Assembly (NCBI GenBank): GCA_945895375.1
Contig: CAMDEE010000005.1
Span: 1-64,000, forward strand
From: Auritidibacter sp. Marseille-P8566
Lineage (GTDB): Bacteria > Actinomycetota > Actinomycetes > Actinomycetales > Microbacteriaceae
Length of the DNA stretch: 64,000 bases
Direction of reading: 5' to 3'
Part shown: in pieces, positions 1 to 64,000 of the stretch
Position numbering within the stretch: the stretch's first letter is position 1
How the letters are laid out: each line of letters opens with the position of its first letter
The notes under the pieces: model-generated
Database searches by the model: none
The model's input: the letters and a program-made list of their open reading frames with translations, nothing else
Told to the model about the DNA's origin: nothing
Made by a program: the position numbers and the translations under genes

Positions 1-25
1 CACTTCTGCTTAACCGCTTTCTTGT

Positions 26-1753
26 TTACAACCTTATCCAAACTGTGTTGTCATATTCCAACTCGCCCTCAATTGTTAGGTCGTGTTGGGTGGTAGCAAG
101 GATCTCACCGGCAGGGATTACAACAGAGCTTCCCTTGAAGTTAGAGAGAACCAGAACACCGTTGTTGACATAAGCCAGTGTTGACTCATCCATGTATTCA
201 GGAGCCCAACGGAATTCACCGTTACCCAAGTCATGAGCTTTACGCATCTTTAGTAGTTGCTTGTATAGCTCAAGGGTTGATCCAGCAACACCTTCTTGCT
301 CGCTTCTTGCATATCTCTTGTAAGAATCTGGCTGAGGTAGCCAAGACTTACCGTTTGAAGAGAAACCGTTGGCTTCGTTAGATCCTGCTTCCCAAGGCAA
401 TGGAACACGGCAGCCATCACGGCCTACTCTTTCACCATTGGTTCTAAAGAAGGTTGGGTCTTCACGGAACTTGTTGTCTAGAGTTGTGTGCTCTGGAAGG
501 CCTAGTTCCTCACCTTGGTAGATGTAAGCACCACCAGGAAGACCAAGCATGAATGCAGAAGCTGCTCTAGCTCTTCTTAGGCCTCTAGCCTCATCAGGCT
601 GCTCATACTCAGGACCAATACCGTCTCCCTGCTTAGGGATCTTGTCATAAGCCATTCTGGTTGCGTGACGAATAACGTCGTGGTTTGAAAGAACCCAGGT
701 TGAAGGAGCCCCAACAGCACCGAACTCTTTTAGAGATTCCGTTACTACGTTGTGTAGCTTGTCTTTGTCCCAAGGAGTTTCGAGGTAACCAAAGTTAAAG
801 GTCTGGTGGTATTCACCAGGTCTTACCCAGCGGGCCATTCTGGATAGTGGGTGAACCCATGCTTCTCCACACATTGCTCTATCGTCATACTCATCCAAGA
901 TTGCACGGAATCTCTTGTTGATGTCGTGAACACCGTTTTGACCCCAAAATGGGTTCTCAACTTGAAGACGAGCTATTAGTTCTTCATCAGTTTCTTTAGT
1001 CTTGATTGCATCAGGTGAATCTTGACCTGACATTGTTGAGTTGTTAGCAACAACGTCAGGTAGACCATCAACCTTGATCATTCCGTGAGCTACGTCGATA
1101 CGGAAACCGGCAGCTCCTCGGTCTAACCAGAATCTCAATACTGAATCAAACTCAACTCTTACTTCTTCGTTCTGCCAGTCAAAGTCTGGTTGTGATGAAT
1201 CAAAGATGTGTAAGTACCACTGACCTAGTGAGCCATCAGGTTCTGTGATTCTGCTCCAGGCAGCTCCACCGAAAACTGACTCCCAGTTGTTAGGAGGTAG
1301 TTCGCCGTTTTCACCCTTGCCATCTCTAAAGATGTAACGAGCACGCTCTTTAGAACCAGGAGCTGCCTTAAGTGCTGCTTGGAACCAAACGTGCTGGTCA
1401 CTCGAGTGATTAGGAACTAGGTCAACGATGATCTTTAGTCCTAAAGAATTCGCTCTGGCGACCAATTCATCAAAGTCAGCGAGGTTACCGAATAGTGGGT
1501 CAATGTCTTTGTAGTCAGCAACGTCGTAACCGGCATCTTTTTGGGGAGACTTGAAGAAAGGGCTGAACCAGATGGCGTCAATGCCAAGTTCAGCTAGGGA
1601 TTCAAGTCTTTCTGTTACTCCCTGGAGGTCTCCCATGCCATCGCCATTGCCATCTGCAAAGGAGCGAGGGTAGATCTGGTAAATGACGCTGGTTCTCCAC
1701 CATTCGGCATCTTTTTTGGAGCGGGAGAGGACATCTGTAGTTATTTCTGACAT
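26..1753 (-). CDS. GH13 alpha-glucosidase (oligo-1,6-/alpha-1,4-glucosidase type)
   Basis: Cytoplasmic glycoside hydrolase family 13 enzyme of 575 aa, no signal peptide, expected to release glucose from maltose or isomaltose-type oligosaccharides. The (beta/alpha)8 barrel starts near residue 22 (VIYQIYPRSF). Conserved regions are visible: DLVPNH (111-116), GFRIDVAHG with nucleophile Asp220, CGEAW with acid/base Glu297, and SNHD with Asp359. Length is normal for the alpha-glucosidase/trehalose-6-phosphate hydrolase group. It is transcribed divergently from a second GH13 gene, and a LacI/cre-like operator lies between them, which suggests sugar-responsive control. Exact linkage specificity cannot be read from sequence. 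Confidence 0.93.
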   Translation of the reverse strand: MSEITTDVLSRSKKDAEWWRTSVIYQIYPRSFADGNGDGMGDLQGVTERLESLAELGIDAIWFSPFFKSPQKDAGYDVADYKDIDPLFGNLADFDELVARANSLGLKIIVDLVPNHSSDQHVWFQAALKAAPGSKERARYIFRDGKGENGELPPNNWESVFGGAAWSRITEPDGSLGQWYLHIFDSSQPDFDWQNEEVRVEFDSVLRFWLDRGAAGFRIDVAHGMIKVDGLPDVVANNSTMSGQDSPDAIKTKETDEELIARLQVENPFWGQNGVHDINKRFRAILDEYDDRAMCGEAWVHPLSRMARWVRPGEYHQTFNFGYLETPWDKDKLHNVVTESLKEFGAVGAPSTWVLSNHDVIRHATRMAYDKIPKQGDGIGPEYEQPDEARGLRRARAASAFMLGLPGGAYIYQGEELGLPEHTTLDNKFREDPTFFRTNGERVGRDGCRVPLPWEAGSNEANGFSSNGKSWLPQPDSYKRYARSEQEGVAGSTLELYKQLLKMRKAHDLGNGEFRWAPEYMDESTLAYVNNGVLVLSNFKGSSVVIPAGEILATTQHDLTIEGELEYDNTVWIRL

Positions 1754-1803
1754 AACTCCAAAAATACGCTAGGCCAAGGGGTCAATTCCCTTTGTTTACC
1801 AAA

Positions 1804-1819
1804 ATGTAATCGCTTACAT
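1804..1819. promoter_or_regulatory. LacI-family (cre-like) operator between divergent GH13 genes
   Basis: A 16-bp near-perfect palindrome, ATGTAATCGCTTACAT, has the central CG and TGNAANCG core typical of LacI/GalR-family operators; only one pair is mismatched. It lies 51 bp from the start of the minus-strand alpha-glucosidase and 70 bp from the plus-strand gene, so one repressor could control both. No regulator gene is in this window. Confidence 0.6.
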
Positions 1820-1888
1820 AAATCCCTTGCTAGATTTGGTCTCGCAGTCAGTTCTCGCAAGACTTATTCCAGATATATACCTCTAGCC

Positions 1889-3763
1889 ATGAATGGGGCC
1901 AGCATGAAATCTGTTTTAGAAACACTACCTAGGGGTCTATACCCTCACCACGATGGCTCAGCCCTCTACGTTTCCAATCAGAAGCCAGTAGTTGGTGAAA
2001 AGATCAAACTCAGACTCCGAGTTCACACCGCCCTTGGCAAGGTTAAGCAGGTACGAGTCCGTTTCAGTGAATCGGGTGAAGCTTTCCCAACTCCTCCAGC
2101 GAAGTTAGTTGAAACAAAGAATGGTTGGAACTGGTTTGAAGTTGTAATCACCATGCATAACCCATATATGAACTACCGATGGTTCATTGAGATGAATGAT
2201 GGTTCAAGTTATTGGTTGAACGCCAGGGGCTTATCAGAACTTGAAATGCCTGATGTTGAAGATTTTAGAATGAACACTTTCTCTTCTGCTCCTGACTGGG
2301 GAAAGAAAGCTGTGATGTATCAGATCTTCCCTGACCGTTTTGCTAAGTCCGCTCATGCTGCAAAACACAAAGCACCTAGTTGGGCAATCCCTAGGCAATG
2401 GGGAGACAAGGTTATCGGATCTGGTCCTGGCACCAGTGAGCAGTTCTTTGGTGGAGACATCTATGGAATCACAGAGCACCTAGATCACCTAAAGGCACTG
2501 GGTGTTACTTTGATTTATCTAACTCCAGTATTTCCTGCTAGAAGTAATCACAGGTATGACGCAGCAAGTTTTGATGAAGTTGATCCATTGCTTGGTGGAG
2601 ATAAAGCTCTTATTGAATTAGCAGAAGCAGCTCACAAACAAGGTTTCAAGATTATTGGTGATCTAACCTCTAATCACTCAGGTTCAGCCCATGAGTGGTT
2701 CAAGGCTTCCTATAAGAAGCCAGGGGCTAAGGAGTCAGAGTTCTATTACTTCAGTAACAAGAACAAAGACTATGACTCTTGGTTTGGTGTTCCATCCTTA
2801 CCTAAGTTCAACTGGAACTCACAGGAGCTCAGAAAGAGATTCATCACAGGACCTAAGTCAATTGTTGCTAGATGGTTGAAGACGCCATTTCGCATGGATG
2901 GTTGGCGTATCGATGTTTCCAATATGACTGGTCGTATTCGTGAAGAAGATATGTATATGGAACTACAGATTCTTATTCGTGAATCAATGCACAAGATCAA
3001 CCCAGACACAATCCTGCTCGGTGAATACACCGGCGATGCTGCCTACCAGATTCAGGGTGAAGGTTGGCATGGAGCGATGACCTATTACAACTTCACTAAG
3101 CCGGTCTGGCGTTGGTTCTATAACCCAAACGTTAAAGGTGAAGCAGGGTTCCTAGGTATTGGTAAAAATAAGATCAACGGCCATGAAATGGTGAAGCAGC
3201 ATTTAGATTTTGCTGCCGGTTTCCCTTGGCATGTTCGTCTTCATAACATGAACCCACTTGATACTCACGACATTCCTAGATTCAAAACCTTTGCAATGCC
3301 AGGAGCTCAAAAGGTAGCAGCTGGTATGCAGTTCACCTTCCCTGGTATGCCAGTTATCTGGGCTGGCGATGAGTTTGGTCTTGATGGTCACAACGGTGAA
3401 GAATCAAGAACTCCTATTCCTTGGAACAACGAAAGACCAAACGATAGAACCATGTTGGTCAATTACAAGGCCTTTGCCAAGATCAGAAAAGAAAACTCTG
3501 CTCTGCACGATGGTTCGATGAGATTTGTCTATGTCTCAAATGAAGTTGTTGCCTATGTTCGAGAGAACAAGAAGCAGACCATCTTGACTGTTGCTACCCG
3601 TGGCACTGATACCAACGCAAGTATTCCTTTGGATGCTGTTGCAGGACTAAAGCAGGCAGAGAACCTATTCGGTTCAGTCAAGCTCACTTTTGACGGCAAA
3701 GTGGCCAAACTCCCTACAGAACCGCTATCTATCAACATTTACAGACTCCCAGCAGCCATCTAA
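1889..3763 (+). CDS. GH13 neopullulanase/cyclomaltodextrinase-like alpha-glucan hydrolase
   Basis: A 624-aa intracellular GH13 protein. Residues about 15-125 form a beta-rich N-terminal domain like the CBM34/N domain of maltogenic amylases and neopullulanases. The catalytic barrel follows from about residue 138 (AVMYQIFPDRF), with DLTSNH (258-263), WRIDVSN with nucleophile Asp342, LLGEYTG with acid/base Glu379, and a DTHD segment later. The domain order suggests an enzyme that opens cyclodextrins or cuts pullulan/maltodextrins for the neighbouring alpha-glucosidase. An alternative ATG lies five codons downstream (1904); neither has a convincing Shine-Dalgarno sequence, so leaderless translation is possible. 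Confidence 0.88.
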   Translation: MNGASMKSVLETLPRGLYPHHDGSALYVSNQKPVVGEKIKLRLRVHTALGKVKQVRVRFSESGEAFPTPPAKLVETKNGWNWFEVVITMHNPYMNYRWFIEMNDGSSYWLNARGLSELEMPDVEDFRMNTFSSAPDWGKKAVMYQIFPDRFAKSAHAAKHKAPSWAIPRQWGDKVIGSGPGTSEQFFGGDIYGITEHLDHLKALGVTLIYLTPVFPARSNHRYDAASFDEVDPLLGGDKALIELAEAAHKQGFKIIGDLTSNHSGSAHEWFKASYKKPGAKESEFYYFSNKNKDYDSWFGVPSLPKFNWNSQELRKRFITGPKSIVARWLKTPFRMDGWRIDVSNMTGRIREEDMYMELQILIRESMHKINPDTILLGEYTGDAAYQIQGEGWHGAMTYYNFTKPVWRWFYNPNVKGEAGFLGIGKNKINGHEMVKQHLDFAAGFPWHVRLHNMNPLDTHDIPRFKTFAMPGAQKVAAGMQFTFPGMPVIWAGDEFGLDGHNGEESRTPIPWNNERPNDRTMLVNYKAFAKIRKENSALHDGSMRFVYVSNEVVAYVRENKKQTILTVATRGTDTNASIPLDAVAGLKQAENLFGSVKLTFDGKVAKLPTEPLSINIYRLPAAI

Positions 3764-3832
3764 GGTTTGCCTAAGGTTTCCCTAGGTGATAATCTCTAAC
3801 GGTGCCTAAGCCTGTTTATTGAAGGCGGTCAC

Positions 3833-3904
<72 letters not shown>

Positions 3905-3908
3905 CTGC

Positions 3909-3982
3909 GGCGGGGTAGCTCAGGTGGTTAGAGCACACGACTCATAATCGTGGGGTCGCGGGTTCGAGTCCCGCTCCCGCTA
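3909..3982 (+). tRNA. tRNA-Met (CAT anticodon)
   Basis: Cloverleaf with acceptor GGCGGGG/TCCCGCT (two G-T pairs), D-stem GCTC, and anticodon stem CACGA/TCGTG with loop CTCATAA, giving anticodon CAT. The T-loop is TTCGAGT. The first acceptor pair is G:T rather than the C:A mismatch of initiator tRNA, so this is an elongator. It follows tRNA-Thr by 4 nt and probably shares its transcript. Confidence 0.93.
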
Positions 3983-4022
3983 CGCAGGTCCTTTTGGGCG
4001 CAAAATCTGCGAAACTTGACCT

Positions 4023-4463
4023 ATGGTCAATCCAAACGTTCAGGGTAAGAAATACCCAGAGACCGAAAGCTATCTAGTCGGTCGAGAAAAGATAAGAGAG
4101 TTCGCAAGAGCAGTCTTCTCAACCAACCCGGTCAACTTAGATGTCTTCGCAGCTCAGGCTGCCGGTTACACAGATCTAGTTGCCCCACCAACCTTTGCTG
4201 TTGTCATTCAAGAACGTAGCCTCACCTCAGTCATCTCAGATCCTGAAGCTGATATTGATTTCTCCAGAGTCGTGCACGGTGATCAGAGATTCATTTCTAA
4301 TCGACCAATCGTTGCAGGCGATGAACTAACCTCTGTTCTTGAAGTTGCTTCGGTTAAATCCTTAGGTGCTCATTCAATGATCACTTTCAACACTGAAATC
4401 TTTGACATTGAAAAGAAACTAGTCTCAACAGCAATCAGCACACTAGTAGTTAGGGGAGAGTAA
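4023..4463 (+). CDS. MaoC-like dehydratase N-terminal domain protein (HadA/HadC type, UPF0336)
   Basis: A 146-aa single hot-dog domain protein resembling the mycobacterial HadA/HadC subunits (FAS1-like dehydratase domain): substrate-binding but non-catalytic partners of a (3R)-hydroxyacyl-ACP dehydratase. Visible landmarks are the DVFAAQAAGYTDLVAPPTFA segment near 40-59 and VVHGDQRF near 85-92. The stop overlaps the ATG of the next gene (TAATG), so the pair is translationally coupled. In mycobacteria this pair serves mycolate synthesis. Microbacteriaceae lack mycolates, so a general fatty-acid role is inferred. Confidence 0.85.
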   Translation: MVNPNVQGKKYPETESYLVGREKIREFARAVFSTNPVNLDVFAAQAAGYTDLVAPPTFAVVIQERSLTSVISDPEADIDFSRVVHGDQRFISNRPIVAGDELTSVLEVASVKSLGAHSMITFNTEIFDIEKKLVSTAISTLVVRGE

Positions 4464-4885
4464 TGACTCATATCAACATTGCATCCCTAGAAGTTGGCCA
4501 AGAGATTGGTGGTCACACTTTTCACTTCACTCGTGATTCTCTAGTTAGATACGCAGGAGCATCGGGAGATTTCAATCCAATTCACTATCGTGATGACTTT
4601 GCTCAAGCAGTTGGTTTAGATGGAGTGCTTGCTCACGGAATGCTAACCATGGGAGCTGCAGTTCAGGTAGCAGTTAACTGGATCGGTGATTCAGGAAAAG
4701 TAATTGACTACGGAGTTCGTTTCACTAAGCCTGTGTTTGTTGATGCAGCTACTGGAGCTGATGTTTTAGTTATCGGCAAAGTTGGGGCTATTGATCTAGA
4801 GAACAACACTGTGAGAATCGATTTATCAGCTTCTTCGGCTGAAGTTGCTGTTCTAGGAAAAGCGCAAGCGGTTATCCAGTTATGA
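4463..4885 (+). CDS. MaoC family (3R)-hydroxyacyl dehydratase, HadB type
   Basis: A 140-aa hot-dog fold protein with the hydratase-2 catalytic signature YAGASGDFNPIHY (about 30-42), supplying the Asp/His pair, followed by LAHGML (about 57-62). It likely forms the catalytic subunit of a heterodimer with the preceding HadA-like protein and dehydrates (3R)-hydroxyacyl thioesters. Its TGA overlaps the ATG of murB (ATGA), a gene order common across actinobacteria. Confidence 0.88.
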   Translation: MTHINIASLEVGQEIGGHTFHFTRDSLVRYAGASGDFNPIHYRDDFAQAVGLDGVLAHGMLTMGAAVQVAVNWIGDSGKVIDYGVRFTKPVFVDAATGADVLVIGKVGAIDLENNTVRIDLSASSAEVAVLGKAQAVIQL

Positions 4886-5853
4886 GCCAAGCCTTAGCAG
4901 AACTAACCACCATTCACGTTGGTGGTGTTCCTAAGCGCATCCATGTTGCTAACACTAGAGATGAACTTGTCTCAATTGCTAAAGAAGTTTGGGCAAGAAC
5001 AGAGAACTGGTTGGTTCTAGGTGGCGGCTCTAATCTTGTTGCTGCTGATGACATTAGTGATCTTGAAGTTATCCAGGTTAGAAACCTAGGGCTTGAATAC
5101 AAGGGACAAGGTCGCCTAAGAGTTCAAGCAGGAGAGAACTGGAATGACTTTGTCATTCATGCAGCTAAAGAAGGCTTAGCCGGAGTTGAATCTCTTGCGG
5201 GAATTCCAGGAACTGTTGGTGCTGCACCTATTCAAAACATTGGTGCATACGGTCAGGAGTTGTCACTGACTTTTCATTCACTTGAGTTTCTAGATTATGA
5301 AACAAATGAATTACAAATAATGACTAAAGCTGATTGCCAGTTTGGTTATCGAGACAGCATCTTCAAGAGAGGTAAACGAGGAATTGTTACCTGGGTTGAA
5401 TTCCAATTCTTTACAGATCTACCAGCAGCACACAGTGAACTCTTAGGAGCAAGAGTTGAAGAAGTTATTGGTCAGAGAGCAGCAAAGGGAATGGTCTTGG
5501 ATGATAAAGATCATGACACTTGGTCTTGTGGATCTTTCTTTACCAACCCAATAGTTTCTGAAAGCTTTGCCAAGACTCTTCCTTTGGATTCTCCGCAGTG
5601 GCATTCAGAAGCAGACGATGGTCTAACTGTGAAACTAAGCGCTGCTTGGCTAATTGAACAATCAGGCATTCACAAAGGATTCTCTTTGCCAGGATCGAAA
5701 GCCGCTATCTCTTCTAAGCACGCTCTTGCAATTACCAATAGGGGAGCTGCAACGGCTAACGAAGTAGTTGAGCTAGCTCGATACATCCAAACTCAGGTTT
5801 CTAATAAGTTCGGCATCAACCTAGAGCCAGAACCAAACCTAATCGGTTTCTAA
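4882..5853 (+). CDS. murB: UDP-N-acetylmuramate dehydrogenase
   Basis: A 323-aa FAD enzyme that reduces UDP-GlcNAc-enolpyruvate to UDP-MurNAc in peptidoglycan synthesis. The FAD-binding segment LVLGGGSNLV (about 44-53), GIPGTVGAAPIQNIGAYG (about 109-126), the catalytic YRDSIFK motif and the SCGSFFTNP active-site serine region are all present, and it ends with the usual EPEPNLIGF-like C-terminus. It overlaps hadB by 4 bases upstream and converges on the LysE gene with a 4-base overlap downstream. Confidence 0.95.
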   Translation: MSQALAELTTIHVGGVPKRIHVANTRDELVSIAKEVWARTENWLVLGGGSNLVAADDISDLEVIQVRNLGLEYKGQGRLRVQAGENWNDFVIHAAKEGLAGVESLAGIPGTVGAAPIQNIGAYGQELSLTFHSLEFLDYETNELQIMTKADCQFGYRDSIFKRGKRGIVTWVEFQFFTDLPAAHSELLGARVEEVIGQRAAKGMVLDDKDHDTWSCGSFFTNPIVSESFAKTLPLDSPQWHSEADDGLTVKLSAAWLIEQSGIHKGFSLPGSKAAISSKHALAITNRGAATANEVVELARYIQTQVSNKFGINLEPEPNLIGF

Positions 5854-6455
5854 TTTAGGTCTGCAACAGCTAGTGTTATCGCCAAGCTAAACATCACAGC
5901 AGCAATAAAGATATCAAGTATCTTCCAGAACGTTGGCTTGCTAACTAGGACCGAAGCCTTCTTAGCTCCGAACCCCAAACCAAAGAACCAAACAAAGCTT
6001 GCTGTTACTGCCCCCATCACAAAGAACCACTTGTCCTCTTGGAACTGGTTGGCAATGCCACCAATGAAGATGACAGTATCCAGATAAACATGTGGGTTTA
6101 GATAGGTAAGGGCTAGAACAGTTAGAACCGTTTGCTTCAGAGTTCCGGATCCTGCTTCAGCAGCCTTAAGTGATTCATTCTTCATGAATCTTCTAAGTGA
6201 GGTTGAACCGTACCAAATCAAGAAAGCTACCCCCACCCATCTAATTACTTCTAATAGCCAAGGCAGTAGTGAGATCAATGAACCTAGACCCAGTACTCCA
6301 AGAACAATCAGAGCCGCATCACTAACTGCGCAGATAAGAACTATCGGTAGTACATGCTTTCTGAGAAGGCCTTGCCTAAGAACGAAAGCGTTCTGCGCAC
6401 CGATAGCCACTATGAGAGAAAGGCCAGTTAGAAAACCGGTGAGAACTAGTTGCAC
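5850..6455 (-). CDS. LysE/ArgO family amino-acid exporter
   Basis: A 201-aa membrane protein with about six hydrophobic segments and the family hallmark near its start (LIVAIGAQNAFVLRQGL, residues 15-31). LysE/ArgO proteins export lysine or arginine by proton antiport. The start is GTG at 6455, directly abutting the TAA of the upstream secreted-protein gene, so the two are probably cotranscribed. Convergent overlap with murB shows how compact the region is. Confidence 0.88.
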   Translation of the reverse strand: MQLVLTGFLTGLSLIVAIGAQNAFVLRQGLLRKHVLPIVLICAVSDAALIVLGVLGLGSLISLLPWLLEVIRWVGVAFLIWYGSTSLRRFMKNESLKAAEAGSGTLKQTVLTVLALTYLNPHVYLDTVIFIGGIANQFQEDKWFFVMGAVTASFVWFFGLGFGAKKASVLVSKPTFWKILDIFIAAVMFSLAITLAVADLN

Positions 6456-7835
6456 TTATTGAAGCTTTCCTCTAACCAGGGTGATAGTTGACTTGCTATC
6501 AACATAGGTGATGCTAACAGCAGAAAGCATATCTGTTGAGGAAATGGAAACGTCCTCTGTGTATGCGATTGATGTTTTGCCTGGCAGATCAAGCGGTGTG
6601 TATGAACCCTTAGCCATAGTTAGGTTCGTTGGTTTCCCTGTTTCGTTATAAACAAAGAAACCTGTGCCTGCTTTGCTGAACCCGGTTGCTACTGGGTCTA
6701 TTTGATCCACACCATTTTCTACAATCTTTGAACTGTATGTACCTGTTGTGCTTCTCTGCAGAATCATTCGAGCCTGAGTAGCGCCAGAATTTTGGTTGTA
6801 TGTGGTGTAGCCAATAACCATCGCCTTTCCTTTAGAAGCAGCAGCAATATTCTGGAAGACAACGGCAGTTTCAGTTGGCGCTATAACTCTCGTTGAGCCA
6901 CTGAACTTTTTAGTAGTCAGACTAAAGTTTCTAACCGAGATGCCACCTTCTTCATTCTCTGAACCCATTACCAAGGTGAGTGTCTTACTGTCTCGTTGAA
7001 CCCATTTGGAATAGACGACAGTATTTTTGTTTATTGCCTGAGCAGTGAGTGTTGTGCCCCACTTTCTACTCTTCGGATCAAAGTAGGCAGCTTTAGTGGA
7101 ACAACTTTCTCCGCCAATGTAATCAGTCCAACTGACAGCAAATCCAGTACTAAGGCCAACGATTTCATTTCGACCATGGTTGATGACTGTGCCAAGTTGT
7201 TTCATCGCAGGCCACATAGAAGTTTTGCTAGTTACTGATGCCTTGTAATCGAAGATACCTTCTTCAAGAATGGTGCTGATAAGGACTCCTGTGCGACCTG
7301 CGCCATCGATTGAAATCTGCAGAGAGTTGATGCCACAACCATCCATGTCGCTATCAATACAGAATCCCTTATCTACCAGTACTGGTTTCGAAATAGGAAA
7401 AGTCTTTGACCATGTTGAACCGTTTGTAGAAGTTCTTCCGTATATCTGATCTGCGACAGTTGAACCTTTTGTAGATCTCTGCACCCATGCTGCAAACAAC
7501 TTGCCTTTACCGTTTGAAACTAATTTTGGAAGTGCACTCAAATTATCGTTTGAATGTGCAAGCTTGGCGTTGATGGCAGTAACTTTTCCAAGTTTGTTTG
7601 TTGAAGAAACAACTTTTGTCTTCAAAGCCAGCAGGTCGCTGTTGTTCTCTTCCAGCCAGGAAACCAGAGTCCTGCCCTTTCCAAGATCAATGACCTGGGG
7701 GCTTCTTGTTGACACACCTGTGACCGTTGCGATAGTCAGCTTTTTCAACCCTGTTACAGCAACTGTTGCTGAAGCAGGTGAGATGACGGTGATGGACAGA
7801 GTGGCAGCTACTAGGGCTGATAAGACTTTTTTCAT
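6456..7835 (-). CDS. Secreted protein of unknown function with sialidase-like beta repeats
   Basis: A 459-aa protein with a clear signal peptide (KK at the N-terminus, hydrophobic stretch, ASA-T about residue 23). The mature part is Thr/Ser-rich and beta-rich, with repeated segments of the type 'GxTxVSWLEENN', 'KLFAAWVQRSTKG' and 'TSTNGSTWSKTF', which resemble BNR/sialidase beta-propeller blades. Two Cys near 167-175 and one near 238 suggest disulfides. No catalytic residues are recognised. It lies upstream of and adjacent to the LysE gene, and divergent from the aminotransferase. Confidence 0.7.
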   Translation of the reverse strand: MKKVLSALVAATLSITVISPASATVAVTGLKKLTIATVTGVSTRSPQVIDLGKGRTLVSWLEENNSDLLALKTKVVSSTNKLGKVTAINAKLAHSNDNLSALPKLVSNGKGKLFAAWVQRSTKGSTVADQIYGRTSTNGSTWSKTFPISKPVLVDKGFCIDSDMDGCGINSLQISIDGAGRTGVLISTILEEGIFDYKASVTSKTSMWPAMKQLGTVINHGRNEIVGLSTGFAVSWTDYIGGESCSTKAAYFDPKSRKWGTTLTAQAINKNTVVYSKWVQRDSKTLTLVMGSENEEGGISVRNFSLTTKKFSGSTRVIAPTETAVVFQNIAAASKGKAMVIGYTTYNQNSGATQARMILQRSTTGTYSSKIVENGVDQIDPVATGFSKAGTGFFVYNETGKPTNLTMAKGSYTPLDLPGKTSIAYTEDVSISSTDMLSAVSITYVDSKSTITLVRGKLQ

Positions 7836-7907
7836 TAGGACTCCTTAGGTTTCAGGCTACTGGAGTTAATCGCAATAACGAGCCTATGGCTTCGGTAGTC
7901 TTATCCC

Positions 7908-9107
7908 GTGAACGAATTTCCTAGAATCTCTCATCGAATCGGCTCCATTGCGGAGTCAGCCACACTCAAAGTTGATGGCAAAGCAAAGGCTTTACAAGCA
8001 GCCGGTAAGCCCGTTATTTCTTATGCGGCAGGTGAACCAGACTTCCCAACTCCACAACACATTGTTGAAGCCGCTGTTCTCGCAGCTAGAGATCCAAAGA
8101 ACCACCGTTACACACCAGCAGTTGGTCTCCCAGAACTTCGTGAAGCCATTGCTCACAAAACAAAGATTGATTCAGGAACTGAAGTAACTGCTGCTCAGGT
8201 TGTTGTTACTAACGGTGGCAAACAAGCTGTGTATCAAGCCTTTGCAACGCTTTTAGATCCAGGCGACGAAGTAATTGTTCCAACACCTTTCTGGACCACT
8301 TACCCTGAAGCCATTCATCTAGCTGGTGGAGTTCCAGTTGAGATCTTCTCTGGTAGTGACCAAGGATATCTTCTAACTGTTGATCAGTTAGAAAAAGCAA
8401 GAACACCTAGAACCAAGGTTCTACTATTTGTTTCTCCATCTAACCCAACCGGTGCTGTTTACTCACGTGAACAAGTTGAAGCCATTGGTAAGTGGGCTTA
8501 TGAAAATGGTCTTTGGATTATCACTGATGAGATTTATCAGAACCTTACCTATGACGGACTAAAGGCTTATTCAATAACTGAAGTAGTTCCTGAACTTATT
8601 GATAGAACCATCATGGTTAACGGTGTTGCGAAGACTTATGCGATGACTGGTTGGCGTTTAGGTTGGATGGCTGGACCTCTTGATGCAATGAAGGCAGCAG
8701 CTAATCTTCAGTCACACCTTTCTTCAAACGTTTCTAACATCAGCCAAAGAGCAGCTCTTGCAGCACTAACTGGTCCTCAGGATGAAGTTCTAGCAATGCG
8801 TGATGCATTTGATAGAAGAAGAAGAACTGCTGTTGATGAACTAAACAAGATCCCTGGTTGGATTGCTCCAACACCTCAGGGAGCTTTCTATGTTTACTCT
8901 GATGTCACTGGATTACTCGGTAAAGAGTGGGGTGGCAAGAGAATCGAAACTAGCCTCGAGCTTTGCGATTACATGCTTGATGCTGCTGAGGTTGCTCTTG
9001 TGCCAGGAGAAGCTTTCGGACCTTCAGGTTACGTAAGACTTTCTTATGCTCTGGGTGATGCTCAACTTCTAGAAGGTATTCAGAGACTGCAGAAACTATT
9101 TAGCTAA
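7908..9107 (+). CDS. Class I pyridoxal-phosphate aminotransferase (aspartate aminotransferase-like)
   Basis: A 399-aa fold-type I aminotransferase. PLP contacts are visible: NGGKQAVY (102-109), SPSNPTGA (176-183), TDEIY with Asp207 and Tyr210, the Schiff-base Lys242 in [15 protein letters not shown], and the C-terminal Arg in YVRLSYA. The GTG start at 7908 fits the conserved N-terminus. This gene usually precedes tRNA-Trp/secE in actinobacteria. Here a toxin-antitoxin pair sits between, and its 3' end overlaps this gene's 3' end by 8 bases. Confidence 0.92.
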
Positions 9108-9546
9108 GTCTTTTCGACTCTGCAATTAGTTCGTCCCAATTGTTTGGTACTTTTCCTGCTTCAAGCATTTTTCGAAACACTGCATAAGCATCTGTTTTTG
9201 TTCCATAGGCACGCAAGGTTGTTGGGTCATTCACCCACGCATACACAATGATGTTCCTGATGCTGCTGTACCTAAAGAAGATTCTGTACTGTTGTAAGAA
9301 CTTTGCCCTGAACCAGAGTCTGTGTTTTTGTCCAAGGGAATTCCCCAATCTAAAATCGGCGGAAGAAGGGTCTTGGGGTATTCTTTCCGTAATCTGGTGA
9401 GTTAGTGCGAAATGGCGTTTTACATCTGAGTGACTTAGCCAATTGACTCCAGCTTTGGCCTTGGCATGAGTCATTTTTTGTCTTGAAATTTCAAATTGAT
9501 TGATAAATGCTGGGTGGGCTAGTAGAGTCCAGGGCGTTGAGGTCAT
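9100..9546 (-). CDS. yhaV: YhaV-family type II toxin (ribonuclease)
   Basis: A 148-aa protein matching the YhaV toxin family: [12 protein letters not shown] at the start, a [18 protein letters not shown] core (about 83-102), and [16 protein letters not shown] (about 107-122). YhaV is a RelE-fold ribonuclease acting on translating mRNA, neutralised by PrlF. Its ATG directly follows the TAA of the antitoxin gene. It converges on the aminotransferase with an 8-bp overlap. Confidence 0.9.
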
Positions 9547-9939
9547 TTAGAGCTGTTCGTCTTCTGGTAGAGCCTCATCCATATCGAATGGTAAAGGCTG
9601 AGCTCTGAATTCTGCCAAGGTAGGTGGGAACCCAGGGACGCCAACGCCTCTTTCCCCCGACAACTCGAAGACCATGTCTTCGTACCATTTATCATCCAAG
9701 GGGATGAGGCGTTCGGGATGTTCAAGCATGTCCTTCTCAAGGAAGTCCAGCCACTGATCAAATATCGGGTCAAAGTGCTCGGTCTCAGTGCTTTTCTTGG
9801 TAACTCTTATTCCCCCAGACTCGTCCAGTATCCACTCCAGCTTGTCTCTCTTGTTGAGACCTAGGGCTTTTCTAATCCTGGCTGGGACTGTGGTTTGGTA
9901 GCGATCGGTGAGGCTTGATTCGAGATCGTTTTCATCCAT
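9547..9939 (-). CDS. prlF: PrlF-family (AbrB/MazE-like) antitoxin
   Basis: About 130 aa with an N-terminal swapped-hairpin AbrB DNA-binding domain (SLTDRYQTTVPARIRKALGL) and a C-terminal acidic region that would wrap the YhaV toxin. The ATG at 9939 (MDENDLESS) is preferred because two further in-frame ATGs (9957, 9963) lie inside a perfect 20-bp palindrome that looks like the operator. The two genes abut exactly (TAA-ATG). The cassette lies between the aminotransferase and tRNA-Trp, where other actinobacteria usually have nothing. Confidence 0.87.
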   Translation of the reverse strand: MDENDLESSLTDRYQTTVPARIRKALGLNKRDKLEWILDESGGIRVTKKSTETEHFDPIFDQWLDFLEKDMLEHPERLIPLDDKWYEDMVFELSGERGVGVPGFPPTLAEFRAQPLPFDMDEALPEDEQL

Positions 9940-9947
9940 GGCTAGAT

Positions 9948-9967
9948 GGTAATGCATATGCATTACC
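9948..9967. promoter_or_regulatory. 20-bp palindromic operator of the prlF-yhaV operon
   Basis: A perfect inverted repeat, GGTAATGCAT followed directly by ATGCATTACC, lies 9-28 bp upstream of the preferred prlF start. AbrB-type antitoxins autoregulate by binding such palindromes, so this is the probable PrlF/YhaV binding site, overlapping the promoter or transcript start. Confidence 0.6.
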
Positions 9968-10110
9968 TACACAAGAGCCAAGATCGCCCTTTGCATTTAG
10001 CGGGCCTCAGGGCTAAACTCGTTAGAGGTAGTTTGACAACTGCCCCAAGCCTAATCTGGCAAATTAATCATTTTAGATATCAATCTATTACTGTGTTCAT
10101 TTGCCTCCTT

Positions 10111-10183
10111 AGGGCAGTGGCTCAATTGGTAGAGCAGCGGTCTCCAAAACCGCAGGTTGCAGGTTCGAGTCCTGTCTGCCCTG
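10111..10183 (+). tRNA. tRNA-Trp (CCA anticodon)
   Basis: A 73-nt cloverleaf: acceptor AGGGCAG/CTGCCCT, D-stem GCTC, anticodon stem GCGGT/ACCGC with loop CTCCAAA (anticodon CCA), T-loop TTCGAGT, discriminator G. It lies 60 bp upstream of secE, the standard actinobacterial arrangement. Confidence 0.96.
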
Positions 10184-10243
10184 CAAGCAATGTCACATTT
10201 GTGATATTGAAAAGTAACAACAGCACTAACTGAAGGAAGAGAA

Positions 10244-10522
10244 ATGTCAGAAGAACTAGAGCAGACATCTGAAGACTTAGTTGAAAAGTCAAAGGCTAAT
10301 CGCGCTGCTGCACGCGGACCTATCGGTCGCATCATTCTTTTCATTCAGCAGGTTATTGCCGAGCTTCGTAAAGTAAACAAGCCAACTTTCAATGAGCTAC
10401 GTAACTACACCGGAGTTGTTCTGGGTTTCGTAGTTGTAGTTATGGTTTTGATCTTTGGTTTCGACTTTGTATTCGGCCAGGGAGTCATCTGGCTTTACAC
10501 AGCTTTCGATACCACCAACTAA
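10244..10522 (+). CDS. secE: Preprotein translocase subunit SecE
   Basis: A 92-aa protein with a charged N-terminus, the amphipathic FIQQVIAELRKVNKPTFNEL helix (about 33-52) that lies on the membrane surface, and one transmembrane segment (VVLGFVVVVMVLIFGF). It clamps SecY in the translocon. A purine-rich GGAAGAG site precedes the ATG. It is followed by nusG after 29 bp, as in nearly all bacteria. Confidence 0.96.
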   Translation: MSEELEQTSEDLVEKSKANRAAARGPIGRIILFIQQVIAELRKVNKPTFNELRNYTGVVLGFVVVVMVLIFGFDFVFGQGVIWLYTAFDTTN

Positions 10523-10551
10523 TTTTTAGCAACAACTAACTAAGGAAACTC

Positions 10552-11397
10552 GTGACCGATTTCGAATCAGAGCAGAACCAGCCAGAAGAGATCAACCTAG
10601 AAGTTGAATCATCTGACTACGCTGAAACTGACCCTGCTTACATTGATGACACCAACGCTGATGATGTATCAGCTGAGGAGCAGGCTATGCACGTTGAGTC
10701 TGATGTTGAAGTAGCGGCAGAATCTGAAACTGCAGCAGCACAGGACATTCACGAAGCAGCAGTTGCAGAGGAAGAAGATCCATACGCTGCATTCAAGAAG
10801 GAACTTCGCGAGCAGCCAGGTAAGTGGTTCATCATTCACTCATACGCAGGTTACGAGAAGCGTGTAAAGCAGAACATTGAAAACCGTATGCTTTCAATCG
10901 TTGGTGGAGACGCTATCTACCAGATCGAAGTTCCAATGGAAGAATCCATTGAGATCAAGAACGGTCAGAGAAAGCTTGTAACCAAGGTCCGTATCCCAGG
11001 TTACGTACTAGTACGCATGGACATGAACGAAGACTCATGGTCTCTAGTTCGTGGAACACCTGCTGTTACCGGCTTCGTAGGTCACAGCGAATACCCAAGC
11101 CCACTTCGCCCTCAAGAAGCATTTGAGATGCTAAAGACCCTTTACGTCCTTCCTGAAGAAGCAGCTGCTAAGGCTGCAGTCAAGGGTGGAGCTAAGGGTA
11201 AGCAGAAGTCAATCCCTGTTAACGTCAACTACACACTTGGCGAAAGCATCATGATCAAGGAAGGTTCCTTCGCAGGTCTTCCTGGAACCATCAGCGAAAT
11301 CAAACCAGAAAGCGGCAAGCTTATTGTTCTGGTTTCATTGTTCGAACGTGAAACTCCTGTTGAACTTGCCTTCGACCAGGTCTCAGCTCTCGTATAA
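10552..11397 (+). CDS. nusG: Transcription termination/antitermination factor NusG
   Basis: 281 aa starting with GTG. An acidic, disordered N-terminal extension of about 80 residues (rich in E, D and A), typical of actinobacterial NusG, precedes the NGN domain (KWFIIHSYAGYEKRVKQNIE, about 92-111), which contacts RNA polymerase. The C-terminal KOW domain carries GSFAGLPGTISEI. It links transcription with ribosomes or Rho. It sits between secE and rplK. Confidence 0.96.
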   Translation: MTDFESEQNQPEEINLEVESSDYAETDPAYIDDTNADDVSAEEQAMHVESDVEVAAESETAAAQDIHEAAVAEEEDPYAAFKKELREQPGKWFIIHSYAGYEKRVKQNIENRMLSIVGGDAIYQIEVPMEESIEIKNGQRKLVTKVRIPGYVLVRMDMNEDSWSLVRGTPAVTGFVGHSEYPSPLRPQEAFEMLKTLYVLPEEAAAKAAVKGGAKGKQKSIPVNVNYTLGESIMIKEGSFAGLPGTISEIKPESGKLIVLVSLFERETPVELAFDQVSALV

Positions 11398-11432
11398 AGA
11401 TTTACAAACCTAAAACCAAAGGAAACTAACAA

Positions 11433-11867
11433 ATGGCACCGAAGAAAAAAGTAACCGGCATGATCAAGTTGCAGATCCAAGCAGGAGCGGCTAACCCAGC
11501 CCCACCGATTGGTCCAGCTCTAGGTCAGCATGGTGTGAACATCATGGAATTCTGTACTGCATACAACAATGCAACTGCAGACCAGCGTGGAAACGTTGTT
11601 CCAGTAGAGATCACCGTGTATGAAGACCGTTCATTCACATTCATCCTGAAGACACCACCAGCAGCTGAGCTAATCAAGAAGGCAGCTGGAGTTGCTAAGG
11701 GTTCATCTACTCCTCACACCGTGAAGGTAGCAAAACTTACTCGCGAACAGGTTCTAAAGATCGCCGAGACCAAGATGTCTGACCTCAACGCCAATGACGT
11801 TGAAGCAGCAGCAAAGATCATCGCTGGTACTGCCCGCAGCATGGGTATCACCGTCGAAGGTTACTAA
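11433..11867 (+). CDS. rplK: 50S ribosomal protein L11
   Basis: 144 aa, full length. The [21 protein letters not shown]-terminus (12-31) is the thiostrepton-binding domain signature, and the C-terminal 23S-binding domain contains [21 protein letters not shown]-like residues near 112-132. Cotranscribed with rplA across an 86-bp gap that carries a hairpin resembling an L1 target. Confidence 0.97.
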
Positions 11868-11888
11868 GCAACAAATAAACAAACGGAA

Positions 11889-11920
11889 GTGGGAGAGTCG
11901 CGCGCGACTCGTTACACCAC
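11889..11920 (+). promoter_or_regulatory. Hairpin between rplK and rplA, putative L1 autoregulatory site
   Basis: A GTGG/CCAC outer stem (11889-11892 with 11917-11920), an asymmetric internal loop (GA opposite GTTACA) and a perfect 8-bp inner stem (GAGTCGCG/CGCGACTC, 11895-11910, which as DNA is a 16-bp palindrome) form a two-helix element in the intercistronic gap. L1 represses its own operon through a similar mRNA mimic of its 23S site. Assignment to L1 is inferred from position and shape. Confidence 0.5.
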
Positions 11921-11953
11921 AACTGTGACCAACTAATAAGAAGGAAAAGCAGA

Positions 11954-12655
11954 ATGGCTAAGCGCTCAAAGGCATATATTGCCGCAGCAGAAAAAATCAC
12001 TGAAGGTAAGTTCTACACACCTGCAGAAGCAGTAACTCTAGTAAAAGAGACTGGAACATCTAAGTTCGATGCAACTGTTGAAGTTGCAGTGAAACTTGGT
12101 GTTGACCCTCGTAAAGCTGACCAGATGATCCGTGGCACCGTAGGTTTGCCTCACGGAACTGGTAAGACAGCACGCGTTATCGTATTCGCAACCGGTGCAG
12201 CTGCAGATGCAGCTCGTGAAGCAGGTGCTGATGAAGTTGGTGGCGACGAGCTAATCGAGAAGGTTGCAGCTGGTTGGACAGACTTCGACTCAGCAGTATC
12301 AACACCTGAACTTATGGGTAAGGTTGGTCGTCTTGGTAAGGTTCTAGGTCCTCGTAACTTAATGCCAAACCCTAAGACTGGAACTGTTACTCCAGATGTT
12401 GCTAAGGCTGTTACTGACATCAAGGGTGGAAAGATTGAGTTCCGAATTGACAAGCAGTCAAACCTTCACTTCATCATAGGCAAGATCTCTTTCTCTAAGG
12501 AACAACTAGGCGAGAATCTAGCTGTTGCATTGGACGAAATCATGAGACTAAAGCCTTCATCTTCAAAGGGTAAGTACCTATTGAAGGCATCTATTGCAAC
12601 AACCTTTGGTCCTGGTATCCCACTAGACACCAGCGTTACCAAAGTAGAGTTCTAA
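11954..12655 (+). CDS. rplA: 50S ribosomal protein L1
   Basis: 233 aa, full length, with the L1 signature [20 protein letters not shown] (about 122-141) and the C-terminal GPGIPLDTS segment. It binds the L1 stalk of 23S rRNA and is usually the repressor of the L11 operon. It ends the rplKA operon. Unusually, rplJ-rplL is about 24.6 kb further on rather than adjacent. Confidence 0.97.
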
Positions 12656-12692
12656 AAAGTTTTACCTAGCGTTCAATAAAGAAAGTTAGGCT

Positions 12693-12722
12693 GAAGGACC
12701 AGGAGAAATCCTGGTCCTTCGT
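12693..12722 (+). terminator. Hairpin terminator after rplA
   Basis: A 12-bp perfect stem (GAAGGACCAGGA, 12693-12704, with TCCTGGTCCTTC, 12709-12720) closes a GAAA loop 37 bp after the rplA stop. The following T-tract is weak (GTCATCTTG), so termination may be partial. Confidence 0.65.
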
Positions 12723-12774
12723 CATCTTGTAAGCAGTTGGCAGAAGTGCCAATGTAGATCGAAAGGTTGGGATA

Positions 12775-14229
12775 TTGCCAACAGAACCGTTTGGTGCAGC
12801 AACTCTGCTAGATACAAAAGATCCAATGGGGTTAAGAACAACAGCTCCCCTTCTAGACGCGTGGATACGCGACATGGAGACAGACAGATCTCCCTTCCAA
12901 ATACCAGGCCATAAAGGCCGCACCAATCTAACCGGTCCCATCGTTGATGGTGACATTCCGGTTCTGCCAGGTAATCACCCTTACCGAATCTCCCCTTCAC
13001 TAATTCTTGAAGCAGAAAAACTAGCTGCTGATCTTTGGGGAGCAGACCTTTGCAGATTCGGTGTGAACGGATCTTCTGGCTCTAACCACGCAGCTGTAAT
13101 GGCAGTAGCAGGTCCTGGAGATAAAGTAATCGTCTCTCGAACACTTCACAAGTCTGTTCTTGTTGGAATGGTTTATGCGGGAGTAATCCCTGTCTGGGTA
13201 AGACCAGAGATCAACCCAGCAACAGGATTACCTGAGTATCTTCCATCTTCAAGACTTAGAGAAACTCTTGAAGAGCATCCAGATGCTAAAGCAGTTCTAA
13301 TTGGTGAACCTTCTTATGTTGGAACGATGTCTAACATTCCAAGACTGGCTAAGGTTTCACACGAGTTCGGTATCCCACTAGTTGTTGATGCTGCTTGGGC
13401 TGCTCACTATGGTTTCCACCCAGAACTACCTCAGCACCCACTTGCTGAAGGTGCTGACATTGTTGTCACCTCAGCACACAAGACTCTTCCTGCTTGGTCA
13501 CAAGCAAGCTTTGTTTTAGTAAGAAAAGGACTAGTTGATCTCAACAGATTCAACAAAGCTTTTGATTCAACTCAGACCACATCTATGTCTGGAAGAATCC
13601 TTGCATCTATTGATGCCTCGAGAGCACTACTAGAAAAGCATGGCTATGACCTTATCGACCCAATCATTGATGCCACAGAGAAGGGCCGAGCAACACTAGT
13701 AGCCGCTGGTATTGAAGTTATCGATGGTGAATACATCGATCCACTAAAGCTAGTTATCCTGCTTCCTTCATCAGGAGCTGATGGCAACCTAGTTGAACAA
13801 GATCTACTAAATGCCAACATCGATGTTGAGATGGCCAACAGAGACCTAATCATTCCAATGATTACCTTTGCTGACACCCCTGAACTAATTGAAGATCTAG
13901 TAGACAGAATCATCACCTCAGTAAACAAACACAGGGGAGAGCCACGCTCTGTTTCAACAGCGGCAGTCTTCTCCATTGTTCCTGAAGTTGTAGTAAGCCC
14001 TAGAGATGCTTTCTTCTCTAAGCAGGAAGTAGTAACAGCAGATAAAGCAGTTGGTCGTGTATCAGCAGAGATGATCTGCCCTTACCCACCAGGTGTTCCA
14101 GTGCTATCGCCAGGCGAGAGAATTACTCAACAAGCACTAGATGCACTATTCGAAGCTAGAGATACAGGTGTGAGAATCGCATTTGCTGCAGATAGAACCC
14201 TAGAGACTTTTGTAGTTCTGCCTGAGTAG
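12775..14229 (+). CDS. Orn/Lys/Arg decarboxylase (short, SpeA/Cad-like, fold-type I)
   Basis: A 484-aa PLP enzyme of the short Gram-positive type, without the N-terminal wing domain of E. coli decarboxylases. Visible elements are FQIPGHKGR (41-49), FGVNGSSGSNHA (95-106), VVDAAWAAHYGF with PLP-contacting Asp205, and the Schiff-base Lys236 in SAHKTLPAWSQ. It probably makes cadaverine, agmatine or putrescine. The start is TTG at 12775 with AAAGG 8 bp upstream; an ATG 17 codons later would remove little. Its substrate cannot be set from sequence. Confidence 0.88.
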   Translation: MPTEPFGAATLLDTKDPMGLRTTAPLLDAWIRDMETDRSPFQIPGHKGRTNLTGPIVDGDIPVLPGNHPYRISPSLILEAEKLAADLWGADLCRFGVNGSSGSNHAAVMAVAGPGDKVIVSRTLHKSVLVGMVYAGVIPVWVRPEINPATGLPEYLPSSRLRETLEEHPDAKAVLIGEPSYVGTMSNIPRLAKVSHEFGIPLVVDAAWAAHYGFHPELPQHPLAEGADIVVTSAHKTLPAWSQASFVLVRKGLVDLNRFNKAFDSTQTTSMSGRILASIDASRALLEKHGYDLIDPIIDATEKGRATLVAAGIEVIDGEYIDPLKLVILLPSSGADGNLVEQDLLNANIDVEMANRDLIIPMITFADTPELIEDLVDRIITSVNKHRGEPRSVSTAAVFSIVPEVVVSPRDAFFSKQEVVTADKAVGRVSAEMICPYPPGVPVLSPGERITQQALDALFEARDTGVRIAFAADRTLETFVVLPE

Positions 14230-14248
14230 CCTGTGTAAAAGTAAAGAC

Positions 14249-14278
14249 TTGCCAAAAGCCAGAGCACAATGTTAGAGT
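14249..14278 (+). promoter_or_regulatory. Promoter for the Abi-associated RNA/gene
   Basis: TTGCCA (14249-14254) and TAGAGT (14273-14278) form a -35/-10 pair with an 18-bp spacer. A transcript from here would start near 14285, just before the hairpin at 14291-14327. Confidence 0.45.
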
Positions 14279-14284
14279 GCTATT

Positions 14285-14346
14285 ACTAACACCCGCCACG
14301 CCTCTCTACGATGCGCACCCGGCGGGTTACTTGTTTAAGGGGATAA
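14285..14346 (+). ncRNA. Putative AbiF-associated structured RNA
   Basis: Between a plausible promoter and the abi gene lies a strong hairpin. A 7-bp outer stem (ACCCGCC, 14291-14297, with GGCGGGT, 14321-14327) carries a short inner CGC/GCG stem (14299-14301 with 14313-14315), an 11-nt loop (14302-14312) and a CACCC bulge on the 3' side. AbiF proteins are reported to be encoded with an upstream structured RNA acting as antitoxin, and are considered relatives of the Cas13 ancestor. Position and shape fit, but identity is inferred. The 3' end is unknown. Confidence 0.5.
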
Positions 14347-15261
14347 ATGTTTGATAAACCTGCAAAGACGACAGATGAACTTGTCCAACTAATACACGAC
14401 AGGGGTTTCGTCGCAGACAAAGCGGGAAATGTTGAAGCTGCAATTAGGAGGGTAAATTACTATCGACTTAGTGCCTACATGAAGAGTTTTGAGCAGACAG
14501 ACAGTCACGAAGGTTCGAAAGTTGACAGAGTGCCGTTTCATGAGGTCATAGCGCTTTATGATTTTGATTTCGAGCTTCGAACGCTGGCTCAACGAAGTAT
14601 CCAGAAACTGGAAATTGCTCTACGCCGAAGCATAGCCACTCACCTTGCAGCGTCTTATGGAGCTTTCCCTCATCTTAACCCTGCAATTTTTGCTGAGCGG
14701 ACGACATGGGCTAAGACACATATAAAAATGCTCGAAGAGTACAGTCGAAGCACTGAACAATTCGCCACTCATCACCAACAGAAATATCCAGAGCTACAAC
14801 TACCGCCCATTTGGGTAATGGTGGAGCTCATTTCACTAGGAAGCCTTGTGCAACTCTATAAAAACCTCAAAGCTAGGCAAGATCGATTGCAAATAGCGAG
14901 AGACTTTGGCCTAGACGAAGCTGTTCTTGTTAGCTGGCTAGATCAGTTTGTTCAGGTGAGGAATATCTGTGCGCACCATGGAAGGCTTTGGAATCGACTT
15001 CTCCACAGGGCCGCCAAAGTGCCCAGCCACATTGCTCCGGCACACAAAAAGCTCCTCACTTTTGAGGGAAAAGGCTCAAAGAATGTCTTGAATGTATTCG
15101 TCATACTTGATTACTTAGAAGTGACGATGTTCCAAGAAAGCTCAGTAATTCGGGAGGTATGCCGCTTGTCGCGCGCATTGAATCAACATTCATCCCGTGT
15201 TTCATTTATCCGCAGGGAGAGGCTGCAAGTATTCGAGTCAATGGTTGAAAGTGGAGCTTAG
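14347..15261 (+). CDS. Abi family (AbiF/AbiD, Abi_2) HEPN abortive-infection protein
   Basis: A 304-aa all-helical protein of the Abi_2 family. The N-terminus has the family pattern DRGFVADKAGNVEAAIRRVNYYRLSAY (shown here at about 18-44 in parts), then YDFDFELR (about 71-78) and ALRRSIATHL (91-100). The C-terminal HEPN active site is R205-N-I-C-A-H210-H211, an RX4H ribonuclease motif, followed by GRLWNR. Family members halt growth of phage-infected cells, probably by RNA cleavage. GGGG near 14338 serves as ribosome-binding site. A structured RNA precedes it. Confidence 0.9.
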   Translation: MFDKPAKTTDELVQLIHDRGFVADKAGNVEAAIRRVNYYRLSAYMKSFEQTDSHEGSKVDRVPFHEVIALYDFDFELRTLAQRSIQKLEIALRRSIATHLAASYGAFPHLNPAIFAERTTWAKTHIKMLEEYSRSTEQFATHHQQKYPELQLPPIWVMVELISLGSLVQLYKNLKARQDRLQIARDFGLDEAVLVSWLDQFVQVRNICAHHGRLWNRLLHRAAKVPSHIAPAHKKLLTFEGKGSKNVLNVFVILDYLEVTMFQESSVIREVCRLSRALNQHSSRVSFIRRERLQVFESMVESGA

Positions 15262-15311
15262 TCCAGAACCCACAATGAATCTTGCAAGGTCTTTATGGAA
15301 ACATACCTGGG

Positions 15312-15599
15312 TTAATCATCTGCAGCCCAGACTTCATCCTCTATATCCATGAGGTGTGCATTTGTCCATCCCAAGGATTTGCGGAGCTTGTAACGATAGA
15401 TTGATAAGAATAGACCGGAATAACGATTGTCTTTTTTGTATTTTCGAAACTTGTTCATATCGTCGCGAGTCAATCTCATTATCCGAAAGCGCTCGTTGAC
15501 CGTATTGGTTACAAATTCTTCAAGAGAGATAGCTGGGTCATTTGAGATCTCGTCAATGAAGCACTTGTATTCATCTCTAATTTTTACGTCTAAATGCAT
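15312..15599 (-). CDS. Small hypothetical protein
   Basis: 95 aa, not recognised. It is highly charged and predicted mainly helical, with Asp/Glu at the ends and a basic middle (RKYKKDNR near 47-54). A strong GGAGGG Shine-Dalgarno sequence at 15603-15608 supports the ATG at 15599. It sits alone on the minus strand downstream of the Abi gene. The basic core might bind nucleic acid, but no family can be assigned. Confidence 0.6.
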   Translation of the reverse strand: MHLDVKIRDEYKCFIDEISNDPAISLEEFVTNTVNERFRIMRLTRDDMNKFRKYKKDNRYSGLFLSIYRYKLRKSLGWTNAHLMDIEDEVWAADD

Positions 15600-15847
15600 T
15601 TTCCCTCCAAAAAGCTAGAATGACAAAACTCTAATTTGGTGAGAGACAATTCTCAATAGCAGGAAGAATATTTTCGCCTATTTCGAGAACTGATAATAGG
15701 CTCTCCGAACTCACACTATGGAGAGAAACAAATATCGTATCTCGGGAATAAACCCTGAAGCTAAATGGTTCCTATAACTAGCGATGTCAGTGGTCAGGAC
15801 TAGCATCTTATTCCCAGAGCAAATACGAAAGATGGCAGGAGATTTTT

Positions 15848-16153
15848 ATGAGCAAGAACGCAAGAAAGTACCAGAAGCCACAGGCCAGTAAGCACAACGC
15901 TAGATGTCTTCAGACTCCTGAGAAGCTTCGTTACCGCGACATCAAGGAAGCAAAGCGTGATCTGACCCGCTTCAGAGCAAGAGCAGCTGAAGACATGAGA
16001 ACCAAGGGTTGGACTACCTTCAACCAGAAGCGTCCATACGAGTGTGCTGGCTGCAAGGGTTACCACCTAACTTCACAGGAGCTAGGCATCGTTGAGAACG
16101 AAGTGGTCAGAGCGAAGGAACTAACGATCGCAGAACTGATTCTTTCGGCGTAA
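15848..16153 (+). CDS. Small basic protein with CxxC...H zinc-like motif
   Basis: 101 aa, not recognised. The N-terminal half is strongly basic (MSKNARKYQKPQASKHNAR, RYRDIKEAKRD). Near 66-73 it has ECAGCKGYH, a CxxCxxxH arrangement that could bind zinc or make the protein a small RNA/DNA-binding factor. GGCAGGAG 7 bp before the ATG is an excellent ribosome-binding site. Short proteins with such a motif occur in actinophages and actinobacteria. Confidence 0.65.
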   Translation: MSKNARKYQKPQASKHNARCLQTPEKLRYRDIKEAKRDLTRFRARAAEDMRTKGWTTFNQKRPYECAGCKGYHLTSQELGIVENEVVRAKELTIAELILSA

Positions 16154-16184
16154 CCGGGAAAAGTTTCCAACTCGAGAGAGTTTC

Positions 16185-16190
16185 TATAAT
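16185..16190 (+). promoter_or_regulatory. Consensus -10 element TATAAT
   Basis: A perfect TATAAT lies 27 bp upstream of the small gene at 16217. The -35 match (TTTCCA at 16164, 15-bp spacing) is weak. Transcription would start near 16197, 8 bp before the AAGGAG ribosome-binding site. Confidence 0.5.
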
Positions 16191-16216
16191 CAAACACCAA
16201 ACCTAAGGAGCCAGCC

Positions 16217-16426
16217 ATACCGGAAGACAGCCCAAAAATCGTCGTGCGTGAATTAGAAGGTAACGTATTGCCTGCAGCTGAGATTTACTACATCGAAGCC
16301 AGGGATTATTCAGGCAACATCGCTTCCAAAGGCAACGTTCTCGCTATAAACGCCCAGAGAGCCCTCAAGCTATTCTCTGCCGAAGGTTGGGACGTCGCCA
16401 TCACACCTGTGATCGAAGAAACATAA
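16217..16426 (+). CDS. Small hypothetical protein with apparent ATA start codon
   Basis: About 69 aa, not recognised. An ideal AAGGAG (16205-16210) lies 6 bp before ATA at 16217, which opens in frame PEDSPKIVV and continues into RELEGNVLPAAEIYYIEARDY. The first conventional start in this frame is GTG at 16244, far from any Shine-Dalgarno sequence. Either AUA initiates, or this is a rare variant of ATG. The mixed alpha/beta sequence gives no clue to function. It is followed after 76 bp by the TPR gene. Confidence 0.55.
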   Translation: MPEDSPKIVVRELEGNVLPAAEIYYIEARDYSGNIASKGNVLAINAQRALKLFSAEGWDVAITPVIEET

Positions 16427-16502
16427 CCTCTGAACTAGCACCTCCGCACTCCCTCGGTTTGCCTGTGGCGAACATCAACCCAAAAACTTAAAAGGGAACG
16501 GC

Positions 16503-18098
16503 GTGTTTGAGATTAATGTCAGTGGCATGTATGACAATAACTCTCCAACACAAATTTCCAACCCCCGCAGACAAGCCAGGCGATCCCAAACTTGTCAGAA
16601 CCTTGGAGCACAAATGACACCTGAATGGCAAGCTGATGAGGAAGCACTCTTGAGCGAATTTAACGACCCAAACACTCCTTGGGAGCGCAAAGCCCATATC
16701 CTGCTTACTCTTGCATACAAAGCAAGTAGTCGCGGAGAAATTGGCCTAGAACTTACCTACCTAGAGTCAGCTCTGGAAATTGCGAAGACTCACAAACTGA
16801 TCTCACATCAGATCCACCTGCGCATTACTCTCGCTAGAGTCATGTTGAACGTCCAGGGTAACCCACAAGGAGCTTTGGACTATGCGTTGGAGGCAGAGGC
16901 AATGTTGCCGGAGTTCACTTTGGATCACGATGAACTGCAAAAGAAAGCCGCGCTAGCAAATATCATGGGGAAGATTCTCGTTGCCTTTGATCGCTTAGCC
17001 GAGGCTACCCATCAGTACAAAATGCAAGCCGAATTGAACGAGATGCTAAAGGTAGATCGCGGTGTAGCTTCCGGATGGGAAAAAGCAGCCGAGTGCCTAG
17101 TCGAGATGGGCGAGCTAGACCAGGCAGAGCAACTGGCAGAGAAGGCAAAGGCAATTTACCTAGAGTATGCATTGCCTGCAGACATCTGCGATGTAGACCG
17201 CATTTTGGCACGTGTCATGCTGGCCAAGGGCATGGCTAAGCCATCTAGAGACCTTCTGATCTCTGTTCGTAACGCAGAGCGTGCACTAAATGATGGTTCA
17301 AGAACAGAGACCAAACTTTGGCTTGGGATCTCCTTCATTGCAACTGGAGAGTTTGAAAGAGCAGAGCGTTATTTGCAGCGCGTTAGAAAAGGTGCATACA
17401 AACCTTGGCAGCGTGAGTTCAAGATTGCGAAGCAAGCAAGCGAAGCACTAGCAAACTTACTTTTCCAGCTTGGAAGAGATTCAGAAGCTAGAGCTGTTAT
17501 TGCCCAGTCGGAAGCGGTTGATTCACGTCTTCCCAAGGTAGGACCTGATAACAAACCGTTCCAGGAGATCCAGAACCTTCTTGAAAGCAATCAAGCAGAC
17601 GCTGCACTGATTGCAGCTGGTGAATTGGTAGTGCTCAAGTGTGAAGAAGGAGACATTGCTGGTCGCTGGCAGGCTCACCTTGCGGAAGTAAACTGCTACC
17701 GCCAACAGGAAGACTCCATGGCCATCGTCACGCTCTGGGACACCCTTTCTCACGCAAGCTTGGAATTCCAAGACCAGATTGTTATTCCGCTAAAGAACAT
17801 GGTTAGCCATGCGCTTTACAAAGTGGATCGTCTTGAGGAAGCATCAGCTCTAAACGAAGCTGTCCTCTCTGACTTCCGTCTAGCGGAGAACATCCAGGAG
17901 AAGGCTTACGCTCAAGAGAACAAAGCCCGCATCCTAAAAGCACTAAAGAAAAATGTTCAAGCAAAAAAATGGGCTGACTCAGCTATTGAAAATAACATTC
18001 TTATTGGCAATAATGATCGTGCACTAAACATCTTGAAAAGTTTCAAGAATGGCCGCGGATCATCAGATCCAAATGGCAATCCTGAAAACTACAAGTAA
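16503..18098 (+). CDS. Tetratricopeptide-repeat protein
   Basis: A 531-aa soluble protein made almost entirely of helical TPR-like repeats from about residue 55 onward, for example the A/G/Y-patterned segments at LAYKASSRGEIGLELTYLES and AAECLVEMGELDQAEQLAEK. No signal peptide and no catalytic domain are seen. Start GTG at 16503 with AAAGGGA 6 bp upstream; an internal ATG (MTPEWQ, about codon 38) is possible. It probably acts as a protein-interaction scaffold. Neighbouring genes are orphans, so the partner is unknown. Confidence 0.75.
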   Translation: MFEINVSGMYDNNSPTQISNPRRQARRSQTCQNLGAQMTPEWQADEEALLSEFNDPNTPWERKAHILLTLAYKASSRGEIGLELTYLESALEIAKTHKLISHQIHLRITLARVMLNVQGNPQGALDYALEAEAMLPEFTLDHDELQKKAALANIMGKILVAFDRLAEATHQYKMQAELNEMLKVDRGVASGWEKAAECLVEMGELDQAEQLAEKAKAIYLEYALPADICDVDRILARVMLAKGMAKPSRDLLISVRNAERALNDGSRTETKLWLGISFIATGEFERAERYLQRVRKGAYKPWQREFKIAKQASEALANLLFQLGRDSEARAVIAQSEAVDSRLPKVGPDNKPFQEIQNLLESNQADAALIAAGELVVLKCEEGDIAGRWQAHLAEVNCYRQQEDSMAIVTLWDTLSHASLEFQDQIVIPLKNMVSHALYKVDRLEEASALNEAVLSDFRLAENIQEKAYAQENKARILKALKKNVQAKKWADSAIENNILIGNNDRALNILKSFKNGRGSSDPNGNPENYK

Positions 18099-18124
18099 CA
18101 CCTAAAACTAAATATTCACTGTTC

Positions 18125-18283
18125 AAGTTCTAAAGAACTTAAGAAGAGTGCAACCTGCCGCCCATCGGCAAGGTGCCAAAAGAGAAACAAAGGAACAGGC
18201 CTAGACAAACGTCTAAGCAACTAAAGATGGGGCGTAACTGCCCCGATAGATCAAGCGAATGCTTGAAGAAAGGGGCATTACCC
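18125..18283 (+). promoter_or_regulatory. Structured leader with five successive hairpins upstream of 18284
   Basis: Hairpins in order: AAGTTC/GAACTT (18125-18140), TGCCG/CGGCA (18156-18170), TAGAC/GTCTA (18202-18215), GGGGC/GCCCC (18229-18244), TCAAGC/GCTTGA (18251-18266). The segment 18234-18244 (GTAACTGCCCC) can instead pair with GGGGCATTAC (18272-18281), which includes the Shine-Dalgarno sequence of the next gene. This looks like a two-state translational switch. Confidence 0.4.
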
Positions 18284-18721
18284 ATGTCCGAAGAAAACAA
18301 CGCACCTCAAGAAGCCAGGCACTTACCTGTATTCAATCTAGGGACGCAAGAGCAACTGAACACAGATGCCGGCAAGGCTGATGCCAGCAGGTTCGAGGTT
18401 GAAAAGGTCAAAGTCAAATGTGCCTTCTTTTGGCCAGGACACAACTTCCATTGGATTCCATTGCTGCGATACAGCGAACCACGCATTCCTGTTCAAGCTA
18501 TCTGGCTTGAAGACGGGTCCTTCGAAGTAAAGGTCGAGGGAAGAACAGAGATCTGGTACCACCATGATTCAGCACGACTCAAAGATGCTCTAGCTAAATG
18601 TAGGCCGAGCGATGTCAAGGCAACTCAGGGCCGCTCTTGGTTGTTCATCAACCACGGCACAGGCTCCTATGCGTTCAACTGCGCTAAGAAACCGATTGAA
18701 GCCTGCCAAGGCAGGAACTAA
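18284..18721 (+). CDS. Hypothetical protein
   Basis: 145 aa, not recognised. The ATG at 18284 (MSEENNAPQ) follows AAAGGGG 7 bp upstream and is preferred over an extension to 18173 that would translate a hairpin-rich leader. The C-terminal two thirds is beta-rich with many aromatics (FFWPGHNFHWIPLL, SFEVKVEGRTEIWYHHD) and ends in a stretch with two Cys. It heads a run of three small genes; the next starts 28 bp downstream. Confidence 0.65.
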   Translation: MSEENNAPQEARHLPVFNLGTQEQLNTDAGKADASRFEVEKVKVKCAFFWPGHNFHWIPLLRYSEPRIPVQAIWLEDGSFEVKVEGRTEIWYHHDSARLKDALAKCRPSDVKATQGRSWLFINHGTGSYAFNCAKKPIEACQGRN

Positions 18722-18749
18722 CCAAACCGTCAAAAAAGAAAGAGCAAAC

Positions 18750-19256
18750 ATGTCAGAAGAAACTAAAAACTATTCATACTTGCCAGCAGAGACCAACCTC
18801 GAACAGAGGCTGCGAGATACCAAGGCAGAGCACGACAAAGCTAGCAGTGTCGTAGTTCACTGGGGAATTCAGAGTCGCCAGAACCGCATCAAAGCGCTGC
18901 TTGATGATCAGAAAGAGAATCTTCACTCGCTGATTTCTAGTAGAGCTTGTACCTGTGGACTAGAGCTAAAAGATGATGGAATGACAACCATCCTCGACCT
19001 AGTTCTTTCTAAGTACCACAGAAACCCGAAGACTCTAGAGCGAGACCTAGATCCTCGATTTAGGGGAATGGTGGAAAGAAGATTGTTCTCCATGGGAGGC
19101 CCAAATCCCATAGACGAGAAGTGGAACAACTTTGTCTTGAACTACTTAGGTAAAGAAATACAGAACAGAGTATTTGTTCCTTTAGTTTGGATGCCCCTAA
19201 GAGATATTCCTCACACTCTCTGGCACCAAAGACCAGTACCTCCTAAAGACCAGTAA
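18750..19256 (+). CDS. Hypothetical protein, paralogue of the next gene
   Basis: 168 aa from ATG 18750 (MSEETKNYSY), with GAAAGAG upstream. It belongs to no family I recognise, but shares with the following gene an ordered set of identities: LHSLI, then CTCGL (about residues 70-74), then HRN.KTLE, then P.FRGMV..R. The CTCGL pair of Cys and the following His could make a metal site. The N-terminal third is helical and charged. Head-to-tail arrangement with its paralogue suggests a local duplication. Confidence 0.65.
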   Translation: MSEETKNYSYLPAETNLEQRLRDTKAEHDKASSVVVHWGIQSRQNRIKALLDDQKENLHSLISSRACTCGLELKDDGMTTILDLVLSKYHRNPKTLERDLDPRFRGMVERRLFSMGGPNPIDEKWNNFVLNYLGKEIQNRVFVPLVWMPLRDIPHTLWHQRPVPPKDQ

Positions 19257-19276
19257 CGAAGAACAGACAGGAAGAA

Positions 19277-19702
19277 GTGTCAGTGCCTAAGTGGAGCTAT
19301 GTCAAAGAGTGGGAAAACCCTGAAGAGAAGATCAAGGCAATAGATAAGGAGTATGGGCGGATAACCTCTAGCCCAGTCTTCTTTGGCTACTGGGCTAAAG
19401 TAAGCCTCTTCCGAGTAGCCCTAAAGGACTTCGAGGAAGGCTTACATTCCCTAATCCAGGAGAACACATGTACCTGTGGCCTAAGGATCAACAAGTCAGA
19501 TAACTTCCTAGCCATCATCGAATCTAAACACCACAGAAACCATAAGACCCTAGAACCAGAACCTAACCCTAAGTTCAGAGGCCTAGTAGGTAAAAGAATA
19601 ACCATGCCCCTAATGCCTATGGATTGGCGGCATGAGGTTGATGTGTTGTGGGATCAGATAGCCGCTCAGTACAACGGAATACTGATTGGTTATCGGTCCT
19701 GA
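19277..19702 (+). CDS. Hypothetical protein, paralogue of the preceding gene
   Basis: 141 aa starting with GTG (SVPKWSYVKEW), with AGGAAG just upstream. It repeats the motif series LHSLI, CTCGL, HHRNHKTLE, PKFRGLVGKR of its upstream neighbour with the same spacing, while the ends have diverged. The conserved core of about 60 residues is presumably the functional domain. Codons CCT, CTA and AGA are frequent. Function unknown. Confidence 0.65.
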   Translation: MSVPKWSYVKEWENPEEKIKAIDKEYGRITSSPVFFGYWAKVSLFRVALKDFEEGLHSLIQENTCTCGLRINKSDNFLAIIESKHHRNHKTLEPEPNPKFRGLVGKRITMPLMPMDWRHEVDVLWDQIAAQYNGILIGYRS

Positions 19703-19703
19703 G

Positions 19704-20612
19704 CTAAACAGTTTCAAGGAATGACGCATATTGAATTTCAAGAAAACCTGGGTTTGGATAATCTGATTTAGCCTGCGGTAAATGCAGCGCCACCCCATGC
19801 ATTTCTTGGATGCCATGCTTTAGCATGGGCCCATCTATCTCTTTCAAGATTGGGGAGGAAACCTGAACTTTATAATCTGGGGTTATTCCGATTATCTTTT
19901 TATCGTAAGCAGCGTGATGAATTTTACAAAGAGCCAAACCGTTAGAGACTACTGGACGACCTAGCTCATGGCTGTCCGGGAGAATATGAGCGGCGTCAAG
20001 CAAGTTAGTGTGCTGCAGTCTACAAATTGCACATTGCTCTGAATAAGCCTTGATAACCCTGGACCTGAAAGCAGGTTGGTGCACTCTTCTCTTTGTTTGC
20101 TGAAGGGCGTATTTCTTTTGGATTTCTGAAACGGGGAAGGAATTTATGGACTCGTCAAATACTCGATCCGAGTCATCGGTGTTGCGAAAGTCTAGAACGA
20201 ATTTCTTAGTAACAACGTCATCACCTAAAACAATGACATTCACGTATGGCCAATAAAATCCTTTTGATGTCTCCAACAGATAGACAATCGGGGTATGTCT
20301 TTGGTGCGCCAATCTAAGTTTTGTGTTTCCGTAACCATCTCCAGTGGCTTGGTAGTCATAAAGAATCATGCCCTCTAATGTTTCATTATCTTCATACTTA
20401 CTATTCAAAGTGGACACAACGCTCAATGTTTCACTAAAGAGCTGTGGGTTATGAATGCCTTTGTATCTGTCTAAGAGTGGAATATGTTTACCTAGAAAGT
20501 GGTAATCATTCAGCAAGCTTTCTTTAGTAATGCCCGCATGCTGGTCCCGTGTCATTTCGAGCCAATGGAAGATATCCAGACGAATTAGCGCTTGCTCTTC
20601 TGTGGTGTACAT
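19704..20612 (-). CDS. HNH endonuclease (putative restriction enzyme)
   Basis: 302 aa. The C-terminal half carries an HNH_2-type nuclease: CAICRLQHTNLLDAAHILPDS (two-Cys pair and catalytic His), NGLALCKIHHAAYDKKIIGI (Asn and second His). The N-terminal half (about 1-160) contains a beta-rich module with GMILYDYQATGDGYGNTKL that resembles PUA/SRA-like DNA-reading domains fused to HNH in modification-dependent nucleases. That assignment is tentative. It lies immediately beside the restriction-modification locus, on the opposite strand, and its 3' end nearly touches the plus-strand small gene. Confidence 0.82.
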   Translation of the reverse strand: MYTTEEQALIRLDIFHWLEMTRDQHAGITKESLLNDYHFLGKHIPLLDRYKGIHNPQLFSETLSVVSTLNSKYEDNETLEGMILYDYQATGDGYGNTKLRLAHQRHTPIVYLLETSKGFYWPYVNVIVLGDDVVTKKFVLDFRNTDDSDRVFDESINSFPVSEIQKKYALQQTKRRVHQPAFRSRVIKAYSEQCAICRLQHTNLLDAAHILPDSHELGRPVVSNGLALCKIHHAAYDKKIIGITPDYKVQVSSPILKEIDGPMLKHGIQEMHGVALHLPQAKSDYPNPGFLEIQYASFLETV

Positions 20613-20973
20613 GGGAAAAGCCTAAATGATCATCCTGCAGTTGTGATTCCTCAGAGGCCAGGAAAAGATTCTCTTTTGGTTTACCTAGACCGGAAAGTAG
20701 TTCGACTGTTACCGATTTTGTAAGCTAAGGGCAAAATATTGACTATCTTCAAGGAAAGCGCGCATTTTCGGCGGATACTCACATAGCCCGCCAATTGATT
20801 CGGACAGCTTTCTAGTTGGTGCTCGTACCCAAATGCCTGATCTTAGGCCTAAGGAGTTGGCTGAATAGCGCACATTAGCGTTACACTACTGTTGTACTGT
20901 TCCTGTACAGGGAATTTCACCATTGCAACGAGCAAGTTTGTGAGACCTTTTACAGAAAGGGAGTTTGTAGCCT
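20613..20973. promoter_or_regulatory. 361-bp divergent intergenic region with CCTGTACAGG palindrome
   Basis: This gene-free stretch separates the minus-strand HNH gene from the plus-strand restriction genes. It contains a 10-bp perfect palindrome CCTGTACAGG (20902-20911), 63 bp before the first restriction gene, with a nearby partial copy (TGTACTG, 20894-20900). It could be an operator. No separate controller gene was found. No RNA gene is apparent here. Confidence 0.4.
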
Positions 20974-22038
20974 ATGCCTGTTTTGCGCTTCCCAAATTCA
21001 CAATCTGATTTAGACAGATTAGTGAGACAAATGACTCTAGTCGCAGAGAAATTTCCAAATGCTTCAGACTCTTTCTCTTTGGATGACATCAGGGACGTGC
21101 TCGCAAGTCAAAGTCAAATTTCTAGCAGCGGAGCGTCAGGTGCTCTTGCTGTGTCGAGATCTACGAGAGAAGATCGCTCAAGAGATCCTCTTTACAATCA
21201 AGTTAAAATGATGTCCGAAATTTACCGTATGTTCGGCTGGATGCGCAGCACTACAGGAAATCGCCTGGACTTTAGGATGACTCATTTAGGTCTAACGATA
21301 GCTCTTGATTCTTCAAGCATGGGAATAGAATGTCGTAACGGCTTGATTCGTGAGTCGATTCTCGGTGTGGTGTTCCCCAACGAAACGACGACAAACGTAG
21401 GGGTGTTCAATCAAAGGCCCTTCTCCTGGCTTCTTCGCCTCTCTAGAAAACTAGACGGATTTATTACTCGCGACGAAATCATCGTGGGCTTACTTGGTAC
21501 GATCGATGACTTGGTACCCGGGGAAATAGAATCCGTTACAACTAGATTGGAATCGGCTAGAAAAAGAGGAAACACTGCCGCCCTAGTGGAGCAGCTAGCC
21601 AACACGAACAAGATTCAAGTCAACACACTTCAGAATTACACTCGATTACCAATTGGGATTTTGAGCTCCGAGCTAACTGGTTGGGCATCCCCTTCGACAA
21701 GAAATTTTGAGGGATTCAAATCTCCAGTCCGCGGCTTCGAGCTAACTGCCTACGGAAAGGCGGTAACTGATGACCTAGAAAACAGCTTTGACCTCAGGCT
21801 TGCCGGCGTTCGTTCGCTGTCGGATGATGAAAGGGCACTTCTGGCAGACTTCGCTTTCTACAGTATGTTGGAAAATGCCGGAGTGCCAAATGAAGTAATT
21901 AAAGATGACATAGAGAGATTACGTTTTGGAGGGCACAGGATATTGACGGCTCTCGGATTCACAACAGGCCAAAAACTGCTCTTCAGTCCTGAGCTGCAGG
22001 AAACAGATTTAATTTTGGCTAAATTGGGTGAGGAATAA
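20974..22038 (+). CDS. Putative DNA-recognition subunit of a restriction system
   Basis: 354 aa, not assigned to a named family with certainty. Sequence such as MMSEIYRMFGWMRSTTGN.LDFRMTHLG (about 79-107) and RPFSWLLRLSRKLDGFITRDEIIVGLLG (about 139-166) has the pattern of winged-helix recognition domains in type IIS enzymes (AlwI-like). I see no PD-(D/E)XK site in it. It is followed 3 bp later by a nuclease gene with a TTG start, so the three plus-strand genes form one operon. Role as target-recognition component is inferred from context. Confidence 0.6.
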   Translation: MPVLRFPNSQSDLDRLVRQMTLVAEKFPNASDSFSLDDIRDVLASQSQISSSGASGALAVSRSTREDRSRDPLYNQVKMMSEIYRMFGWMRSTTGNRLDFRMTHLGLTIALDSSSMGIECRNGLIRESILGVVFPNETTTNVGVFNQRPFSWLLRLSRKLDGFITRDEIIVGLLGTIDDLVPGEIESVTTRLESARKRGNTAALVEQLANTNKIQVNTLQNYTRLPIGILSSELTGWASPSTRNFEGFKSPVRGFELTAYGKAVTDDLENSFDLRLAGVRSLSDDERALLADFAFYSMLENAGVPNEVIKDDIERLRFGGHRILTALGFTTGQKLLFSPELQETDLILAKLGEE

Positions 22039-22041
22039 GAA

Positions 22042-22971
22042 TTGCGAAGGGTTCAGCACAAAAACAATTCTCAGGTGATTCAAATATTCCCAACTGTTAG
22101 CAAAGTGCGCCGCAATATCGGCAACTTCCGAGGGTTGCTTCTTGATGATGCAGGAACAATCGTGGCCGAGTCAAAATGCATAAGCTGTGTTACCACGCCT
22201 TGCATGAAGCAAGATCTAGGAAACAGGATTGTCGAATCATGTCCAGTGCAAGCAATCGCGATTAATCCGAACACAGGAAAGATTCAGATAAGTGAAGATT
22301 GCATCTCTTGTGGCTTATGCGCATTGCGTTGCCCGGTCGGAGCTATCGAATGGACGGCTGATAAACCGGCTCTTGTGCATTCTGATCATGACATTTCTAA
22401 CATGTCTGTCGTTAAGCCTGACATTCAAATGGATTGGTTGTCAAATCTGCGGCATAGCCAGACGGCTTCTCTCGATTCAATCCAAGAGGTTGCGAGAATC
22501 ATTACAGATAACTTAAAACGCGAGAAGGCGTCAGTGATATATCCGCTAGTCGCAAGTTATCTTCAAGTCCTTGGGTTTTCTGCGACCGCATCCAACATGG
22601 GTGACACTAGCTCACGTGCTGACGTAACAATCAAAACTGCTCAGGGAACCGTTCCAATTGAAGTAAAATCTTACACGGAAGTGGAGTTCATTAATTTGAA
22701 GTCAGTGCAACAAGCATTCGAGAACAAGTTACTGACTGCCCGCCAGGATCAGGTTAGCAAGTTGAACACTTTGTCCTCTTTAGCAATTGCTTTCAGCTAT
22801 CCAAGTGACAGGTCAAGGCTAGACCAACTAATTGAGGATGTGGATGGGGCCTTCGGTATACGAATAGGAATTATTTCTCTACCGAGACTCCTTGAAACTG
22901 TTATTGGTGTGTCATGCGGAAAGCTTGATTTCGACAAAAATAGCATCCTTGGCCTAAAGGGGCTGTTTTGA
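22042..22971 (+). CDS. 2[4Fe-4S] ferredoxin domain fused to PD-(D/E)XK restriction nuclease
   Basis: 309 aa. Residues 40-105 form a bacterial-type ferredoxin with eight Cys in two sets: C46, C49, C54, C67-Pro and C87, C90, C93, C97-Pro (the second is classic CxxCxxCxxxCP). Residues about 140-290 look like a restriction nuclease: helix IYPLVASYLQVLGF (166-179), then Asp194 in RADVTI, a 12-residue gap and E207-V-K209, i.e. D-x12-ExK, then a QQAF helix. TTG start with GAGGAA upstream. Overlaps the next gene by 4 bases. Two methyltransferases lie on the opposite strand. This fusion is not one I know from described restriction enzymes. Confidence 0.75.
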   Translation: MRRVQHKNNSQVIQIFPTVSKVRRNIGNFRGLLLDDAGTIVAESKCISCVTTPCMKQDLGNRIVESCPVQAIAINPNTGKIQISEDCISCGLCALRCPVGAIEWTADKPALVHSDHDISNMSVVKPDIQMDWLSNLRHSQTASLDSIQEVARIITDNLKREKASVIYPLVASYLQVLGFSATASNMGDTSSRADVTIKTAQGTVPIEVKSYTEVEFINLKSVQQAFENKLLTARQDQVSKLNTLSSLAIAFSYPSDRSRLDQLIEDVDGAFGIRIGIISLPRLLETVIGVSCGKLDFDKNSILGLKGLF

Positions 22972-23984
22972 AGAGGCCAAAAATTACTCCGCAGCAAACC
23001 AGGATGATCAGACCTTTAGGTGGACTTCCGACGGAATCCTTGAATGTCATTGATGTCGCTGGCTCACCGAATGCCAGTGCATGTTGGAGATGCTCAGACA
23101 CCCCTTGCCAGGCACTGGGGCGAGAACAGTTAGTGGTTCCCAACTTGCAAGAAATCGGCAGCATTTTGTCCAAGGATTCAATCTGCCCTGTCGATGCTCT
23201 ACAAGTCGGAGAAGATGGTGACATTCAAATCGACGCTGCGAGCTGCATTGGATGCGGGCTCTGCCTAATCAATTGTCCAGTTGGAGCTATCTACCTCGAG
23301 TCGAGCACAGGCGTTGCAAAAGTTGTTGTTCAGAGCCAAATCGGGCAACAATCAGACTCGGGTATTTTTGAACTGAGAAAACAATGGGCCAAATCCCTCA
23401 ATTACAAGATGCCAACCAACGATCAGATAATAATGCAATTGGACAAGATTCAAAAGAAGCTGTTCGAGGCGAAAACACCTAGCACTAACTTAAATGTAAG
23501 ACTTTTAGTGCGAAATTCCTTTATCTCACTGGGAGCGAAGACTGCGCTCCGTGCGCAAGGCGCTAATTCTCTTCTCTCAGAAATAGTGGGCGAAGAACAC
23601 GGACGAGTGTTTTTGGTGGAAGTAGAAACTAATGATGATACTTTGGACGCATTCCGCAGATTAATTTCCTCGGCGGCCAGGGCGATTAACTCTCTTGAAG
23701 TAGATCGCGAGAAACTGCATTTGGTCATGGTGGTCCCACAACTTCCCAATAAGCGCGTGGATTTCTATCGTCTTGCAAAGGACGCCAGATTGTTTCTCGG
23801 CTTGCGTGTCATTGTGTTGCCTATCTCAGCACTAGTAGCGGCGATTATTTTGCGAAGAAAAAACTTCTACGAGACTTTTAAGGACTTTACGCCAGAAGAA
23901 GGCAATGAGTCTTTGAGCGAGGTAGCAGAAATAGCTTTCGGGTTTAGGTTTGACGAAAGCTCAGGACTCAGCCCTTCAAAATAG
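22968..23984 (+). CDS. Second ferredoxin-nuclease-like protein with altered active site
   Basis: 338 aa and a diverged paralogue of the preceding protein. The ferredoxin part has C39, C42, C47, C73-Pro and C93, C96, C99, C103-Pro. The C-terminal domain aligns by pattern, but where the neighbour has D194, E207, K209 this one has E205, E218, E220 (E-x12-ExE), so catalysis may be lost or altered. Later LVMVVPQ and LRVIVLPISAL strands match the neighbour's LAIAFSYP and IRIGIISLPRL. TTG start at 22968, coupled to the previous stop. Probably forms a heterodimer with it. Its 3' end overlaps the convergent methyltransferase by 17 bp. Confidence 0.7.
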   Translation: MKRPKITPQQTRMIRPLGGLPTESLNVIDVAGSPNASACWRCSDTPCQALGREQLVVPNLQEIGSILSKDSICPVDALQVGEDGDIQIDAASCIGCGLCLINCPVGAIYLESSTGVAKVVVQSQIGQQSDSGIFELRKQWAKSLNYKMPTNDQIIMQLDKIQKKLFEAKTPSTNLNVRLLVRNSFISLGAKTALRAQGANSLLSEIVGEEHGRVFLVEVETNDDTLDAFRRLISSAARAINSLEVDREKLHLVMVVPQLPNKRVDFYRLAKDARLFLGLRVIVLPISALVAAIILRRKNFYETFKDFTPEEGNESLSEVAEIAFGFRFDESSGLSPSK

Positions 23985-24747
23985 CAAGATCCTTCAAGGC
24001 GTCATTTACGCGCTTGTTTCCGAGTTCAACATACTCAGGATTTAGCTCGCAGGCCAAGAAAAAGCGTTCGTTAATAGACGCCGCCACGCATTCAGAGCCA
24101 CTTCCAGCAAAGGGCACTAGGACAGTTGCCCCTATTTCTGAGAAGTGCTTTATCAGTCTTTCGCTAATTGACATAGGCTTTTGCGTTGGATGGTTTACCT
24201 TTTCTCCTGCAAATCTTTTACCTGCCAGCGTTGGAAAACTCCACACATCCCCCGCAATTCGCCCATTTGGATTTGGAATCCATTCTTTTCCGTTTTTGAT
24301 AATTTTATTCCTTAGCCGCTCTGTGCTTTTATAAGGTTCCCTAATTTCTTCAAAGTAGTAGTCGTTTGTCTTGGAAAACCAAAGTAGCGGCTCATAGTGT
24401 GTCGCCATGTTTCGCTTGTATGTAGAAAACCCATTCTCATAATGCCAAATCACTTGTCGTCTATAGTGCATTCCCATCTTGTAAAGCTCTACTTGGATAA
24501 AGCACAAGTAATGATGGATTCCGTAAACAAATAGATTTCCATCTGGCCTTAGCACTCTTTGGCACTCTTGGAGCCATTCAGCGCACCAAGGTAACCACTC
24601 ATTGTCGTTGATCCATTCCTTGTGGTTACCAAATTTAGGCCCTAAATTATAAGGTGGGTCCGCAATAATCAATTGAACGGAATTATCAGGAACTAACCTT
24701 AGGTAATCTAAAACGTCTGACTGGGCTATGTGATTAAGATTCAACAT
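23968..24747 (-). CDS. DNA amino-methyltransferase, beta class (DPPY then FxGxG)
   Basis: 259 aa. Catalytic motif IV is DPPYNLG (30-36) near the N-terminus, and the AdoMet-binding motif I FAGSGSE (213-219) is near the C-terminus, the beta-class order used by N6-adenine and N4-cytosine enzymes. NHPTQKP precedes motif I, as usual. The ATG at 24747 lies inside the end of the upstream methyltransferase gene (14-bp overlap). It converges on the Fe-S nuclease genes and is the likely protective partner for one strand of an asymmetric site. Confidence 0.9.
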   Translation of the reverse strand: MLNLNHIAQSDVLDYLRLVPDNSVQLIIADPPYNLGPKFGNHKEWINDNEWLPWCAEWLQECQRVLRPDGNLFVYGIHHYLCFIQVELYKMGMHYRRQVIWHYENGFSTYKRNMATHYEPLLWFSKTNDYYFEEIREPYKSTERLRNKIIKNGKEWIPNPNGRIAGDVWSFPTLAGKRFAGEKVNHPTQKPMSISERLIKHFSEIGATVLVPFAGSGSECVAASINERFFLACELNPEYVELGNKRVNDALKDLAILKG

Positions 24748-25606
24748 TTTCGGCTAGCTTCTTGTTGTTCTGTAGAATGAGAATGTACTGATGATGAATG
24801 TTCGGAACGTACGAAGTCGGATAGCCATATGGAAAAATCCGTTTGTGCGTTTGATGCAAAATTGTGATGCCCTTAAGAATCCACGCCTCATCTTCCATTA
24901 GTCGGGCTATGTCGGAATGAAACATCCGTAGTCTAGGGCCTTCGCGGAAATCGCTCACCACGATAGCTGCATGTTTCTTGTGTTTAAGAACTCTTTGGCA
25001 ATCCCTAATAATAGACATTAGGGCATCAAGAAACGCCTCATAATCATCTATGTTTCCTAGATCTAGAGAATCATCTTGTGAATATCGAGTAGCCAGACCT
25101 TTGCTCTCGCGTTCTTGTTTCGCTTTGTGATCTTTCTTGTGAAGGATGTTCCAGTAGGGAGGGCTTGTCACAATCAAATCAACACTATTTTCGTCCAACG
25201 TTTGCAGAATGTTCCGTGAGTCACCTTGTAAAACAGTCTGGTTGGTTGAACCAAGTAGGTCTTCATCTATTTCCTTTTCAAGTCGCTCAGTGGAAAGTCG
25301 TGCAAACTCTTCGCTTAGCTCAATTCCAATACCGTTGCGACCTTCAGTGGCCGCAGCCTTTAAAGTTGATCCAATTCCCAAGAATGGGTCCAGGACTGTG
25401 TCGCCGGGCTTGGAGAAAAACCTCACAAGCCGCGCAACATCTGTATAAGAATATGGTGCAGGATGCAAACGCTCGAAATAAGTGTCGGGATGATTCGCCC
25501 CTAAACCTTTTTGCCTCCAGACGCTAATTGTTTCCTGTATCCATTCCTTCGCTGTCAAGGCGTTTAAAGTATTTCTTGGGCTCACTTGAGCCTTCTCGTC
25601 GTCCAA
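24734..25606 (-). CDS. DNA amino-methyltransferase, FxGxG then TSPPYW order
   Basis: 290 aa. Motif I DPFLGIGST (73-81) comes first, then GIELSEEF, then catalytic TSPPYW (147-152), which is typical of N4-cytosine or N6-adenine enzymes. An HP.PYSYTD segment (48-56) precedes motif I. The start is TTG at 25606 with AAAGGATG upstream. The motif order differs from the downstream partner, so the two are not a recent duplication. They probably modify the two strands of a non-palindromic target. Confidence 0.88.
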   Translation of the reverse strand: MDDEKAQVSPRNTLNALTAKEWIQETISVWRQKGLGANHPDTYFERLHPAPYSYTDVARLVRFFSKPGDTVLDPFLGIGSTLKAAATEGRNGIGIELSEEFARLSTERLEKEIDEDLLGSTNQTVLQGDSRNILQTLDENSVDLIVTSPPYWNILHKKDHKAKQERESKGLATRYSQDDSLDLGNIDDYEAFLDALMSIIRDCQRVLKHKKHAAIVVSDFREGPRLRMFHSDIARLMEDEAWILKGITILHQTHKRIFPYGYPTSYVPNIHHQYILILQNNKKLAENVES

Positions 25607-25708
25607 AATTCATCCTTTCGATACTTTCTAACCATATACGAGACATGAGACACCAATTCACAAGCCACGGCTGCCAACAGAAAGCTAAGGGAAATAATTT
25701 CTGGTGGC

Positions 25709-26668
25709 TCAGGAGATAGAGCTTATTTCCTCCAAAGTAGGAGGCTCACAACCAGCTCTTTCACAAGCGATGCTTGCTGCTACTCCTGCGATACGTACGT
25801 ATTCGGCTAGGTCTTGGTTGTTTAGGGAAGCTAGTTTGTTGAGGGCGTTTTCGCCTAGGTAGTTGTTGTCTTCTAGTTGGCCTAGGAGGTTAGCTACGAA
25901 GGTGTCTCCAGCTCCTACAGTGTCTACTACCTGTATCTTTCTAGCTGGAACATCTATGGTCTCGTTGTTCCTATAGATTCTTGTTCCTTGAGAGCCTCTG
26001 GTTAGCAGAACAATCTTGTCTGTGTTGTTAATCCAGGAGTTGATGATCTCGGTTAGATCTGCTTGGGCTTCAAGGTCATAGAGCCATTCGATGTCTTCAT
26101 CGCTGGCTTTGATGATGTGTGAGAAAGAGTTGACTCTTTCAACTCTTTCTCTTTCTTTGTTTCTATCAAAGCCAAGAGCTGCTCTGATGTTGATGTCGTG
26201 AGAGATTGTTAGGTCTTCTTGTAGTTCTTTAGCCCAGGCTTCAATTACTAGGTTGCCTGGCTCCATAGCCATGGTTAGACAGCCAAAGGATATTGCTTTG
26301 GCATTTAGGCTCTTCACTGTTTCTTTGGTTGGTAGTTCTTCTCTAGTCCAACCCCAGTCAGCTGTCCCATTTGTATAGAAGTTATAGGTAGGGGAGCCTT
26401 GAGCATTAACACTTATTACTGCAAGTGTTGTTGGTTCATCGGTATCGATGATGTAATCAAGATTTACGTTATTAGAGAGCAGTCTGTCCTTAATAAGAAT
26501 TCCGAATCTATCTGAGGAGATTCGGGCTAGGAACTGGTGATCTGTTCCTCTTCTAGCTAAAGCAAGGGCTACGTTAGCGTTAGCTCCACCAACTACTGCT
26601 TGGAACTGACCTTTAGTCTCTTTGGACTCGATAAGGTCAATCAGGGCTTCACCAATAACTAGAATCAT
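25709..26668 (-). CDS. PfkB-family carbohydrate kinase (fructokinase-like)
   Basis: 319-aa ribokinase-fold kinase. The N-terminal substrate region GEALIDLIE...VGGANANVALALARRG (7-42 in parts) and the C-terminal catalytic motif DTVGAGDTFVA (about 248-258, Asp base at position 254) are intact. It phosphorylates a sugar, most likely fructose, in the cytoplasm. It is a single gene without an obvious operon. The intergenic stretch 25607-25708 holds nothing recognisable. Confidence 0.88.
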   Translation of the reverse strand: MILVIGEALIDLIESKETKGQFQAVVGGANANVALALARRGTDHQFLARISSDRFGILIKDRLLSNNVNLDYIIDTDEPTTLAVISVNAQGSPTYNFYTNGTADWGWTREELPTKETVKSLNAKAISFGCLTMAMEPGNLVIEAWAKELQEDLTISHDINIRAALGFDRNKERERVERVNSFSHIIKASDEDIEWLYDLEAQADLTEIINSWINNTDKIVLLTRGSQGTRIYRNNETIDVPARKIQVVDTVGAGDTFVANLLGQLEDNNYLGENALNKLASLNNQDLAEYVRIAGVAASIACERAGCEPPTLEEISSIS

Positions 26669-26727
26669 GCTTCAAGTTTAGGGTGGTGGGAGAAGGTGTC
26701 GCCCATGTTTCCAGTTAGGCTCGAGGT

Positions 26728-27714
26728 ATGAATAAAACATTGAAAGTGGCAACTGCCTACGTTCTTATCGGTCTGACCTCAGCATGGTTTGGTTTCATAA
26801 TTGCTAACTATGTGGGTCTCTATGAGGCACCTCAATACAACGCTGAGGGCTACATGTGGTTTGGCTATGAACAACTGACTAAGCCGAGCACATACATCTT
26901 CCTAACTGCGCTTATCTCCCTTTCGGCATTCTCAGGCCTTGCTTACCGTAAAGCTGATGTTCTAGTGGCTAAGAAAACCCCTGGTGCTCTTCCGGTGTTT
27001 AGGTTCGCAACCGTTGGAGTAGTTGTTTCACTTGTGTCTTTAGTGATCTTTGCTCTAAGTGCTTTCTTTGCTTCTTTCAATGATTTCTCTGGTGCAAGAG
27101 GTGGTGTAAGTGATCAGATAACTGGTGTCTACATCCCAATCATTCTTGCTGCTGCTGTTGCAGTATTCCTTATTCTTAGTGCAACTGTTTACCGTAAGTC
27201 TGAGTCAACTGTTGGCCAAGCAAGTCCTGAACAGAAAAGAGCAAAACGTGAAGCAGCTCTTGCTTTCATCTATCCAATAGTTGGAACTACTCTTGCTCTT
27301 CTTATTGGTCTGACTGTTTATCAGGCAAGTAGAGAAAACCCTCAGGTTTGGGTTTGGGTATTGATCTTGGCTATCGTTGGTGGCTCTGTTGCTCTAGGTA
27401 GCATTTACGCTGCAAGAACTAAAGCTTATGGTTCTTCTAAAGCTAAACCTAAGAAAGAAGCAGGAACAACAGCACTTAGTTTGAACTTTGTGCTGGTCGT
27501 CGTTTTTGTTGTTGTTGTGACCGTGATGTCATTTGGGTTTGGTATTGCAGCTATTACTGAACTATCTGAATGGAGAGCGAACGGTAACTACATCATGGCC
27601 ATAACTCCAGGATGGTTCGTTCGCTCAATGCTTCCAGCAATGCTGACTTTGGTTTTAGTTGATGTTACTGCTTATGTAGCTGTTCGGATTAGAAGCATCG
27701 TTTCAGCTAATTAG
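26728..27714 (+). CDS. Multi-pass membrane protein of unknown function
   Basis: 328 aa with about eight hydrophobic segments (for example VLIGLTSAWFGFIIANYVG, FVLVVVFVVVVTVMSFGFG and MLPAMLTLVLVDVTAYVAV). A cytoplasmic Lys/Ala-rich loop (KAKPKKEAGTT) lies near residue 240. No transporter motif or family is recognised. It faces the fructokinase gene divergently and ends convergent to a cluster of small membrane proteins. Confidence 0.7.
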   Translation: MNKTLKVATAYVLIGLTSAWFGFIIANYVGLYEAPQYNAEGYMWFGYEQLTKPSTYIFLTALISLSAFSGLAYRKADVLVAKKTPGALPVFRFATVGVVVSLVSLVIFALSAFFASFNDFSGARGGVSDQITGVYIPIILAAAVAVFLILSATVYRKSESTVGQASPEQKRAKREAALAFIYPIVGTTLALLIGLTVYQASRENPQVWVWVLILAIVGGSVALGSIYAARTKAYGSSKAKPKKEAGTTALSLNFVLVVVFVVVVTVMSFGFGIAAITELSEWRANGNYIMAITPGWFVRSMLPAMLTLVLVDVTAYVAVRIRSIVSAN

Positions 27715-27732
27715 CTTGGATTCTGTAGCTAT

Positions 27733-28059
27733 CTAAAGCGTTCCATTAAATAGGCGACTAATCACGTCACCTATAAGAGCTAGGGCACTAAAGCCTGCCC
27801 AGACACCTAGAACGATGAAGAATATCTTTTTAGTGCGGGTTGGGTTTTTACCAAAACTAATTATGAAAAGCCCAGCAGGCACTGAGAGTATGAAATATAG
27901 AAATGCCATTCCCCTTGGACCAACGTAGTCTCCACTGAAACCATAAGGTGCTGGAGATACCATCAAGATAATAGCTGGAACTATTGCCACAGCAATCCCG
28001 ATTACTCTCGTTACTAATCTGAATCTGGGACTTGTTTCACTTTTGTTGGTGTTACTCAT
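27733..28059 (-). CDS. Small membrane protein (cluster member)
   Basis: 108 aa with a short polar N-terminus (MSNTNKSETSPRFRL) and three hydrophobic helices. GAGAGGAACCC precedes the ATG. It resembles in size and architecture the other small membrane proteins encoded on this strand up to 29655, all starting MS.. and then a basic patch before the first helix. Function unknown. Confidence 0.6.
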   Translation of the reverse strand: MSNTNKSETSPRFRLVTRVIGIAVAIVPAIILMVSPAPYGFSGDYVGPRGMAFLYFILSVPAGLFIISFGKNPTRTKKIFFIVLGVWAGFSALALIGDVISRLFNGTL

Positions 28060-28292
28060 GGGTTCCTCTCTGTGGTTTTAGATCCACTTTCTGGAAGTGA
28101 TCAGTGGTTGCTTACGTTCGAAAATTATAGATCTGCTAGTTGGGTTCAAGACTGTGTGCCTATTTTTGACTGCATAATAAAGTGCCCCCACTGGGAACAA
28201 CCCTAGTAACGATTGTCTAGATAATGCCCTGGGAAATAAATGCTTGGACAACGATTGGGTAACAGCAAGTTCACTAAATGAAGCGCAACCTT
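28060..28292. other. Intergenic region with a copy of the CCCCC[AG]CT motif
   Basis: No gene. It contains GTGCCCCCACTGGG near 28181, also seen as GTGCCCCCGCT (near 28706) and GTGACCCCCACT (near 29740), each upstream of a small membrane-protein gene. CTAG-flanked and CCCTGGG-flanked inverted repeats follow. Confidence 0.35.
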
Positions 28293-28676
28293 CTAAAGAA
28301 TTAGATGAACTCCGGCAAGATCACCGATGTGCCAAATGGCAATAAGTAGAAATATCGCAGACAAAATCACCCTGACAATATCTTGGAATGGGAGGGGAGT
28401 TCCTTCGGGCCTCACAGACTTCTTTGAAAACCGATAGTAAAGCATCAAGCCAATACCGGTAAATGACAAAAGAAATGCAAGGGGAATGGTAATTAGTGCG
28501 ACAGCTATTCCACCGCCATTGAAAACCAAAGGGCTGGTGCTTGGAAGAGAATCCTTGAACAGCAATAAGACCCATGGGCTAGAACCAACTACGACCCCTA
28601 GCAAAAAGTTGAACAAACCCAATTTCAAATAGAATCTGCTTTTTCTAGGTGTGGGTTGAATGATCTCAGTACTCAC
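28293..28676 (-). CDS. Small membrane protein (cluster member)
   Basis: 127 aa, starting GTG at 28676 behind a strong AGGAGG. A basic patch (PRKSRFYLKLG) is followed by three membrane helices, the second and third being VALITIPLAFLLSFTGIGLML and VRVILSAIFLLIAIWHIG. No family recognised. The region upstream (28677-28805) holds the motif GTGCCCCCGCT. Confidence 0.6.
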   Translation of the reverse strand: MSTEIIQPTPRKSRFYLKLGLFNFLLGVVVGSSPWVLLLFKDSLPSTSPLVFNGGGIAVALITIPLAFLLSFTGIGLMLYYRFSKKSVRPEGTPLPFQDIVRVILSAIFLLIAIWHIGDLAGVHLIL

Positions 28677-28805
28677 AATTCCTCCTCTTTTAGAAGGGCC
28701 CCGTGCCCCCGCTAATTCGAGAATAGCGTTTCCACTCGGGATGAACCCAGCACGTACGTAACAATATCGTCACAAGGTAACCTTGAGTTTATGAAGTTCT
28801 CTTGC

Positions 28806-29059
28806 TCATTTGCTAAGGATGTAGCCAACTCCAAACACCATGTTCCCTAAACCAAACAGTGAGGTAATCACTCCTATCGGAAGAGTTAGAATCCCAAAGA
28901 AGCCGAGAGCGGTTGCATTTGTGTCAGTAAATCTTTCGATTGTTATTCCCACAATGAAAGGTAGGAATGCAAATAGTATTCCGCCAAAAGTGAGAGCTAA
29001 TCCGAAAATGGAAAGTTTTAGCCCCTTACGCTTTGGCTTCTTTCGATTACTTGAGACAT
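28806..29059 (-). pseudogene. Frameshifted small membrane protein
   Basis: GAGGAAG followed by ATG at 29059 opens MSQ in a frame that stops after 13 codons. One base out of frame, a continuous reading from about 29045 to the TGA at 28806 encodes SNRKKPKRKGLKLSIFG, then GLALTFGGILFAFLPFIVGI and further hydrophobic helices ending VFGVGYILSK. Total length is 254 nt, one short of a multiple of three. A single missing base near CAAGT would restore MSQSNRKKPKRKG, matching the neighbour's MSFVNKPKTKRAG. It is therefore a recent pseudogene or a sequence error. Confidence 0.65.
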
Positions 29060-29073
29060 TTAGAACTTCCTCT

Positions 29074-29655
29074 CTAGAAGATAGCGTTGTATGCGATCTG
29101 TGCTTGCATGAAAATAACTATGAGTAGCGCAAGGGCGCCTATGGTTGTGGCCAACATGAGCATGTCGTCTTTGGAACTGATTGCAAAATAAACGGCGAAA
29201 CCAATTGCCACCAGTGCAATCAAAAGCAAACTAGGTAGAAGCAGCCCGCCATCTAAGTGCACAAGTATTCGAGCTTCAGTGATCCTTGCAAACATCGAAG
29301 ATGTAACAAGAACAGAGGCTGCGGTTATCCCCAGTGACATCGTCTTTTCTCTGAGTACTAGTACCCTCGAAATCTCATCTGCAACGCCTGTGGCTATATT
29401 TTTCCTCAAGGAGAAAGTTAAGCCCAATATCATCTGGACTAATCCGGGTATGGCGATAGCAGCTCCTATGAGAACACTGAATAGTAGGAAGAAGATCACA
29501 CCGCTAGCCCAGATGTTTCCAGATTTGGCAGTGTTGTCAATTGCTAAAAGCAGCGGGAATAAAGATATGTAAACCCCCGCTGGCAACATTGCGGATCCAA
29601 TGATGGTGAGTACAAGTCCAGCACGTTTGGTTTTTGGTTTGTTAACAAAACTCAC
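29074..29655 (-). CDS. Membrane protein (cluster member)
   Basis: 193 aa, starting GTG at 29655 with AAAGGGG upstream. The N-terminus MSFVNKPKTKRAG is followed by about five to six hydrophobic helices. It lies 14 bp before the frameshifted gene and probably heads a two-gene unit with it. Family unknown. The 199-bp region upstream (29656-29854) carries GTGACCCCCACT and an AGCAA/TTGCT hairpin. Confidence 0.6.
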   Translation of the reverse strand: MSFVNKPKTKRAGLVLTIIGSAMLPAGVYISLFPLLLAIDNTAKSGNIWASGVIFFLLFSVLIGAAIAIPGLVQMILGLTFSLRKNIATGVADEISRVLVLREKTMSLGITAASVLVTSSMFARITEARILVHLDGGLLLPSLLLIALVAIGFAVYFAISSKDDMLMLATTIGALALLIVIFMQAQIAYNAIF

Positions 29656-29854
29656 ATTTTCCCCTTTGCTTCTCTCTCAGCTCAGAATCCTTGAGAAAGA
29701 TCTATCAAGTTCTTTTCACCTAGGCGAGAGCCCCCGTGACCCCCACTAGCAACAATGATATTGCTATGCATCAGCTATTGGAAATGAATATTCAATATTC
29801 TAAATAACGGCTGGATAACAAAACTTAGGTGCTGGTAGCGGTTAGCCTTGAACT

Positions 29855-30499
29855 ATGAAGTACTCTTGCTCAGCTTTACTCTTTGACAATGATGGAGTCC
29901 TCGTTGATTCTCACCAAGCAGCTAAAGCTGCTTGGGATGTCTGGGCCACAGAATACTCTCCAGGCTATGACTTAGATAAAGCTAAGAATGCTGGTCGTAG
30001 AGCAGAAGATATGGTTCGTGAGCTAGTCTCTGCAGAGCTGTTTGGTGCTGCTAATGATCGAATCAATCAACTGGAGCAGGAGACAGCTCATCTCACTATT
30101 GCTGTTCCAGGAGCCAAAGAGCTAGTTAGCTCACTTCGTTCAGGTATCTGGACCATCTGCACATCAGCAAATCCAAATCTAGGCAGAGCAAGACTAGAGG
30201 CTGCAGGCATAGTTATCCCTAAGGAACTAGTTACTGGTGATGATGTTTCTAGAGGCAAACCATTTCCTGATCCTTATTTACTGGGAGCAAAGAACCTAGG
30301 GTTTGATCCTCAAGACTGTGTGGTGTTCGAGGATGCTGAAGCAGGAGTTATCTCAGCTATTGAGGCTGGTGTAGGGCTAGTAATAGGTGTTGGCAAAAAG
30401 GCTGTGAAGTCTGAGGCAGATATAGTGGTCAAAGACCTAACAGGTATTACCTTTGATGGTGAAGAGTTATTTATTCCAGATTCAATAAGGATGAGGTAA
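29855..30499 (+). CDS. HAD superfamily (subfamily IA) sugar phosphatase-like hydrolase
   Basis: 214 aa. HAD motif I FDNDGVLVDS (10-19, nucleophile Asp11 and acid Asp13, although the first residue pair reads DND), motif II TSAN near 108, motif III Lys in RGKPFPDPY, and motif IV VFEDAEAGV are present. It resembles beta-phosphoglucomutase/2-deoxyglucose-6-phosphatase relatives acting on phosphosugars. The redoxin gene follows after 3 bp, suggesting cotranscription. Confidence 0.85.
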   Translation: MKYSCSALLFDNDGVLVDSHQAAKAAWDVWATEYSPGYDLDKAKNAGRRAEDMVRELVSAELFGAANDRINQLEQETAHLTIAVPGAKELVSSLRSGIWTICTSANPNLGRARLEAAGIVIPKELVTGDDVSRGKPFPDPYLLGAKNLGFDPQDCVVFEDAEAGVISAIEAGVGLVIGVGKKAVKSEADIVVKDLTGITFDGEELFIPDSIRMR

Positions 30500-30502
30500 A
30501 AG

Positions 30503-30751
30503 ATGAGTGAAGTTATTGTATACGGTGCTGACTGGTGTGGGGACTGCAGAAGATCAGAAAAGCTACTGAACACCCTAGGTGTTGAATACGAAAAGAGAGA
30601 CGTTGAGCAATCAGCAGAATTCACCGAAGAAGCCAGAGAAATCTCAGGCAGAACCAACATCCCAGTAATCGTCTTTGCTGATGGCAAGCACCTGGTTGAG
30701 CCTAGTGATGCTGATTTGCATGCAGAGCTAAAGCTCAGAGGTTTGATCTAG
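30503..30751 (+). CDS. Glutaredoxin-like protein (mycoredoxin type)
   Basis: 82 aa thioredoxin-fold protein with the CGDC redox motif (C12 to C15) after YGADW and a cis-Pro in NIPVIVF. Actinobacterial proteins of this size use mycothiol to reduce mixed disulfides. A tandem GNAT protein resembling mycothiol synthase occurs at 46.5 kb, which fits. It abuts the convergent gene exactly. Confidence 0.85.
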   Translation: MSEVIVYGADWCGDCRRSEKLLNTLGVEYEKRDVEQSAEFTEEAREISGRTNIPVIVFADGKHLVEPSDADLHAELKLRGLI

Positions 30752-31138
30752 TCACTTCTCTGTTTCGATAGAAACCTGTAGTTCACAATCATCAGCGGGT
30801 ATGCCGAATAATTGAATCGCCTGAGTGTATTCAGCTGCGATTTCTTCAACGTTGCTTTCATCCCAGCTCAGTTCTTTCCAGTAGTTAGGGACATCGTCGT
30901 TGGGTCTATTCCAGCCCATCGCAATGAGCCTCTCAGCAACTAAATCCGCACCATCTTCAGTTGGCGAGATCTCAATCCAGATCTCCTCATCTGAGTTCCA
31001 AGTGCCTTGAATATAAAGGTCTGGGTACACATCGTTATCGATGGAGATTGTGAAATAGCCTTCTGTCCCGGTATCTAGGACTGCTGAAGCTATCTCGCGA
31101 GCAATGGCTTCCCAGCCGAGTGGTATTGATGCAGACAT
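30752..31138 (-). CDS. Hypothetical protein, TY-Chap/T3SS-chaperone-like fold
   Basis: 128-aa acidic soluble protein with a mixed alpha/beta pattern (GYFTISIDNDVYPDLYIQG, VAERLIAMGWNRP, NYWKELSW). It resembles short actinobacterial proteins of the TY-Chap/type III chaperone-like group, but this is a weak assignment. Its TGA touches the TAG of the convergent redoxin gene. A palindromic operator-like element lies 42 bp upstream of its start. Confidence 0.6.
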   Translation of the reverse strand: MSASIPLGWEAIAREIASAVLDTGTEGYFTISIDNDVYPDLYIQGTWNSDEEIWIEISPTEDGADLVAERLIAMGWNRPNDDVPNYWKELSWDESNVEEIAAEYTQAIQLFGIPADDCELQVSIETEK

Positions 31139-31169
31139 GAGCTATTCCTTTGCTATTTGGCAACAATAT

Positions 31170-31193
31170 TAGGCATATATTGCCTATAGGCAA
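31170..31193. promoter_or_regulatory. Palindromic GGCA/TGCC element
   Basis: TAGGCA-TATAT-TGCCTA (31170-31186) overlaps a perfect 14-bp palindrome TTGCCTATAGGCAA (31180-31193). There are thus three alternating half-sites, a typical layout for cooperative repressor binding. It lies between the minus-strand TY-Chap-like gene and the plus-strand helicase, and could control either. Confidence 0.45.
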
Positions 31194-31339
31194 AACGTTA
31201 CCTTTCCGTTAGGCTTACCAAGTCAGGGTTTCCTGACAGTAGTCGTTTGCAGCACATAGTTCGAACCTTTGGTCTGAACAAGATAAATGTGCCAGTCTTC
31301 CTATTTGTGAGAATCTGCCGTGTTGCAGATGTTCTTCTC

Positions 31340-31405
31340 GTGTGTGGGTCAGCGCAGTTCGACTAGTCCATGCGCCCTAGCACTACTCCTGCGAAGGCCA
31401 CACAC
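31340..31405 (+). promoter_or_regulatory. Structured 5' leader of the DEAD-box helicase mRNA
   Basis: An 8-bp stem GTGTGTGG (31340-31347) with CCACACAC (31398-31405) closes about 50 nt that include an inner GCGCA/TGCGC hairpin (31352-31356 with 31371-31375). The structure ends 6 bp before the AGGA ribosome-binding site. Cold-shock helicase genes often have long folded leaders, so it may be thermo- or autoregulatory. Confidence 0.45.
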
Positions 31406-31424
31406 TATAAAGGAATATACAAAC

Positions 31425-33626
31425 ATGCCTAAAAACGGCACTAATTCGCGCGCGCCTAGAGCAACCGCGGCTAAAACTACCCATCGTAAAGGTTCAGCTA
31501 GCGCTGCTCCGGCTGCTCGTAAGCCACGTCACACTGCAGCAGCACCTGCTGGCAGAGACAAGAGAGATTATCGTGAAGATAACGCTCGTCCGCTAAGAGA
31601 AGTCAGAAACGACAGACCGGCTAGAGACTCACGTCCTATCCGTGAACAGCGTAATGATCGTCCAGTTAGAAGTGATGACCGCAGACCAGAGTGGACTCCA
31701 GGTGGTTCAAGAGAATCATTCGCTGGCCGCAATGCTCGTACCGGCGGAAACGCTTCTCGTGCAGGTTCAGACTCAAGATCACCTCGTAGAGAGCGGACTT
31801 CAGAAAGACCAGCTCGTGATGACAGAGCTCCTCGCAGAGAGTGGACTGCAGAACGTCCAGTAAGAGATGATCGTGCACCACGCAGAGAGTGGACTCCTGA
31901 AAGACCAGCTCGTGATGACCGTGCTCCACGTCGTGATGACAGATCACCTCGTAGAGAGTGGACTTCAGAAAGACCAGCACGTGATGACAGAGCTCCTCGT
32001 AGAGAGTGGACTCCTGAGAGACCAGCTCGTGATGATCGTGCACCACGTCGTGAGTGGAGCGATTCTCGTCCAGCTCGTGATGACAGAGGTTCAAGAGATC
32101 CTCGTAGATCAGATCGTATGGAAAGAGATGACAACCGTCAGCGTTCATTCGATGGTGCAAGAGACAAGTCTCCTAACAAGAAGGCTTTCTTTGAAGATGT
32201 TGTTCTAGAGAAGCTTCAGTCAGTTGACCAGGCAGATGCAGTTATCTCAGCAGAGTGGGAAGAGATGGGTCTACACCCACGTCTTCTAGAAACTCTTGTT
32301 CAGATGGGTGCTATTGCTCCTTTCCCAATCCAGCAGGCAACTATTCCTGCTGCTATCTCAGGTAGAGATATCTTGGGTAGAGGTAAGACTGGTTCAGGTA
32401 AGACAATTGCTTTTGCTGTTCCTCTTATTACCAAGCTTGTTGCTCAAGGCTCACAGCCTCGTAAGCCAAACCGTCCTCGTGCACTGATTGTGGCTCCTAC
32501 TCGTGAACTAGCTGACCAGATTGATAGAACTCTTTCTCAGCTAGCTCGTGCAGTTGGTTTCTACACAACCTGTATTTACGGTGGTATGCCTCAGCGTCGT
32601 CAAGAGATTGCTATGGCTCGTGGTGTTGACATTCTTGTTGCTACCCCAGGTCGTCTAGAAGATCTAATGGCTCAGAAGATTGTTGATCTTCGTGATGTTG
32701 AGACTCTGGTTATCGATGAAGCAGATCACATGTGTGATCTAGGTTTCATTGAGCCAGTGAAGAGAATCACAGCAGCAACAGGTGACTCACAGAAGATGCT
32801 GTTCTCAGCTACTTTGGACCGTGAGATTGATGCTCTAGTTAAGCAGTTCCTGCCTAACCCTTATGTTTATGAAGTTCCTAACGAAACTGAAGAAACATCA
32901 GACATCATTCACCGAGTTATGTTTGCTGAAACTGATGCTCGTAGCCCAATCTTGCTTCGTTTAGTTCAGGGTGAGGGTAAGGCAATTATCTTCACTCGTA
33001 CCAAGATGACTGCAGAGCGTCTAAGTGAATCTCTAACTAGTGCTGGGGTTCCAGCTGCTCGTTTGCACGGAGATCTAAACCAGAACCAGAGAAACCGTAA
33101 CCTTCAGAGATTCATGTCTGGAGAAGTTCGTGTTCTAGTTGCAACTGACGTTGCTGCTCGTGGTATCCACGTTGATGACATCGCAATGGTTATCCAGGTT
33201 GATCCACCAGAGGAATACAAGACCTACCTTCACCGTTCAGGCCGTACCGGTCGTGCTGGTAAGACTGGAACTGTTATTACTTTGGTTCCTCGTTCACGCA
33301 GACGTAAGGTCGAAGATCTTCTTCGCCGTGCAGATCGTGATGCAATCTATATGGATGTTAGACAAGACAGCCCTATCCTTGCTGAAATCGCAGGCCCAAT
33401 TGCTCCAGCACCAGCTGCTAGCTCTTTGGACTTTGGTGACAGCCGTGGTGGTTCTTCACGTGAAGGCGGCCGTGGCCGCTCAGATCGTGGTGGATCTCGT
33501 GGAGGTTCTCGTGACTTCGGTTCTCGTTCAGACCGCGGTGGTTCAAGAGGTGGCTCAAGAGATGGTGCTCGTTCAGGTGGAAGACCTGCCGGTAGATCCG
33601 GTGGACGTCCAGGACGCGATCGCTAA
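31425..33626 (+). CDS. DEAD-box ATP-dependent RNA helicase with repeat-rich termini
   Basis: 733 aa from ATG 31425 (AGGA upstream). The first about 240 residues are disordered and basic, with repeats of REWTPERPARDDRAPR type. The helicase core has all motifs: Q motif FPIQQATIP, GKTGSGKT, PTRELAD, VATPGRLEDL, VIDEADHM (a DEAD box), FSATL, VATDVAARGIH and HRSGRTGRAGKTG. The C-terminus is an RGG/SRGGSR-rich RNA-binding tail. Such proteins remodel RNA in ribosome assembly and cold adaptation. A folded leader precedes it and two terminator hairpins follow. Confidence 0.94.
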   Translation: MPKNGTNSRAPRATAAKTTHRKGSASAAPAARKPRHTAAAPAGRDKRDYREDNARPLREVRNDRPARDSRPIREQRNDRPVRSDDRRPEWTPGGSRESFAGRNARTGGNASRAGSDSRSPRRERTSERPARDDRAPRREWTAERPVRDDRAPRREWTPERPARDDRAPRRDDRSPRREWTSERPARDDRAPRREWTPERPARDDRAPRREWSDSRPARDDRGSRDPRRSDRMERDDNRQRSFDGARDKSPNKKAFFEDVVLEKLQSVDQADAVISAEWEEMGLHPRLLETLVQMGAIAPFPIQQATIPAAISGRDILGRGKTGSGKTIAFAVPLITKLVAQGSQPRKPNRPRALIVAPTRELADQIDRTLSQLARAVGFYTTCIYGGMPQRRQEIAMARGVDILVATPGRLEDLMAQKIVDLRDVETLVIDEADHMCDLGFIEPVKRITAATGDSQKMLFSATLDREIDALVKQFLPNPYVYEVPNETEETSDIIHRVMFAETDARSPILLRLVQGEGKAIIFTRTKMTAERLSESLTSAGVPAARLHGDLNQNQRNRNLQRFMSGEVRVLVATDVAARGIHVDDIAMVIQVDPPEEYKTYLHRSGRTGRAGKTGTVITLVPRSRRRKVEDLLRRADRDAIYMDVRQDSPILAEIAGPIAPAPAASSLDFGDSRGGSSREGGRGRSDRGGSRGGSRDFGSRSDRGGSRGGSRDGARSGGRPAGRSGGRPGRDR
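31797..32100 (+). repeat. In-frame tandem repeat coding REW.(P/S)ERPARDDRAPR
   Basis: About six imperfect units of roughly 45-48 bp inside the helicase gene encode basic/acidic alternating residues. Codon choices differ between units (AGA and CGT mixed), so expansion is not very recent, though such tracts vary in copy number. Confidence 0.7.
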
Positions 33627-33635
33627 AGATTTTAG

Positions 33636-33672
33636 CAAATAACCCCAAGGGAAAACTTGGGGTTATTTGTTT
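33636..33672. terminator. Bidirectional-type hairpin terminator after the helicase
   Basis: A perfect 14-bp stem CAAATAACCCCAAG (33636-33649) with CTTGGGGTTATTTG (33656-33669), GGAAAA loop, then TTT. It ends the helicase transcript 10 bp after its stop. Confidence 0.85.
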
Positions 33673-33690
33673 AACACTGAAACTTAAACG

Positions 33691-33730
33691 CAGAAACCAC
33701 CAACGTGATCAGTGCCGGTGGTTTCTGTTT
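33691..33730. terminator. Second hairpin terminator
   Basis: A perfect 11-bp stem CAGAAACCACC (33691-33701) with GGTGGTTTCTG (33717-33727) and a following TTT. It backs up the first terminator and isolates the DUF3800 segment. Confidence 0.7.
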
Positions 33731-33736
33731 GACGCT

Positions 33737-33799
33737 GTGACCTCCCCAACTACCAAGTGAGAGACTCCTTGAATCTCTTATCATCAGGGAGGAACCTTT
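33737..33799 (+). repeat. Structured repeat, copy 1
   Basis: About 60 nt matching copy 2 at 34551. The outer stem is CCTCCC (33741-33746) with GGGAGG (33787-33792), with an internal loop and an inner stem AGAGACTC/GAATCTCT (33760-33767 with 33771-33778, one mismatch). Differences from copy 2 preserve pairing in the outer stem, which argues for a functional fold as RNA or folded DNA. Confidence 0.7.
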
Positions 33800-33913
33800 A
33801 ATTAGAAAATACAAGGTTTTCACCTTACAGTCAAGCGTGTGGATAACCACTTTGCGCTTCGATTCTCAAAGCTAAAGTTCAATAAGGCTGGAACAACTTC
33901 AACTCGGAGAATT

Positions 33914-34546
33914 ATGTTTTCTAAGAAATCAATCTTTGTGTTCATTGATGAGTCGGGCAATTTTGATTTCTCCGAAACAGGCACAAGGTATCTTGTTCTC
34001 TCTGCTGTAATTTTTCAGAGGCCTATTCGATCAGCCAGCAAACTATTAGGGTTGAAATATAAGAGATACTCTCTCGGCTTCAATACACCGGGTTTTCATG
34101 CGAGTGAAGATCGAAACAATACCCGACACCAAGTGTTTCAGGTGATTGCTTCGGATAAACATCTAAAGTCATTCACGGCTGTCTTGGATAAAGAATTGTT
34201 TAGAGAAACACCTATAAGACCCTCGGAAATCTATTACTCTTTTGGGCTATCGCTGGCGCAGCACATCAGACACTTCGCTAATGGAAAGAAGGTTATTTTG
34301 GTGTTTGATAAAGCTCTGATGGCCAAGGAAGAACGAGCATTATTCGCATCCCTAAAAAACCAGTTGGCCAGCTATGATTCAGGTTATTTGATCTATTTTC
34401 AGAATGTAAGTAAAGACCTAAATGCCCAAATTGCTGACTATGTAGCTTGGGCTCATTTTGTTTTCTTCGAAAGGTCTAACAGCGTCTGGATCGATTTGCT
34501 TCCTGAGAGACTTTCTGGATCCAGGCGGCTGGAGATAGAGGCTTAA
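33914..34546 (+). CDS. DUF3800 domain protein
   Basis: 210 aa from ATG 33914 (GGAG 5 bp upstream). It starts FVFIDESGNFDFSETGTRY, the acidic DESG signature of DUF3800, an RNase H-like fold with candidate metal-binding Asp/Glu; a second Asp occurs in VILVFDKALMAKEE (about 142-155) and a third in LNAQIADYVAWA. Members are often near defence or mobile genes. The gene and its promoter are bracketed by two copies of a 60-nt structured repeat, as if inserted as a cassette. Activity unproven. Confidence 0.8.
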   Translation: MFSKKSIFVFIDESGNFDFSETGTRYLVLSAVIFQRPIRSASKLLGLKYKRYSLGFNTPGFHASEDRNNTRHQVFQVIASDKHLKSFTAVLDKELFRETPIRPSEIYYSFGLSLAQHIRHFANGKKVILVFDKALMAKEERALFASLKNQLASYDSGYLIYFQNVSKDLNAQIADYVAWAHFVFFERSNSVWIDLLPERLSGSRRLEIEA

Positions 34547-34550
34547 AAAG

Positions 34551-34613
34551 GTGACCCCCTCAGCTACCAAGTGAGAGACTCCCTGAGTCTCTTATCGCCA
34601 AGGGGGGACGTTT
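34551..34613 (+). repeat. Structured repeat, copy 2
   Basis: Same element as at 33737: CCCCCT (34555-34560) pairs with AGGGGG (34601-34606), and AGAGACTC (34574-34581) with GAGTCTCT (34585-34592), a perfect 8-bp inner stem. Same orientation, 814 bp from copy 1, immediately after the DUF3800 stop and about 70 bp before the amylase start. Confidence 0.7.
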
Positions 34614-34683
34614 GAAGAAGACTAACATTCTGAATGATATTTTGCAACGATTTATTCACAGCTTTTCATCTTAGACTCAAGCC

Positions 34684-36039
34684 ATGAGAAGACTTCTAGG
34701 TATTGCTCTTGCTGCTTCACTATTGATCCCAGTTGGAGTTGCTTACGCAGCTCCTAATGATGGAGTTCCTAGTTGGGCTAAATCAACCAACCTTTATGAA
34801 GTGAACGTTAGACAGTTCAGCGATAACTCTAAGTTCACCTCTGTTACTAAAGCTCTTCCTCGTCTCAAGAAGATGGGAGTCAACACTTTATGGTTGATGC
34901 CTATCTATCCAATTGGTAAGAAGAACAGATTAGGTTCTCTAGGTTCTCCTTATTCAATCTCTAACTACACAGGAGTAAATCCTGAATATGGAACTGCTGC
35001 TGAACTAAAAGCTTTGATCAAAGCAACTCATGCTCAAGGCATGCACATCATCTTTGACTGGGTAGCTAACCACACTGCATGGGATCATCCTTGGATTAAG
35101 TCTCATCCTGATTGGTATACCCAAGTTGGTGGAGACATTGTTATTCCACCTGGTACTAACTGGAACGATGTTGCTGACCTTAACTTCGATAACCAAGCAA
35201 TGCGTAAAGCAATGATTGCCGCGATGAAGTATTGGGTCACTAACTTCGATATCGATGGATATAGATGTGATGCTGCTGGAATGGTTCCTCAGGACTTCTG
35301 GGAGCAAGCAACAACTGAACTAGCCAAATCAAAGAAGTTGTTCATGCTTGCTGAAGATGGTTCTTCAACTAATCTTCTAGAAAACGCTTTCACTGCTAAT
35401 TACAACTGGACACTTAGACCTGCACTAAAGACAGTTGCAGCTGGTATGGGATCTGAATCAACAATCTCAAACATTGTTGAGAACCAGTCTTATCTATACC
35501 CAGCTGGTAGTTACCCGTTGAACTTCATTACTAACCATGATGAGAACTCATGGAATGGAACTGTTCAAGAAGATTATGGCAAGGGGGAGAATGCCATGGC
35601 TGTTCTTACCTATACCTTGCCTGGTATGCCACTTCTATACAACGGTCAAGAAGTTGGTTTGGATAGAAGACTTCAGTTCTTTGAGAAAGACCCTATTGAC
35701 TGGGCTTCTTACTCCTCCAGTGGCAAATCAAGAACTGCTATGTATACAGCCTTGAACTCAATCAAACTAAATAACCCTGCCCTATGGGCAGGACCTGCTG
35801 GTGGAAGTATCAGGTTCTTAGAAACTGATAGTTATAACGTGATGGCTTTTGTTAGAACTAAAGGCGCTAACCGTGTGCTAACAGTTATCAACCTAACGAA
35901 CACCAAACAAGTTGTAACTGTGCCTTTCACAGCTGGAAGTTATTACTTACTAGGTGCGACTAAGGCAACCAAGCTAGGTAAGTCAGTGAAGCTGACCGTA
36001 GCTGGCAATGGATATGTTGTTTATTCTTCTAAACGCTAA
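34684..36039 (+). CDS. Secreted GH13 alpha-amylase
   Basis: 451 aa with a signal peptide (MRRLLGIALAASLLIPVGVAYA, described by position 1-22, cleavage before APN). Barrel motifs are DWVANH (125-130), GYRCDAA with nucleophile Asp196, MLAEDG with acid/base Glu224, and TNHDENSW with Asp286. A C-terminal beta domain follows. It hydrolyses alpha-glucan outside the cell, feeding the intracellular GH13 pair at the start of the window. It lacks starch-binding modules. Converges on the kinase-like gene with an 11-bp overlap. Confidence 0.92.
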   Translation: MRRLLGIALAASLLIPVGVAYAAPNDGVPSWAKSTNLYEVNVRQFSDNSKFTSVTKALPRLKKMGVNTLWLMPIYPIGKKNRLGSLGSPYSISNYTGVNPEYGTAAELKALIKATHAQGMHIIFDWVANHTAWDHPWIKSHPDWYTQVGGDIVIPPGTNWNDVADLNFDNQAMRKAMIAAMKYWVTNFDIDGYRCDAAGMVPQDFWEQATTELAKSKKLFMLAEDGSSTNLLENAFTANYNWTLRPALKTVAAGMGSESTISNIVENQSYLYPAGSYPLNFITNHDENSWNGTVQEDYGKGENAMAVLTYTLPGMPLLYNGQEVGLDRRLQFFEKDPIDWASYSSSGKSRTAMYTALNSIKLNNPALWAGPAGGSIRFLETDSYNVMAFVRTKGANRVLTVINLTNTKQVVTVPFTAGSYYLLGATKATKLGKSVKLTVAGNGYVVYSSKR

Positions 36040-37024
36040 TTAGTAGCAGTTTGCCGGTGGCATAGAAGTGATCTAATCTCTTCTGTGTTCTTTCTAAGAA
36101 CGTTGGCAGGAACTCAATGATTTCAGCTGAGGTCATATCTAGAACTGCGCTAACTAAACCAATAAGTCTTCCCATAACCAGGATTTCATAATCTTCATCT
36201 GAAATCTTTGGCAGTTCTAGAAGTGACGCATAACCTGCTTTGAGGTGCTTCTCTTGTTCAGTATCTTCTCTGATGTAGTAGTTACTAATTACAAGATCTT
36301 GAACAGGAAGTCCCATTCCTGCGTCATCGAAGTCAATGATTGCTAACTGGTTAGCTGTTTGAATTACATTTCCGTTGTGTAGATCAGCATGGATAGGAAG
36401 CAGTTCTTGGTTCTTAGATAGTCGTGAATAAACCTCATCGCTTAGTTCTAAGCCTTTGAGTATGTCTCCATACAACTTGTCATTGATTTGTTTAGGTTGA
36501 GAAGGCCTTAGGTTATCTTCGGTATTCATCAATGTGCGATTGATGGTGGGCAAACTTGCAGGAGCAGTAAAGCTAAGGTTCTTTGCAAATATTTGTAACT
36601 TTGCCATGTTCTGACCTAAGCCATAGAGCTGTTCTGTAGTTGGCTCATCGCCAACTTCCTCACCAGGAATCCATTTACAAAGAACTGCAGTTGTGTCTTT
36701 GTTTAGGGGTTTGAAGTGAGCATTTATTAGAAGTTCATTATTTGTAGTTCTTAGAGGAACTGGAGCTAAGACAGATCCATCATCAGCTAAAGCTTCTAGC
36801 CACTGCATCTCAGCTAGTACCTCATTGTTGGTTTTATCTGAGGATAGGTTGATGCGAAGTGCGTACCCATCACCGTTGGTATCGGTGATCTTGAATGAGG
36901 AGTTAAAGGAATGGTTCACATTCTCTATACCTGCAGCCTCAATGCCGTACTGGCTCAAGATGCCAGGAACAAGTTCCTGCACTGCCTCTATTTGGGCTTC
37001 TTCGTCCATCTGGGTGTAGTCCAT
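36029..37024 (-). CDS. Aminoglycoside/choline kinase-like phosphotransferase (APH family)
   Basis: 331 aa from ATG 37024. An upstream extension would read through a hairpin and is disfavoured. The kinase fold shows HADLHNGNV with catalytic Asp (about residues 211-219) and metal-binding IDFDDAGMG (about 228-236). Such proteins phosphorylate small alcohols, aminoglycosides or homoserine-like substrates in the cytoplasm. The substrate is unknown. The ribosome-binding site TTGGGG lies within an inverted repeat (37025-37046). Confidence 0.8.
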   Translation of the reverse strand: MDYTQMDEEAQIEAVQELVPGILSQYGIEAAGIENVNHSFNSSFKITDTNGDGYALRINLSSDKTNNEVLAEMQWLEALADDGSVLAPVPLRTTNNELLINAHFKPLNKDTTAVLCKWIPGEEVGDEPTTEQLYGLGQNMAKLQIFAKNLSFTAPASLPTINRTLMNTEDNLRPSQPKQINDKLYGDILKGLELSDEVYSRLSKNQELLPIHADLHNGNVIQTANQLAIIDFDDAGMGLPVQDLVISNYYIREDTEQEKHLKAGYASLLELPKISDEDYEILVMGRLIGLVSAVLDMTSAEIIEFLPTFLERTQKRLDHFYATGKLLLISV

Positions 37025-37046
37025 AACCCCAATTTTATTGGGGGTT
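37025..37046 (-). promoter_or_regulatory. Inverted repeat overlapping the ribosome-binding site of the kinase-like gene
   Basis: AACCCCCAAT-AA-ATTGGGGTT on the minus strand lies directly before the ATG and covers the GGGG ribosome-binding site. It could mask translation or act as an operator. Confidence 0.35.
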
Positions 37047-37153
37047 GCAGGTGCAGGGTGTTTAGGGCTAAAATGGGAGAAGCCAAAGACCGCCGGTTTC
37101 GGTGCAGGCAAATCCAATGATTTATCAGGGGTTTTGCATGTTTCGACGAAGGT

Positions 37154-37233
37154 CCGCTAAATGAAGCGGCATCCAGCGCAGGTGAACTGAATTAGATATT
37201 TCTAGCTCTGGTCATTTGCGCCAGAGCTTTTTC
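37154..37233 (+). promoter_or_regulatory. rplJ leader with attenuator
   Basis: An upstream CCGCT/AGCGG hairpin (37154-37169) is followed by a terminator-like hairpin AGCTCTGG (37204-37211) with CCAGAGCT (37221-37228) and a T-run, 46 bp before rplJ. This layout fits L10-dependent leader control of rplJ-rplL, with partial premature termination. Confidence 0.55.
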
Positions 37234-37278
37234 GTTTAAGACCCTAGGGCTACCGGCATCACAGATATAAGGAGCGCC

Positions 37279-37791
37279 ATGGCGGACAAGCAAGCCTCAG
37301 TCGCCGAACTAACTGGTCTATTCCAGAGTTCAGCTGCTGTTCTGCTCACCGAGTACCGCGGACTCACTGTGGCACAGCTTAAAGAGCTGCGCCGATCAAT
37401 CAGTGCGGATGCAACTTACGCCGTAGCAAAGAACACATTGCTAGCTATTGCAGCTAAGAACGCAGGAGTAACCGCATTTGACGGTCACTTCCAGGGTCCT
37501 AGCGCAGTGGCATTTGTTAGCGGAGACGTAGTCTCTGTTGCAAAAGCAATGCGTGATTTCGCTAAGGCAAACCCACTGCTAGTAGTAAAGGCAGGTTTCT
37601 TCGATGGAGCCGCTCTAACACCTGCAGAGGTTACCAAGCTTGCTGATCTTGAATCTCGCGAAGTATTGCTGGCCAAGGCCGCCAATGCTTTCAAGGCTTC
37701 ACTATTCGGTGCAGCATACATGTTCCAGGCACCTCTTGCTCAGGCTGCTCGCGCAGTCGACGCTCTGCGTCAAAAGCAAGAAGCTGCATAA
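37279..37791 (+). CDS. rplJ: 50S ribosomal protein L10
   Basis: 170 aa, normal length. N-terminal rRNA-binding domain with LLTEYRGLTVAQLKELR (22-38) and YAVAKNTLL (47-55), and C-terminal helix for L7/L12 dimers (FQAPLAQAARAVDAL). AAGGAG lies 6 bp before the ATG. Together with L11 and L12 it forms the ribosomal stalk. It is usually also the translational repressor of this operon. Confidence 0.97.
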   Translation: MADKQASVAELTGLFQSSAAVLLTEYRGLTVAQLKELRRSISADATYAVAKNTLLAIAAKNAGVTAFDGHFQGPSAVAFVSGDVVSVAKAMRDFAKANPLLVVKAGFFDGAALTPAEVTKLADLESREVLLAKAANAFKASLFGAAYMFQAPLAQAARAVDALRQKQEAA

Positions 37792-37831
37792 CCAAACCCA
37801 AAGTTTCACAAACTAAAACAAGGAGATACAC

Positions 37832-38215
37832 ATGGCAAAGCTGACTACAGACCAGCTAATTGAAGCCTTCAAGGAACTATCACTTATCGAGCTTTCAGAG
37901 TTCGTTAAGAAGTTCGAAGAAGTATTCGAAGTTACCGCAGCAGCTCCAGTAGCTGTTGCTGCTGCACCTGCAGCAGGTGGCGGCGCAGAAGCTGCAGAAG
38001 AGAAGGACTCATTCGATGTAGTTCTAGAAGCTGCTGGCGACCAGAAGATCGCGGTTATCAAGGAAGTGCGTGCACTAACTAACCTAGGTCTAGGCGAAGC
38101 AAAGGCCGTTGTTGACGGCGCTCCAGCAACCGTACTAGAGGGTGCTAACAAGGAGACCGCAGAGAAGGCAAAGGCTGCCCTAGAAGGCGCTGGCGCAAAG
38201 GTTACTCTTAAGTAA
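37832..38215 (+). CDS. rplL: 50S ribosomal protein L7/L12
   Basis: 127 aa. N-terminal dimerisation helices ([17 protein letters not shown]), an Ala-rich hinge ([19 protein letters not shown]) and the C-terminal factor-binding domain ([20 protein letters not shown]) are all present. AGGAG precedes the ATG. A strong terminator follows. Confidence 0.97.
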
Positions 38216-38235
38216 TCTCTTCCCTGAAACGAATT

Positions 38236-38268
38236 ACCCGTCTGAGTTCGCTCAGACGGGTTTTCTTT
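38236..38268 (+). terminator. Intrinsic terminator after rplL
   Basis: A perfect 11-bp stem ACCCGTCTGAG (38236-38246) with CTCAGACGGGT (38251-38261), TTCG tetraloop, then TTTCTTTT. A textbook terminator. Confidence 0.93.
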
Positions 38269-38287
38269 TACTCGGTATTCTTGGAGT

Positions 38288-39625
38288 ATGAAGTATTACA
38301 ACAATGTGGTCGAACTTATCGGCAATACCCCTTTAGTTAAGTTGAATAAGGTAACTGAAGGTATTGCTTGTACTGTGCTGGCTAAGGTTGAGTACTTCAA
38401 CCCAGGTGGGTCTATTAAGGACCGCATTGCAGAGAAACTTATTGATGCTGCTGAAGCGTCAGGACATCTAAAGCCTGGTGGCACAATCGTTGAGCCTACC
38501 TCCGGTAACACGGGTATTGGTTTGGCTCTTGTTGCTCAACAGCGTGGATATAAATGTATCTTTGTGCTGCCTGACAAGGTAGCAGTAGACAAGATCAACA
38601 CACTTAAGGCTTATGGGGCAGAGGTAGTTGTTTGTCCTAGTGCTGTGGCTCACGAAGACCCTAGAAGTTACTACTCAGTTTCAGATCGCATCGCTAGAGA
38701 GACTCCAGGAGCTTTCAAGCCTGATCAATACAGCAACCTGAATGGTCCTGCATCTCACTATGAAACTACTGGTCCTGAGATCTGGAAAGACACTGACGGG
38801 AAAGTAACTCACGTTGTTATTGGTGTTGGTACCGGTGGAACTGTTTCTGGTGTTGGTAAGTACCTCAAAGAAGTAAGCAACGGTGCAGTCCAGATTATTG
38901 GTTGTGATCCAGCTGGCTCTGTTTACTCAAATGGAACTGGACGACCATACCTAGTTGAAGGCGTTGGTCGTGGAGATGACTTCTTACCTGGAGCGTATGA
39001 CGATTCCGTAGTTGATGACTTTGTTCCAGTGCCTGATCTTGAGTCATTCATGATGACTAGAAGACTAGGTAAAGAGGAAGGGCTACTTGTTGGACCTTCT
39101 TGTGGAATGGCAGCGGTCGCAGCACTAAAGGTTGCTAAGACTTTGCCAGCAGATGCAGTTGTAGTTGTTATCCTTCCGGATGGTGGAAGAGGCTATCTAG
39201 CTAAGGTATTCAATGACACCTGGATGAGAACCTATGGCTTCATGCCTCGCCTTGATGATGCCGTGGAAGATCTAGTAACCGGTACACAGCTTTATCCACA
39301 GGTTGTGAGTGTTAAGGTAAATGACACCATTAAGACATCTTTAGATAAGAATTCGGAGTTTGTGGTCGTCTTCAACAGCCAGCCTCCTGTTCGTTTTGGT
39401 GAAATCTTAGGCATTCTAAGACTTGATCACCTCAAGGCAGGCCTTGCCTCAGGTGCTGTCAAAGAGACAGATCTGGTTGAGGCACACATGGAGTCAAAGC
39501 CAGTTCCGCTTGGTTACACAGACACAGTAGCTACAGCCAAGGAAGTTCTAGCTGATGTCGATTGTGCGCTGGTTCTGCGTGAAGGTGAAGTCATCGGGCT
39601 GTTAACTGCTGCAACCTTGCAATAA
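38288..39625 (+). CDS. cbs: Cystathionine beta-synthase
   Basis: 445 aa. Fold-type II PLP enzyme with Schiff-base Lys44 in GGSIKDRIA, phosphate loop GVGTGGTVSG, EPTSGNTGIGLA (68-79) and a C-terminal pair of CBS regulatory motifs (from about 330). It condenses serine with homocysteine to cystathionine. metB lies about 1.2 kb downstream, past a TA pair, so the region once formed a contiguous transsulfuration cluster. Confidence 0.92.
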   Translation: MKYYNNVVELIGNTPLVKLNKVTEGIACTVLAKVEYFNPGGSIKDRIAEKLIDAAEASGHLKPGGTIVEPTSGNTGIGLALVAQQRGYKCIFVLPDKVAVDKINTLKAYGAEVVVCPSAVAHEDPRSYYSVSDRIARETPGAFKPDQYSNLNGPASHYETTGPEIWKDTDGKVTHVVIGVGTGGTVSGVGKYLKEVSNGAVQIIGCDPAGSVYSNGTGRPYLVEGVGRGDDFLPGAYDDSVVDDFVPVPDLESFMMTRRLGKEEGLLVGPSCGMAAVAALKVAKTLPADAVVVVILPDGGRGYLAKVFNDTWMRTYGFMPRLDDAVEDLVTGTQLYPQVVSVKVNDTIKTSLDKNSEFVVVFNSQPPVRFGEILGILRLDHLKAGLASGAVKETDLVEAHMESKPVPLGYTDTVATAKEVLADVDCALVLREGEVIGLLTAATLQ

Positions 39626-39732
39626 AGATTGTTGATAACTCCAAATAGAAAGATTGTAAGAGGCTAGATTTCCTTTATGTCTCTAAGAAAAGAAATTCTT
39701 TACTTTTCGATTATTTCGAATAACATTACCGC

Positions 39733-40167
39733 ATGGCAAAGTTTTTTATTCCCAATGCGAGAGACATCAAGGTCGCAACCATGATTGTCAAAGCGGTGTT
39801 GGAAAATCCAAGGGAAAAGTTAGTTCTTCTTATCGACGGCAAAGAATTCACTCTTTCGGATGAGATGGCTAGTGCGTTCTTAAAGATTGTGTCTGAAATT
39901 GCAGAGGGAGGCATGGTAGCCATTGAAGCGCTGGAGACTCAAATGACAACGCAGGAGGCGGCAGACCATCTCGGCTTCTCTCGTCCTACATTGATCAAAC
40001 TCTTAGACGAATACAATATCGAAGTTACTAAGGTCGGTAGGCACCGCCGAATCGCCTTTAGCGAAGTCAAAAAGTTGCAATTTCTAATCCAGGCGAACCA
40101 ACAACAAGCTATACGAAACCTACAAAAATTGGAAGTGGAGCTGGGGCTTCTAGAACTCAAAAAGTAG
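39733..40167 (+). CDS. Helix-turn-helix antitoxin of a PIN-type TA pair
   Basis: 144 aa. The C-terminal half is an excisionase/MerR-like HTH_17 domain (TTQEAADHLGFSRPTLIKLL, about 70-89, then GRHRRIAFSEVKKL). The N-terminal half binds the toxin in comparable systems. Its TAG overlaps the GTG of the PIN gene by one base, so the two are translationally coupled. Confidence 0.82.
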   Translation: MAKFFIPNARDIKVATMIVKAVLENPREKLVLLIDGKEFTLSDEMASAFLKIVSEIAEGGMVAIEALETQMTTQEAADHLGFSRPTLIKLLDEYNIEVTKVGRHRRIAFSEVKKLQFLIQANQQQAIRNLQKLEVELGLLELKK

Positions 40168-40748
40168 TGGTGAGCATTGCTCTGCTAGACGCAGACTGCC
40201 TACATAAACTCTATTTACGAGGGCTATTGATTTGGCTTGCAAGCTATCGGTTGTACAGACCACGCTGGACGGCGGAAATCCTTGATGAAACTATCAGAAG
40301 TATTGTGCGAAGGTTTCCTTCGGACCATGTCAAAATTGATTCTCACATAAGGTCGATGGCTGACAGGTTTCCGGAAGCAGATATTGTGGGGTACCAACAT
40401 TTAGTGGGCTCCTTAGATTGCCCCGATCCTGAAGATGAGCATGTTTTAGCCGCCGCAATTACCGGCAGGGTAGGTGCTCTGGTTACTTTCAACATTAAGG
40501 ACTTTCCGAAAAACACGAAGGAACTTTACGGTATTGATCTGATTCATCCCGACAGCTTTCTACTTGATTTAGTAGCCAACAATACTGGCGCATTTCTTGA
40601 TGCAACATCAAAGTGGTACGCAGGATATAAAAGTCCTGTCCTTTCTGTCCAAGACTTAGCAGAAGCCATGAGGGAGCTGGGTTGCCCCAATTTTGCTACA
40701 TTCCTGCTTTCTGAGTCTCAAGTGATCTTGTCAATGGTTGAGGCTTAG
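40167..40748 (+). CDS. PIN-domain ribonuclease toxin
   Basis: 193 aa with the acidic residues of a PIN nuclease: LLDADCL (Asp7/Asp9), PRWTAEILDE (about 43-52), DPEDEHVLAAA (about 90-100) and VTFNIKDFP (about 110-118). The GTG at 40167 overlaps the antitoxin stop; a second in-frame GTG follows. The fold and pairing with an HTH_17 partner match PF13470-like VapC toxins, which cleave RNA. The pair interrupts the cbs-metB cluster. Confidence 0.83.
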   Translation: MVSIALLDADCLHKLYLRGLLIWLASYRLYRPRWTAEILDETIRSIVRRFPSDHVKIDSHIRSMADRFPEADIVGYQHLVGSLDCPDPEDEHVLAAAITGRVGALVTFNIKDFPKNTKELYGIDLIHPDSFLLDLVANNTGAFLDATSKWYAGYKSPVLSVQDLAEAMRELGCPNFATFLLSESQVILSMVEA

Positions 40749-40824
40749 TGTGAGTTGAGGCTCAAGATGGCAAGACATGAGGGGTTGCCAAGTGCTCTAG
40801 GCTTTAAGTTAGGAGAAAGAAGCC

Positions 40825-41973
40825 ATGTCAAAGTTTGAAACCAGAGCAATCCACGTCGCCCAGCACCCTGATGAGAAGACAGGTGGTGTTATTCCACCTA
40901 TTCATATGACTACCACACACCAGCAGGATGGTGTTGGCAATCTTCGTGAAGGCTATGAATACAACAGAGCTGCTAACCCAACTAGATCTGCGCTTCAAGA
41001 AGCGTTAGCTTCACTTGAAGGTGGACGCTTCGGAATGAGCTTCTCAAGTGGTCTTGCTGCTGAAGATGCGATTATTCGTGGTGTTCTCGCTCCTGGTGAT
41101 CACGTAATTCTTGCTAATGATATGTATGGCGGTTCTTACCGACTGTTTGCCAGAGTGCACAAGACTTGGGGTGTTGATTTCACCATTGTTGACCTGAACG
41201 ATGAAGCGGCTCTTGAAGCAGCTTTTGTTGCAGGTAAGACCAAGCTGGTTTGGATTGAAACTCCATCTAATCCAATGATGACAATCTTTGACATCGCTAA
41301 GGTTTCAGCAACCGCTCACAAGCATGGAGCAGTTGCTGTTGTTGACAATACTTTTGCTACCCCTTATCTACAGCGTCCACTGGAATTAGGTGCAGACATT
41401 GTTATGCACTCAACGACCAAGTACCTTGGTGGACACAGTGATGTTCTAGGTGGAGCAGTTGTCCTCAACGATGGTGAGATGGCTAAGAAGATTGAATTCA
41501 TTCAGTTTGCTGTTGGTGCTGTTTCTTCACCGTTTGATGCATGGCTCACCCACAGATCTCTAAAGACTCTTGCTCTTCGCATGGATAGACACTGCTCTAA
41601 CGGGCAGGCAGCTGCTGAGTACCTTGCAACTCGCAAAGATAAGATTTCTGCTGTTTACTACCCAGGACTGGTTGATCACCCAGGTCATGACATTGCTAGA
41701 AAGCAAATGGATGGCTTTGGTGGAATCATTTCCTTCAAGCTTGCTGGTGGAACAGAAGCGGCTAAGAAATTCTGTGAGAACACAGAGTTGTTTACTCTTG
41801 CCGAATCTCTAGGTGGTGTTGAATCTCTAGTGAACTATCCAGCTGAGATGACACACGCATCCGCCAAGGGAACTCCAATTGAAGTATCTGGAGATATTGT
41901 TCGCCTGTCTGTTGGTGTTGAGCACATCAGCGATATTATTGCTGACCTAACCCAAGCTCTAGAGAGACTATAA
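40825..41973 (+). CDS. metB: Cystathionine gamma-synthase/gamma-lyase (MetB-like)
   Basis: 382-aa Cys/Met metabolism PLP enzyme. [10 protein letters not shown] (45-54), SFSSGLAAE (72-80), [20 protein letters not shown] (172-191) and Schiff-base Lys199 in [12 protein letters not shown] are conserved. It makes cystathionine from an activated homoserine or cleaves it; with cbs nearby both directions of transsulfuration are possible. A good AGGAG lies upstream. The methyltransferase gene follows after 4 bp. Confidence 0.9.
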
Positions 41974-41977
41974 ATAC

Positions 41978-42574
41978 ATGTCAGGTTCAGAGCAAGACAG
42001 AGTTCAGGCTATATATGACGAGTTCGCAAAGAACTATGACGATCACTATGCTTCTGCTGAATTCCAAGAGGAAGACCAATCTCTATTCAAGATTGTTTCT
42101 CCTTGGATTAGGGGCAAGGTTCTAGATTTGGGCTGTGGAACAGGGCTAACGCTTTCTTATAACGACATCAATAAAGATGACTACCTTGGGGTTGACCCAA
42201 GTGCTGGAATGCTTGAGAGGCTAACAGCAAAGTTCCCTGGCTTTACTACCGTGAACTCAACTTTTGAGCAGTGGAATGAAACTGATGCGGACTCGAAGTT
42301 CGACACCATTCTGGGCCTATTCGGTGCTCCTGCCTATTTTGCCAAAGAGTCTTATGCAGAGGTATTGGCAAGACTTACCCCTAAGGGGCACTACTTCCTT
42401 ATGTTCTATAAGCCTGGCTACTTCCCAGCACACATCTATACAGATGAAGACATAGCCGCTGCCAAGGCCCGTATTGACTATGACCTGATCAATTCGACCT
42501 TTGAAACTACCTTTATCTTCACTAACTACCTAGTAGCCACCAACATTCCTAAAGAATTCCTGCCAGTCCGGTAA
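41978..42574 (+). CDS. Class I SAM-dependent methyltransferase
   Basis: 198 aa. AdoMet motif I VLDLGCGTGLTLSY (about 49-62), a second motif LGVDPSAGML (about 71-80) and an LGLFGAPAYFA region are present. It follows metB by 4 bp and is likely in the same transcript. The substrate is unknown; small-molecule methylation is most likely given its size. Confidence 0.83.
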   Translation: MSGSEQDRVQAIYDEFAKNYDDHYASAEFQEEDQSLFKIVSPWIRGKVLDLGCGTGLTLSYNDINKDDYLGVDPSAGMLERLTAKFPGFTTVNSTFEQWNETDADSKFDTILGLFGAPAYFAKESYAEVLARLTPKGHYFLMFYKPGYFPAHIYTDEDIAAAKARIDYDLINSTFETTFIFTNYLVATNIPKEFLPVR

Positions 42575-42658
42575 CACTTGGTAACACTGGTTTTAAGGCC
42601 CTGAGTTTTAGGGCAAAATGTACTTGAAACATACTTAAAAACCTAAAGGAGTTCACAA

Positions 42659-43489
42659 ATGGCTACACAGAAGAAAACGCTATGGCGCGGGTTTGCAGCA
42701 GCTGCTGCAGTGCTATTGGCTACAACACTTACCGCTTGTTCAACCGGAAGCATTGCCGGTGACACAGTCACCGAAGGCAAGCTAACTATTGGAACAGGTA
42801 ACCCTGCTTATTCACCATGGGTTCTAGAAGATAACCCAGAGTCAGGTGAAGGCTTCGAGTCTGCAGTTGCATATGCAGTTGCTGAAAAACTTGGCTTTGC
42901 TAAGGAAGACGTTATCTGGATCCGCACAACTTTCGATGAAGCGATTGCACCTGGAGTTAAGAACTTTGACTTTAACTTGCAGCAGTATTCAATCACTGAA
43001 GAGCGCAAGGCAAACATCGACTTCTCAACCCCTTACTATGAGACATCACAGGTTGTTGTTACTACATCATCTTCACCTGCAGCAGGCGCGACAAGCATTG
43101 CTGATCTAAAGGGATACCTAATCGGTGCTGCAACTGGTACTACATCATTCAATGCAATTCGCGATGTAATCCAGCCAACACAGGATGCACTTGCATTCAA
43201 CTCAAACGATGACGCTAAGGCTGCTCTAACTAACGGTCAGGTTGATGCAATCGTGCTAGATCTACCAACAGCGCTTTACGCATCTTGCTGTGAGCTAGAC
43301 GGTGGAGTAATCATTGGCCAGCTGCCAACAGCTGACAAGGGTGACCAGTTCGGTCTAGTACTAGACAAGGGATCAAAGCTAACTGCTGCAGTTAGCAAGG
43401 CTCTGGATGAACTACGTGCAGATGGCACACTTGCTGCAATCGAAGCTCAGTGGCTAACTGCGGATGCTGGTGTTCCAGTACTGGAGTAG
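42659..43489 (+). CDS. Amino-acid ABC transporter substrate-binding lipoprotein
   Basis: 276 aa with a lipobox LTAC, lipidated at Cys27. The family 3 solute-binding fold is evident: LTIGTGNPAYSPWV, GFESAVAYAVAEKLG, FDFNLQQYSITEERK, DAIVLDLPTAL. It delivers a polar amino acid to the permease encoded next. AAAGGAG precedes the ATG. The three genes form a tight operon. Confidence 0.9.
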   Translation: MATQKKTLWRGFAAAAAVLLATTLTACSTGSIAGDTVTEGKLTIGTGNPAYSPWVLEDNPESGEGFESAVAYAVAEKLGFAKEDVIWIRTTFDEAIAPGVKNFDFNLQQYSITEERKANIDFSTPYYETSQVVVTTSSSPAAGATSIADLKGYLIGAATGTTSFNAIRDVIQPTQDALAFNSNDDAKAALTNGQVDAIVLDLPTALYASCCELDGGVIIGQLPTADKGDQFGLVLDKGSKLTAAVSKALDELRADGTLAAIEAQWLTADAGVPVLE

Positions 43490-43498
43490 ATTTAACCA

Positions 43499-44368
43499 AT
43501 GAGTAATAGCGAAGCCCGTAGGTTCAGCCCAAGTGAAATTGAGTTGGACCGACGGGCTTTCCGCTTAGCTCGGAAAAGAAAGTCAACTCTTGTTGCCTTT
43601 ATCAGCACACTCGCTTTTGCTGTATTCGCTTGGTTTGCTCTAGTTAGCTCTCCTGGCTGGCCTCGAGTCGAGCAAAGCTTCTTCAACTGGGAAACAGCTG
43701 TTGAAGCTTTCCCTGCTGTTATCGATGGGTTGCTCCTAAATCTTCGAGTGTTGTTCTTCTCCGCTATTGGCGTTTTAGTCTTTGGACTAACCCTTGCTTT
43801 ACTTAGAACCCTTCGTTCACCTATCTTTACCCCAATCAGACTTCTGGCTAGAGGCTATGTTGATCTGTTCAGAGGATTACCTCTAATCATTGTTTTGTAT
43901 TTAGTGGGCTTTGGTATCCCTGGGCTTCGTCTTGAGTTCTTAGGAAGAATTCCAGTTGAGGTTCTAGGTACCGTTGCTCTAACACTTACCTATAGCGCTT
44001 ATGTGGCTGAAGTATTTAGAGCAGGTATTGAAGCTGTTCACCCTTCGCAACGACTAGCTGCTAGATCACTTGGTTTGACCTATGGGCAAACCATGAAGTT
44101 AGTCGTGTTGCCACAGGCATTTAGAAAAGTTGCACCACCACTTATGAATGACTTTGTTTCACTGCAGAAAGACGTTGGGCTTATCTCTGTCTTAGGTGCG
44201 GTGGATGCTGTTAGAGCAGCTCAGATTGAAGTAGCGCAGTTTGCTAACTTCACACCTTATGTTGTTGCTGGCTTACTCTTCGTTCTTCTAGCTATTCCAA
44301 CAGTTAGAGCAGCTGACTATGTCACTAACCGATTAGCTAAGCGCGAGCAGGCCGGAGGTGTTCTATGA
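43499..44368 (+). CDS. Amino-acid ABC transporter permease (His/Glu/Gln type)
   Basis: 289-aa inner-membrane protein with five to six helices. The HisM-type features are GYVDLFRGLPLIIVLYLVG and the EAA loop EAVHPSQRLAARSLGLTYGQ, which docks on the ATPase. Overlaps the ATPase gene by 4 bases. Confidence 0.9.
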   Translation: MSNSEARRFSPSEIELDRRAFRLARKRKSTLVAFISTLAFAVFAWFALVSSPGWPRVEQSFFNWETAVEAFPAVIDGLLLNLRVLFFSAIGVLVFGLTLALLRTLRSPIFTPIRLLARGYVDLFRGLPLIIVLYLVGFGIPGLRLEFLGRIPVEVLGTVALTLTYSAYVAEVFRAGIEAVHPSQRLAARSLGLTYGQTMKLVVLPQAFRKVAPPLMNDFVSLQKDVGLISVLGAVDAVRAAQIEVAQFANFTPYVVAGLLFVLLAIPTVRAADYVTNRLAKREQAGGVL

Positions 44369-45138
44369 GTAAATCAGTAAATGAACTTGGGCCTATGATT
44401 CTGAATGTCAAAGGTGTTTGGAAAAGCTTCGAAGATAAGGATGTTCTCAAGGGAATCGACCTAGAGGTTTATCGAGGTCAGATTGTTGCACTTATTGGTT
44501 CTTCTGGTTCTGGTAAATCAACCCTGCTTAGATCAGTAAACCTCCTAGAAGAAATCAGCGATGGGCAGATTCTTCTAAACGATGTTGACATCGCTGACCC
44601 ACGCATCAATCAGGATGAGGTCAGAAGACAGATTGGTTTGGTCTTCCAGGCCTATAACCTCTTCGCTCATCTATCTATCCTTGAAAACATCACCTTGGCA
44701 TTGCGCCATGTTCAAGGCCTTGAGGCTGAAGAAGCAAAGACCAAGGCACTGGCGTTATTGGATCGAATCGGACTTCTAGAGAAGGCTAACGAGTATCCAG
44801 ATAAGTTATCCGGTGGTCAGCAGCAAAGAACAGCGATTATGCGAGCCGTTGCTCTAAACCCAACCCTGTTACTTCTTGATGAGGTAACCAGCGCACTAGA
44901 CCCTGAACTAGTAAGTGAGGTTCTAGAACTGATTAGAGATCTAAAGGCTTCAGGGACATCTATCTTGATGGCCACACATGAGCTTTCCTTTGCTAGAGAT
45001 GTTGCGGACTGGGTTGTTTTCCTAGATGGGGGAGTAATTATTGAGGAAGGTCCAGCAAAGGACTTCTTTGAGAACCCTAAAATGCCTAGAACCATAGAGT
45101 TTCTCCAGAGACTCAGAAGAAGAGCAGGCGAGCAGTAA
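44365..45138 (+). CDS. Amino-acid ABC transporter ATP-binding protein (GlnQ-like)
   Basis: 257-aa ATPase with Walker A GSSGSGKST (about 45-53), Q-loop VFQAYNLF, signature LSGGQQQRTAI, Walker B LLLLDEVTSALD and a switch His in ATHEL. It powers import by the neighbouring binding protein and permease. An imperfect hairpin follows the stop. Confidence 0.93.
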   Translation: MSKSVNELGPMILNVKGVWKSFEDKDVLKGIDLEVYRGQIVALIGSSGSGKSTLLRSVNLLEEISDGQILLNDVDIADPRINQDEVRRQIGLVFQAYNLFAHLSILENITLALRHVQGLEAEEAKTKALALLDRIGLLEKANEYPDKLSGGQQQRTAIMRAVALNPTLLLLDEVTSALDPELVSEVLELIRDLKASGTSILMATHELSFARDVADWVVFLDGGVIIEEGPAKDFFENPKMPRTIEFLQRLRRRAGEQ

Positions 45139-45160
45139 AAGGCTTAGGTAGGCTTTATTT

Positions 45161-45184
45161 AGAAGGCAACGATGCCTTCTTAAG
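45161..45184 (+). terminator. Hairpin after the amino-acid ABC operon
   Basis: A perfect 8-bp stem AGAAGGCA (45161-45168) with TGCCTTCT (45173-45180) and loop ACGA. Only TTAA follows, so it may be a weak terminator or processing site. Confidence 0.5.
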
Positions 45185-45209
45185 AAGAATATTTAGGTTG
45201 TGAAATTAA

Positions 45210-46496
45210 ATGCGTATTTTGCTCGTAGGCGCTGGTGGCGTCGGAGATGCAGTGGCCAAGATTGCTGCCACAAGAGATTTTTACGAACACATGGTAGTCA
45301 GTGACTACGACCAATCAAGAGCAGACAGAACTATTGAGTGGATTAGAAACAAGTACGGCGAAGATGTCGCCTCAAGATTCAGCTCTTCAAAGATTGATGC
45401 TTCTAACGCAGCATCAATGGCTGCTCTAATTACTGAACTTGGTATCACTCACGTTCTAAATGCAGTTGAGCCTAAGTTTGTTCAAACCATTTTCTCTGCT
45501 TGCTACACAGCAGGTGCACACTACTTAGACATGGCGCTAAGCCTTAGTGAAAAGAACGAAGCCGATCCTTTCCATAAAACTGGCATCAAACTAGGTGACT
45601 CACAATATGCATTGCACGAGCAGTGGGCACGAGCAGGAAAGCTTGCTCTAGTAGGTATTGGTGTTGAGCCAGGACTGAGTAACATCTTTGCAAGATATGC
45701 AGCAGATCACCTATTCAGTGAGATTGATGAAGTATCTGTCAAAGACGGTGGAAACCTGAGTGTCACTGATGATGAAGGCAATGAAATCTTTGCTCCATCA
45801 TTCTCTATCTGGACAACCATTGAAGAATGTCTAAACCCACCAACACTTTATGAAAAGAAAAAGGGTTGGTTCACAACCGAGCCTTTCAGCGAGCCAGAGA
45901 TCTTTGAGTTCCCTGAAGGCATTGGTGCTGTTGAGTGTGTGAACGTTGAGCACGAAGAAATCTCAATGATTCCTAGAACCATGGATGTTGGCAGAGTCAC
46001 ATTCAAGTTCGGACTAGGTTCAGACTTCATTGGAGTTCTAAAGACCCTACACATGCTAGGTCTAGATGCTACTAAGCCAGTGCGTGTTCGTTCAGCTCAA
46101 GGTCCAGTTGAAGTTGCTCCTAGAGACGTAGTTGTTTCAGTTCTTCCAGATCCAGCAACCATTGGTCCACGCATGACAGGTAAGACCTGTGCAGGTGTAT
46201 TAGTTACTGGTAAGGGTAAGGATGGAATGCCTAGAGCTACCTATCTATATCACGTAGCCGATAACGCAGTAACAATGGCTGCTATTGAAGCTCAGGCTGT
46301 TGTTGCTCAAACTGCATTCAACCCATTGATTGCCCTAGAACTAATTGCTACTGGCATCTGGGAAGGTGTTGGTGTTATGGGTCCAGAAGAGTTTGATGCC
46401 AAGCCTTTCCTAGATCTAATGAACTCTTCAACTGGTTACCAGGAGAAGTGGGTTTCACAAGAGCGCCTACCAGCAAGTCCACTTAGACACCCATAA
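45210..46496 (+). CDS. Saccharopine dehydrogenase family protein
   Basis: 428-aa oxidoreductase with an N-terminal Rossmann fold (ILLVGAGGVGDAVA), DASNAASMAAL and the HYLDMAL region typical of saccharopine dehydrogenase-like enzymes in actinobacteria. Its substrate is unknown; a role in lysine or polyamine-related metabolism (compare the decarboxylase at 12.8 kb) is only a guess. It begins 71 bp after the ABC operon, past the hairpin. Confidence 0.85.
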   Translation: MRILLVGAGGVGDAVAKIAATRDFYEHMVVSDYDQSRADRTIEWIRNKYGEDVASRFSSSKIDASNAASMAALITELGITHVLNAVEPKFVQTIFSACYTAGAHYLDMALSLSEKNEADPFHKTGIKLGDSQYALHEQWARAGKLALVGIGVEPGLSNIFARYAADHLFSEIDEVSVKDGGNLSVTDDEGNEIFAPSFSIWTTIEECLNPPTLYEKKKGWFTTEPFSEPEIFEFPEGIGAVECVNVEHEEISMIPRTMDVGRVTFKFGLGSDFIGVLKTLHMLGLDATKPVRVRSAQGPVEVAPRDVVVSVLPDPATIGPRMTGKTCAGVLVTGKGKDGMPRATYLYHVADNAVTMAAIEAQAVVAQTAFNPLIALELIATGIWEGVGVMGPEEFDAKPFLDLMNSSTGYQEKWVSQERLPASPLRHP

Positions 46497-46501
46497 CAAA
46501 A

Positions 46502-47422
46502 GTGTTTGTTCGCAAAGCAAGCTCAAGTGATGCTGAACTTGTTCTGGAGATACTCAACTCTGAAATAGCAGCAGTTGATCCAGCGCATGGTCTTTTTGGA
46601 CTAGACATGATCAAGCAGATTATTGACAGCCCAGGTGATCCTTCTCCTACCTATTTGTTTAGTGATGATGAATCTTCAGCCCCATTTGGTGTTGGTAACC
46701 TGCATCCTGACTTGTCAGCAAAAGAACTAGAACCTACTCTTTCCGTGAGAGCGGGAGATAGTAGGTACGGAGAGTTACTTGACTGGTTTATTGCTGAAGC
46801 AAATAGAGACTACCCAGAGTTCAAGTTTCAGATTGAGATTAACCAAAAACACAATGAGAACTTAGAACACTTAGCTTCAAGAGGTTTCAAGATTGTTCGT
46901 GAATACAACTCCTTGCGTGCAAAAGTAGTACCAAACATCACTGACCCAGTTCTCCCAGATGGAGTAACTGTTCGAGCAGCCGATAAAACCAACATTCAAG
47001 ATCTTCAGGACTGGCACATGGTCTATCATAACTCGTTCGCCGAGAACTTTGGGTTCACGCCAAGAGACTTTGAATCTTGGCAGAAGAGAATCAAAGCTGA
47101 CGAGTTCATTCCTAGCGATGGAGTTTTTATACTTTATGAAGATGAAGCACCGGCTGGGTTTATCTGGACTGATGACATGGATGCCTTTGATCTAAGAGGT
47201 TATGTGACTTACATCGGAGTTCTAAAGGAGCACAGAGGAAAGGGTTATGGGCAGATACTGCTAGGTACTGCCTTGGCTAGATTCTCAAGATTGGGTTACA
47301 CGGCAGCAGAGCTAGGAGTTGACACACGAAACTCCTCTAATGCCCTTAGAGTGTATGAAAAGATGGGCTTTGAAAAGCTATCCACATGGATACTCCATGA
47401 AAGAGCAGTAAATACCAACTAG
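46502..47422 (+). CDS. Tandem GNAT acetyltransferase, MshD (mycothiol synthase)-like
   Basis: 306 aa from GTG 46502. Two GNAT domains; the second has YVTYIGVLKEHRGKGYGQILL (AcCoA loop) and ELGVDTRNSSNALRVYEKMGF, the pattern of MshD and related tandem GNATs. If it is MshD it would complete mycothiol, which matches the mycoredoxin-like protein at 30.5 kb. The first domain is degenerate, as in MshD. Specificity remains inferred. Confidence 0.75.
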   Translation: MFVRKASSSDAELVLEILNSEIAAVDPAHGLFGLDMIKQIIDSPGDPSPTYLFSDDESSAPFGVGNLHPDLSAKELEPTLSVRAGDSRYGELLDWFIAEANRDYPEFKFQIEINQKHNENLEHLASRGFKIVREYNSLRAKVVPNITDPVLPDGVTVRAADKTNIQDLQDWHMVYHNSFAENFGFTPRDFESWQKRIKADEFIPSDGVFILYEDEAPAGFIWTDDMDAFDLRGYVTYIGVLKEHRGKGYGQILLGTALARFSRLGYTAAELGVDTRNSSNALRVYEKMGFEKLSTWILHERAVNTN

Positions 47423-47436
47423 GTAAAGAGGAACCG

Positions 47437-49134
47437 ATGGCAGCTAGAGATGGCAGACACTTCGATGTCATCATCGTGGGTTCTGGTTTTGGTGGTTCTA
47501 TCTCTGCTCTTCGCCTAACTGAAAAGGGCTATAAAGTTCTTGTCATTGAAGCTGGAGCGAGGTTCAAGGATTCTGACTTTGCTAAGACTTCATTCAATTT
47601 AAAGAAGTTTCTGTTCTTTCCAAGGCTTGGGCTAAAGGGTATTCAGAGAATAGATCTTCTAAGAAACGTCATGGTCATGTCAGGAGCCGGTGTTGGGGGA
47701 GGCTCATTGGTTTATGCCAATACCCTGTATCGCCCACCAACTACATTCTTCAAGACTGGTTCTTGGGCAAACATATGTGATTGGGAAAAAGAATTAGCAC
47801 CTTATTACTCTCAAGCAGAACGCATGCTCGGTGTTGAGACCAACACATACATGAGCCCTGCAGATATCGAACTAAAGAAGGCTGCAGACACGTTAGGTTA
47901 TGGAAATACATTCCAGATGGCGCCTCTTGGCATTCACTTCGGTGAGCCAGGTAAAGAGGTCGCTGATCCATACTTTGGTGGAGTAGGACCTAGTCGAACA
48001 GGCTGTATTAACTGTGGCGAATGCATGACTGGTTGTCGTCATGGAGCTAAGAACACATTGGTCAAGAACTACCTTTATCTAGCTGAGCAAGCAGGGGCAG
48101 AAGTTATTTCCAACACAACAGTGGTTGACATAATCGATTCTGCTTCAGGGTATGAAATCAAAACCAGAAACTCTTCAAGTGCTGGTTGGGTAAAAACTAA
48201 ATCATTCACATCCGATCAGGTAATTATTGCTGCAGGTGCCTTAGGCAGTGCAAAGCTTTTGCACAAAGTAAGAGCTAACGGCAATCTTCAGGGAATCAGT
48301 TCAACGCTTGGTTCTCTAAGTCGAACCAACAGTGAATCACTGTTGGGTGTAGTTGCTAAAGGCAAAGACATCGACTTTTCCTTAGGTTCATCTATTACTT
48401 CAAGTGTGTTCCCTAATGAACACACGCATGTTGAGCCAGTGCGTTATGGAAGAGGCTCTGGCTTTATGGGAATCATGGAGAGCGTGATGGCATCAGGACC
48501 TAAGGGGCAGAAGCCAACTTTCTTTAGGTTGATAGTTGCCAGCATCAAGAAGTTCGGATCCCTTCCGAGCATGTATAACCTCAGAACTTGGCCTGAGCGA
48601 ACACTGATTCTTCTAGTAATGCAATCAAGAGATAACTCACTCACTACTTTCAGTAAGCGTGGGTTATTCGGAAGGAAACTTACATCTCGTCAGGGCTACG
48701 GTGAAGTTAATCCTGCTTGGGTCCCTGAAGGTCACAAGCTAGCAAAAGAACTAGCAGAGCAGTTCAATGGAACAGCAGGAGCAGTTGTCACTGAACCTTT
48801 TGGTATTCCGATGACCGCTCACTTCCTAGGTGGATCAGTCATCGCACCTAATGCTAATGAAGGTGTTCTTGATGGTTACCTCAGGGCATTCGGTCAACCA
48901 GGTTTACACATTCTTGATGGATCAGCACTGTCTGCGAACCCAGGAGTGAATCCTTCGCTTAGTATTGCTGCTCAAGCAGAGTGGGCTTGTGCGTTCTGGC
49001 CTAATAAAGGTGAGGCAGATACAAGACCTGAGTTGGATAAAGAATTCAGACTGATTGCACCGGTGAAGCCAAATGCTCCGGTAGTTCCTAAAGGAGCTGT
49101 TGGTGAACTAAGGCTTGATGTAAACATCAAGTAA
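47437..49134 (+). CDS. GMC-family oxidoreductase (cholesterol oxidase-like) with four-Cys motif
   Basis: 565-aa FAD enzyme. N-terminal dinucleotide fold VIIVGSGFGGSISALRL (10-26), the GMC signature MSGAGVGGGSLVYANTLY (79-96), and a C-terminal HILDGSALSANPGVNPSLSI. Residues about 189-199 read CINCGECMTGC, a CxxCxxCxxxC ligand set like that in mycobacterial cholesterol-oxidase relatives. It oxidises an alcohol substrate, possibly a sterol or similar. It starts 14 bp after the GNAT gene. Confidence 0.88.
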   Translation: MAARDGRHFDVIIVGSGFGGSISALRLTEKGYKVLVIEAGARFKDSDFAKTSFNLKKFLFFPRLGLKGIQRIDLLRNVMVMSGAGVGGGSLVYANTLYRPPTTFFKTGSWANICDWEKELAPYYSQAERMLGVETNTYMSPADIELKKAADTLGYGNTFQMAPLGIHFGEPGKEVADPYFGGVGPSRTGCINCGECMTGCRHGAKNTLVKNYLYLAEQAGAEVISNTTVVDIIDSASGYEIKTRNSSSAGWVKTKSFTSDQVIIAAGALGSAKLLHKVRANGNLQGISSTLGSLSRTNSESLLGVVAKGKDIDFSLGSSITSSVFPNEHTHVEPVRYGRGSGFMGIMESVMASGPKGQKPTFFRLIVASIKKFGSLPSMYNLRTWPERTLILLVMQSRDNSLTTFSKRGLFGRKLTSRQGYGEVNPAWVPEGHKLAKELAEQFNGTAGAVVTEPFGIPMTAHFLGGSVIAPNANEGVLDGYLRAFGQPGLHILDGSALSANPGVNPSLSIAAQAEWACAFWPNKGEADTRPELDKEFRLIAPVKPNAPVVPKGAVGELRLDVNIK

Positions 49135-50058
49135 TTACATCGCTAGAGATTTACGCCTTCTTAGAAGTCCTTGAGCAATAGCTGCACCCATCATGATAAT
49201 TAATCCGCCAATAGGTTCAAACCAGTGGAGTTTTTCTCCAAGGACAACTACACCTAGGGTGAGTGCGACAACTGGTGCCAAAAGTGTCACTGTTGAAGAA
49301 ACTGCAGAACCAACTTGTCTCAGCAGTGGGTAATACATCGTGTATGCGATTCCTGTACCAAACACGCCTAGGACAAGTAGTGACAGGCTAGATTCCCAAG
49401 TGAAAGGACCGGTTGTTGGAGGCTGGGTTAGATAGATAGGAAGCAGTAGCACTGCAGCTGCAGCTATCTGCCCGAATGCAGCAACCTCAAGAGGATGACC
49501 TCTAGGTTCAACAAACTTTCTGATAAAGGGTCCGCCGAAACCATAGAGGGAGGATGCGATGATGATGCCAACAACTGCCAGCCAGGAGTCCGTCTGAACT
49601 CCTTCCCAGATACCAATGAGAACTAAGAGACCAATAACACCAACTAGCAATCCAATGATCTGGTTTCTAGTTACCTTCTCACCTCTAAAAACTGTTAGTA
49701 AAGCGATGATGGTGGCAACAGGAGTAATGGCGTTAGCCATACCCGAGAAGGCCGAAGATACATGGTGTCCACCAAATGAGAAGAGGACAAAAGGTATAGC
49801 TGAGTTGAATAGTCCAACTATGAAGCAAAGCATGAAGAACTTCGGATCTTTACGGATTCGAATCTTACGCAACAAAAGAACTATGTATAAAGTTGTTGCG
49901 CCTAGAACACAGCGCCAGAAGGCCAAACCAATTGGCGATAAAGATGTATTAGCAAATTCAATGAAGAAAAAAGATGAGCCCCAGATTATGCCTGCGCCAA
50001 AGTAGTTAAAGAGCCAGCTAGGTGATTTGTTAGCCGCAGCAGCATTGGTTTTAGGCAC
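49135..50058 (-). CDS. EamA/DMT-family metabolite transporter
   Basis: 307 aa with ten membrane helices and two EamA halves (IWGSSFFFIEFANTSLSPIGLAFWR near the start, VTLLAPVVALTLGVVVLGE near the end). GTG start at 50058. DMT proteins export amino acids or small metabolites. It converges on the oxidoreductase gene with no spacing. Confidence 0.88.
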   Translation of the reverse strand: MPKTNAAAANKSPSWLFNYFGAGIIWGSSFFFIEFANTSLSPIGLAFWRCVLGATTLYIVLLLRKIRIRKDPKFFMLCFIVGLFNSAIPFVLFSFGGHHVSSAFSGMANAITPVATIIALLTVFRGEKVTRNQIIGLLVGVIGLLVLIGIWEGVQTDSWLAVVGIIIASSLYGFGGPFIRKFVEPRGHPLEVAAFGQIAAAAVLLLPIYLTQPPTTGPFTWESSLSLLVLGVFGTGIAYTMYYPLLRQVGSAVSSTVTLLAPVVALTLGVVVLGEKLHWFEPIGGLIIMMGAAIAQGLLRRRKSLAM

Positions 50059-50184
50059 TTAGATAGCCTAGCCAATCAACCCTCGTTGCCAGTTCATTTC
50101 GCTATTCCCATGCCCTAGACTGATAGAGGTGTGCTGGGAAGTCGGGTCGGCAATGTAAATTGCCTATAACCGATTGGATCATAA

Positions 50185-51468
50185 ATGCTAACTATTGCCG
50201 CTGTAACCGTATTCCTAATTGCGTACTTCTTTATCGCAACCGAAAAAATCAACCGAGTAGCCGTCGTCTGTGCGGGCGCTGCTGTGATGATTATCATTGG
50301 CGCAACCGACGCCGACGCGGCTTTTTATAGCCACGAAACAGGAATTGACTGGAATGTAATCTTCCTACTTCTAGGAATGATGATCATCGTTGGTGTCATC
50401 CACAAGACGGGTCTGTTTGAGTACCTAGCTATCAAAGCTATTCAGCTGGCCAAGGGACGCCCTCGCCAGGCATTCGTATATCTACTACTACTGGTTGCCT
50501 TCTGCTCCGCTCTGCTAGATAACGTAACCACAATCCTGCTGGCAGTGCCAATGACCATCATGGTTGCCAAGTACCTAAAGGTTCACCCAGTTCCATTTAT
50601 CTTGGCCGAAGTGTTTATCTCAAACATTGGTGGCGCAGCAACATTGATTGGTGACCCACCAAACATCATCATTGCCTCCAAGGCAGACTTAGATTTCAAT
50701 GCCTTCTTGATTCACATGGCACCGATGGTTCTGGTTGTGTTAGCTGTAATCATTCCAATGCTCGTTCTGATGTTCAATAAAGATCTAAAGAACAAACCTG
50801 AAGATCGCAAGACTGTGATGGATCTTCACCCAGGCAGCTTTATCAAGGACAAGCCACTTCTTATTAAGAGCCTTGTAGTGCTAACACTGGTTATTGTTGC
50901 TTTCGTTCTGCACACCGTTCTGCACCTAGACCCATCAGTGATTGCCATGGTTGGTGCTGGTTTCTTGGTAATGATCAGTAATCTAAAGCCTGAGCAGTTT
51001 GCTAAAGATGTTGAGTGGGGAACCCTCGTGTTCTTCGCAGCACTATTCATTATGGTGGGCGCTTTAGTGAATGTTGGAGCCCTGAAGATAGTAGCCGACA
51101 CAATTGCGTCATTCGTTGGAAATGATGGAGCGTTAGCAGCTGGAGCAATCGTTGTTGTGTCAGCAATCGCTTCTGGAATTGTTGACAACATTCCCTACGT
51201 AACATCAATGGCACCTGTTGTTCAACAACTAAATGGATCCATCTCTAGCATCACTAATGATGGTCTTTGGTGGGCTCTTGCCTTTGGTGCAGACTTTGGT
51301 GGCAACATGACAATTGTTGGAGCAAGTGCAAACGTTGTTGCTGTTGGACTTGCTTACGCCAGTGGATATAAGATTACTTTCTGGCAGTTTGCTAAGTACG
51401 GTATTCCAGTAACGGTAGTCTCTACCGCTATGGCTCTGCCATACGTTCTAATCAGATACTTCAGTTAG
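50185..51468 (+). CDS. ArsB/NhaD (ion transporter superfamily) permease
   Basis: 427 aa, about eleven membrane helices. GIDWNVIFLLLGMMIIVGVI and the DNVTTILLAVP and SNIGGAATLIGDPPNIIIAS motifs (about 112-168) are diagnostic for CitMHS/ArsB-type permeases; a repeat DNIPYVTSMAP with ALAFGADFGGNMT follows. It may carry dicarboxylates, Na+/H+ or arsenite. No arsenic genes are nearby. The glycohydrolase gene follows after 7 bp. Confidence 0.88.
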   Translation: MLTIAAVTVFLIAYFFIATEKINRVAVVCAGAAVMIIIGATDADAAFYSHETGIDWNVIFLLLGMMIIVGVIHKTGLFEYLAIKAIQLAKGRPRQAFVYLLLLVAFCSALLDNVTTILLAVPMTIMVAKYLKVHPVPFILAEVFISNIGGAATLIGDPPNIIIASKADLDFNAFLIHMAPMVLVVLAVIIPMLVLMFNKDLKNKPEDRKTVMDLHPGSFIKDKPLLIKSLVVLTLVIVAFVLHTVLHLDPSVIAMVGAGFLVMISNLKPEQFAKDVEWGTLVFFAALFIMVGALVNVGALKIVADTIASFVGNDGALAAGAIVVVSAIASGIVDNIPYVTSMAPVVQQLNGSISSITNDGLWWALAFGADFGGNMTIVGASANVVAVGLAYASGYKITFWQFAKYGIPVTVVSTAMALPYVLIRYFS

Positions 51469-51475
51469 GCCAAAC

Positions 51476-52429
51476 TTGAATTACAACAAAGATCAAATTC
51501 TCGATAGAGCTCGAGGAGCACTACTTGGAACTGCCGTAGGCGATGCTCTTGGAGCAGGCTATGAGTTTAAACCTCCGCTAAGTTGGGAGTTCCCAGTTGT
51601 TTTCAAAGCAACGGGACAATTCAAAGCTGGAGAATTTACCGACGACATGGCCCAAACCATCGGTGTTGCCTTGGCTGCAAGCAGATCTGATCTTCGAGTA
51701 ACACTTGATGAAGTTTCAAAGGAGTTTCATCGTTGGTATAAAGAAGATGGTCGCGGTATAGGGATTCAAACTGAAAAAATCTTCCAAAAAGTAAAAGATT
51801 TCTCTACAGCCGATCAACTCCTCGAGCAGTCTCAGCTATTTGTTGATAGCAATGAGAAAGCAGCTGGCAATGGCTCACTAATGAGAACCGCACCTGTTGC
51901 ACTGCTTTACCTATCCAACCCAGAAGCAGTTGGTGAAGTTGCCAGCAGCGTTAGTGCTCTAACCCATGCTGATGCAGATTGCCGTGAAGCTTGCATCATC
52001 TGGTCAAAGGCAATCAGACATGCAATTCTGTTCGAGAACTTCGATGGCATCCAGTTAGCTATCAACGAGCTTCCTACTTTCAGACAGAGCTACTGGAATG
52101 ATCTATTTGACGAAGCCGATGCGGTTAGTGAGGCATCTGAGTTCACAAACAATGGCTGGGTTATCCATGCCATCCAAGCGGCCTATAAAGCCATCATGTC
52201 CACTGCAACTGAGACACCTGAACATTTGGTTCTAGGTATCAATGAAGCTGTTCGAGTTGGGGATGACACGGATACCGTGGCTGCAATTGCAGGAGCACTG
52301 CTTGGAGCTCGTTGGGGATATTCAGCAATCCCAGAGAGATGGCTTGAGCCACTAAGTGGCTGGCCTGGCTATAAAGCAACAGATCTTGTTTCTCTAGCCG
52401 ATGAGATAACTGAACCTATTTGGCTCTAA
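51476..52429 (+). CDS. ADP-ribosylglycohydrolase
   Basis: 317 aa, TTG start at 51476. DraG-like metal site: GDALGAGYEF, FTDDMAQT (about 57-64), NGSLMRTAPVALL and the C-terminal DDTDTVAAIAGALLGA. It removes ADP-ribose from proteins or small molecules. Located directly after the permease gene. Confidence 0.9.
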   Translation: MNYNKDQILDRARGALLGTAVGDALGAGYEFKPPLSWEFPVVFKATGQFKAGEFTDDMAQTIGVALAASRSDLRVTLDEVSKEFHRWYKEDGRGIGIQTEKIFQKVKDFSTADQLLEQSQLFVDSNEKAAGNGSLMRTAPVALLYLSNPEAVGEVASSVSALTHADADCREACIIWSKAIRHAILFENFDGIQLAINELPTFRQSYWNDLFDEADAVSEASEFTNNGWVIHAIQAAYKAIMSTATETPEHLVLGINEAVRVGDDTDTVAAIAGALLGARWGYSAIPERWLEPLSGWPGYKATDLVSLADEITEPIWL

Positions 52430-52532
52430 AGACTAAACACTGCTGAGTGTTTCGGCAAGGCATTCAATAACCAAACAAAACTCCAGTATTCTGCACTCAA
52501 TAGAAGATTTATTTGAGTATTCAGGACCCTAA

Positions 52533-53852
52533 ATGCCTAAACAAGAAGCGACAAGAAAAGATCCTTTCTTTGAGTTCGTTATTGTCTTTGCCCTTGTCCT
52601 AGGAACCGTCTTTGCATCGACATCCGATACTTCAAAAGCAGAGACCATCAAAGAGGAAACTTCAATTGCTCAGGTTGAGAAGATCAAATACGTTGTGCCA
52701 ACCGGTAAGACTCAGACGCTGGTCACAGGTCTAAAAGCTCCATGGGAAATACTGTTCTTGCCAGACGGTCAGGCTTTAGTTGATGAAAGAGACACTGGCT
52801 CAATTCTTCTCATTAGTAAAGATCTAAAAGTCTCCAAAGTTGGCTTCACTAGAACAGCTCCACCTTGCGAAAGGTTCTGTGAGGGTGGAACTTTAGGCAT
52901 GGCATATGCCGCTGACAGATCTGGCGGGAAACTTAGTTTGTTTGTCTTTCTCACCACCATGCAAGATAACCGAATTTTGAAGTATGACTTGAATACTAAT
53001 GACGAAGGTCAGTGGTCTCTCGCCAATCAGAGAGTGATACTAAAAGGCATTGAGCGAAGCGGTAAGTCAACAACTCATAACGGTGGCAGATTAGCTATCG
53101 GTCCTGATGGAAAACTTTGGGTGAGCCTAGGTGACTCAGGAATGAAAGGTGTAACTTCACAGAACTGGGATCGATTAGCTGGTTCCATTCTTAGAGTGAA
53201 TCTAGATGGAACTATTCCTGAAGATAATCCTAAAAACTCTTTAGTTTGGTCTAAAGGCCTTAGAGACACTCAGGGAATGGCTTGGGATGACTTCGGAAAT
53301 ATGTGGACCACAGAGTTCGGTCAAGATACCTGGGATGAAATAAACCTCATGGAAAAGGGTAAGAACTATGGTTGGCCCATTGCCGAGGGCTTTTATAAGT
53401 TTGTTGAAACTCCACTCGAACCAGGCAACCTCGGATCAAACGAGCAGGGCACAGCGGATAAGCCTGCACCGACTCCAAACATTCCAACCATGCCTTCAAC
53501 TAAAGAGCTAGTAACTGATTCAAGATTTACACCACCGGTTTTCACCTGGCATCCATCAGAAGCTGCTTGCAGTGGAATTACCTATGTTAAAGGTTCGCTA
53601 ATCGCTGCCTGTCTTAGAGGCGGGAAGCTTTGGGTTATCCCAGTAATTGGAGACAAGAAATTGGGTGAACCTCAAGAATTCTTCAAAGGCAAGTTCGGAA
53701 GATTGAGAAAAGCTACCCTCGCTCCAGATGGAACATTATGGCTTATAACAAGCAATAAAGATGGACGAGGTGGCTGGTCTCGAGGTGGAGAGAACCCTCA
53801 AGACGATCGAATCATCCGAGTTCCCCTCAAGACCCTGTTCTATGAGAAGTAA
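52533..53852 (+). CDS. PQQ-dependent-type sugar dehydrogenase (aldose/sorbosone, YliI-like)
   Basis: 439 aa with an N-terminal anchor or signal (FFEFVIVFALVLGTVFA). The six-bladed beta-propeller of soluble glucose dehydrogenases is evident: LKAPWEILFLPDGQALVDER, HNGGRLAIGPDGKLWVSLGD, WSKGLRDTQGMAWDDFGNMWTTEFGQD (split here). It would oxidise sugars outside the cytoplasm. A Cys pair (PPCERFC) lies near residue 109. Confidence 0.88.
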   Translation: MPKQEATRKDPFFEFVIVFALVLGTVFASTSDTSKAETIKEETSIAQVEKIKYVVPTGKTQTLVTGLKAPWEILFLPDGQALVDERDTGSILLISKDLKVSKVGFTRTAPPCERFCEGGTLGMAYAADRSGGKLSLFVFLTTMQDNRILKYDLNTNDEGQWSLANQRVILKGIERSGKSTTHNGGRLAIGPDGKLWVSLGDSGMKGVTSQNWDRLAGSILRVNLDGTIPEDNPKNSLVWSKGLRDTQGMAWDDFGNMWTTEFGQDTWDEINLMEKGKNYGWPIAEGFYKFVETPLEPGNLGSNEQGTADKPAPTPNIPTMPSTKELVTDSRFTPPVFTWHPSEAACSGITYVKGSLIAACLRGGKLWVIPVIGDKKLGEPQEFFKGKFGRLRKATLAPDGTLWLITSNKDGRGGWSRGGENPQDDRIIRVPLKTLFYEK

Positions 53853-53856
53853 AGAA

Positions 53857-54165
53857 CTACTTCTTACTCCTATTACTTAGCCACAGAACCAGTCCCACTA
53901 CAGAAACCACGAGCCCAACCGGCAGACTGAAAAGCAACAAGAACAGCGCTGCTCCGCCACCATCCCCAGCGGTACTAAACATGTTTCCCCCGATAGGTGT
54001 TGCCAACAAGGCAATAGCGATAGGGGATAGAGCTAGGAGGCAGCCACCTCCAGAGAGCCATTTGCCAACTACTCCGAACCTATTTACTGATACGTCAGCC
54101 CCACAGTTCGCGCAAAATCGTTCTTCCCCAACAGATTCAGCCCCACACTTCGAACATTTCTTCAT
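53857..54165 (-). CDS. Small zinc-ribbon membrane protein
   Basis: 102 aa from ATG 54165 (GGGAGGG upstream). The N-terminus is a zinc ribbon (CSKCGAESVGEERFCANCG, two CxxC pairs), followed by two hydrophobic helices and a basic tail. Such proteins are common and uncharacterised. It converges on the sugar dehydrogenase gene. Confidence 0.75.
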   Translation of the reverse strand: MKKCSKCGAESVGEERFCANCGADVSVNRFGVVGKWLSGGGCLLALSPIAIALLATPIGGNMFSTAGDGGGAALFLLLFSLPVGLVVSVVGLVLWLSNRSKK

Positions 54166-54339
54166 ATGACCCTCCCAATACCTTGTTACCCAAACACTAG
54201 TCACTCACAGGCTTTTTCTAGCCTTTGCTGTCCAAATCGTTACGTTCCAGAAAGGTAATGCTCAGGATTAGGGCGGCTATATCGCTAGGCTGTAAGAACA
54301 CCTACGTTTTGTGCGAGACGTAAATCCTGAAAGGTATAA

Positions 54340-56400
54340 ATGTTTCGCAAAACGCTAGCGACTTTGCTCGCTCTTCCACTAATAACTCTAGGAATGTCTG
54401 CTGCTAACGCAGCCGCAGAACCTTACACACAAAACTTCGACAACATGTCTTCTTATACAGGCGTTGACTTTGACGGTGGTGTCGGAACTGTTGTTTCTGA
54501 CCAACCTGCGGGTTCTGGATTCACTTCTGGCAAAGCTCTAAAGGTAGATACAAAGATCAAGGCTTGGGCTGGAACCAAGATTGAGATGCCATCATCTTTT
54601 AGCTTTATCTCAAGTGTCAACAAGACAGGATCTATTTCTGTTTACTCACCAGATGCGGAGAACCGTTGTTTCGTTCTGAAGCTTGAAGGTCCTGGCGTTG
54701 GAATCGAAAGGAAGCTTTCTGTTCAGCAAGGTTGGCAGACACTTACTTTCAACTATGCAACTGATTACATTGCAGCTAAGAACTACAACGTAGTTGCGAT
54801 TATGCCTGACTTCTTTGGTGTTGGTTGCAACATGGTTTGGAACGCAGACAACAAGCCGCTAACCACTTGGTACGTTGACAACATCTCATTCCCAGGTGCA
54901 CGCTCTGGCGATGAGGTTATCGTTCCAGAAGAGCGTTCAAATCCATTAACTCTTGTTAACTTTGAGCCAAACGACACCTCTGGCTACGAGAACATTGACT
55001 TCAATGGAGCTGTATCAAGCGTTGTTACCGATGCTCCTGCAGAAGGATCAATCGATTCAACCAAAGCCCTAAAGGTCGTCACAACAGGTAACACTGCTGG
55101 AACTCTATTGGTTACTAAGTCCCGTGCAGCATCTTTGATTTCTGCTTCGTCATTTGTTGTTAAGGCAAACATTCATTCTCCAGTTTCTGGAAAAATCATC
55201 ATGATCAAGCTTGAAAGCATCGAGCACCCGTCTCAGGTTGTTGAAGTTAGAAACACTAGCGTTGCTGGATGGAAGACATACAGCTTCAACTTCGAAGTTG
55301 GTGGAAACCTAACTCAGGATTATGCAAAGGCAATCGTGTTCTTTGACTTCCTAGGAAATGGAAGCGACAACCCTTGGTACCTAGATGACCTAGCCTTCAA
55401 TGGCGCAGTCGGAGCTACACTGCCTGGTGGCGGTGGCGGTGGCGATGGTGGCGGTGGCGATGGTGGCGGTGGCGATGGTGGCGGTGGCGGTGGCGGTGGT
55501 GGCAACACAGGCGCTGGCGAACCTACCCCAACACTTCTTACCTATGAAGGTTCAGACAGCCTAGGTGCTCTAAACGCATCTGAAGCTACTGGCGAAAAGC
55601 CACAGGGAACCTTCGGAGGAGCAACAGCAGCGATTGTTGCAGCTCCTGCTGGTGGACTTGGTGGCAGCGTTCTAGGAATCACTAAGTCTGGCGAACCATG
55701 GGCTGGTTTGAATGCTCTGGTTAGCACCGACGGTTCTTTCCGTTACAGCAACGAATCAAACAAGTTGGTTACCTTCAACTACCACTCACCTAAGGGTGGC
55801 AGCCCAGTTGCCATCCAGTTGTTCAACGGTGAGACCATGGCTGTTGAAATGATTCAGAATGCTAATGCAGGCTGGAACAACATGTCATTCGATCTATCAA
55901 CTGCACCTAACTGGTCAGCACTGGTTAAGTACAACAAGTTGGTTATCTTCCCTGACTTCCAGGTGACAGCTGACAACCAGGTTTACTACGTTGACAACGT
56001 TGCTGTAAACGGTGCAGTTACTCCTCAGATTGATATCGCTGACCCTGAGGATCCAGTAGATCCAGTAGTAGTCAAGCCTGCAGTGAAGACTGGTGCAACA
56101 GTATCTACATCAACTCCTAGAGTTGGTGTTACCCTGCGTGCAACTAAGGGTACCTGGACAGGCACATCTCCAATGTCCTACAAGTACACCTGGTACCGCT
56201 GTGTGGCTGTTGGTAAGACTGCCCTAAAGGCAAAGCCAACTTCTTCTGCGAAGTGTTCAACCATTTCCGGTAAGACAGCTAGCACATACAAGTTGAGCAA
56301 AACAGACAAGGGCAAGTTCATCAGAGTTATGGTTACTGCAACCAACTCAAAGGGATCTGCAATGACCTTGTCTAAGACAACCACTAAAAAGGTTAGTTAG
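54340..56400 (+). CDS. Secreted multi-domain protein with three CBM-like beta domains and a Gly-rich linker
   Basis: 686 aa: signal peptide (1-23), two related beta-sandwich domains (about 28-195 and 205-355), a Gly/Asp linker (about 362-390), a third related domain (about 396-568) and a C-terminal Ig-like module (about 585-686) with two Cys. Each sandwich ends with W/YY(V/L)D(N/D)...NGA-type sequence (TWYVDNISFPGA, WYLDDLAFNGA, YYVDNVAVNGA). This resembles carbohydrate-binding domains; no catalytic site is seen. A strong terminator follows. Confidence 0.75.
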   Translation: MFRKTLATLLALPLITLGMSAANAAAEPYTQNFDNMSSYTGVDFDGGVGTVVSDQPAGSGFTSGKALKVDTKIKAWAGTKIEMPSSFSFISSVNKTGSISVYSPDAENRCFVLKLEGPGVGIERKLSVQQGWQTLTFNYATDYIAAKNYNVVAIMPDFFGVGCNMVWNADNKPLTTWYVDNISFPGARSGDEVIVPEERSNPLTLVNFEPNDTSGYENIDFNGAVSSVVTDAPAEGSIDSTKALKVVTTGNTAGTLLVTKSRAASLISASSFVVKANIHSPVSGKIIMIKLESIEHPSQVVEVRNTSVAGWKTYSFNFEVGGNLTQDYAKAIVFFDFLGNGSDNPWYLDDLAFNGAVGATLPGGGGGGDGGGGDGGGGDGGGGGGGGGNTGAGEPTPTLLTYEGSDSLGALNASEATGEKPQGTFGGATAAIVAAPAGGLGGSVLGITKSGEPWAGLNALVSTDGSFRYSNESNKLVTFNYHSPKGGSPVAIQLFNGETMAVEMIQNANAGWNNMSFDLSTAPNWSALVKYNKLVIFPDFQVTADNQVYYVDNVAVNGAVTPQIDIADPEDPVDPVVVKPAVKTGATVSTSTPRVGVTLRATKGTWTGTSPMSYKYTWYRCVAVGKTALKAKPTSSAKCSTISGKTASTYKLSKTDKGKFIRVMVTATNSKGSAMTLSKTTTKKVS
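55425..55503 (+). repeat. GGTGGCGGTGGCGAT minisatellite in the linker
   Basis: About five copies of a 15-bp unit (with variants) encode GGGGD repeats, a flexible linker and likely site of length variation. Confidence 0.8.
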
Positions 56401-56417
56401 TCAGCTAAAGATCCAAT

Positions 56418-56459
56418 AACTAAACCCCCGAAGGAAATTCTTCGGGGGTTTAGTTTTAT
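56418..56459. terminator. Intrinsic terminator
   Basis: A 16-bp stem AACTAAACCCCCGAAG (56418-56433) with CTTCGGGGGTTTAGTT (56440-56455), loop GAAATT, then TTAT. It serves both convergent genes. Confidence 0.92.
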
Positions 56460-56466
56460 AAAGAAT

Positions 56467-56901
56467 CTAGCTAGCTGCTTTGATGATGAGCTCTTTGATT
56501 TGCGACTCAACTTTAGGGGTCAGTTTGATCAGAGCAAATGACATAGGCCAGAAGTTACCATCATCAAGGTTTGAGTGCTCGGAGAAACCTAGGGTTGAGA
56601 CTCTAACTTTGAACATGGCTGCATTTTGGAAGAACATGATGACTTTTCCAGTCTTACCTGGACTATAGAAAGATGGCATGCCATACCAAGTCTTAGGAAC
56701 TAGGTGAGGAGCGTGCTTCTCAACGAGAGTTTTGATTCGAAGAGCCATTTCTTTCTCATCCTTAGGCATCTTATTTACCTTCTCCATGAATGCATTTAGA
56801 TCTGCTTCTGCACTAGCCACGCGCTTGGCTTCAGCAGCTCTGTCTTTCATCGCTTGGCGTTCTGCTGCTGTGAAAGTTTCGGTCTTTTTCTTTTCAGCCA
56901 T
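56467..56901 (-). CDS. DUF1801 domain protein
   Basis: 144 aa. A Lys/Ala-rich N-terminal helix leads to the DUF1801 core (RIKTLVEKHAPHLVPKTWYG, MPSFYSPGKTGKVIMFFQN). Family members are small and of unknown function (YdhG-like, suggested iron chaperones). No operon partner. Confidence 0.82.
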   Translation of the reverse strand: MAEKKKTETFTAAERQAMKDRAAEAKRVASAEADLNAFMEKVNKMPKDEKEMALRIKTLVEKHAPHLVPKTWYGMPSFYSPGKTGKVIMFFQNAAMFKVRVSTLGFSEHSNLDDGNFWPMSFALIKLTPKVESQIKELIIKAAS

Positions 56902-56962
56902 TGGTAGTCCTTTCAGCTGTTACACCCAATTTTATTTGATGGAATTGGCGTAACCTTGTTCA

Positions 56963-57406
56963 ATGAGCGATTTAGACAGCGTAGGCGCAAGGGACAACTG
57001 GACCTGTTGGCTATGCGATGAGCCTGTTGACTCTGAAGGTTCAGTAAACGGTGATCTAGGACCAAGTGCAGATAGCTTCTTCGTGGTTAAAGCCAAAAAA
57101 GGTGAGAAAGCAGTTGAACGTTTAGCTCACCGAGCATGTAACACCATGAAGGGTAAGAACGACCCCGTTATTCAATGGCGTCAAGATCTAATGGTGTTTG
57201 AACCAGCTCCTATCATTCAAACAGTTGAACGACTGATGAAAAAAGGCGGCAAGGAAGCTATTGGTCGTTGCGCGGATAAACGAGATGCTGATGCTGCAGC
57301 CCAGTGGCTACTGGATAGACTCTCTAGATTTGCTCCTGACCAGAAATTTACTGTGGATATCACCCAGGGTGGCGGTCAGTTCGTTCTAATGCTTAGAAGT
57401 GCCTAA
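56963..57406 (+). CDS. HNH-like zinc nuclease family protein
   Basis: 147 aa with CWLCDEPVD, then HRACNTMKGKNDP: a beta-beta-alpha HNH-type metal site (two CxxC-like ligands, His, and N/K). The C-terminal half adds a helical region of unknown role. Common in actinobacteria and uncharacterised; nuclease activity is only implied by the motif. The next gene starts 2 bp later. Confidence 0.7.
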   Translation: MSDLDSVGARDNWTCWLCDEPVDSEGSVNGDLGPSADSFFVVKAKKGEKAVERLAHRACNTMKGKNDPVIQWRQDLMVFEPAPIIQTVERLMKKGGKEAIGRCADKRDADAAAQWLLDRLSRFAPDQKFTVDITQGGGQFVLMLRSA

Positions 57407-57408
57407 AC

Positions 57409-58605
57409 GTGGCTAAACCAATCAGAGTTATCTTTCTTACCTTTTACTTTGAGGCTTGGGATGCATTCGATGCTGTTTACAAACAGATGAAAGCAGATGA
57501 GAGATTTGAGCCACTGGCTATCACTATGCCAAGAAAACTTACCGGCTATGAAAAGTTCAGAGACGAAAAGCTTGTTAGCGCTTATCTAGATTCTTTAGGA
57601 ATCGAGCATGAGAGATTCAAATTCAAGAAAAGTAAAGACGGACTAGCAAGGCTTAGAGAACTCTCCCCGGACTACATTTTCCTGAATTACCCGTGGCATA
57701 GAAATTACAAAAGAAACTATCAAATACATAAACTGGTGGAATTCACTAAGGTTTGTTACATCCCATACTTCTCTACCTCATTGGTTGCTGAACCTAGCGT
57801 TGACGGAGTTGCTCTTCACCAATACACGCAGCCGACCCATAGGCTTGCCCACATGGTCTTCCTCCAAGATGAAGACACTAAGGCAGCTTTTGGCACACTA
57901 GGAAGAAGCGAACACGCCTTTCTTACAGGGACACCAAAGATTGATGCACTCCTAGAGGCAAAAGACAAGGTCAAACCAGTTTGGCCTTTGAATAGAATTC
58001 TTTCCGACGGCTCAAAGCCATTCAGGTTGATCTGGGCACCTCATCACAGCTACACTCCGATTTGGTTGAACTTCGGACACTTCACTGATCAAAAAGATGC
58101 AATGCTCGAGTATGCCAAGAGTCATCCTGAGATTGACATTGTGTTTAGGCCGCATCCATTCCTGCTAGGTACTCTCACTGGGGAAAACCTAATGAGCCCA
58201 GAAGAGTTACAGAGTTGGCGGGAGAAATGGGATTCTCTGGAAAACACCGCAACTGAGATTGAAGTTGCCTTCACTGCGTTGGCATTGGCTTCTGATGCGA
58301 TGATCACCGATGGTGTTTCTTTTATAGCCGAGTACCCATTGGTAACAAGAAGACCTGTGATTTTCTGGGCGAAACAGGGGCATTGGGAATTCTCTCCATT
58401 AGGCAAGATTGCTGAGGATACCTCAGTCACAGTTAACACTGCCGAACAGGTTTTTGCGGCAGTTGAACAAGTGAGACTTGGAACTCTGCCTGCCAAAACG
58501 GATGAAATACAAGCACTAATCAAGGCTGTTAGGCCAGGCGAACTAAGTGCAGCCAAGGCTATTGTGGGTCTAGTTTTAGAAGATTACGACTCTGTCACCC
58601 ACTAG
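57409..58605 (+). CDS. CDP-glycerol glycerophosphotransferase-like GT-B protein
   Basis: 398 aa. It has the LIWAPHHSYTPI segment (about 206-217), FRPHPFLLG, and ALASDAMITDGVSFIAEYPL (about 284-303), which resemble TagF/CDP-glycerol polymerase-like enzymes acting in cell-envelope polysaccharides. No membrane segments. GTG start at 57409. Isolated from other wall genes, so the function is tentative. Confidence 0.7.
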   Translation: MAKPIRVIFLTFYFEAWDAFDAVYKQMKADERFEPLAITMPRKLTGYEKFRDEKLVSAYLDSLGIEHERFKFKKSKDGLARLRELSPDYIFLNYPWHRNYKRNYQIHKLVEFTKVCYIPYFSTSLVAEPSVDGVALHQYTQPTHRLAHMVFLQDEDTKAAFGTLGRSEHAFLTGTPKIDALLEAKDKVKPVWPLNRILSDGSKPFRLIWAPHHSYTPIWLNFGHFTDQKDAMLEYAKSHPEIDIVFRPHPFLLGTLTGENLMSPEELQSWREKWDSLENTATEIEVAFTALALASDAMITDGVSFIAEYPLVTRRPVIFWAKQGHWEFSPLGKIAEDTSVTVNTAEQVFAAVEQVRLGTLPAKTDEIQALIKAVRPGELSAAKAIVGLVLEDYDSVTH

Positions 58606-58666
58606 GTTGCTCACTTTGAGATGGCATGCGCGAACTTCCTTCTAAAAGAGTAGATTAGAGCCTGTC

Positions 58667-60043
58667 ATGAAACTTATTCCAAAGTTATCGCCAACTCAGT
58701 CGATCGCCGCAGCTTTCACAGCCCTAATCCTTGTCGGCACATTCCTGCTCATGTTACCTATGTCATCGGCATCGGGTAAGGCCACAAACTTCTTCGACGC
58801 CTTTCTTACTTCTACTTCAGCTTTTACTGTTACGGGTCTGGCATCTTTAGACACCGGGGCTTATTGGTCAACTTTCGGCCACGTCGTCATCACCTTTGGT
58901 GTGCAGATTGGCGGTATTGGAATCATCGCTTTTGCCACCCTAGTTGCTTTTCTTTTAGATGGGAAAATCTCGCTTAGGAATCGCACCAGCGTCCTTGCAG
59001 AATCTTCAGCACCAAAGAGAATCGACCTCAAGTCTTACTTGAAAACAATTATCACTACCCTTCTGGTGTTCCAATCAATCCTTTTTATTTTTCTGGCTTT
59101 CAGGTTCTTCACGGAGTATGACTACTCATTTGACAAAGCATTAGCGCATGGTGCTTTTCACTCTCTTATGACTGTCAACCACGCTGGGTTTGCTCTCTAC
59201 TCAGATAGCCTGATGGGTTTCGCCAAAGACCCTTGGATCATTCTCTCCGTGTTTTTCTTTGCAGCAATAGCTTCTCTAGGTATGCCAGTTCTTATTGAGA
59301 TTAGAGATCGCCTAAAGCTCTTGATTTATTCCAGACTTGGCCAGAGCACTGGATACACAATGCCTCGACAGTGGTCACTTAATTCCCGAATAGTTCTATG
59401 GGCAACAGTGTTTCTAATTGCAGCAGGGACTATTGGCTTGACTCTTGCAGAGTGGGACAATCCAGCCACCCTTGGGACTATGGATCCAGTTCAAAAAGTA
59501 ATGACAGGTCTATTTGATTCGTCAATGACTCGAACCGTTGGATTTAACTCGGTTGCCACTGGTGAATTAGACCCAGGCTCTTGGATTGGTATGAACATTC
59601 TGATGTTCATCGGTGGTGCTAGCGGCTCAACCTCTGGTGGTATCAAAATTGGAACTGCTGTTATTTTGATTTTCATTGTTTATACAGAAATCAGAGGCGA
59701 CGCAGCGGTAAATGTGGGAAACAGAAGACTGCCAAGATCAATGCAGAGACAAGCTCTAACCATAGTTACGCTCTACTCTGCCGTAATCATCGGTGCTCTC
59801 TTTATTCTGAGATTCACAACAAATTTCACCACCGATCAGCTGCTCTTTGAAATCATTTCCTCAATCGGAACTGTTGGGCTTTCTACTGGAATTACCCCAG
59901 AACTACCTGACCATGCAAAATTCTTGCTATCTCTGGTAATGCTCTTTGGTCGTCTTGGCCCTATAGTTGTAGCGACCTCGCTGGCCTTGAGAAAGACTAA
60001 GCGACACTTCGAATACCCAAGAGAGAGCCCTCTAATTGGCTAG
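58667..60043 (+). CDS. trkH: Potassium uptake protein TrkH
   Basis: 458 aa with ten or so helices arranged as four pore repeats. Each P-loop is visible: TSTSAFTVTGLAS, LMTVNHAGFALY, SSMTRTVGFNSV, SSIGTVGLSTGI. The K+ channel half works with the TrkA gene 86 bp downstream. Confidence 0.95.
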   Translation: MKLIPKLSPTQSIAAAFTALILVGTFLLMLPMSSASGKATNFFDAFLTSTSAFTVTGLASLDTGAYWSTFGHVVITFGVQIGGIGIIAFATLVAFLLDGKISLRNRTSVLAESSAPKRIDLKSYLKTIITTLLVFQSILFIFLAFRFFTEYDYSFDKALAHGAFHSLMTVNHAGFALYSDSLMGFAKDPWIILSVFFFAAIASLGMPVLIEIRDRLKLLIYSRLGQSTGYTMPRQWSLNSRIVLWATVFLIAAGTIGLTLAEWDNPATLGTMDPVQKVMTGLFDSSMTRTVGFNSVATGELDPGSWIGMNILMFIGGASGSTSGGIKIGTAVILIFIVYTEIRGDAAVNVGNRRLPRSMQRQALTIVTLYSAVIIGALFILRFTTNFTTDQLLFEIISSIGTVGLSTGITPELPDHAKFLLSLVMLFGRLGPIVVATSLALRKTKRHFEYPRESPLIG

Positions 60044-60129
60044 TTCTCAGAATAACTACGAATCCTCGACACTGAATCTAGTATTAACTAGTGACTCAGA
60101 GGTCCCGAACTTCAAGCGTCATCAAATGA

Positions 60130-60834
60130 ATGGAGAATCAATTGCCTAACCGTAAGAATGGCTCAGCAGGTAAAAAGCTAGATGCCAGAAGCATCGTAGT
60201 TATCGGACTAGGTCGCTTCGGGACATCCCTAGCCACGGAGCTTTTGCGAGAAGGTCGTGAAGTGTTGGGTATTGATGCCGACGAAAGAATTGTTCAAAAC
60301 ATGTCGGACAGGTTGAGCCAGGTGGTACAGGCAGACACCACCGATGAGACAGTTCTTCGAGAATTGGGTATCCAAGATTTTGACTCTGCAGTCGTCGCTA
60401 TCGGAAGCGATCTAGAGTCAAGCATTCTTACAGCATCACTACTGCTCGAGTTAGGCATTCCACAGGTTTGGGCTAAGGCAACAAGTACCGCTCATGGTCG
60501 AATCCTTGAACAACTTGGTGTTCACCACGTAATCTTCCCTGAGATGGACATGGGTAAGCGAGTAGCTCACATGGTCACCGGAGAGTCTCTCGATTATGTC
60601 GAATTGGATAAGAACTACGTAATGGTAAAAACCGAAGCTCCAGAACTATTCAACGGAAAAACCTTGGCTGAACTAAAGTTCAGATCAAAGCATGGTGTTA
60701 CTGTTGTTGCCACCAAGAAGGGCGAGGGCAGTTATCAGCCATCATACCCTGAGACTGTAATTGAAACAGGAGACTTGATGGTTGTTGCCGGTAGCACAGA
60801 TAAGGTAGACGAGTTCTGCCGTATGGGTGTCTAA
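60130..60834 (+). CDS. trkA: Potassium uptake regulatory protein TrkA
   Basis: 234 aa: RCK Rossmann domain (VVIGLGRFGTSLATELLREG, about 22-41, and GIDADERIVQ), then a TrkA-C domain. It gates TrkH in response to nucleotides. A TTG at 60142, 6 bp after GGAG, may be the true start instead of the ATG at 60130. Confidence 0.93.
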   Translation: MENQLPNRKNGSAGKKLDARSIVVIGLGRFGTSLATELLREGREVLGIDADERIVQNMSDRLSQVVQADTTDETVLRELGIQDFDSAVVAIGSDLESSILTASLLLELGIPQVWAKATSTAHGRILEQLGVHHVIFPEMDMGKRVAHMVTGESLDYVELDKNYVMVKTEAPELFNGKTLAELKFRSKHGVTVVATKKGEGSYQPSYPETVIETGDLMVVAGSTDKVDEFCRMGV

Positions 60835-60843
60835 TAAGTAAAG

Positions 60844-61692
60844 CTACGCGCTAACTTCTGAAATCTCTTTAGGGCCAATTCCGCAGCATCCACCAATAAT
60901 GGTGGCTCCGCAGTTAGCCCACTGCTCAATATGTTTAGTGGAGAGTTTTACAGAAGATCCTTCTAAACGTTTGAGTTTCTCATTCCATACACGACCTGCA
61001 TTTGGATAAACAACAAAAGGCCCATAGCCTTCTGCTGATTCCAGGAGACCCTGAACAAATTCAGGGCTCGTGCAGTTGATGCCAACATAGTCAGCCCCTA
61101 GTTCCTTTGAAACCCTTGCTGCGTCTTTGAAAGATTCGCCAGAGCAAAGAAGCAGATCGTCCCTGCAGGAGAAAGCTATCCAAACAGGAATCGTGTTACT
61201 CAAATCCTTTAGAAGTTGAAGCAATAGCCTTGCTTCTCTGATCTCTGGGATTGTTTCTATAGCTAAGTAGTCAGGTTTGCAGGCAATCAGAATCTCAAGT
61301 CGCTCCTTATGGAAGTCTCTTAGCTCTTCATCGCTAACGTTGTAGTTGCCTCGATACTCAGAGCCATCGGCTAGGTATGCACCATATGGACCAATTGATG
61401 CAGCCACCATAGGTGCCTTAGCTTCTCTAGCTAATTCAACTGAGAGCTTTAGCGCATCGATTACTTCTTGGTGAGTCCAACCCTTAGCAATACAACCTGG
61501 AAATGAAACTTGGTAAGTGGAGGTAATGATTACCTCTGCTCCTGCTTTGACAAATGCAGCGTGAGCGTCACGAATCTGATCTGGTGCGCTCTTTAGTAAT
61601 TCACCAGTCCATAGTTCAGATGTGAAAGTGTTGCCAAGATCCTCGAGAGCAGTTGCAAGACCGCCATCGAGCAGGGCGTATTTCTTAGTCAT
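60844..61692 (-). CDS. mmuM: Homocysteine S-methyltransferase (MmuM-like)
   Basis: 282 aa. The zinc ligands are Cys in GINCTSP (about 208) and the pair in GGCCGIGP (about 270-277), with N-terminal LLDGGLATALED. It methylates homocysteine with S-methylmethionine or AdoMet to regenerate methionine, joining Cbs and MetB in sulfur amino-acid metabolism. Confidence 0.9.
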   Translation of the reverse strand: MTKKYALLDGGLATALEDLGNTFTSELWTGELLKSAPDQIRDAHAAFVKAGAEVIITSTYQVSFPGCIAKGWTHQEVIDALKLSVELAREAKAPMVAASIGPYGAYLADGSEYRGNYNVSDEELRDFHKERLEILIACKPDYLAIETIPEIREARLLLQLLKDLSNTIPVWIAFSCRDDLLLCSGESFKDAARVSKELGADYVGINCTSPEFVQGLLESAEGYGPFVVYPNAGRVWNEKLKRLEGSSVKLSTKHIEQWANCGATIIGGCCGIGPKEISEVSA

Positions 61693-61723
61693 TCCAATAC
61701 TCTATCGAGAGCCTAGCTGGCGC

Positions 61724-62194
61724 TTATTTGGCTTTGAAATTATTTGACGCTTTAGCCATGAAAATGGCAAACACCAAGCCAATCACGATAGCTGTGCTGA
61801 TACCTAACTCAATTACCGCTCTATCGAACTCAGCCTGTGATTTTCCAGAAGCTAGCGTCATCGATGCACCAACTGTGAGGATGTGTCTCACCGCTGCAAT
61901 CACACCGATTATGAGGAAGTTCTGCAACTGGAATACACCATCTGTGTATCTAGCAACAACGGTTCTCAGAATCTCAAGAATGATGATGATAAACAGGATG
62001 TCGTTGATTGCTTGAATCATTCCAGTTGGGAAGAACGGTGTTGTTTCAAAAACCCTCACAACAGAGAAATAAAGAGCAGCTATCGCAATAGCGAGAAGAA
62101 AGATTCCGAGGACGACGTGGAACAGTTCTTCGACGCGTTCAACCCAGCGGCCGGGAATCAATACATTGTGTTTCGAATCTGTTTGTTTAGCCAT
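61724..62194 (-). CDS. PsiE family membrane protein
   Basis: 156 aa with four helices, VLGIFLLAIAIAALYFSVV, DILFIIIILEILRTVV, FLIIGVIAAVRHILTVG and LGISTAIVIGLVFAIFMA, matching the PsiE (phosphate-starvation-inducible E) family. Function unknown. The 237-bp region to the next gene shows no clear RNA or gene. Confidence 0.8.
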   Translation of the reverse strand: MAKQTDSKHNVLIPGRWVERVEELFHVVLGIFLLAIAIAALYFSVVRVFETTPFFPTGMIQAINDILFIIIILEILRTVVARYTDGVFQLQNFLIIGVIAAVRHILTVGASMTLASGKSQAEFDRAVIELGISTAIVIGLVFAIFMAKASNNFKAK

Positions 62195-62431
62195 GTTCGA
62201 AATCTAGTCCAAATAGCCATTTTTGAACCCAATAATTAGCGTCGAATAATCACAGTCTTATTTCATTCTTAGACCGTGTTTTCGTGAAATAACTAGCTAA
62301 TTCGATAGCCAGCGAGGCTAGCAGACCTAAAACTAAGACAGGAGATAGCGATCAACACCTTGCAGGGTCTTTCCATCAAACCAGCACAGGTTTGCCAGTT
62401 AACCAAACTAAAGCAGGAGTATGTTTGAAGT

Positions 62432-63799
62432 ATGAACCTTTCAGCTTTCCAAACCTCCCTTTTTGACACCATAGGTGGACTTCCAGTGCACCCGCTAGCC
62501 GTTCACGTGGCTGTGGTGTTTCTTCCGCTTTCAGCGCTAGCTCTAGGGATTCTAATCTTTGTTCCTAAGTGGAGAAAAGCATATTTGCCCCTAACTCTCA
62601 TAGGTCTATCAATCGCAACAGTATTTACATTCATCGCTAAAGAGTCTGGTGCTGCTCTAGGAGATCGGGTTGGTGAACCGCAGACCCATGAAGATTTAGG
62701 CGAGATCCTGTTCCCAGCATCTGTCGGCCTATTGGCTGTTGGAGTGGCGTTCTACTTTCTACAGAAGTCAGATCGTCCAAAGTGGATGATTCAAACAGCG
62801 GCAGGAGTAGCGGTAGCGGCGATTGTTTCTGTGTCAGCACTGACCTACTTTGTTGGCCACACTGGAGCAGAAGCAACCTGGGCTAAACGAATTGGCCCAA
62901 TAGATGCCAGCCCGACTCCAACACCTACTGATTCAGAGACTCCTGGAACAGGCCTAACCGCAGCCCAGGTTGCAAAACACAACAAAGCAGCAGACTGTTG
63001 GGTTACTATCGAGAGTTCGGTCTATGACCTAACCTCATACATTCAGCAGCACCCAGGAGGCTCAGGTGTTCTGACTAATCTTTGTGGCACAGATGCTACT
63101 TCGGCTTTCAAGTCTCAGCACGCAGCAGAGATGGCTCCAGCCAGCGCACTTGCTGCTCTGAAGATTGGAAAGATTGGTGCAGTTCCAACTACAACACCTA
63201 AGCCAACATCTAAACCAACCCTAACTACAACACCAAAACCTACTGCAGGTGGTTACACAAAAGCTGAGGTTGCTAAACACAGCACAGCATCGGACTGCTG
63301 GAGCATTGTGAACAAGAATGTTTACAACCTAACTACCTACGTTTCATCACATCCGGGTGGTTCAGCTGTTATCAAGGCAATCTGCGGCAAAGATGGAACA
63401 GCTGCCTTCAAAGGTCAACACTCAGGCCAATCAACCCCTATAAGTGTTCTTGCTGGTTTCAAGCTTGGAGCACTAGCGGCATCAACAGATCCTGATCCAG
63501 TTGCAAAGACATACACCTCTGCTCAGATTGCGACGCATAATTCAGGAGCAAGTTGTTGGGGGCTAGTAAACAAAAACGTCTATGACCTAACCAGTTATGT
63601 TGAATCACACCCAGGAGGGGTAGCAGCTATAACTGCTTTATGTGGGAAGGATGCAACAGCAGCATTCACTGGTCAGCACGGTGGTGAATCAAGCCCAACT
63701 AATGTTCTGGCTAGTTTCAAACTAGGAACTCTGAGTGGAACAAACACTTTGCAGCCAGCCTCAAGGGTTGACGAGGAAGAGGAAGAGGAAGAGGACTAA
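62432..63799 (+). CDS. Membrane-anchored triple cytochrome b5-domain protein
   Basis: 455 aa. The N-terminal 150 residues have about four helices and a HPLAVHVAVVFLPL start, as in DUF2231 proteins. Three cytochrome b5-like heme modules follow, each with axial His pairs: H207/H230, H307/H330, H393/H416 (HPGG and F..QH). Each has a conserved Cys pair (C189/C218, C289/C318, C375/C404). Thr/Pro linkers and an acidic tail (EEEEEEED) complete it. The heme domains probably face outside and pass electrons. Confidence 0.87.
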   Translation: MNLSAFQTSLFDTIGGLPVHPLAVHVAVVFLPLSALALGILIFVPKWRKAYLPLTLIGLSIATVFTFIAKESGAALGDRVGEPQTHEDLGEILFPASVGLLAVGVAFYFLQKSDRPKWMIQTAAGVAVAAIVSVSALTYFVGHTGAEATWAKRIGPIDASPTPTPTDSETPGTGLTAAQVAKHNKAADCWVTIESSVYDLTSYIQQHPGGSGVLTNLCGTDATSAFKSQHAAEMAPASALAALKIGKIGAVPTTTPKPTSKPTLTTTPKPTAGGYTKAEVAKHSTASDCWSIVNKNVYNLTTYVSSHPGGSAVIKAICGKDGTAAFKGQHSGQSTPISVLAGFKLGALAASTDPDPVAKTYTSAQIATHNSGASCWGLVNKNVYDLTSYVESHPGGVAAITALCGKDATAAFTGQHGGESSPTNVLASFKLGTLSGTNTLQPASRVDEEEEEEED

Positions 63800-63802
63800 G
63801 TC

Positions 63803-64000
63803 CTACTTCACTTCTCGGCTATAGGTCACAAACTCAGATAGCTCAGCTATTCCTTCATATAGGGATCTAGCCAACTTATTGTCTTTGTGAGTTTCCCAGT
63901 AAATCTTCTCTGAACCTCTAGCCCTAGCTGGTTCATCTAATGCAAGGATTAGCGCTTTACCAATACCGTTGCCTCGATGTTCAGGATTTACGAAGAGATC
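63803..64000 (-). CDS. GNAT acetyltransferase, C-terminal part (partial)
   Basis: The last 65 residues of a minus-strand gene whose start lies beyond the window. DLFVNPEHRGNGIGKALIL is the acetyl-CoA loop and ends of the GNAT core; EKIYWETHKDNKLARSLYE follows, so it acetylates a small amine or N-terminus. The stop TAG is at 63803-63805. Confidence 0.85.
   Translation of the reverse strand, partial: DLFVNPEHRGNGIGKALILALDEPARARGSEKIYWETHKDNKLARSLYEGIAELSEFVTYSREVK

What the first reader, a model, noticed from the sequence alone, without database searches (positions are those of the whole stretch)
20974..25606. Restriction-modification locus built on ferredoxin-fused nucleases
Seen: two adjacent genes encode an N-terminal 2[4Fe-4S] ferredoxin module (eight Cys each, CxxCxxCxxxCP) fused to a PD-(D/E)XK-like C-terminal domain. 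A putative recognition protein precedes them in one operon, and two amino-methyltransferases converge from the other strand. Known: nuclease domains can carry a structural Fe-S site (Cas4, AddB), but a full two-cluster ferredoxin fused to a type II-like nuclease is not one I know. Inference: an Fe-S-dependent, possibly redox-sensitive restriction system.
Basis: partly seen in the sequence, partly recalled or inferred. Interest (0 to 1): 0.88.

Follow-up and report, generated by a model that had tools for sequence, protein, structure and literature searches.

The report
Restriction enzyme carrying ferredoxin domains
This looks like a bacterial DNA-cutting defence system of the BspD6I type whose cutting subunits carry an iron-sulfur ferredoxin module; relatives with the same module turn up in several bacterial phyla, and why a restriction enzyme should need it is not known.

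Summary
P2 and P3 each carry an eight-cysteine 2[4Fe-4S]-type domain in front of a PD-(D/E)XK-type domain, beside a recognition protein (P1) and two convergent DNA methyltransferases. A predicted model of P2 places its C-terminal half next to the FokI cleavage domain and both BspD6I subunits. P1 matches the BspD6I recognition domain. So this is a BspD6I-like (type IIS/IIT) restriction system.

Of the 80 best genome loci found through its methyltransferase, 41 carry the same nuclease family with the ferredoxin domain, in 10 named phyla. Usually these are R1 (recognition plus D..ExK nuclease) and R2 (ferredoxin plus D..ExE nuclease). All eight cysteines are invariant in 33 of 33 aligned ferredoxin-bearing proteins. 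Four of the 80 loci have an R2 without ferredoxin.

The window is an odd member. R1 is split in frame by one TAA into P1 and P2, P2 has a ferredoxin too, and P3's catalytic Asp is Glu.

The R1 and R2 proteins that I scanned match no named family beyond generic ferredoxin profiles and weak hits, and the rows my literature searches listed show no ferredoxin-bearing restriction enzyme. Cluster content, cleavage and redox control are untested. Verdict: new variant of a known kind.

The parts
20974..22038 (+). P1, 354 aa: sequence-recognition protein (corresponds to the N-terminal part of an R1-type subunit)
   Evidence: ORF; AlphaFold pLDDT 91.5, pTM 0.90; VIA Z 16.3 (rmsd 2.9, 229 residues) to BspD6I large subunit 2ewf, 11.8 to BpuJI recognition domain, 11.1 to FokI, next unrelated row 8.9
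22036..22044 (+). Single in-frame TAA (22036-22038) and TTG start of P2 (22042-22044); P1 and P2 share one 666-aa frame; SD-like GGTGAGGAA at 22027-22035
   Evidence: the SD reading is mine, by eye
22042..22971 (+). P2, 309 aa: ferredoxin domain plus R1-type (D..ExK) nuclease
22177..22332 (+). P2 eight-cysteine segment (residues 46-97)
   Evidence: Pfam Fer4; cysteine positions; model residues 11-141 match the ferredoxin subunit of WOR5, Z 6.5, a middling score
22465..22968 (+). P2 PD-(D/E)XK nuclease domain (residues 142-309); Asp194, Glu207, Lys209
   Evidence: VIA Z 12.6 (rmsd 3.8, 156 residues) FokI 399-577, 11.4 (3.6, 149) BspD6I small subunit 2p14, 11.1 (4.3, 163) BspD6I large subunit 6qnz; residues
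22968..23984 (+). P3, 338 aa: ferredoxin domain plus R2-type nuclease-like domain; TTG start overlaps the P2 stop
23082..23276 (+). P3 eight-cysteine segment (residues 39-103)
23580..23627 (+). P3 active-site stretch: Glu205 (Asp in 37 of 39 aligned rows), Glu218, Glu220
23968..24747 (-). M2, 259 aa: amino-methyltransferase, DPPYN type, convergent with and overlapping P3 by 17 bp
   Evidence: PF01555 154.1 bits; 42-55% identical to M2 of three relatives
24734..25606 (-). M1, 290 aa: amino-methyltransferase, TSPPYW type
   Evidence: PF01555 98.8 bits; relatives up to 63% identical

Best explanation
A BspD6I-like type IIS/IIT restriction-modification system. Shown by sequence or prediction: P1 has the recognition-domain fold of BspD6I; P2 carries an intact D..ExK nuclease of the R1 (large-subunit) kind; P3 is the homologue of R2 (small subunit); M1 and M2 are paired amino-methyltransferases of the kind that such asymmetric systems carry. 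Inferred: P1 binds an asymmetric site; P2 (held to P1 non-covalently, or joined by rare read-through) nicks one strand beside it; P3 docks and cuts, or in this divergent copy only helps to cut, the other strand; M1 and M2 protect one strand each. The ferredoxin domain is most likely a cluster-bound folding and docking module that seats the nuclease domain in the complex, so that cleavage needs an intact Fe-S protein. Whether electrons ever move through it is open.
For: Recognition fold: P1 Z 16.3 to BspD6I. Nuclease fold: P2 Z 12.6 FokI, 11.4 and 11.1 to the two BspD6I subunits. Family: 41 of 80 genome loci carry ferredoxin-bearing members beside M1 (34 R1+Fd-R2, 3 with R1 in pieces plus Fd-R2, 2 single-chain recognition-Fd-nuclease, 2 cut by the contig end), in 10 named phyla. 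Starting from R1 instead: 9 of 11 viral-contig loci have M1+M2; in the other 2 (L275, L281) the contig ends just behind R1 or R2 and the flank held has none; 7 Fd-R2, 3 Fd-less R2, 1 not seen. Five of those 11 contigs were already in the M1 scan, two of them near-copies; of the 6 new ones 4 have M1+M2 and 2 are those cut ones. Eight cysteines invariant in 33 of 33 Fd-bearing rows. R1 D, E and K each in 35 of 35 rows that have the nuclease. Domain position: the Fd lies in front of a nuclease domain in R2, in the single-chain form and in P2. Known small-subunit behaviour: BspD6I's small subunit is active only with the catalytically active large subunit (PMC6261011, passages).
Against: No cleavage, binding, methylation or metal data. 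Fd-less R2 homologues (4 of 80 genome loci; 3 of 11 viral) show that this kind of enzyme can do without the domain. Eighteen of the 80 loci pair similar methyltransferases with another R family and in 14 I recognised no R, so the methyltransferase pair is not a marker of the ferredoxin nuclease alone. P3 has Glu for the catalytic Asp, and P1|P2 is interrupted by a stop, so the window's own copy may be weak or decaying. L199 has only a remnant of the Fd and of R1. No P3 model was made and no complex was modelled; the five P2 models ranged from mean pLDDT 88.7 down to 74.5.
Confidence: 0.72

Rival explanations
1. Redox or iron gate: the 2[4Fe-4S] domain is a sensor. Oxidation or loss of the clusters releases or disables the R2 nuclease, so the enzyme falls back to nicking (R1 only) or goes silent, and restriction follows the redox or iron state of the cell.
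For: Full two-cluster module with all eight ligands kept in 33 of 33 rows, more than one structural cluster would need (inference); in the two-subunit forms it sits on R2, the subunit that would turn a nick into a break; of the seven Fd-less rows in the tree the one not firmly in the Fd-less clade is from Weissella, a lactic acid bacterium (that such bacteria are poor in Fe-S proteins is recalled).
Against: No redox partner is known; I did not search the neighbourhoods for one. The family lives both in Clostridia and Bacteroidales and in Idiomarina, Polynucleobacter and Brevibacterium (that the first are mostly anaerobes and the last aerobes is recalled), so no single oxygen regime goes with it. 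In human DNA2 redox control of DNA binding did not depend on the Fe-S cluster (abstract, PMC7311471).
Confidence: 0.25
2. The window copy is a decaying or nickase-only system: the TAA splits R1 and P3 has lost its catalytic Asp, so it protects by methylation and nicks at most.
For: In-frame TAA between P1 and P2; Glu at P3 205 where 37 of 39 rows have Asp; L150, another split system, also has a degenerate R2 (Glu..Glu-x-Gln), L143's contig-cut R2 has ExA, and the three single-chain loci show no R2.
Against: An SD-like GGTGAGGAA stands 6 nt before the P2 start and an AAAGGGG 5 nt before P3, all three frames are otherwise open, D..ExK is intact in P2, all 16 Fd cysteines are kept, and P2 begins much like an R2 protein (by eye), which fits a natural split better than a fresh nonsense mutation.
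Confidence: 0.3
3. The eight cysteines bind zinc or nothing and the domain is a purely structural relic.
For: A zinc ion replaces the Fe-S cluster in a relative of AddB/Cas4 (abstract and passages, PMC3466216).
Against: Pfam Fer4 above cut-off in both proteins; second motif canonical CxxCxxCxxxCP; all eight cysteines kept in 33 of 33 aligned rows.
Confidence: 0.07

Closest known systems
R.BspD6I (Nt.BspD6I large subunit + ss.BspD6I small subunit)
   Same: Recognition-domain fold (P1, Z 16.3); nuclease fold shared with both subunits (P2); a large recognising and nicking subunit plus a small second one, as in R1 and R2 (PMC6261011, passages).
   Different: No iron is mentioned for BspD6I (0 hits for 'iron' and 'cysteine' in PMC6261011). 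The R1 profile finds no BspD6I sequence in the PDB. In the window the large subunit is split and both nuclease chains carry the ferredoxin.
FokI
   Same: Cleavage-domain fold, best structural match of P2 (Z 12.6); recognition part also matches P1 (Z 11.1).
   Different: FokI is one chain without ferredoxin (recalled); the single-chain relatives L149, L159 and L212 are the nearest analogue but have the ferredoxin between recognition and nuclease parts.
BtsI / BsrDI heterodimeric type IIS enzymes
   Same: Large recognition subunit that nicks one strand, small subunit for the other, two methyltransferases (PMC2909958, PMC4081073, passages).
   Different: In BtsIB the PD-EXK motif is near the N-terminus (P57, D58, E72); here the nuclease follows the recognition domain. 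'Ferredoxin' has 0 hits in both papers.
Cas4, AddB, DNA2 (Fe-S nucleases)
   Same: Nucleases that need an Fe-S cluster for stability or DNA binding (PMC3466216 passages, PMC7311471 abstract).
   Different: In Cas4/AddB one cluster is held by four cysteines around the nuclease fold; here a separate two-cluster-type ferredoxin domain precedes the nuclease.

Membership tests
BspD6I-like type IIS/IIT restriction endonuclease | Recognition domain of the BspD6I/FokI kind | tested here: met
   P1 model, Z 16.3 to 2ewf, well above the unrelated rows at 8.9
BspD6I-like type IIS/IIT restriction endonuclease | C-terminal PD-(D/E)XK nuclease on the recognition subunit | tested here: inconclusive
   Met in relatives (two-subunit R1 open frames mostly 556-597 aa); in the window the two parts are separate ORFs in one frame
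BspD6I-like type IIS/IIT restriction endonuclease | Second, smaller subunit with its own nuclease active site | tested here: inconclusive
   R2 rows: Asp in 37 of 39 rows and third-position Glu in 37 of 39 (rows include P2 and P3); window P3 has E..ExE
BspD6I-like type IIS/IIT restriction endonuclease | Two methyltransferases, one per strand | tested here: met
   M1 and M2 present; both in 9 of 11 R1 loci, contig ends in the other 2. That each acts on one strand was not tested
BspD6I-like type IIS/IIT restriction endonuclease | Cuts outside an asymmetric site | not testable with these tools
   Needs cleavage assay and methylome
BtsI/BsrDI type | PD-EXK motif in the N-terminal part of the large subunit | tested here: not met
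   In R1 the D..ExK columns lie behind the recognition part; BtsIB motif at 57-72
2[4Fe-4S] ferredoxin domain | Two four-cysteine motifs and Fer4 profile match | tested here: met
   first motif has CxxCx4C spacing, unlike the classical CxxCxxC (recalled)
2[4Fe-4S] ferredoxin domain | Binds two [4Fe-4S] clusters | not testable with these tools
   No metal data
Cas4/AddB Fe-S nuclease | Four cysteines flanking the nuclease fold | tested here: not met
   Eight cysteines lie in a separate stretch before the nuclease

The most novel reading that the evidence does not exclude
A widespread class of restriction enzymes whose second-strand cut is gated by a two-cluster ferredoxin, so that the cell's redox or iron state decides whether foreign DNA is nicked or broken. 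It would be the first Fe-S-controlled restriction-modification family that I know of (recalled; searches).
Probability: 0.22. Interest if true: 0.92.

Novelty: new variant of a known kind. Interest (0 to 1): 0.74.

Why it matters
Restriction enzymes are textbook Mg-dependent nucleases. A family seen in ten named phyla that keeps all eight cluster ligands in the rows aligned would mean that part of bacterial DNA defence depends on Fe-S assembly and may respond to oxygen, iron or reactive species. Fd-bearing, Fd-less, two-subunit and single-chain members beside similar methyltransferases form a ready natural experiment on what Fe-S clusters do in DNA enzymes, a question described as debated (PMC3466216, passages). 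The R1 and R2 proteins scanned have no family of their own in Pfam, NCBIfam or PADLOC, so annotation and defence finders built on those are likely to miss them.

Tried and rejected
Single-sequence searches with the window proteins led nowhere: P2 in genome contigs and viral contigs, P1 in viral contigs, P2 in plasmids and phages, P1 and the P2 nuclease part in plasmids, M1 alone in viral contigs. P2 in 299 family genomes matched in 97; besides itself and P3 every listed match lies in the ferredoxin part (query residues 11-121), and the one I opened (L003) reads as a stand-alone ferredoxin. P1 in 394 class genomes gave one other hit, E 0.005, whose locus reads by eye as a CBS-type membrane protein, taken as chance. 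The R1 profile found no PDB sequence below E 0.2. Four R1 proteins of relatives found no PADLOC or NCBIfam family and only two stray Pfam hits (E 0.024 and 0.046); one Fd-less R2 found none in all three; one Fd-R2 (L167), scanned in PADLOC only, and P3 hit BrxP weakly, and the single-chain L212 hit PtuB at E 0.00015 next to generic Fer4 profiles. Three R1 proteins were not found in plasmids (two) or phage records (one). The R1 profile found only the window among 396 phylum genomes and 4 of 391 in the class of L167's genome, one of them that genome itself and one apparently the same contig as L164. BtsI-type membership rejected on domain order.

Rows left out: the cysteine count (33 of 33) leaves out the seven shorter-R2 loci (L163, L165, L170, L171, L179, L183, L185; each has the eight-cysteine pattern), contig-cut or partial R2 (L128, L143, L180, L199), the three single-chain proteins and near-copies (L122, L202). 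The tree carries warnings for long branches, including the window row. Coordinates of the models were not available, so cluster-to-active-site distances were not measured.
Full report
What is in the window. Pfam Fer4 passes its cut-off in P2 and P3, and both M proteins match N6_N4_Mtase. Each Fd segment has eight cysteines; the first motif is CxxCx4C followed after 12 or 25 residues by CP, the second the classical CxxCxxCxxxCP. The pattern is rare: 2 of 249 window ORFs (P2 and P3), and 0 of 2668 ORFs in 32 control loci. P1 and P2 share one reading frame, parted by a single TAA and one codon. An SD-like GGTGAGGAA stands before P2's TTG and AAAGGGG before P3's, whose start overlaps the P2 stop (by eye); this reads as coupled translation of three pieces, though a split by mutation cannot be excluded.

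Finding the family. Searches with the window's nuclease and recognition proteins failed. The methyltransferase M1 opened the way: an alignment of M1 with a Haloferax relative found closer viral-contig loci, and two of these, near-identical contigs (L041, L042; M1 63% identical), have M1, M2, a ferredoxin protein and a 579-aa P1-like protein with a nuclease tail in the same layout. Classified by profile and by the cysteine pattern: R1+Fd-R2 34; R1 in pieces plus Fd-R2 3 (L124, which has two transposase-like ORFs between its pieces; L150; L185); single-chain recognition-Fd-nuclease 2; R2 cut by contig end with the second cluster seen 2; R1+R2 without Fd 4; partial R2 2; R1 only 1; another R family of about 415 aa 18; no R recognised 14. 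So 41 of 80 are ferredoxin-bearing. Their phyla: Bacillota 15, Bacteroidota 9, Pseudomonadota 5, Chloroflexota 3, Actinomycetota 2, one each of Verrucomicrobiota, Poribacteria, Melainabacteria, Fibrobacterota and Spirochaetota, two unnamed.

Test from the other side. An R1 profile in viral contigs gave 11 loci; 9 have M1+M2; in the other 2 (L275, L281) the contig ends just behind R1 or R2 and the flank held, about 5 and 8 kb upstream, has no methyltransferase; 7 have Fd-R2, 3 Fd-less R2, 1 not seen. Five of the 11 contigs were already known from the M1 scan, two being near-copies of each other; of the 6 new ones 4 have M1+M2. In 396 genomes of the window's phylum only the window has it, and M1 occurs in 2 of 60 genomes of its genus, the window's own and one 36% identical with a stop inside. 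In the groups sampled it is thus a rare, scattered accessory system.

What the parts are. The P2 model (63 rows, pLDDT 88.7, pTM 0.86, the other four models down to 74.5) has a PD-(D/E)XK fold at 142-309: VIA Z 12.6 to FokI, 11.4 to the BspD6I small subunit, 11.1 to the BspD6I large subunit, with other nucleases from 9.7 down; its N-terminal part matches the ferredoxin subunit of WOR5 at Z 6.5, a middling score. The P1 model (36 rows, pLDDT 91.5, pTM 0.90) matches the BspD6I recognition part at Z 16.3 over 229 residues, BpuJI 11.8, FokI 11.1, next unrelated 8.9. R1 relatives keep D, E and K in 35 of 35 rows; in the R2 alignment D stands in 37 of 39 rows including P2, and the third residue is E in 37 of 39, K in P2 and Q in one. 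Window P2 has D..ExK and so is the R1 nuclease; P3 has E..ExE and is the R2 homologue. L150, also split, has a degenerate R2 (E..ExQ), L143's contig-cut R2 has ExA, and the three single-chain loci show no R2. On the R1 tree the window groups with L150 and the single-chain rows (95, with long-branch warnings); the Fd-less rows need one change on the tree, six of the seven at support 100, the set with L142 (Weissella) at 28 only. With the midpoint root the Fd-less rows lie inside Fd-bearing ones, so loss is simpler than repeated gain, but the root is not proven.

How it probably works. Known from print: BspD6I's large subunit nicks, and its small subunit is active only with a catalytically active large subunit (PMC6261011, passages); type IIT enzymes are in general accompanied by two methyltransferases, one per strand (PMC4081073, passages). 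Inferred for the window: P1 recognises, P2 nicks, P3 joins for the second strand, M1 and M2 protect. The ferredoxin domain is inferred to fold and dock the nuclease in the complex; strict eight-ligand retention in 33 of 33 rows leaves room for a redox role. In human DNA2 the Fe-S cluster is needed for activity while redox control is independent of it (abstract, PMC7311471), which is why I rank the structural role first.

Novelty. Four R1 proteins of relatives gave no PADLOC or NCBIfam match and no convincing Pfam match, and the R1 profile no PDB sequence; P2 and P3, one Fd-R2 (PADLOC only) and one single-chain form gave generic ferredoxin profiles and weak PADLOC hits (PDC-S01, BrxP, PtuB), and one Fd-less R2 none. 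The rows listed by paper searches (open-licence PMC only, listings not read through) showed no ferredoxin-bearing restriction enzyme by title or abstract start; 'ferredoxin' and Fe-S terms have 0 hits in the 2014 type II review and a 2025 R-M review. REBASE could not be queried. I call it a new variant of a known kind.

Noticed in passing
19704-20612 (-): HNH protein related to phosphorothioated-DNA restriction endonucleases (NF045808, E 1.8e-21, below its cut-off), divergent from P1.
   Followed up: no
14347-15261 (+): AbiD-like abortive-infection protein (PADLOC E 1.5e-57); with the HNH gene and this locus it looks like a defence island.
   Followed up: no
18612-19256 and 19277-19702 (+): Two neighbouring small ORFs with similar HSLI..CTCGL stretches (by eye), perhaps paralogues, no family sought.
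   Followed up: no
22036-22041: P1 and P2 lie in one 666-aa frame with a single TAA between them.
   Followed up: partly
L127 10652-11950 (-), L156 10632-11873 (+) and 16 other loci: A second, about 415-aa R family pairs with the same methyltransferase pair; L156's copy matches PDDEXK_9 weakly (E 0.0004).
   Followed up: partly
L163, L165, L170, L171, L179, L183, L185: Loci with shorter Fd-R2 proteins (253-298 aa) and D..ExD in place of D..ExE (7 of 7); five of them were put in the tree and form one clade. Bacteroidota, Fibrobacter, Treponema, Robinsoniella.
   Followed up: partly
L124 12592-13730: In Idiomarina loihiensis the R1 gene is interrupted by two transposase-like ORFs (IS3-like by eye).
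   Followed up: no
   Followed up: no
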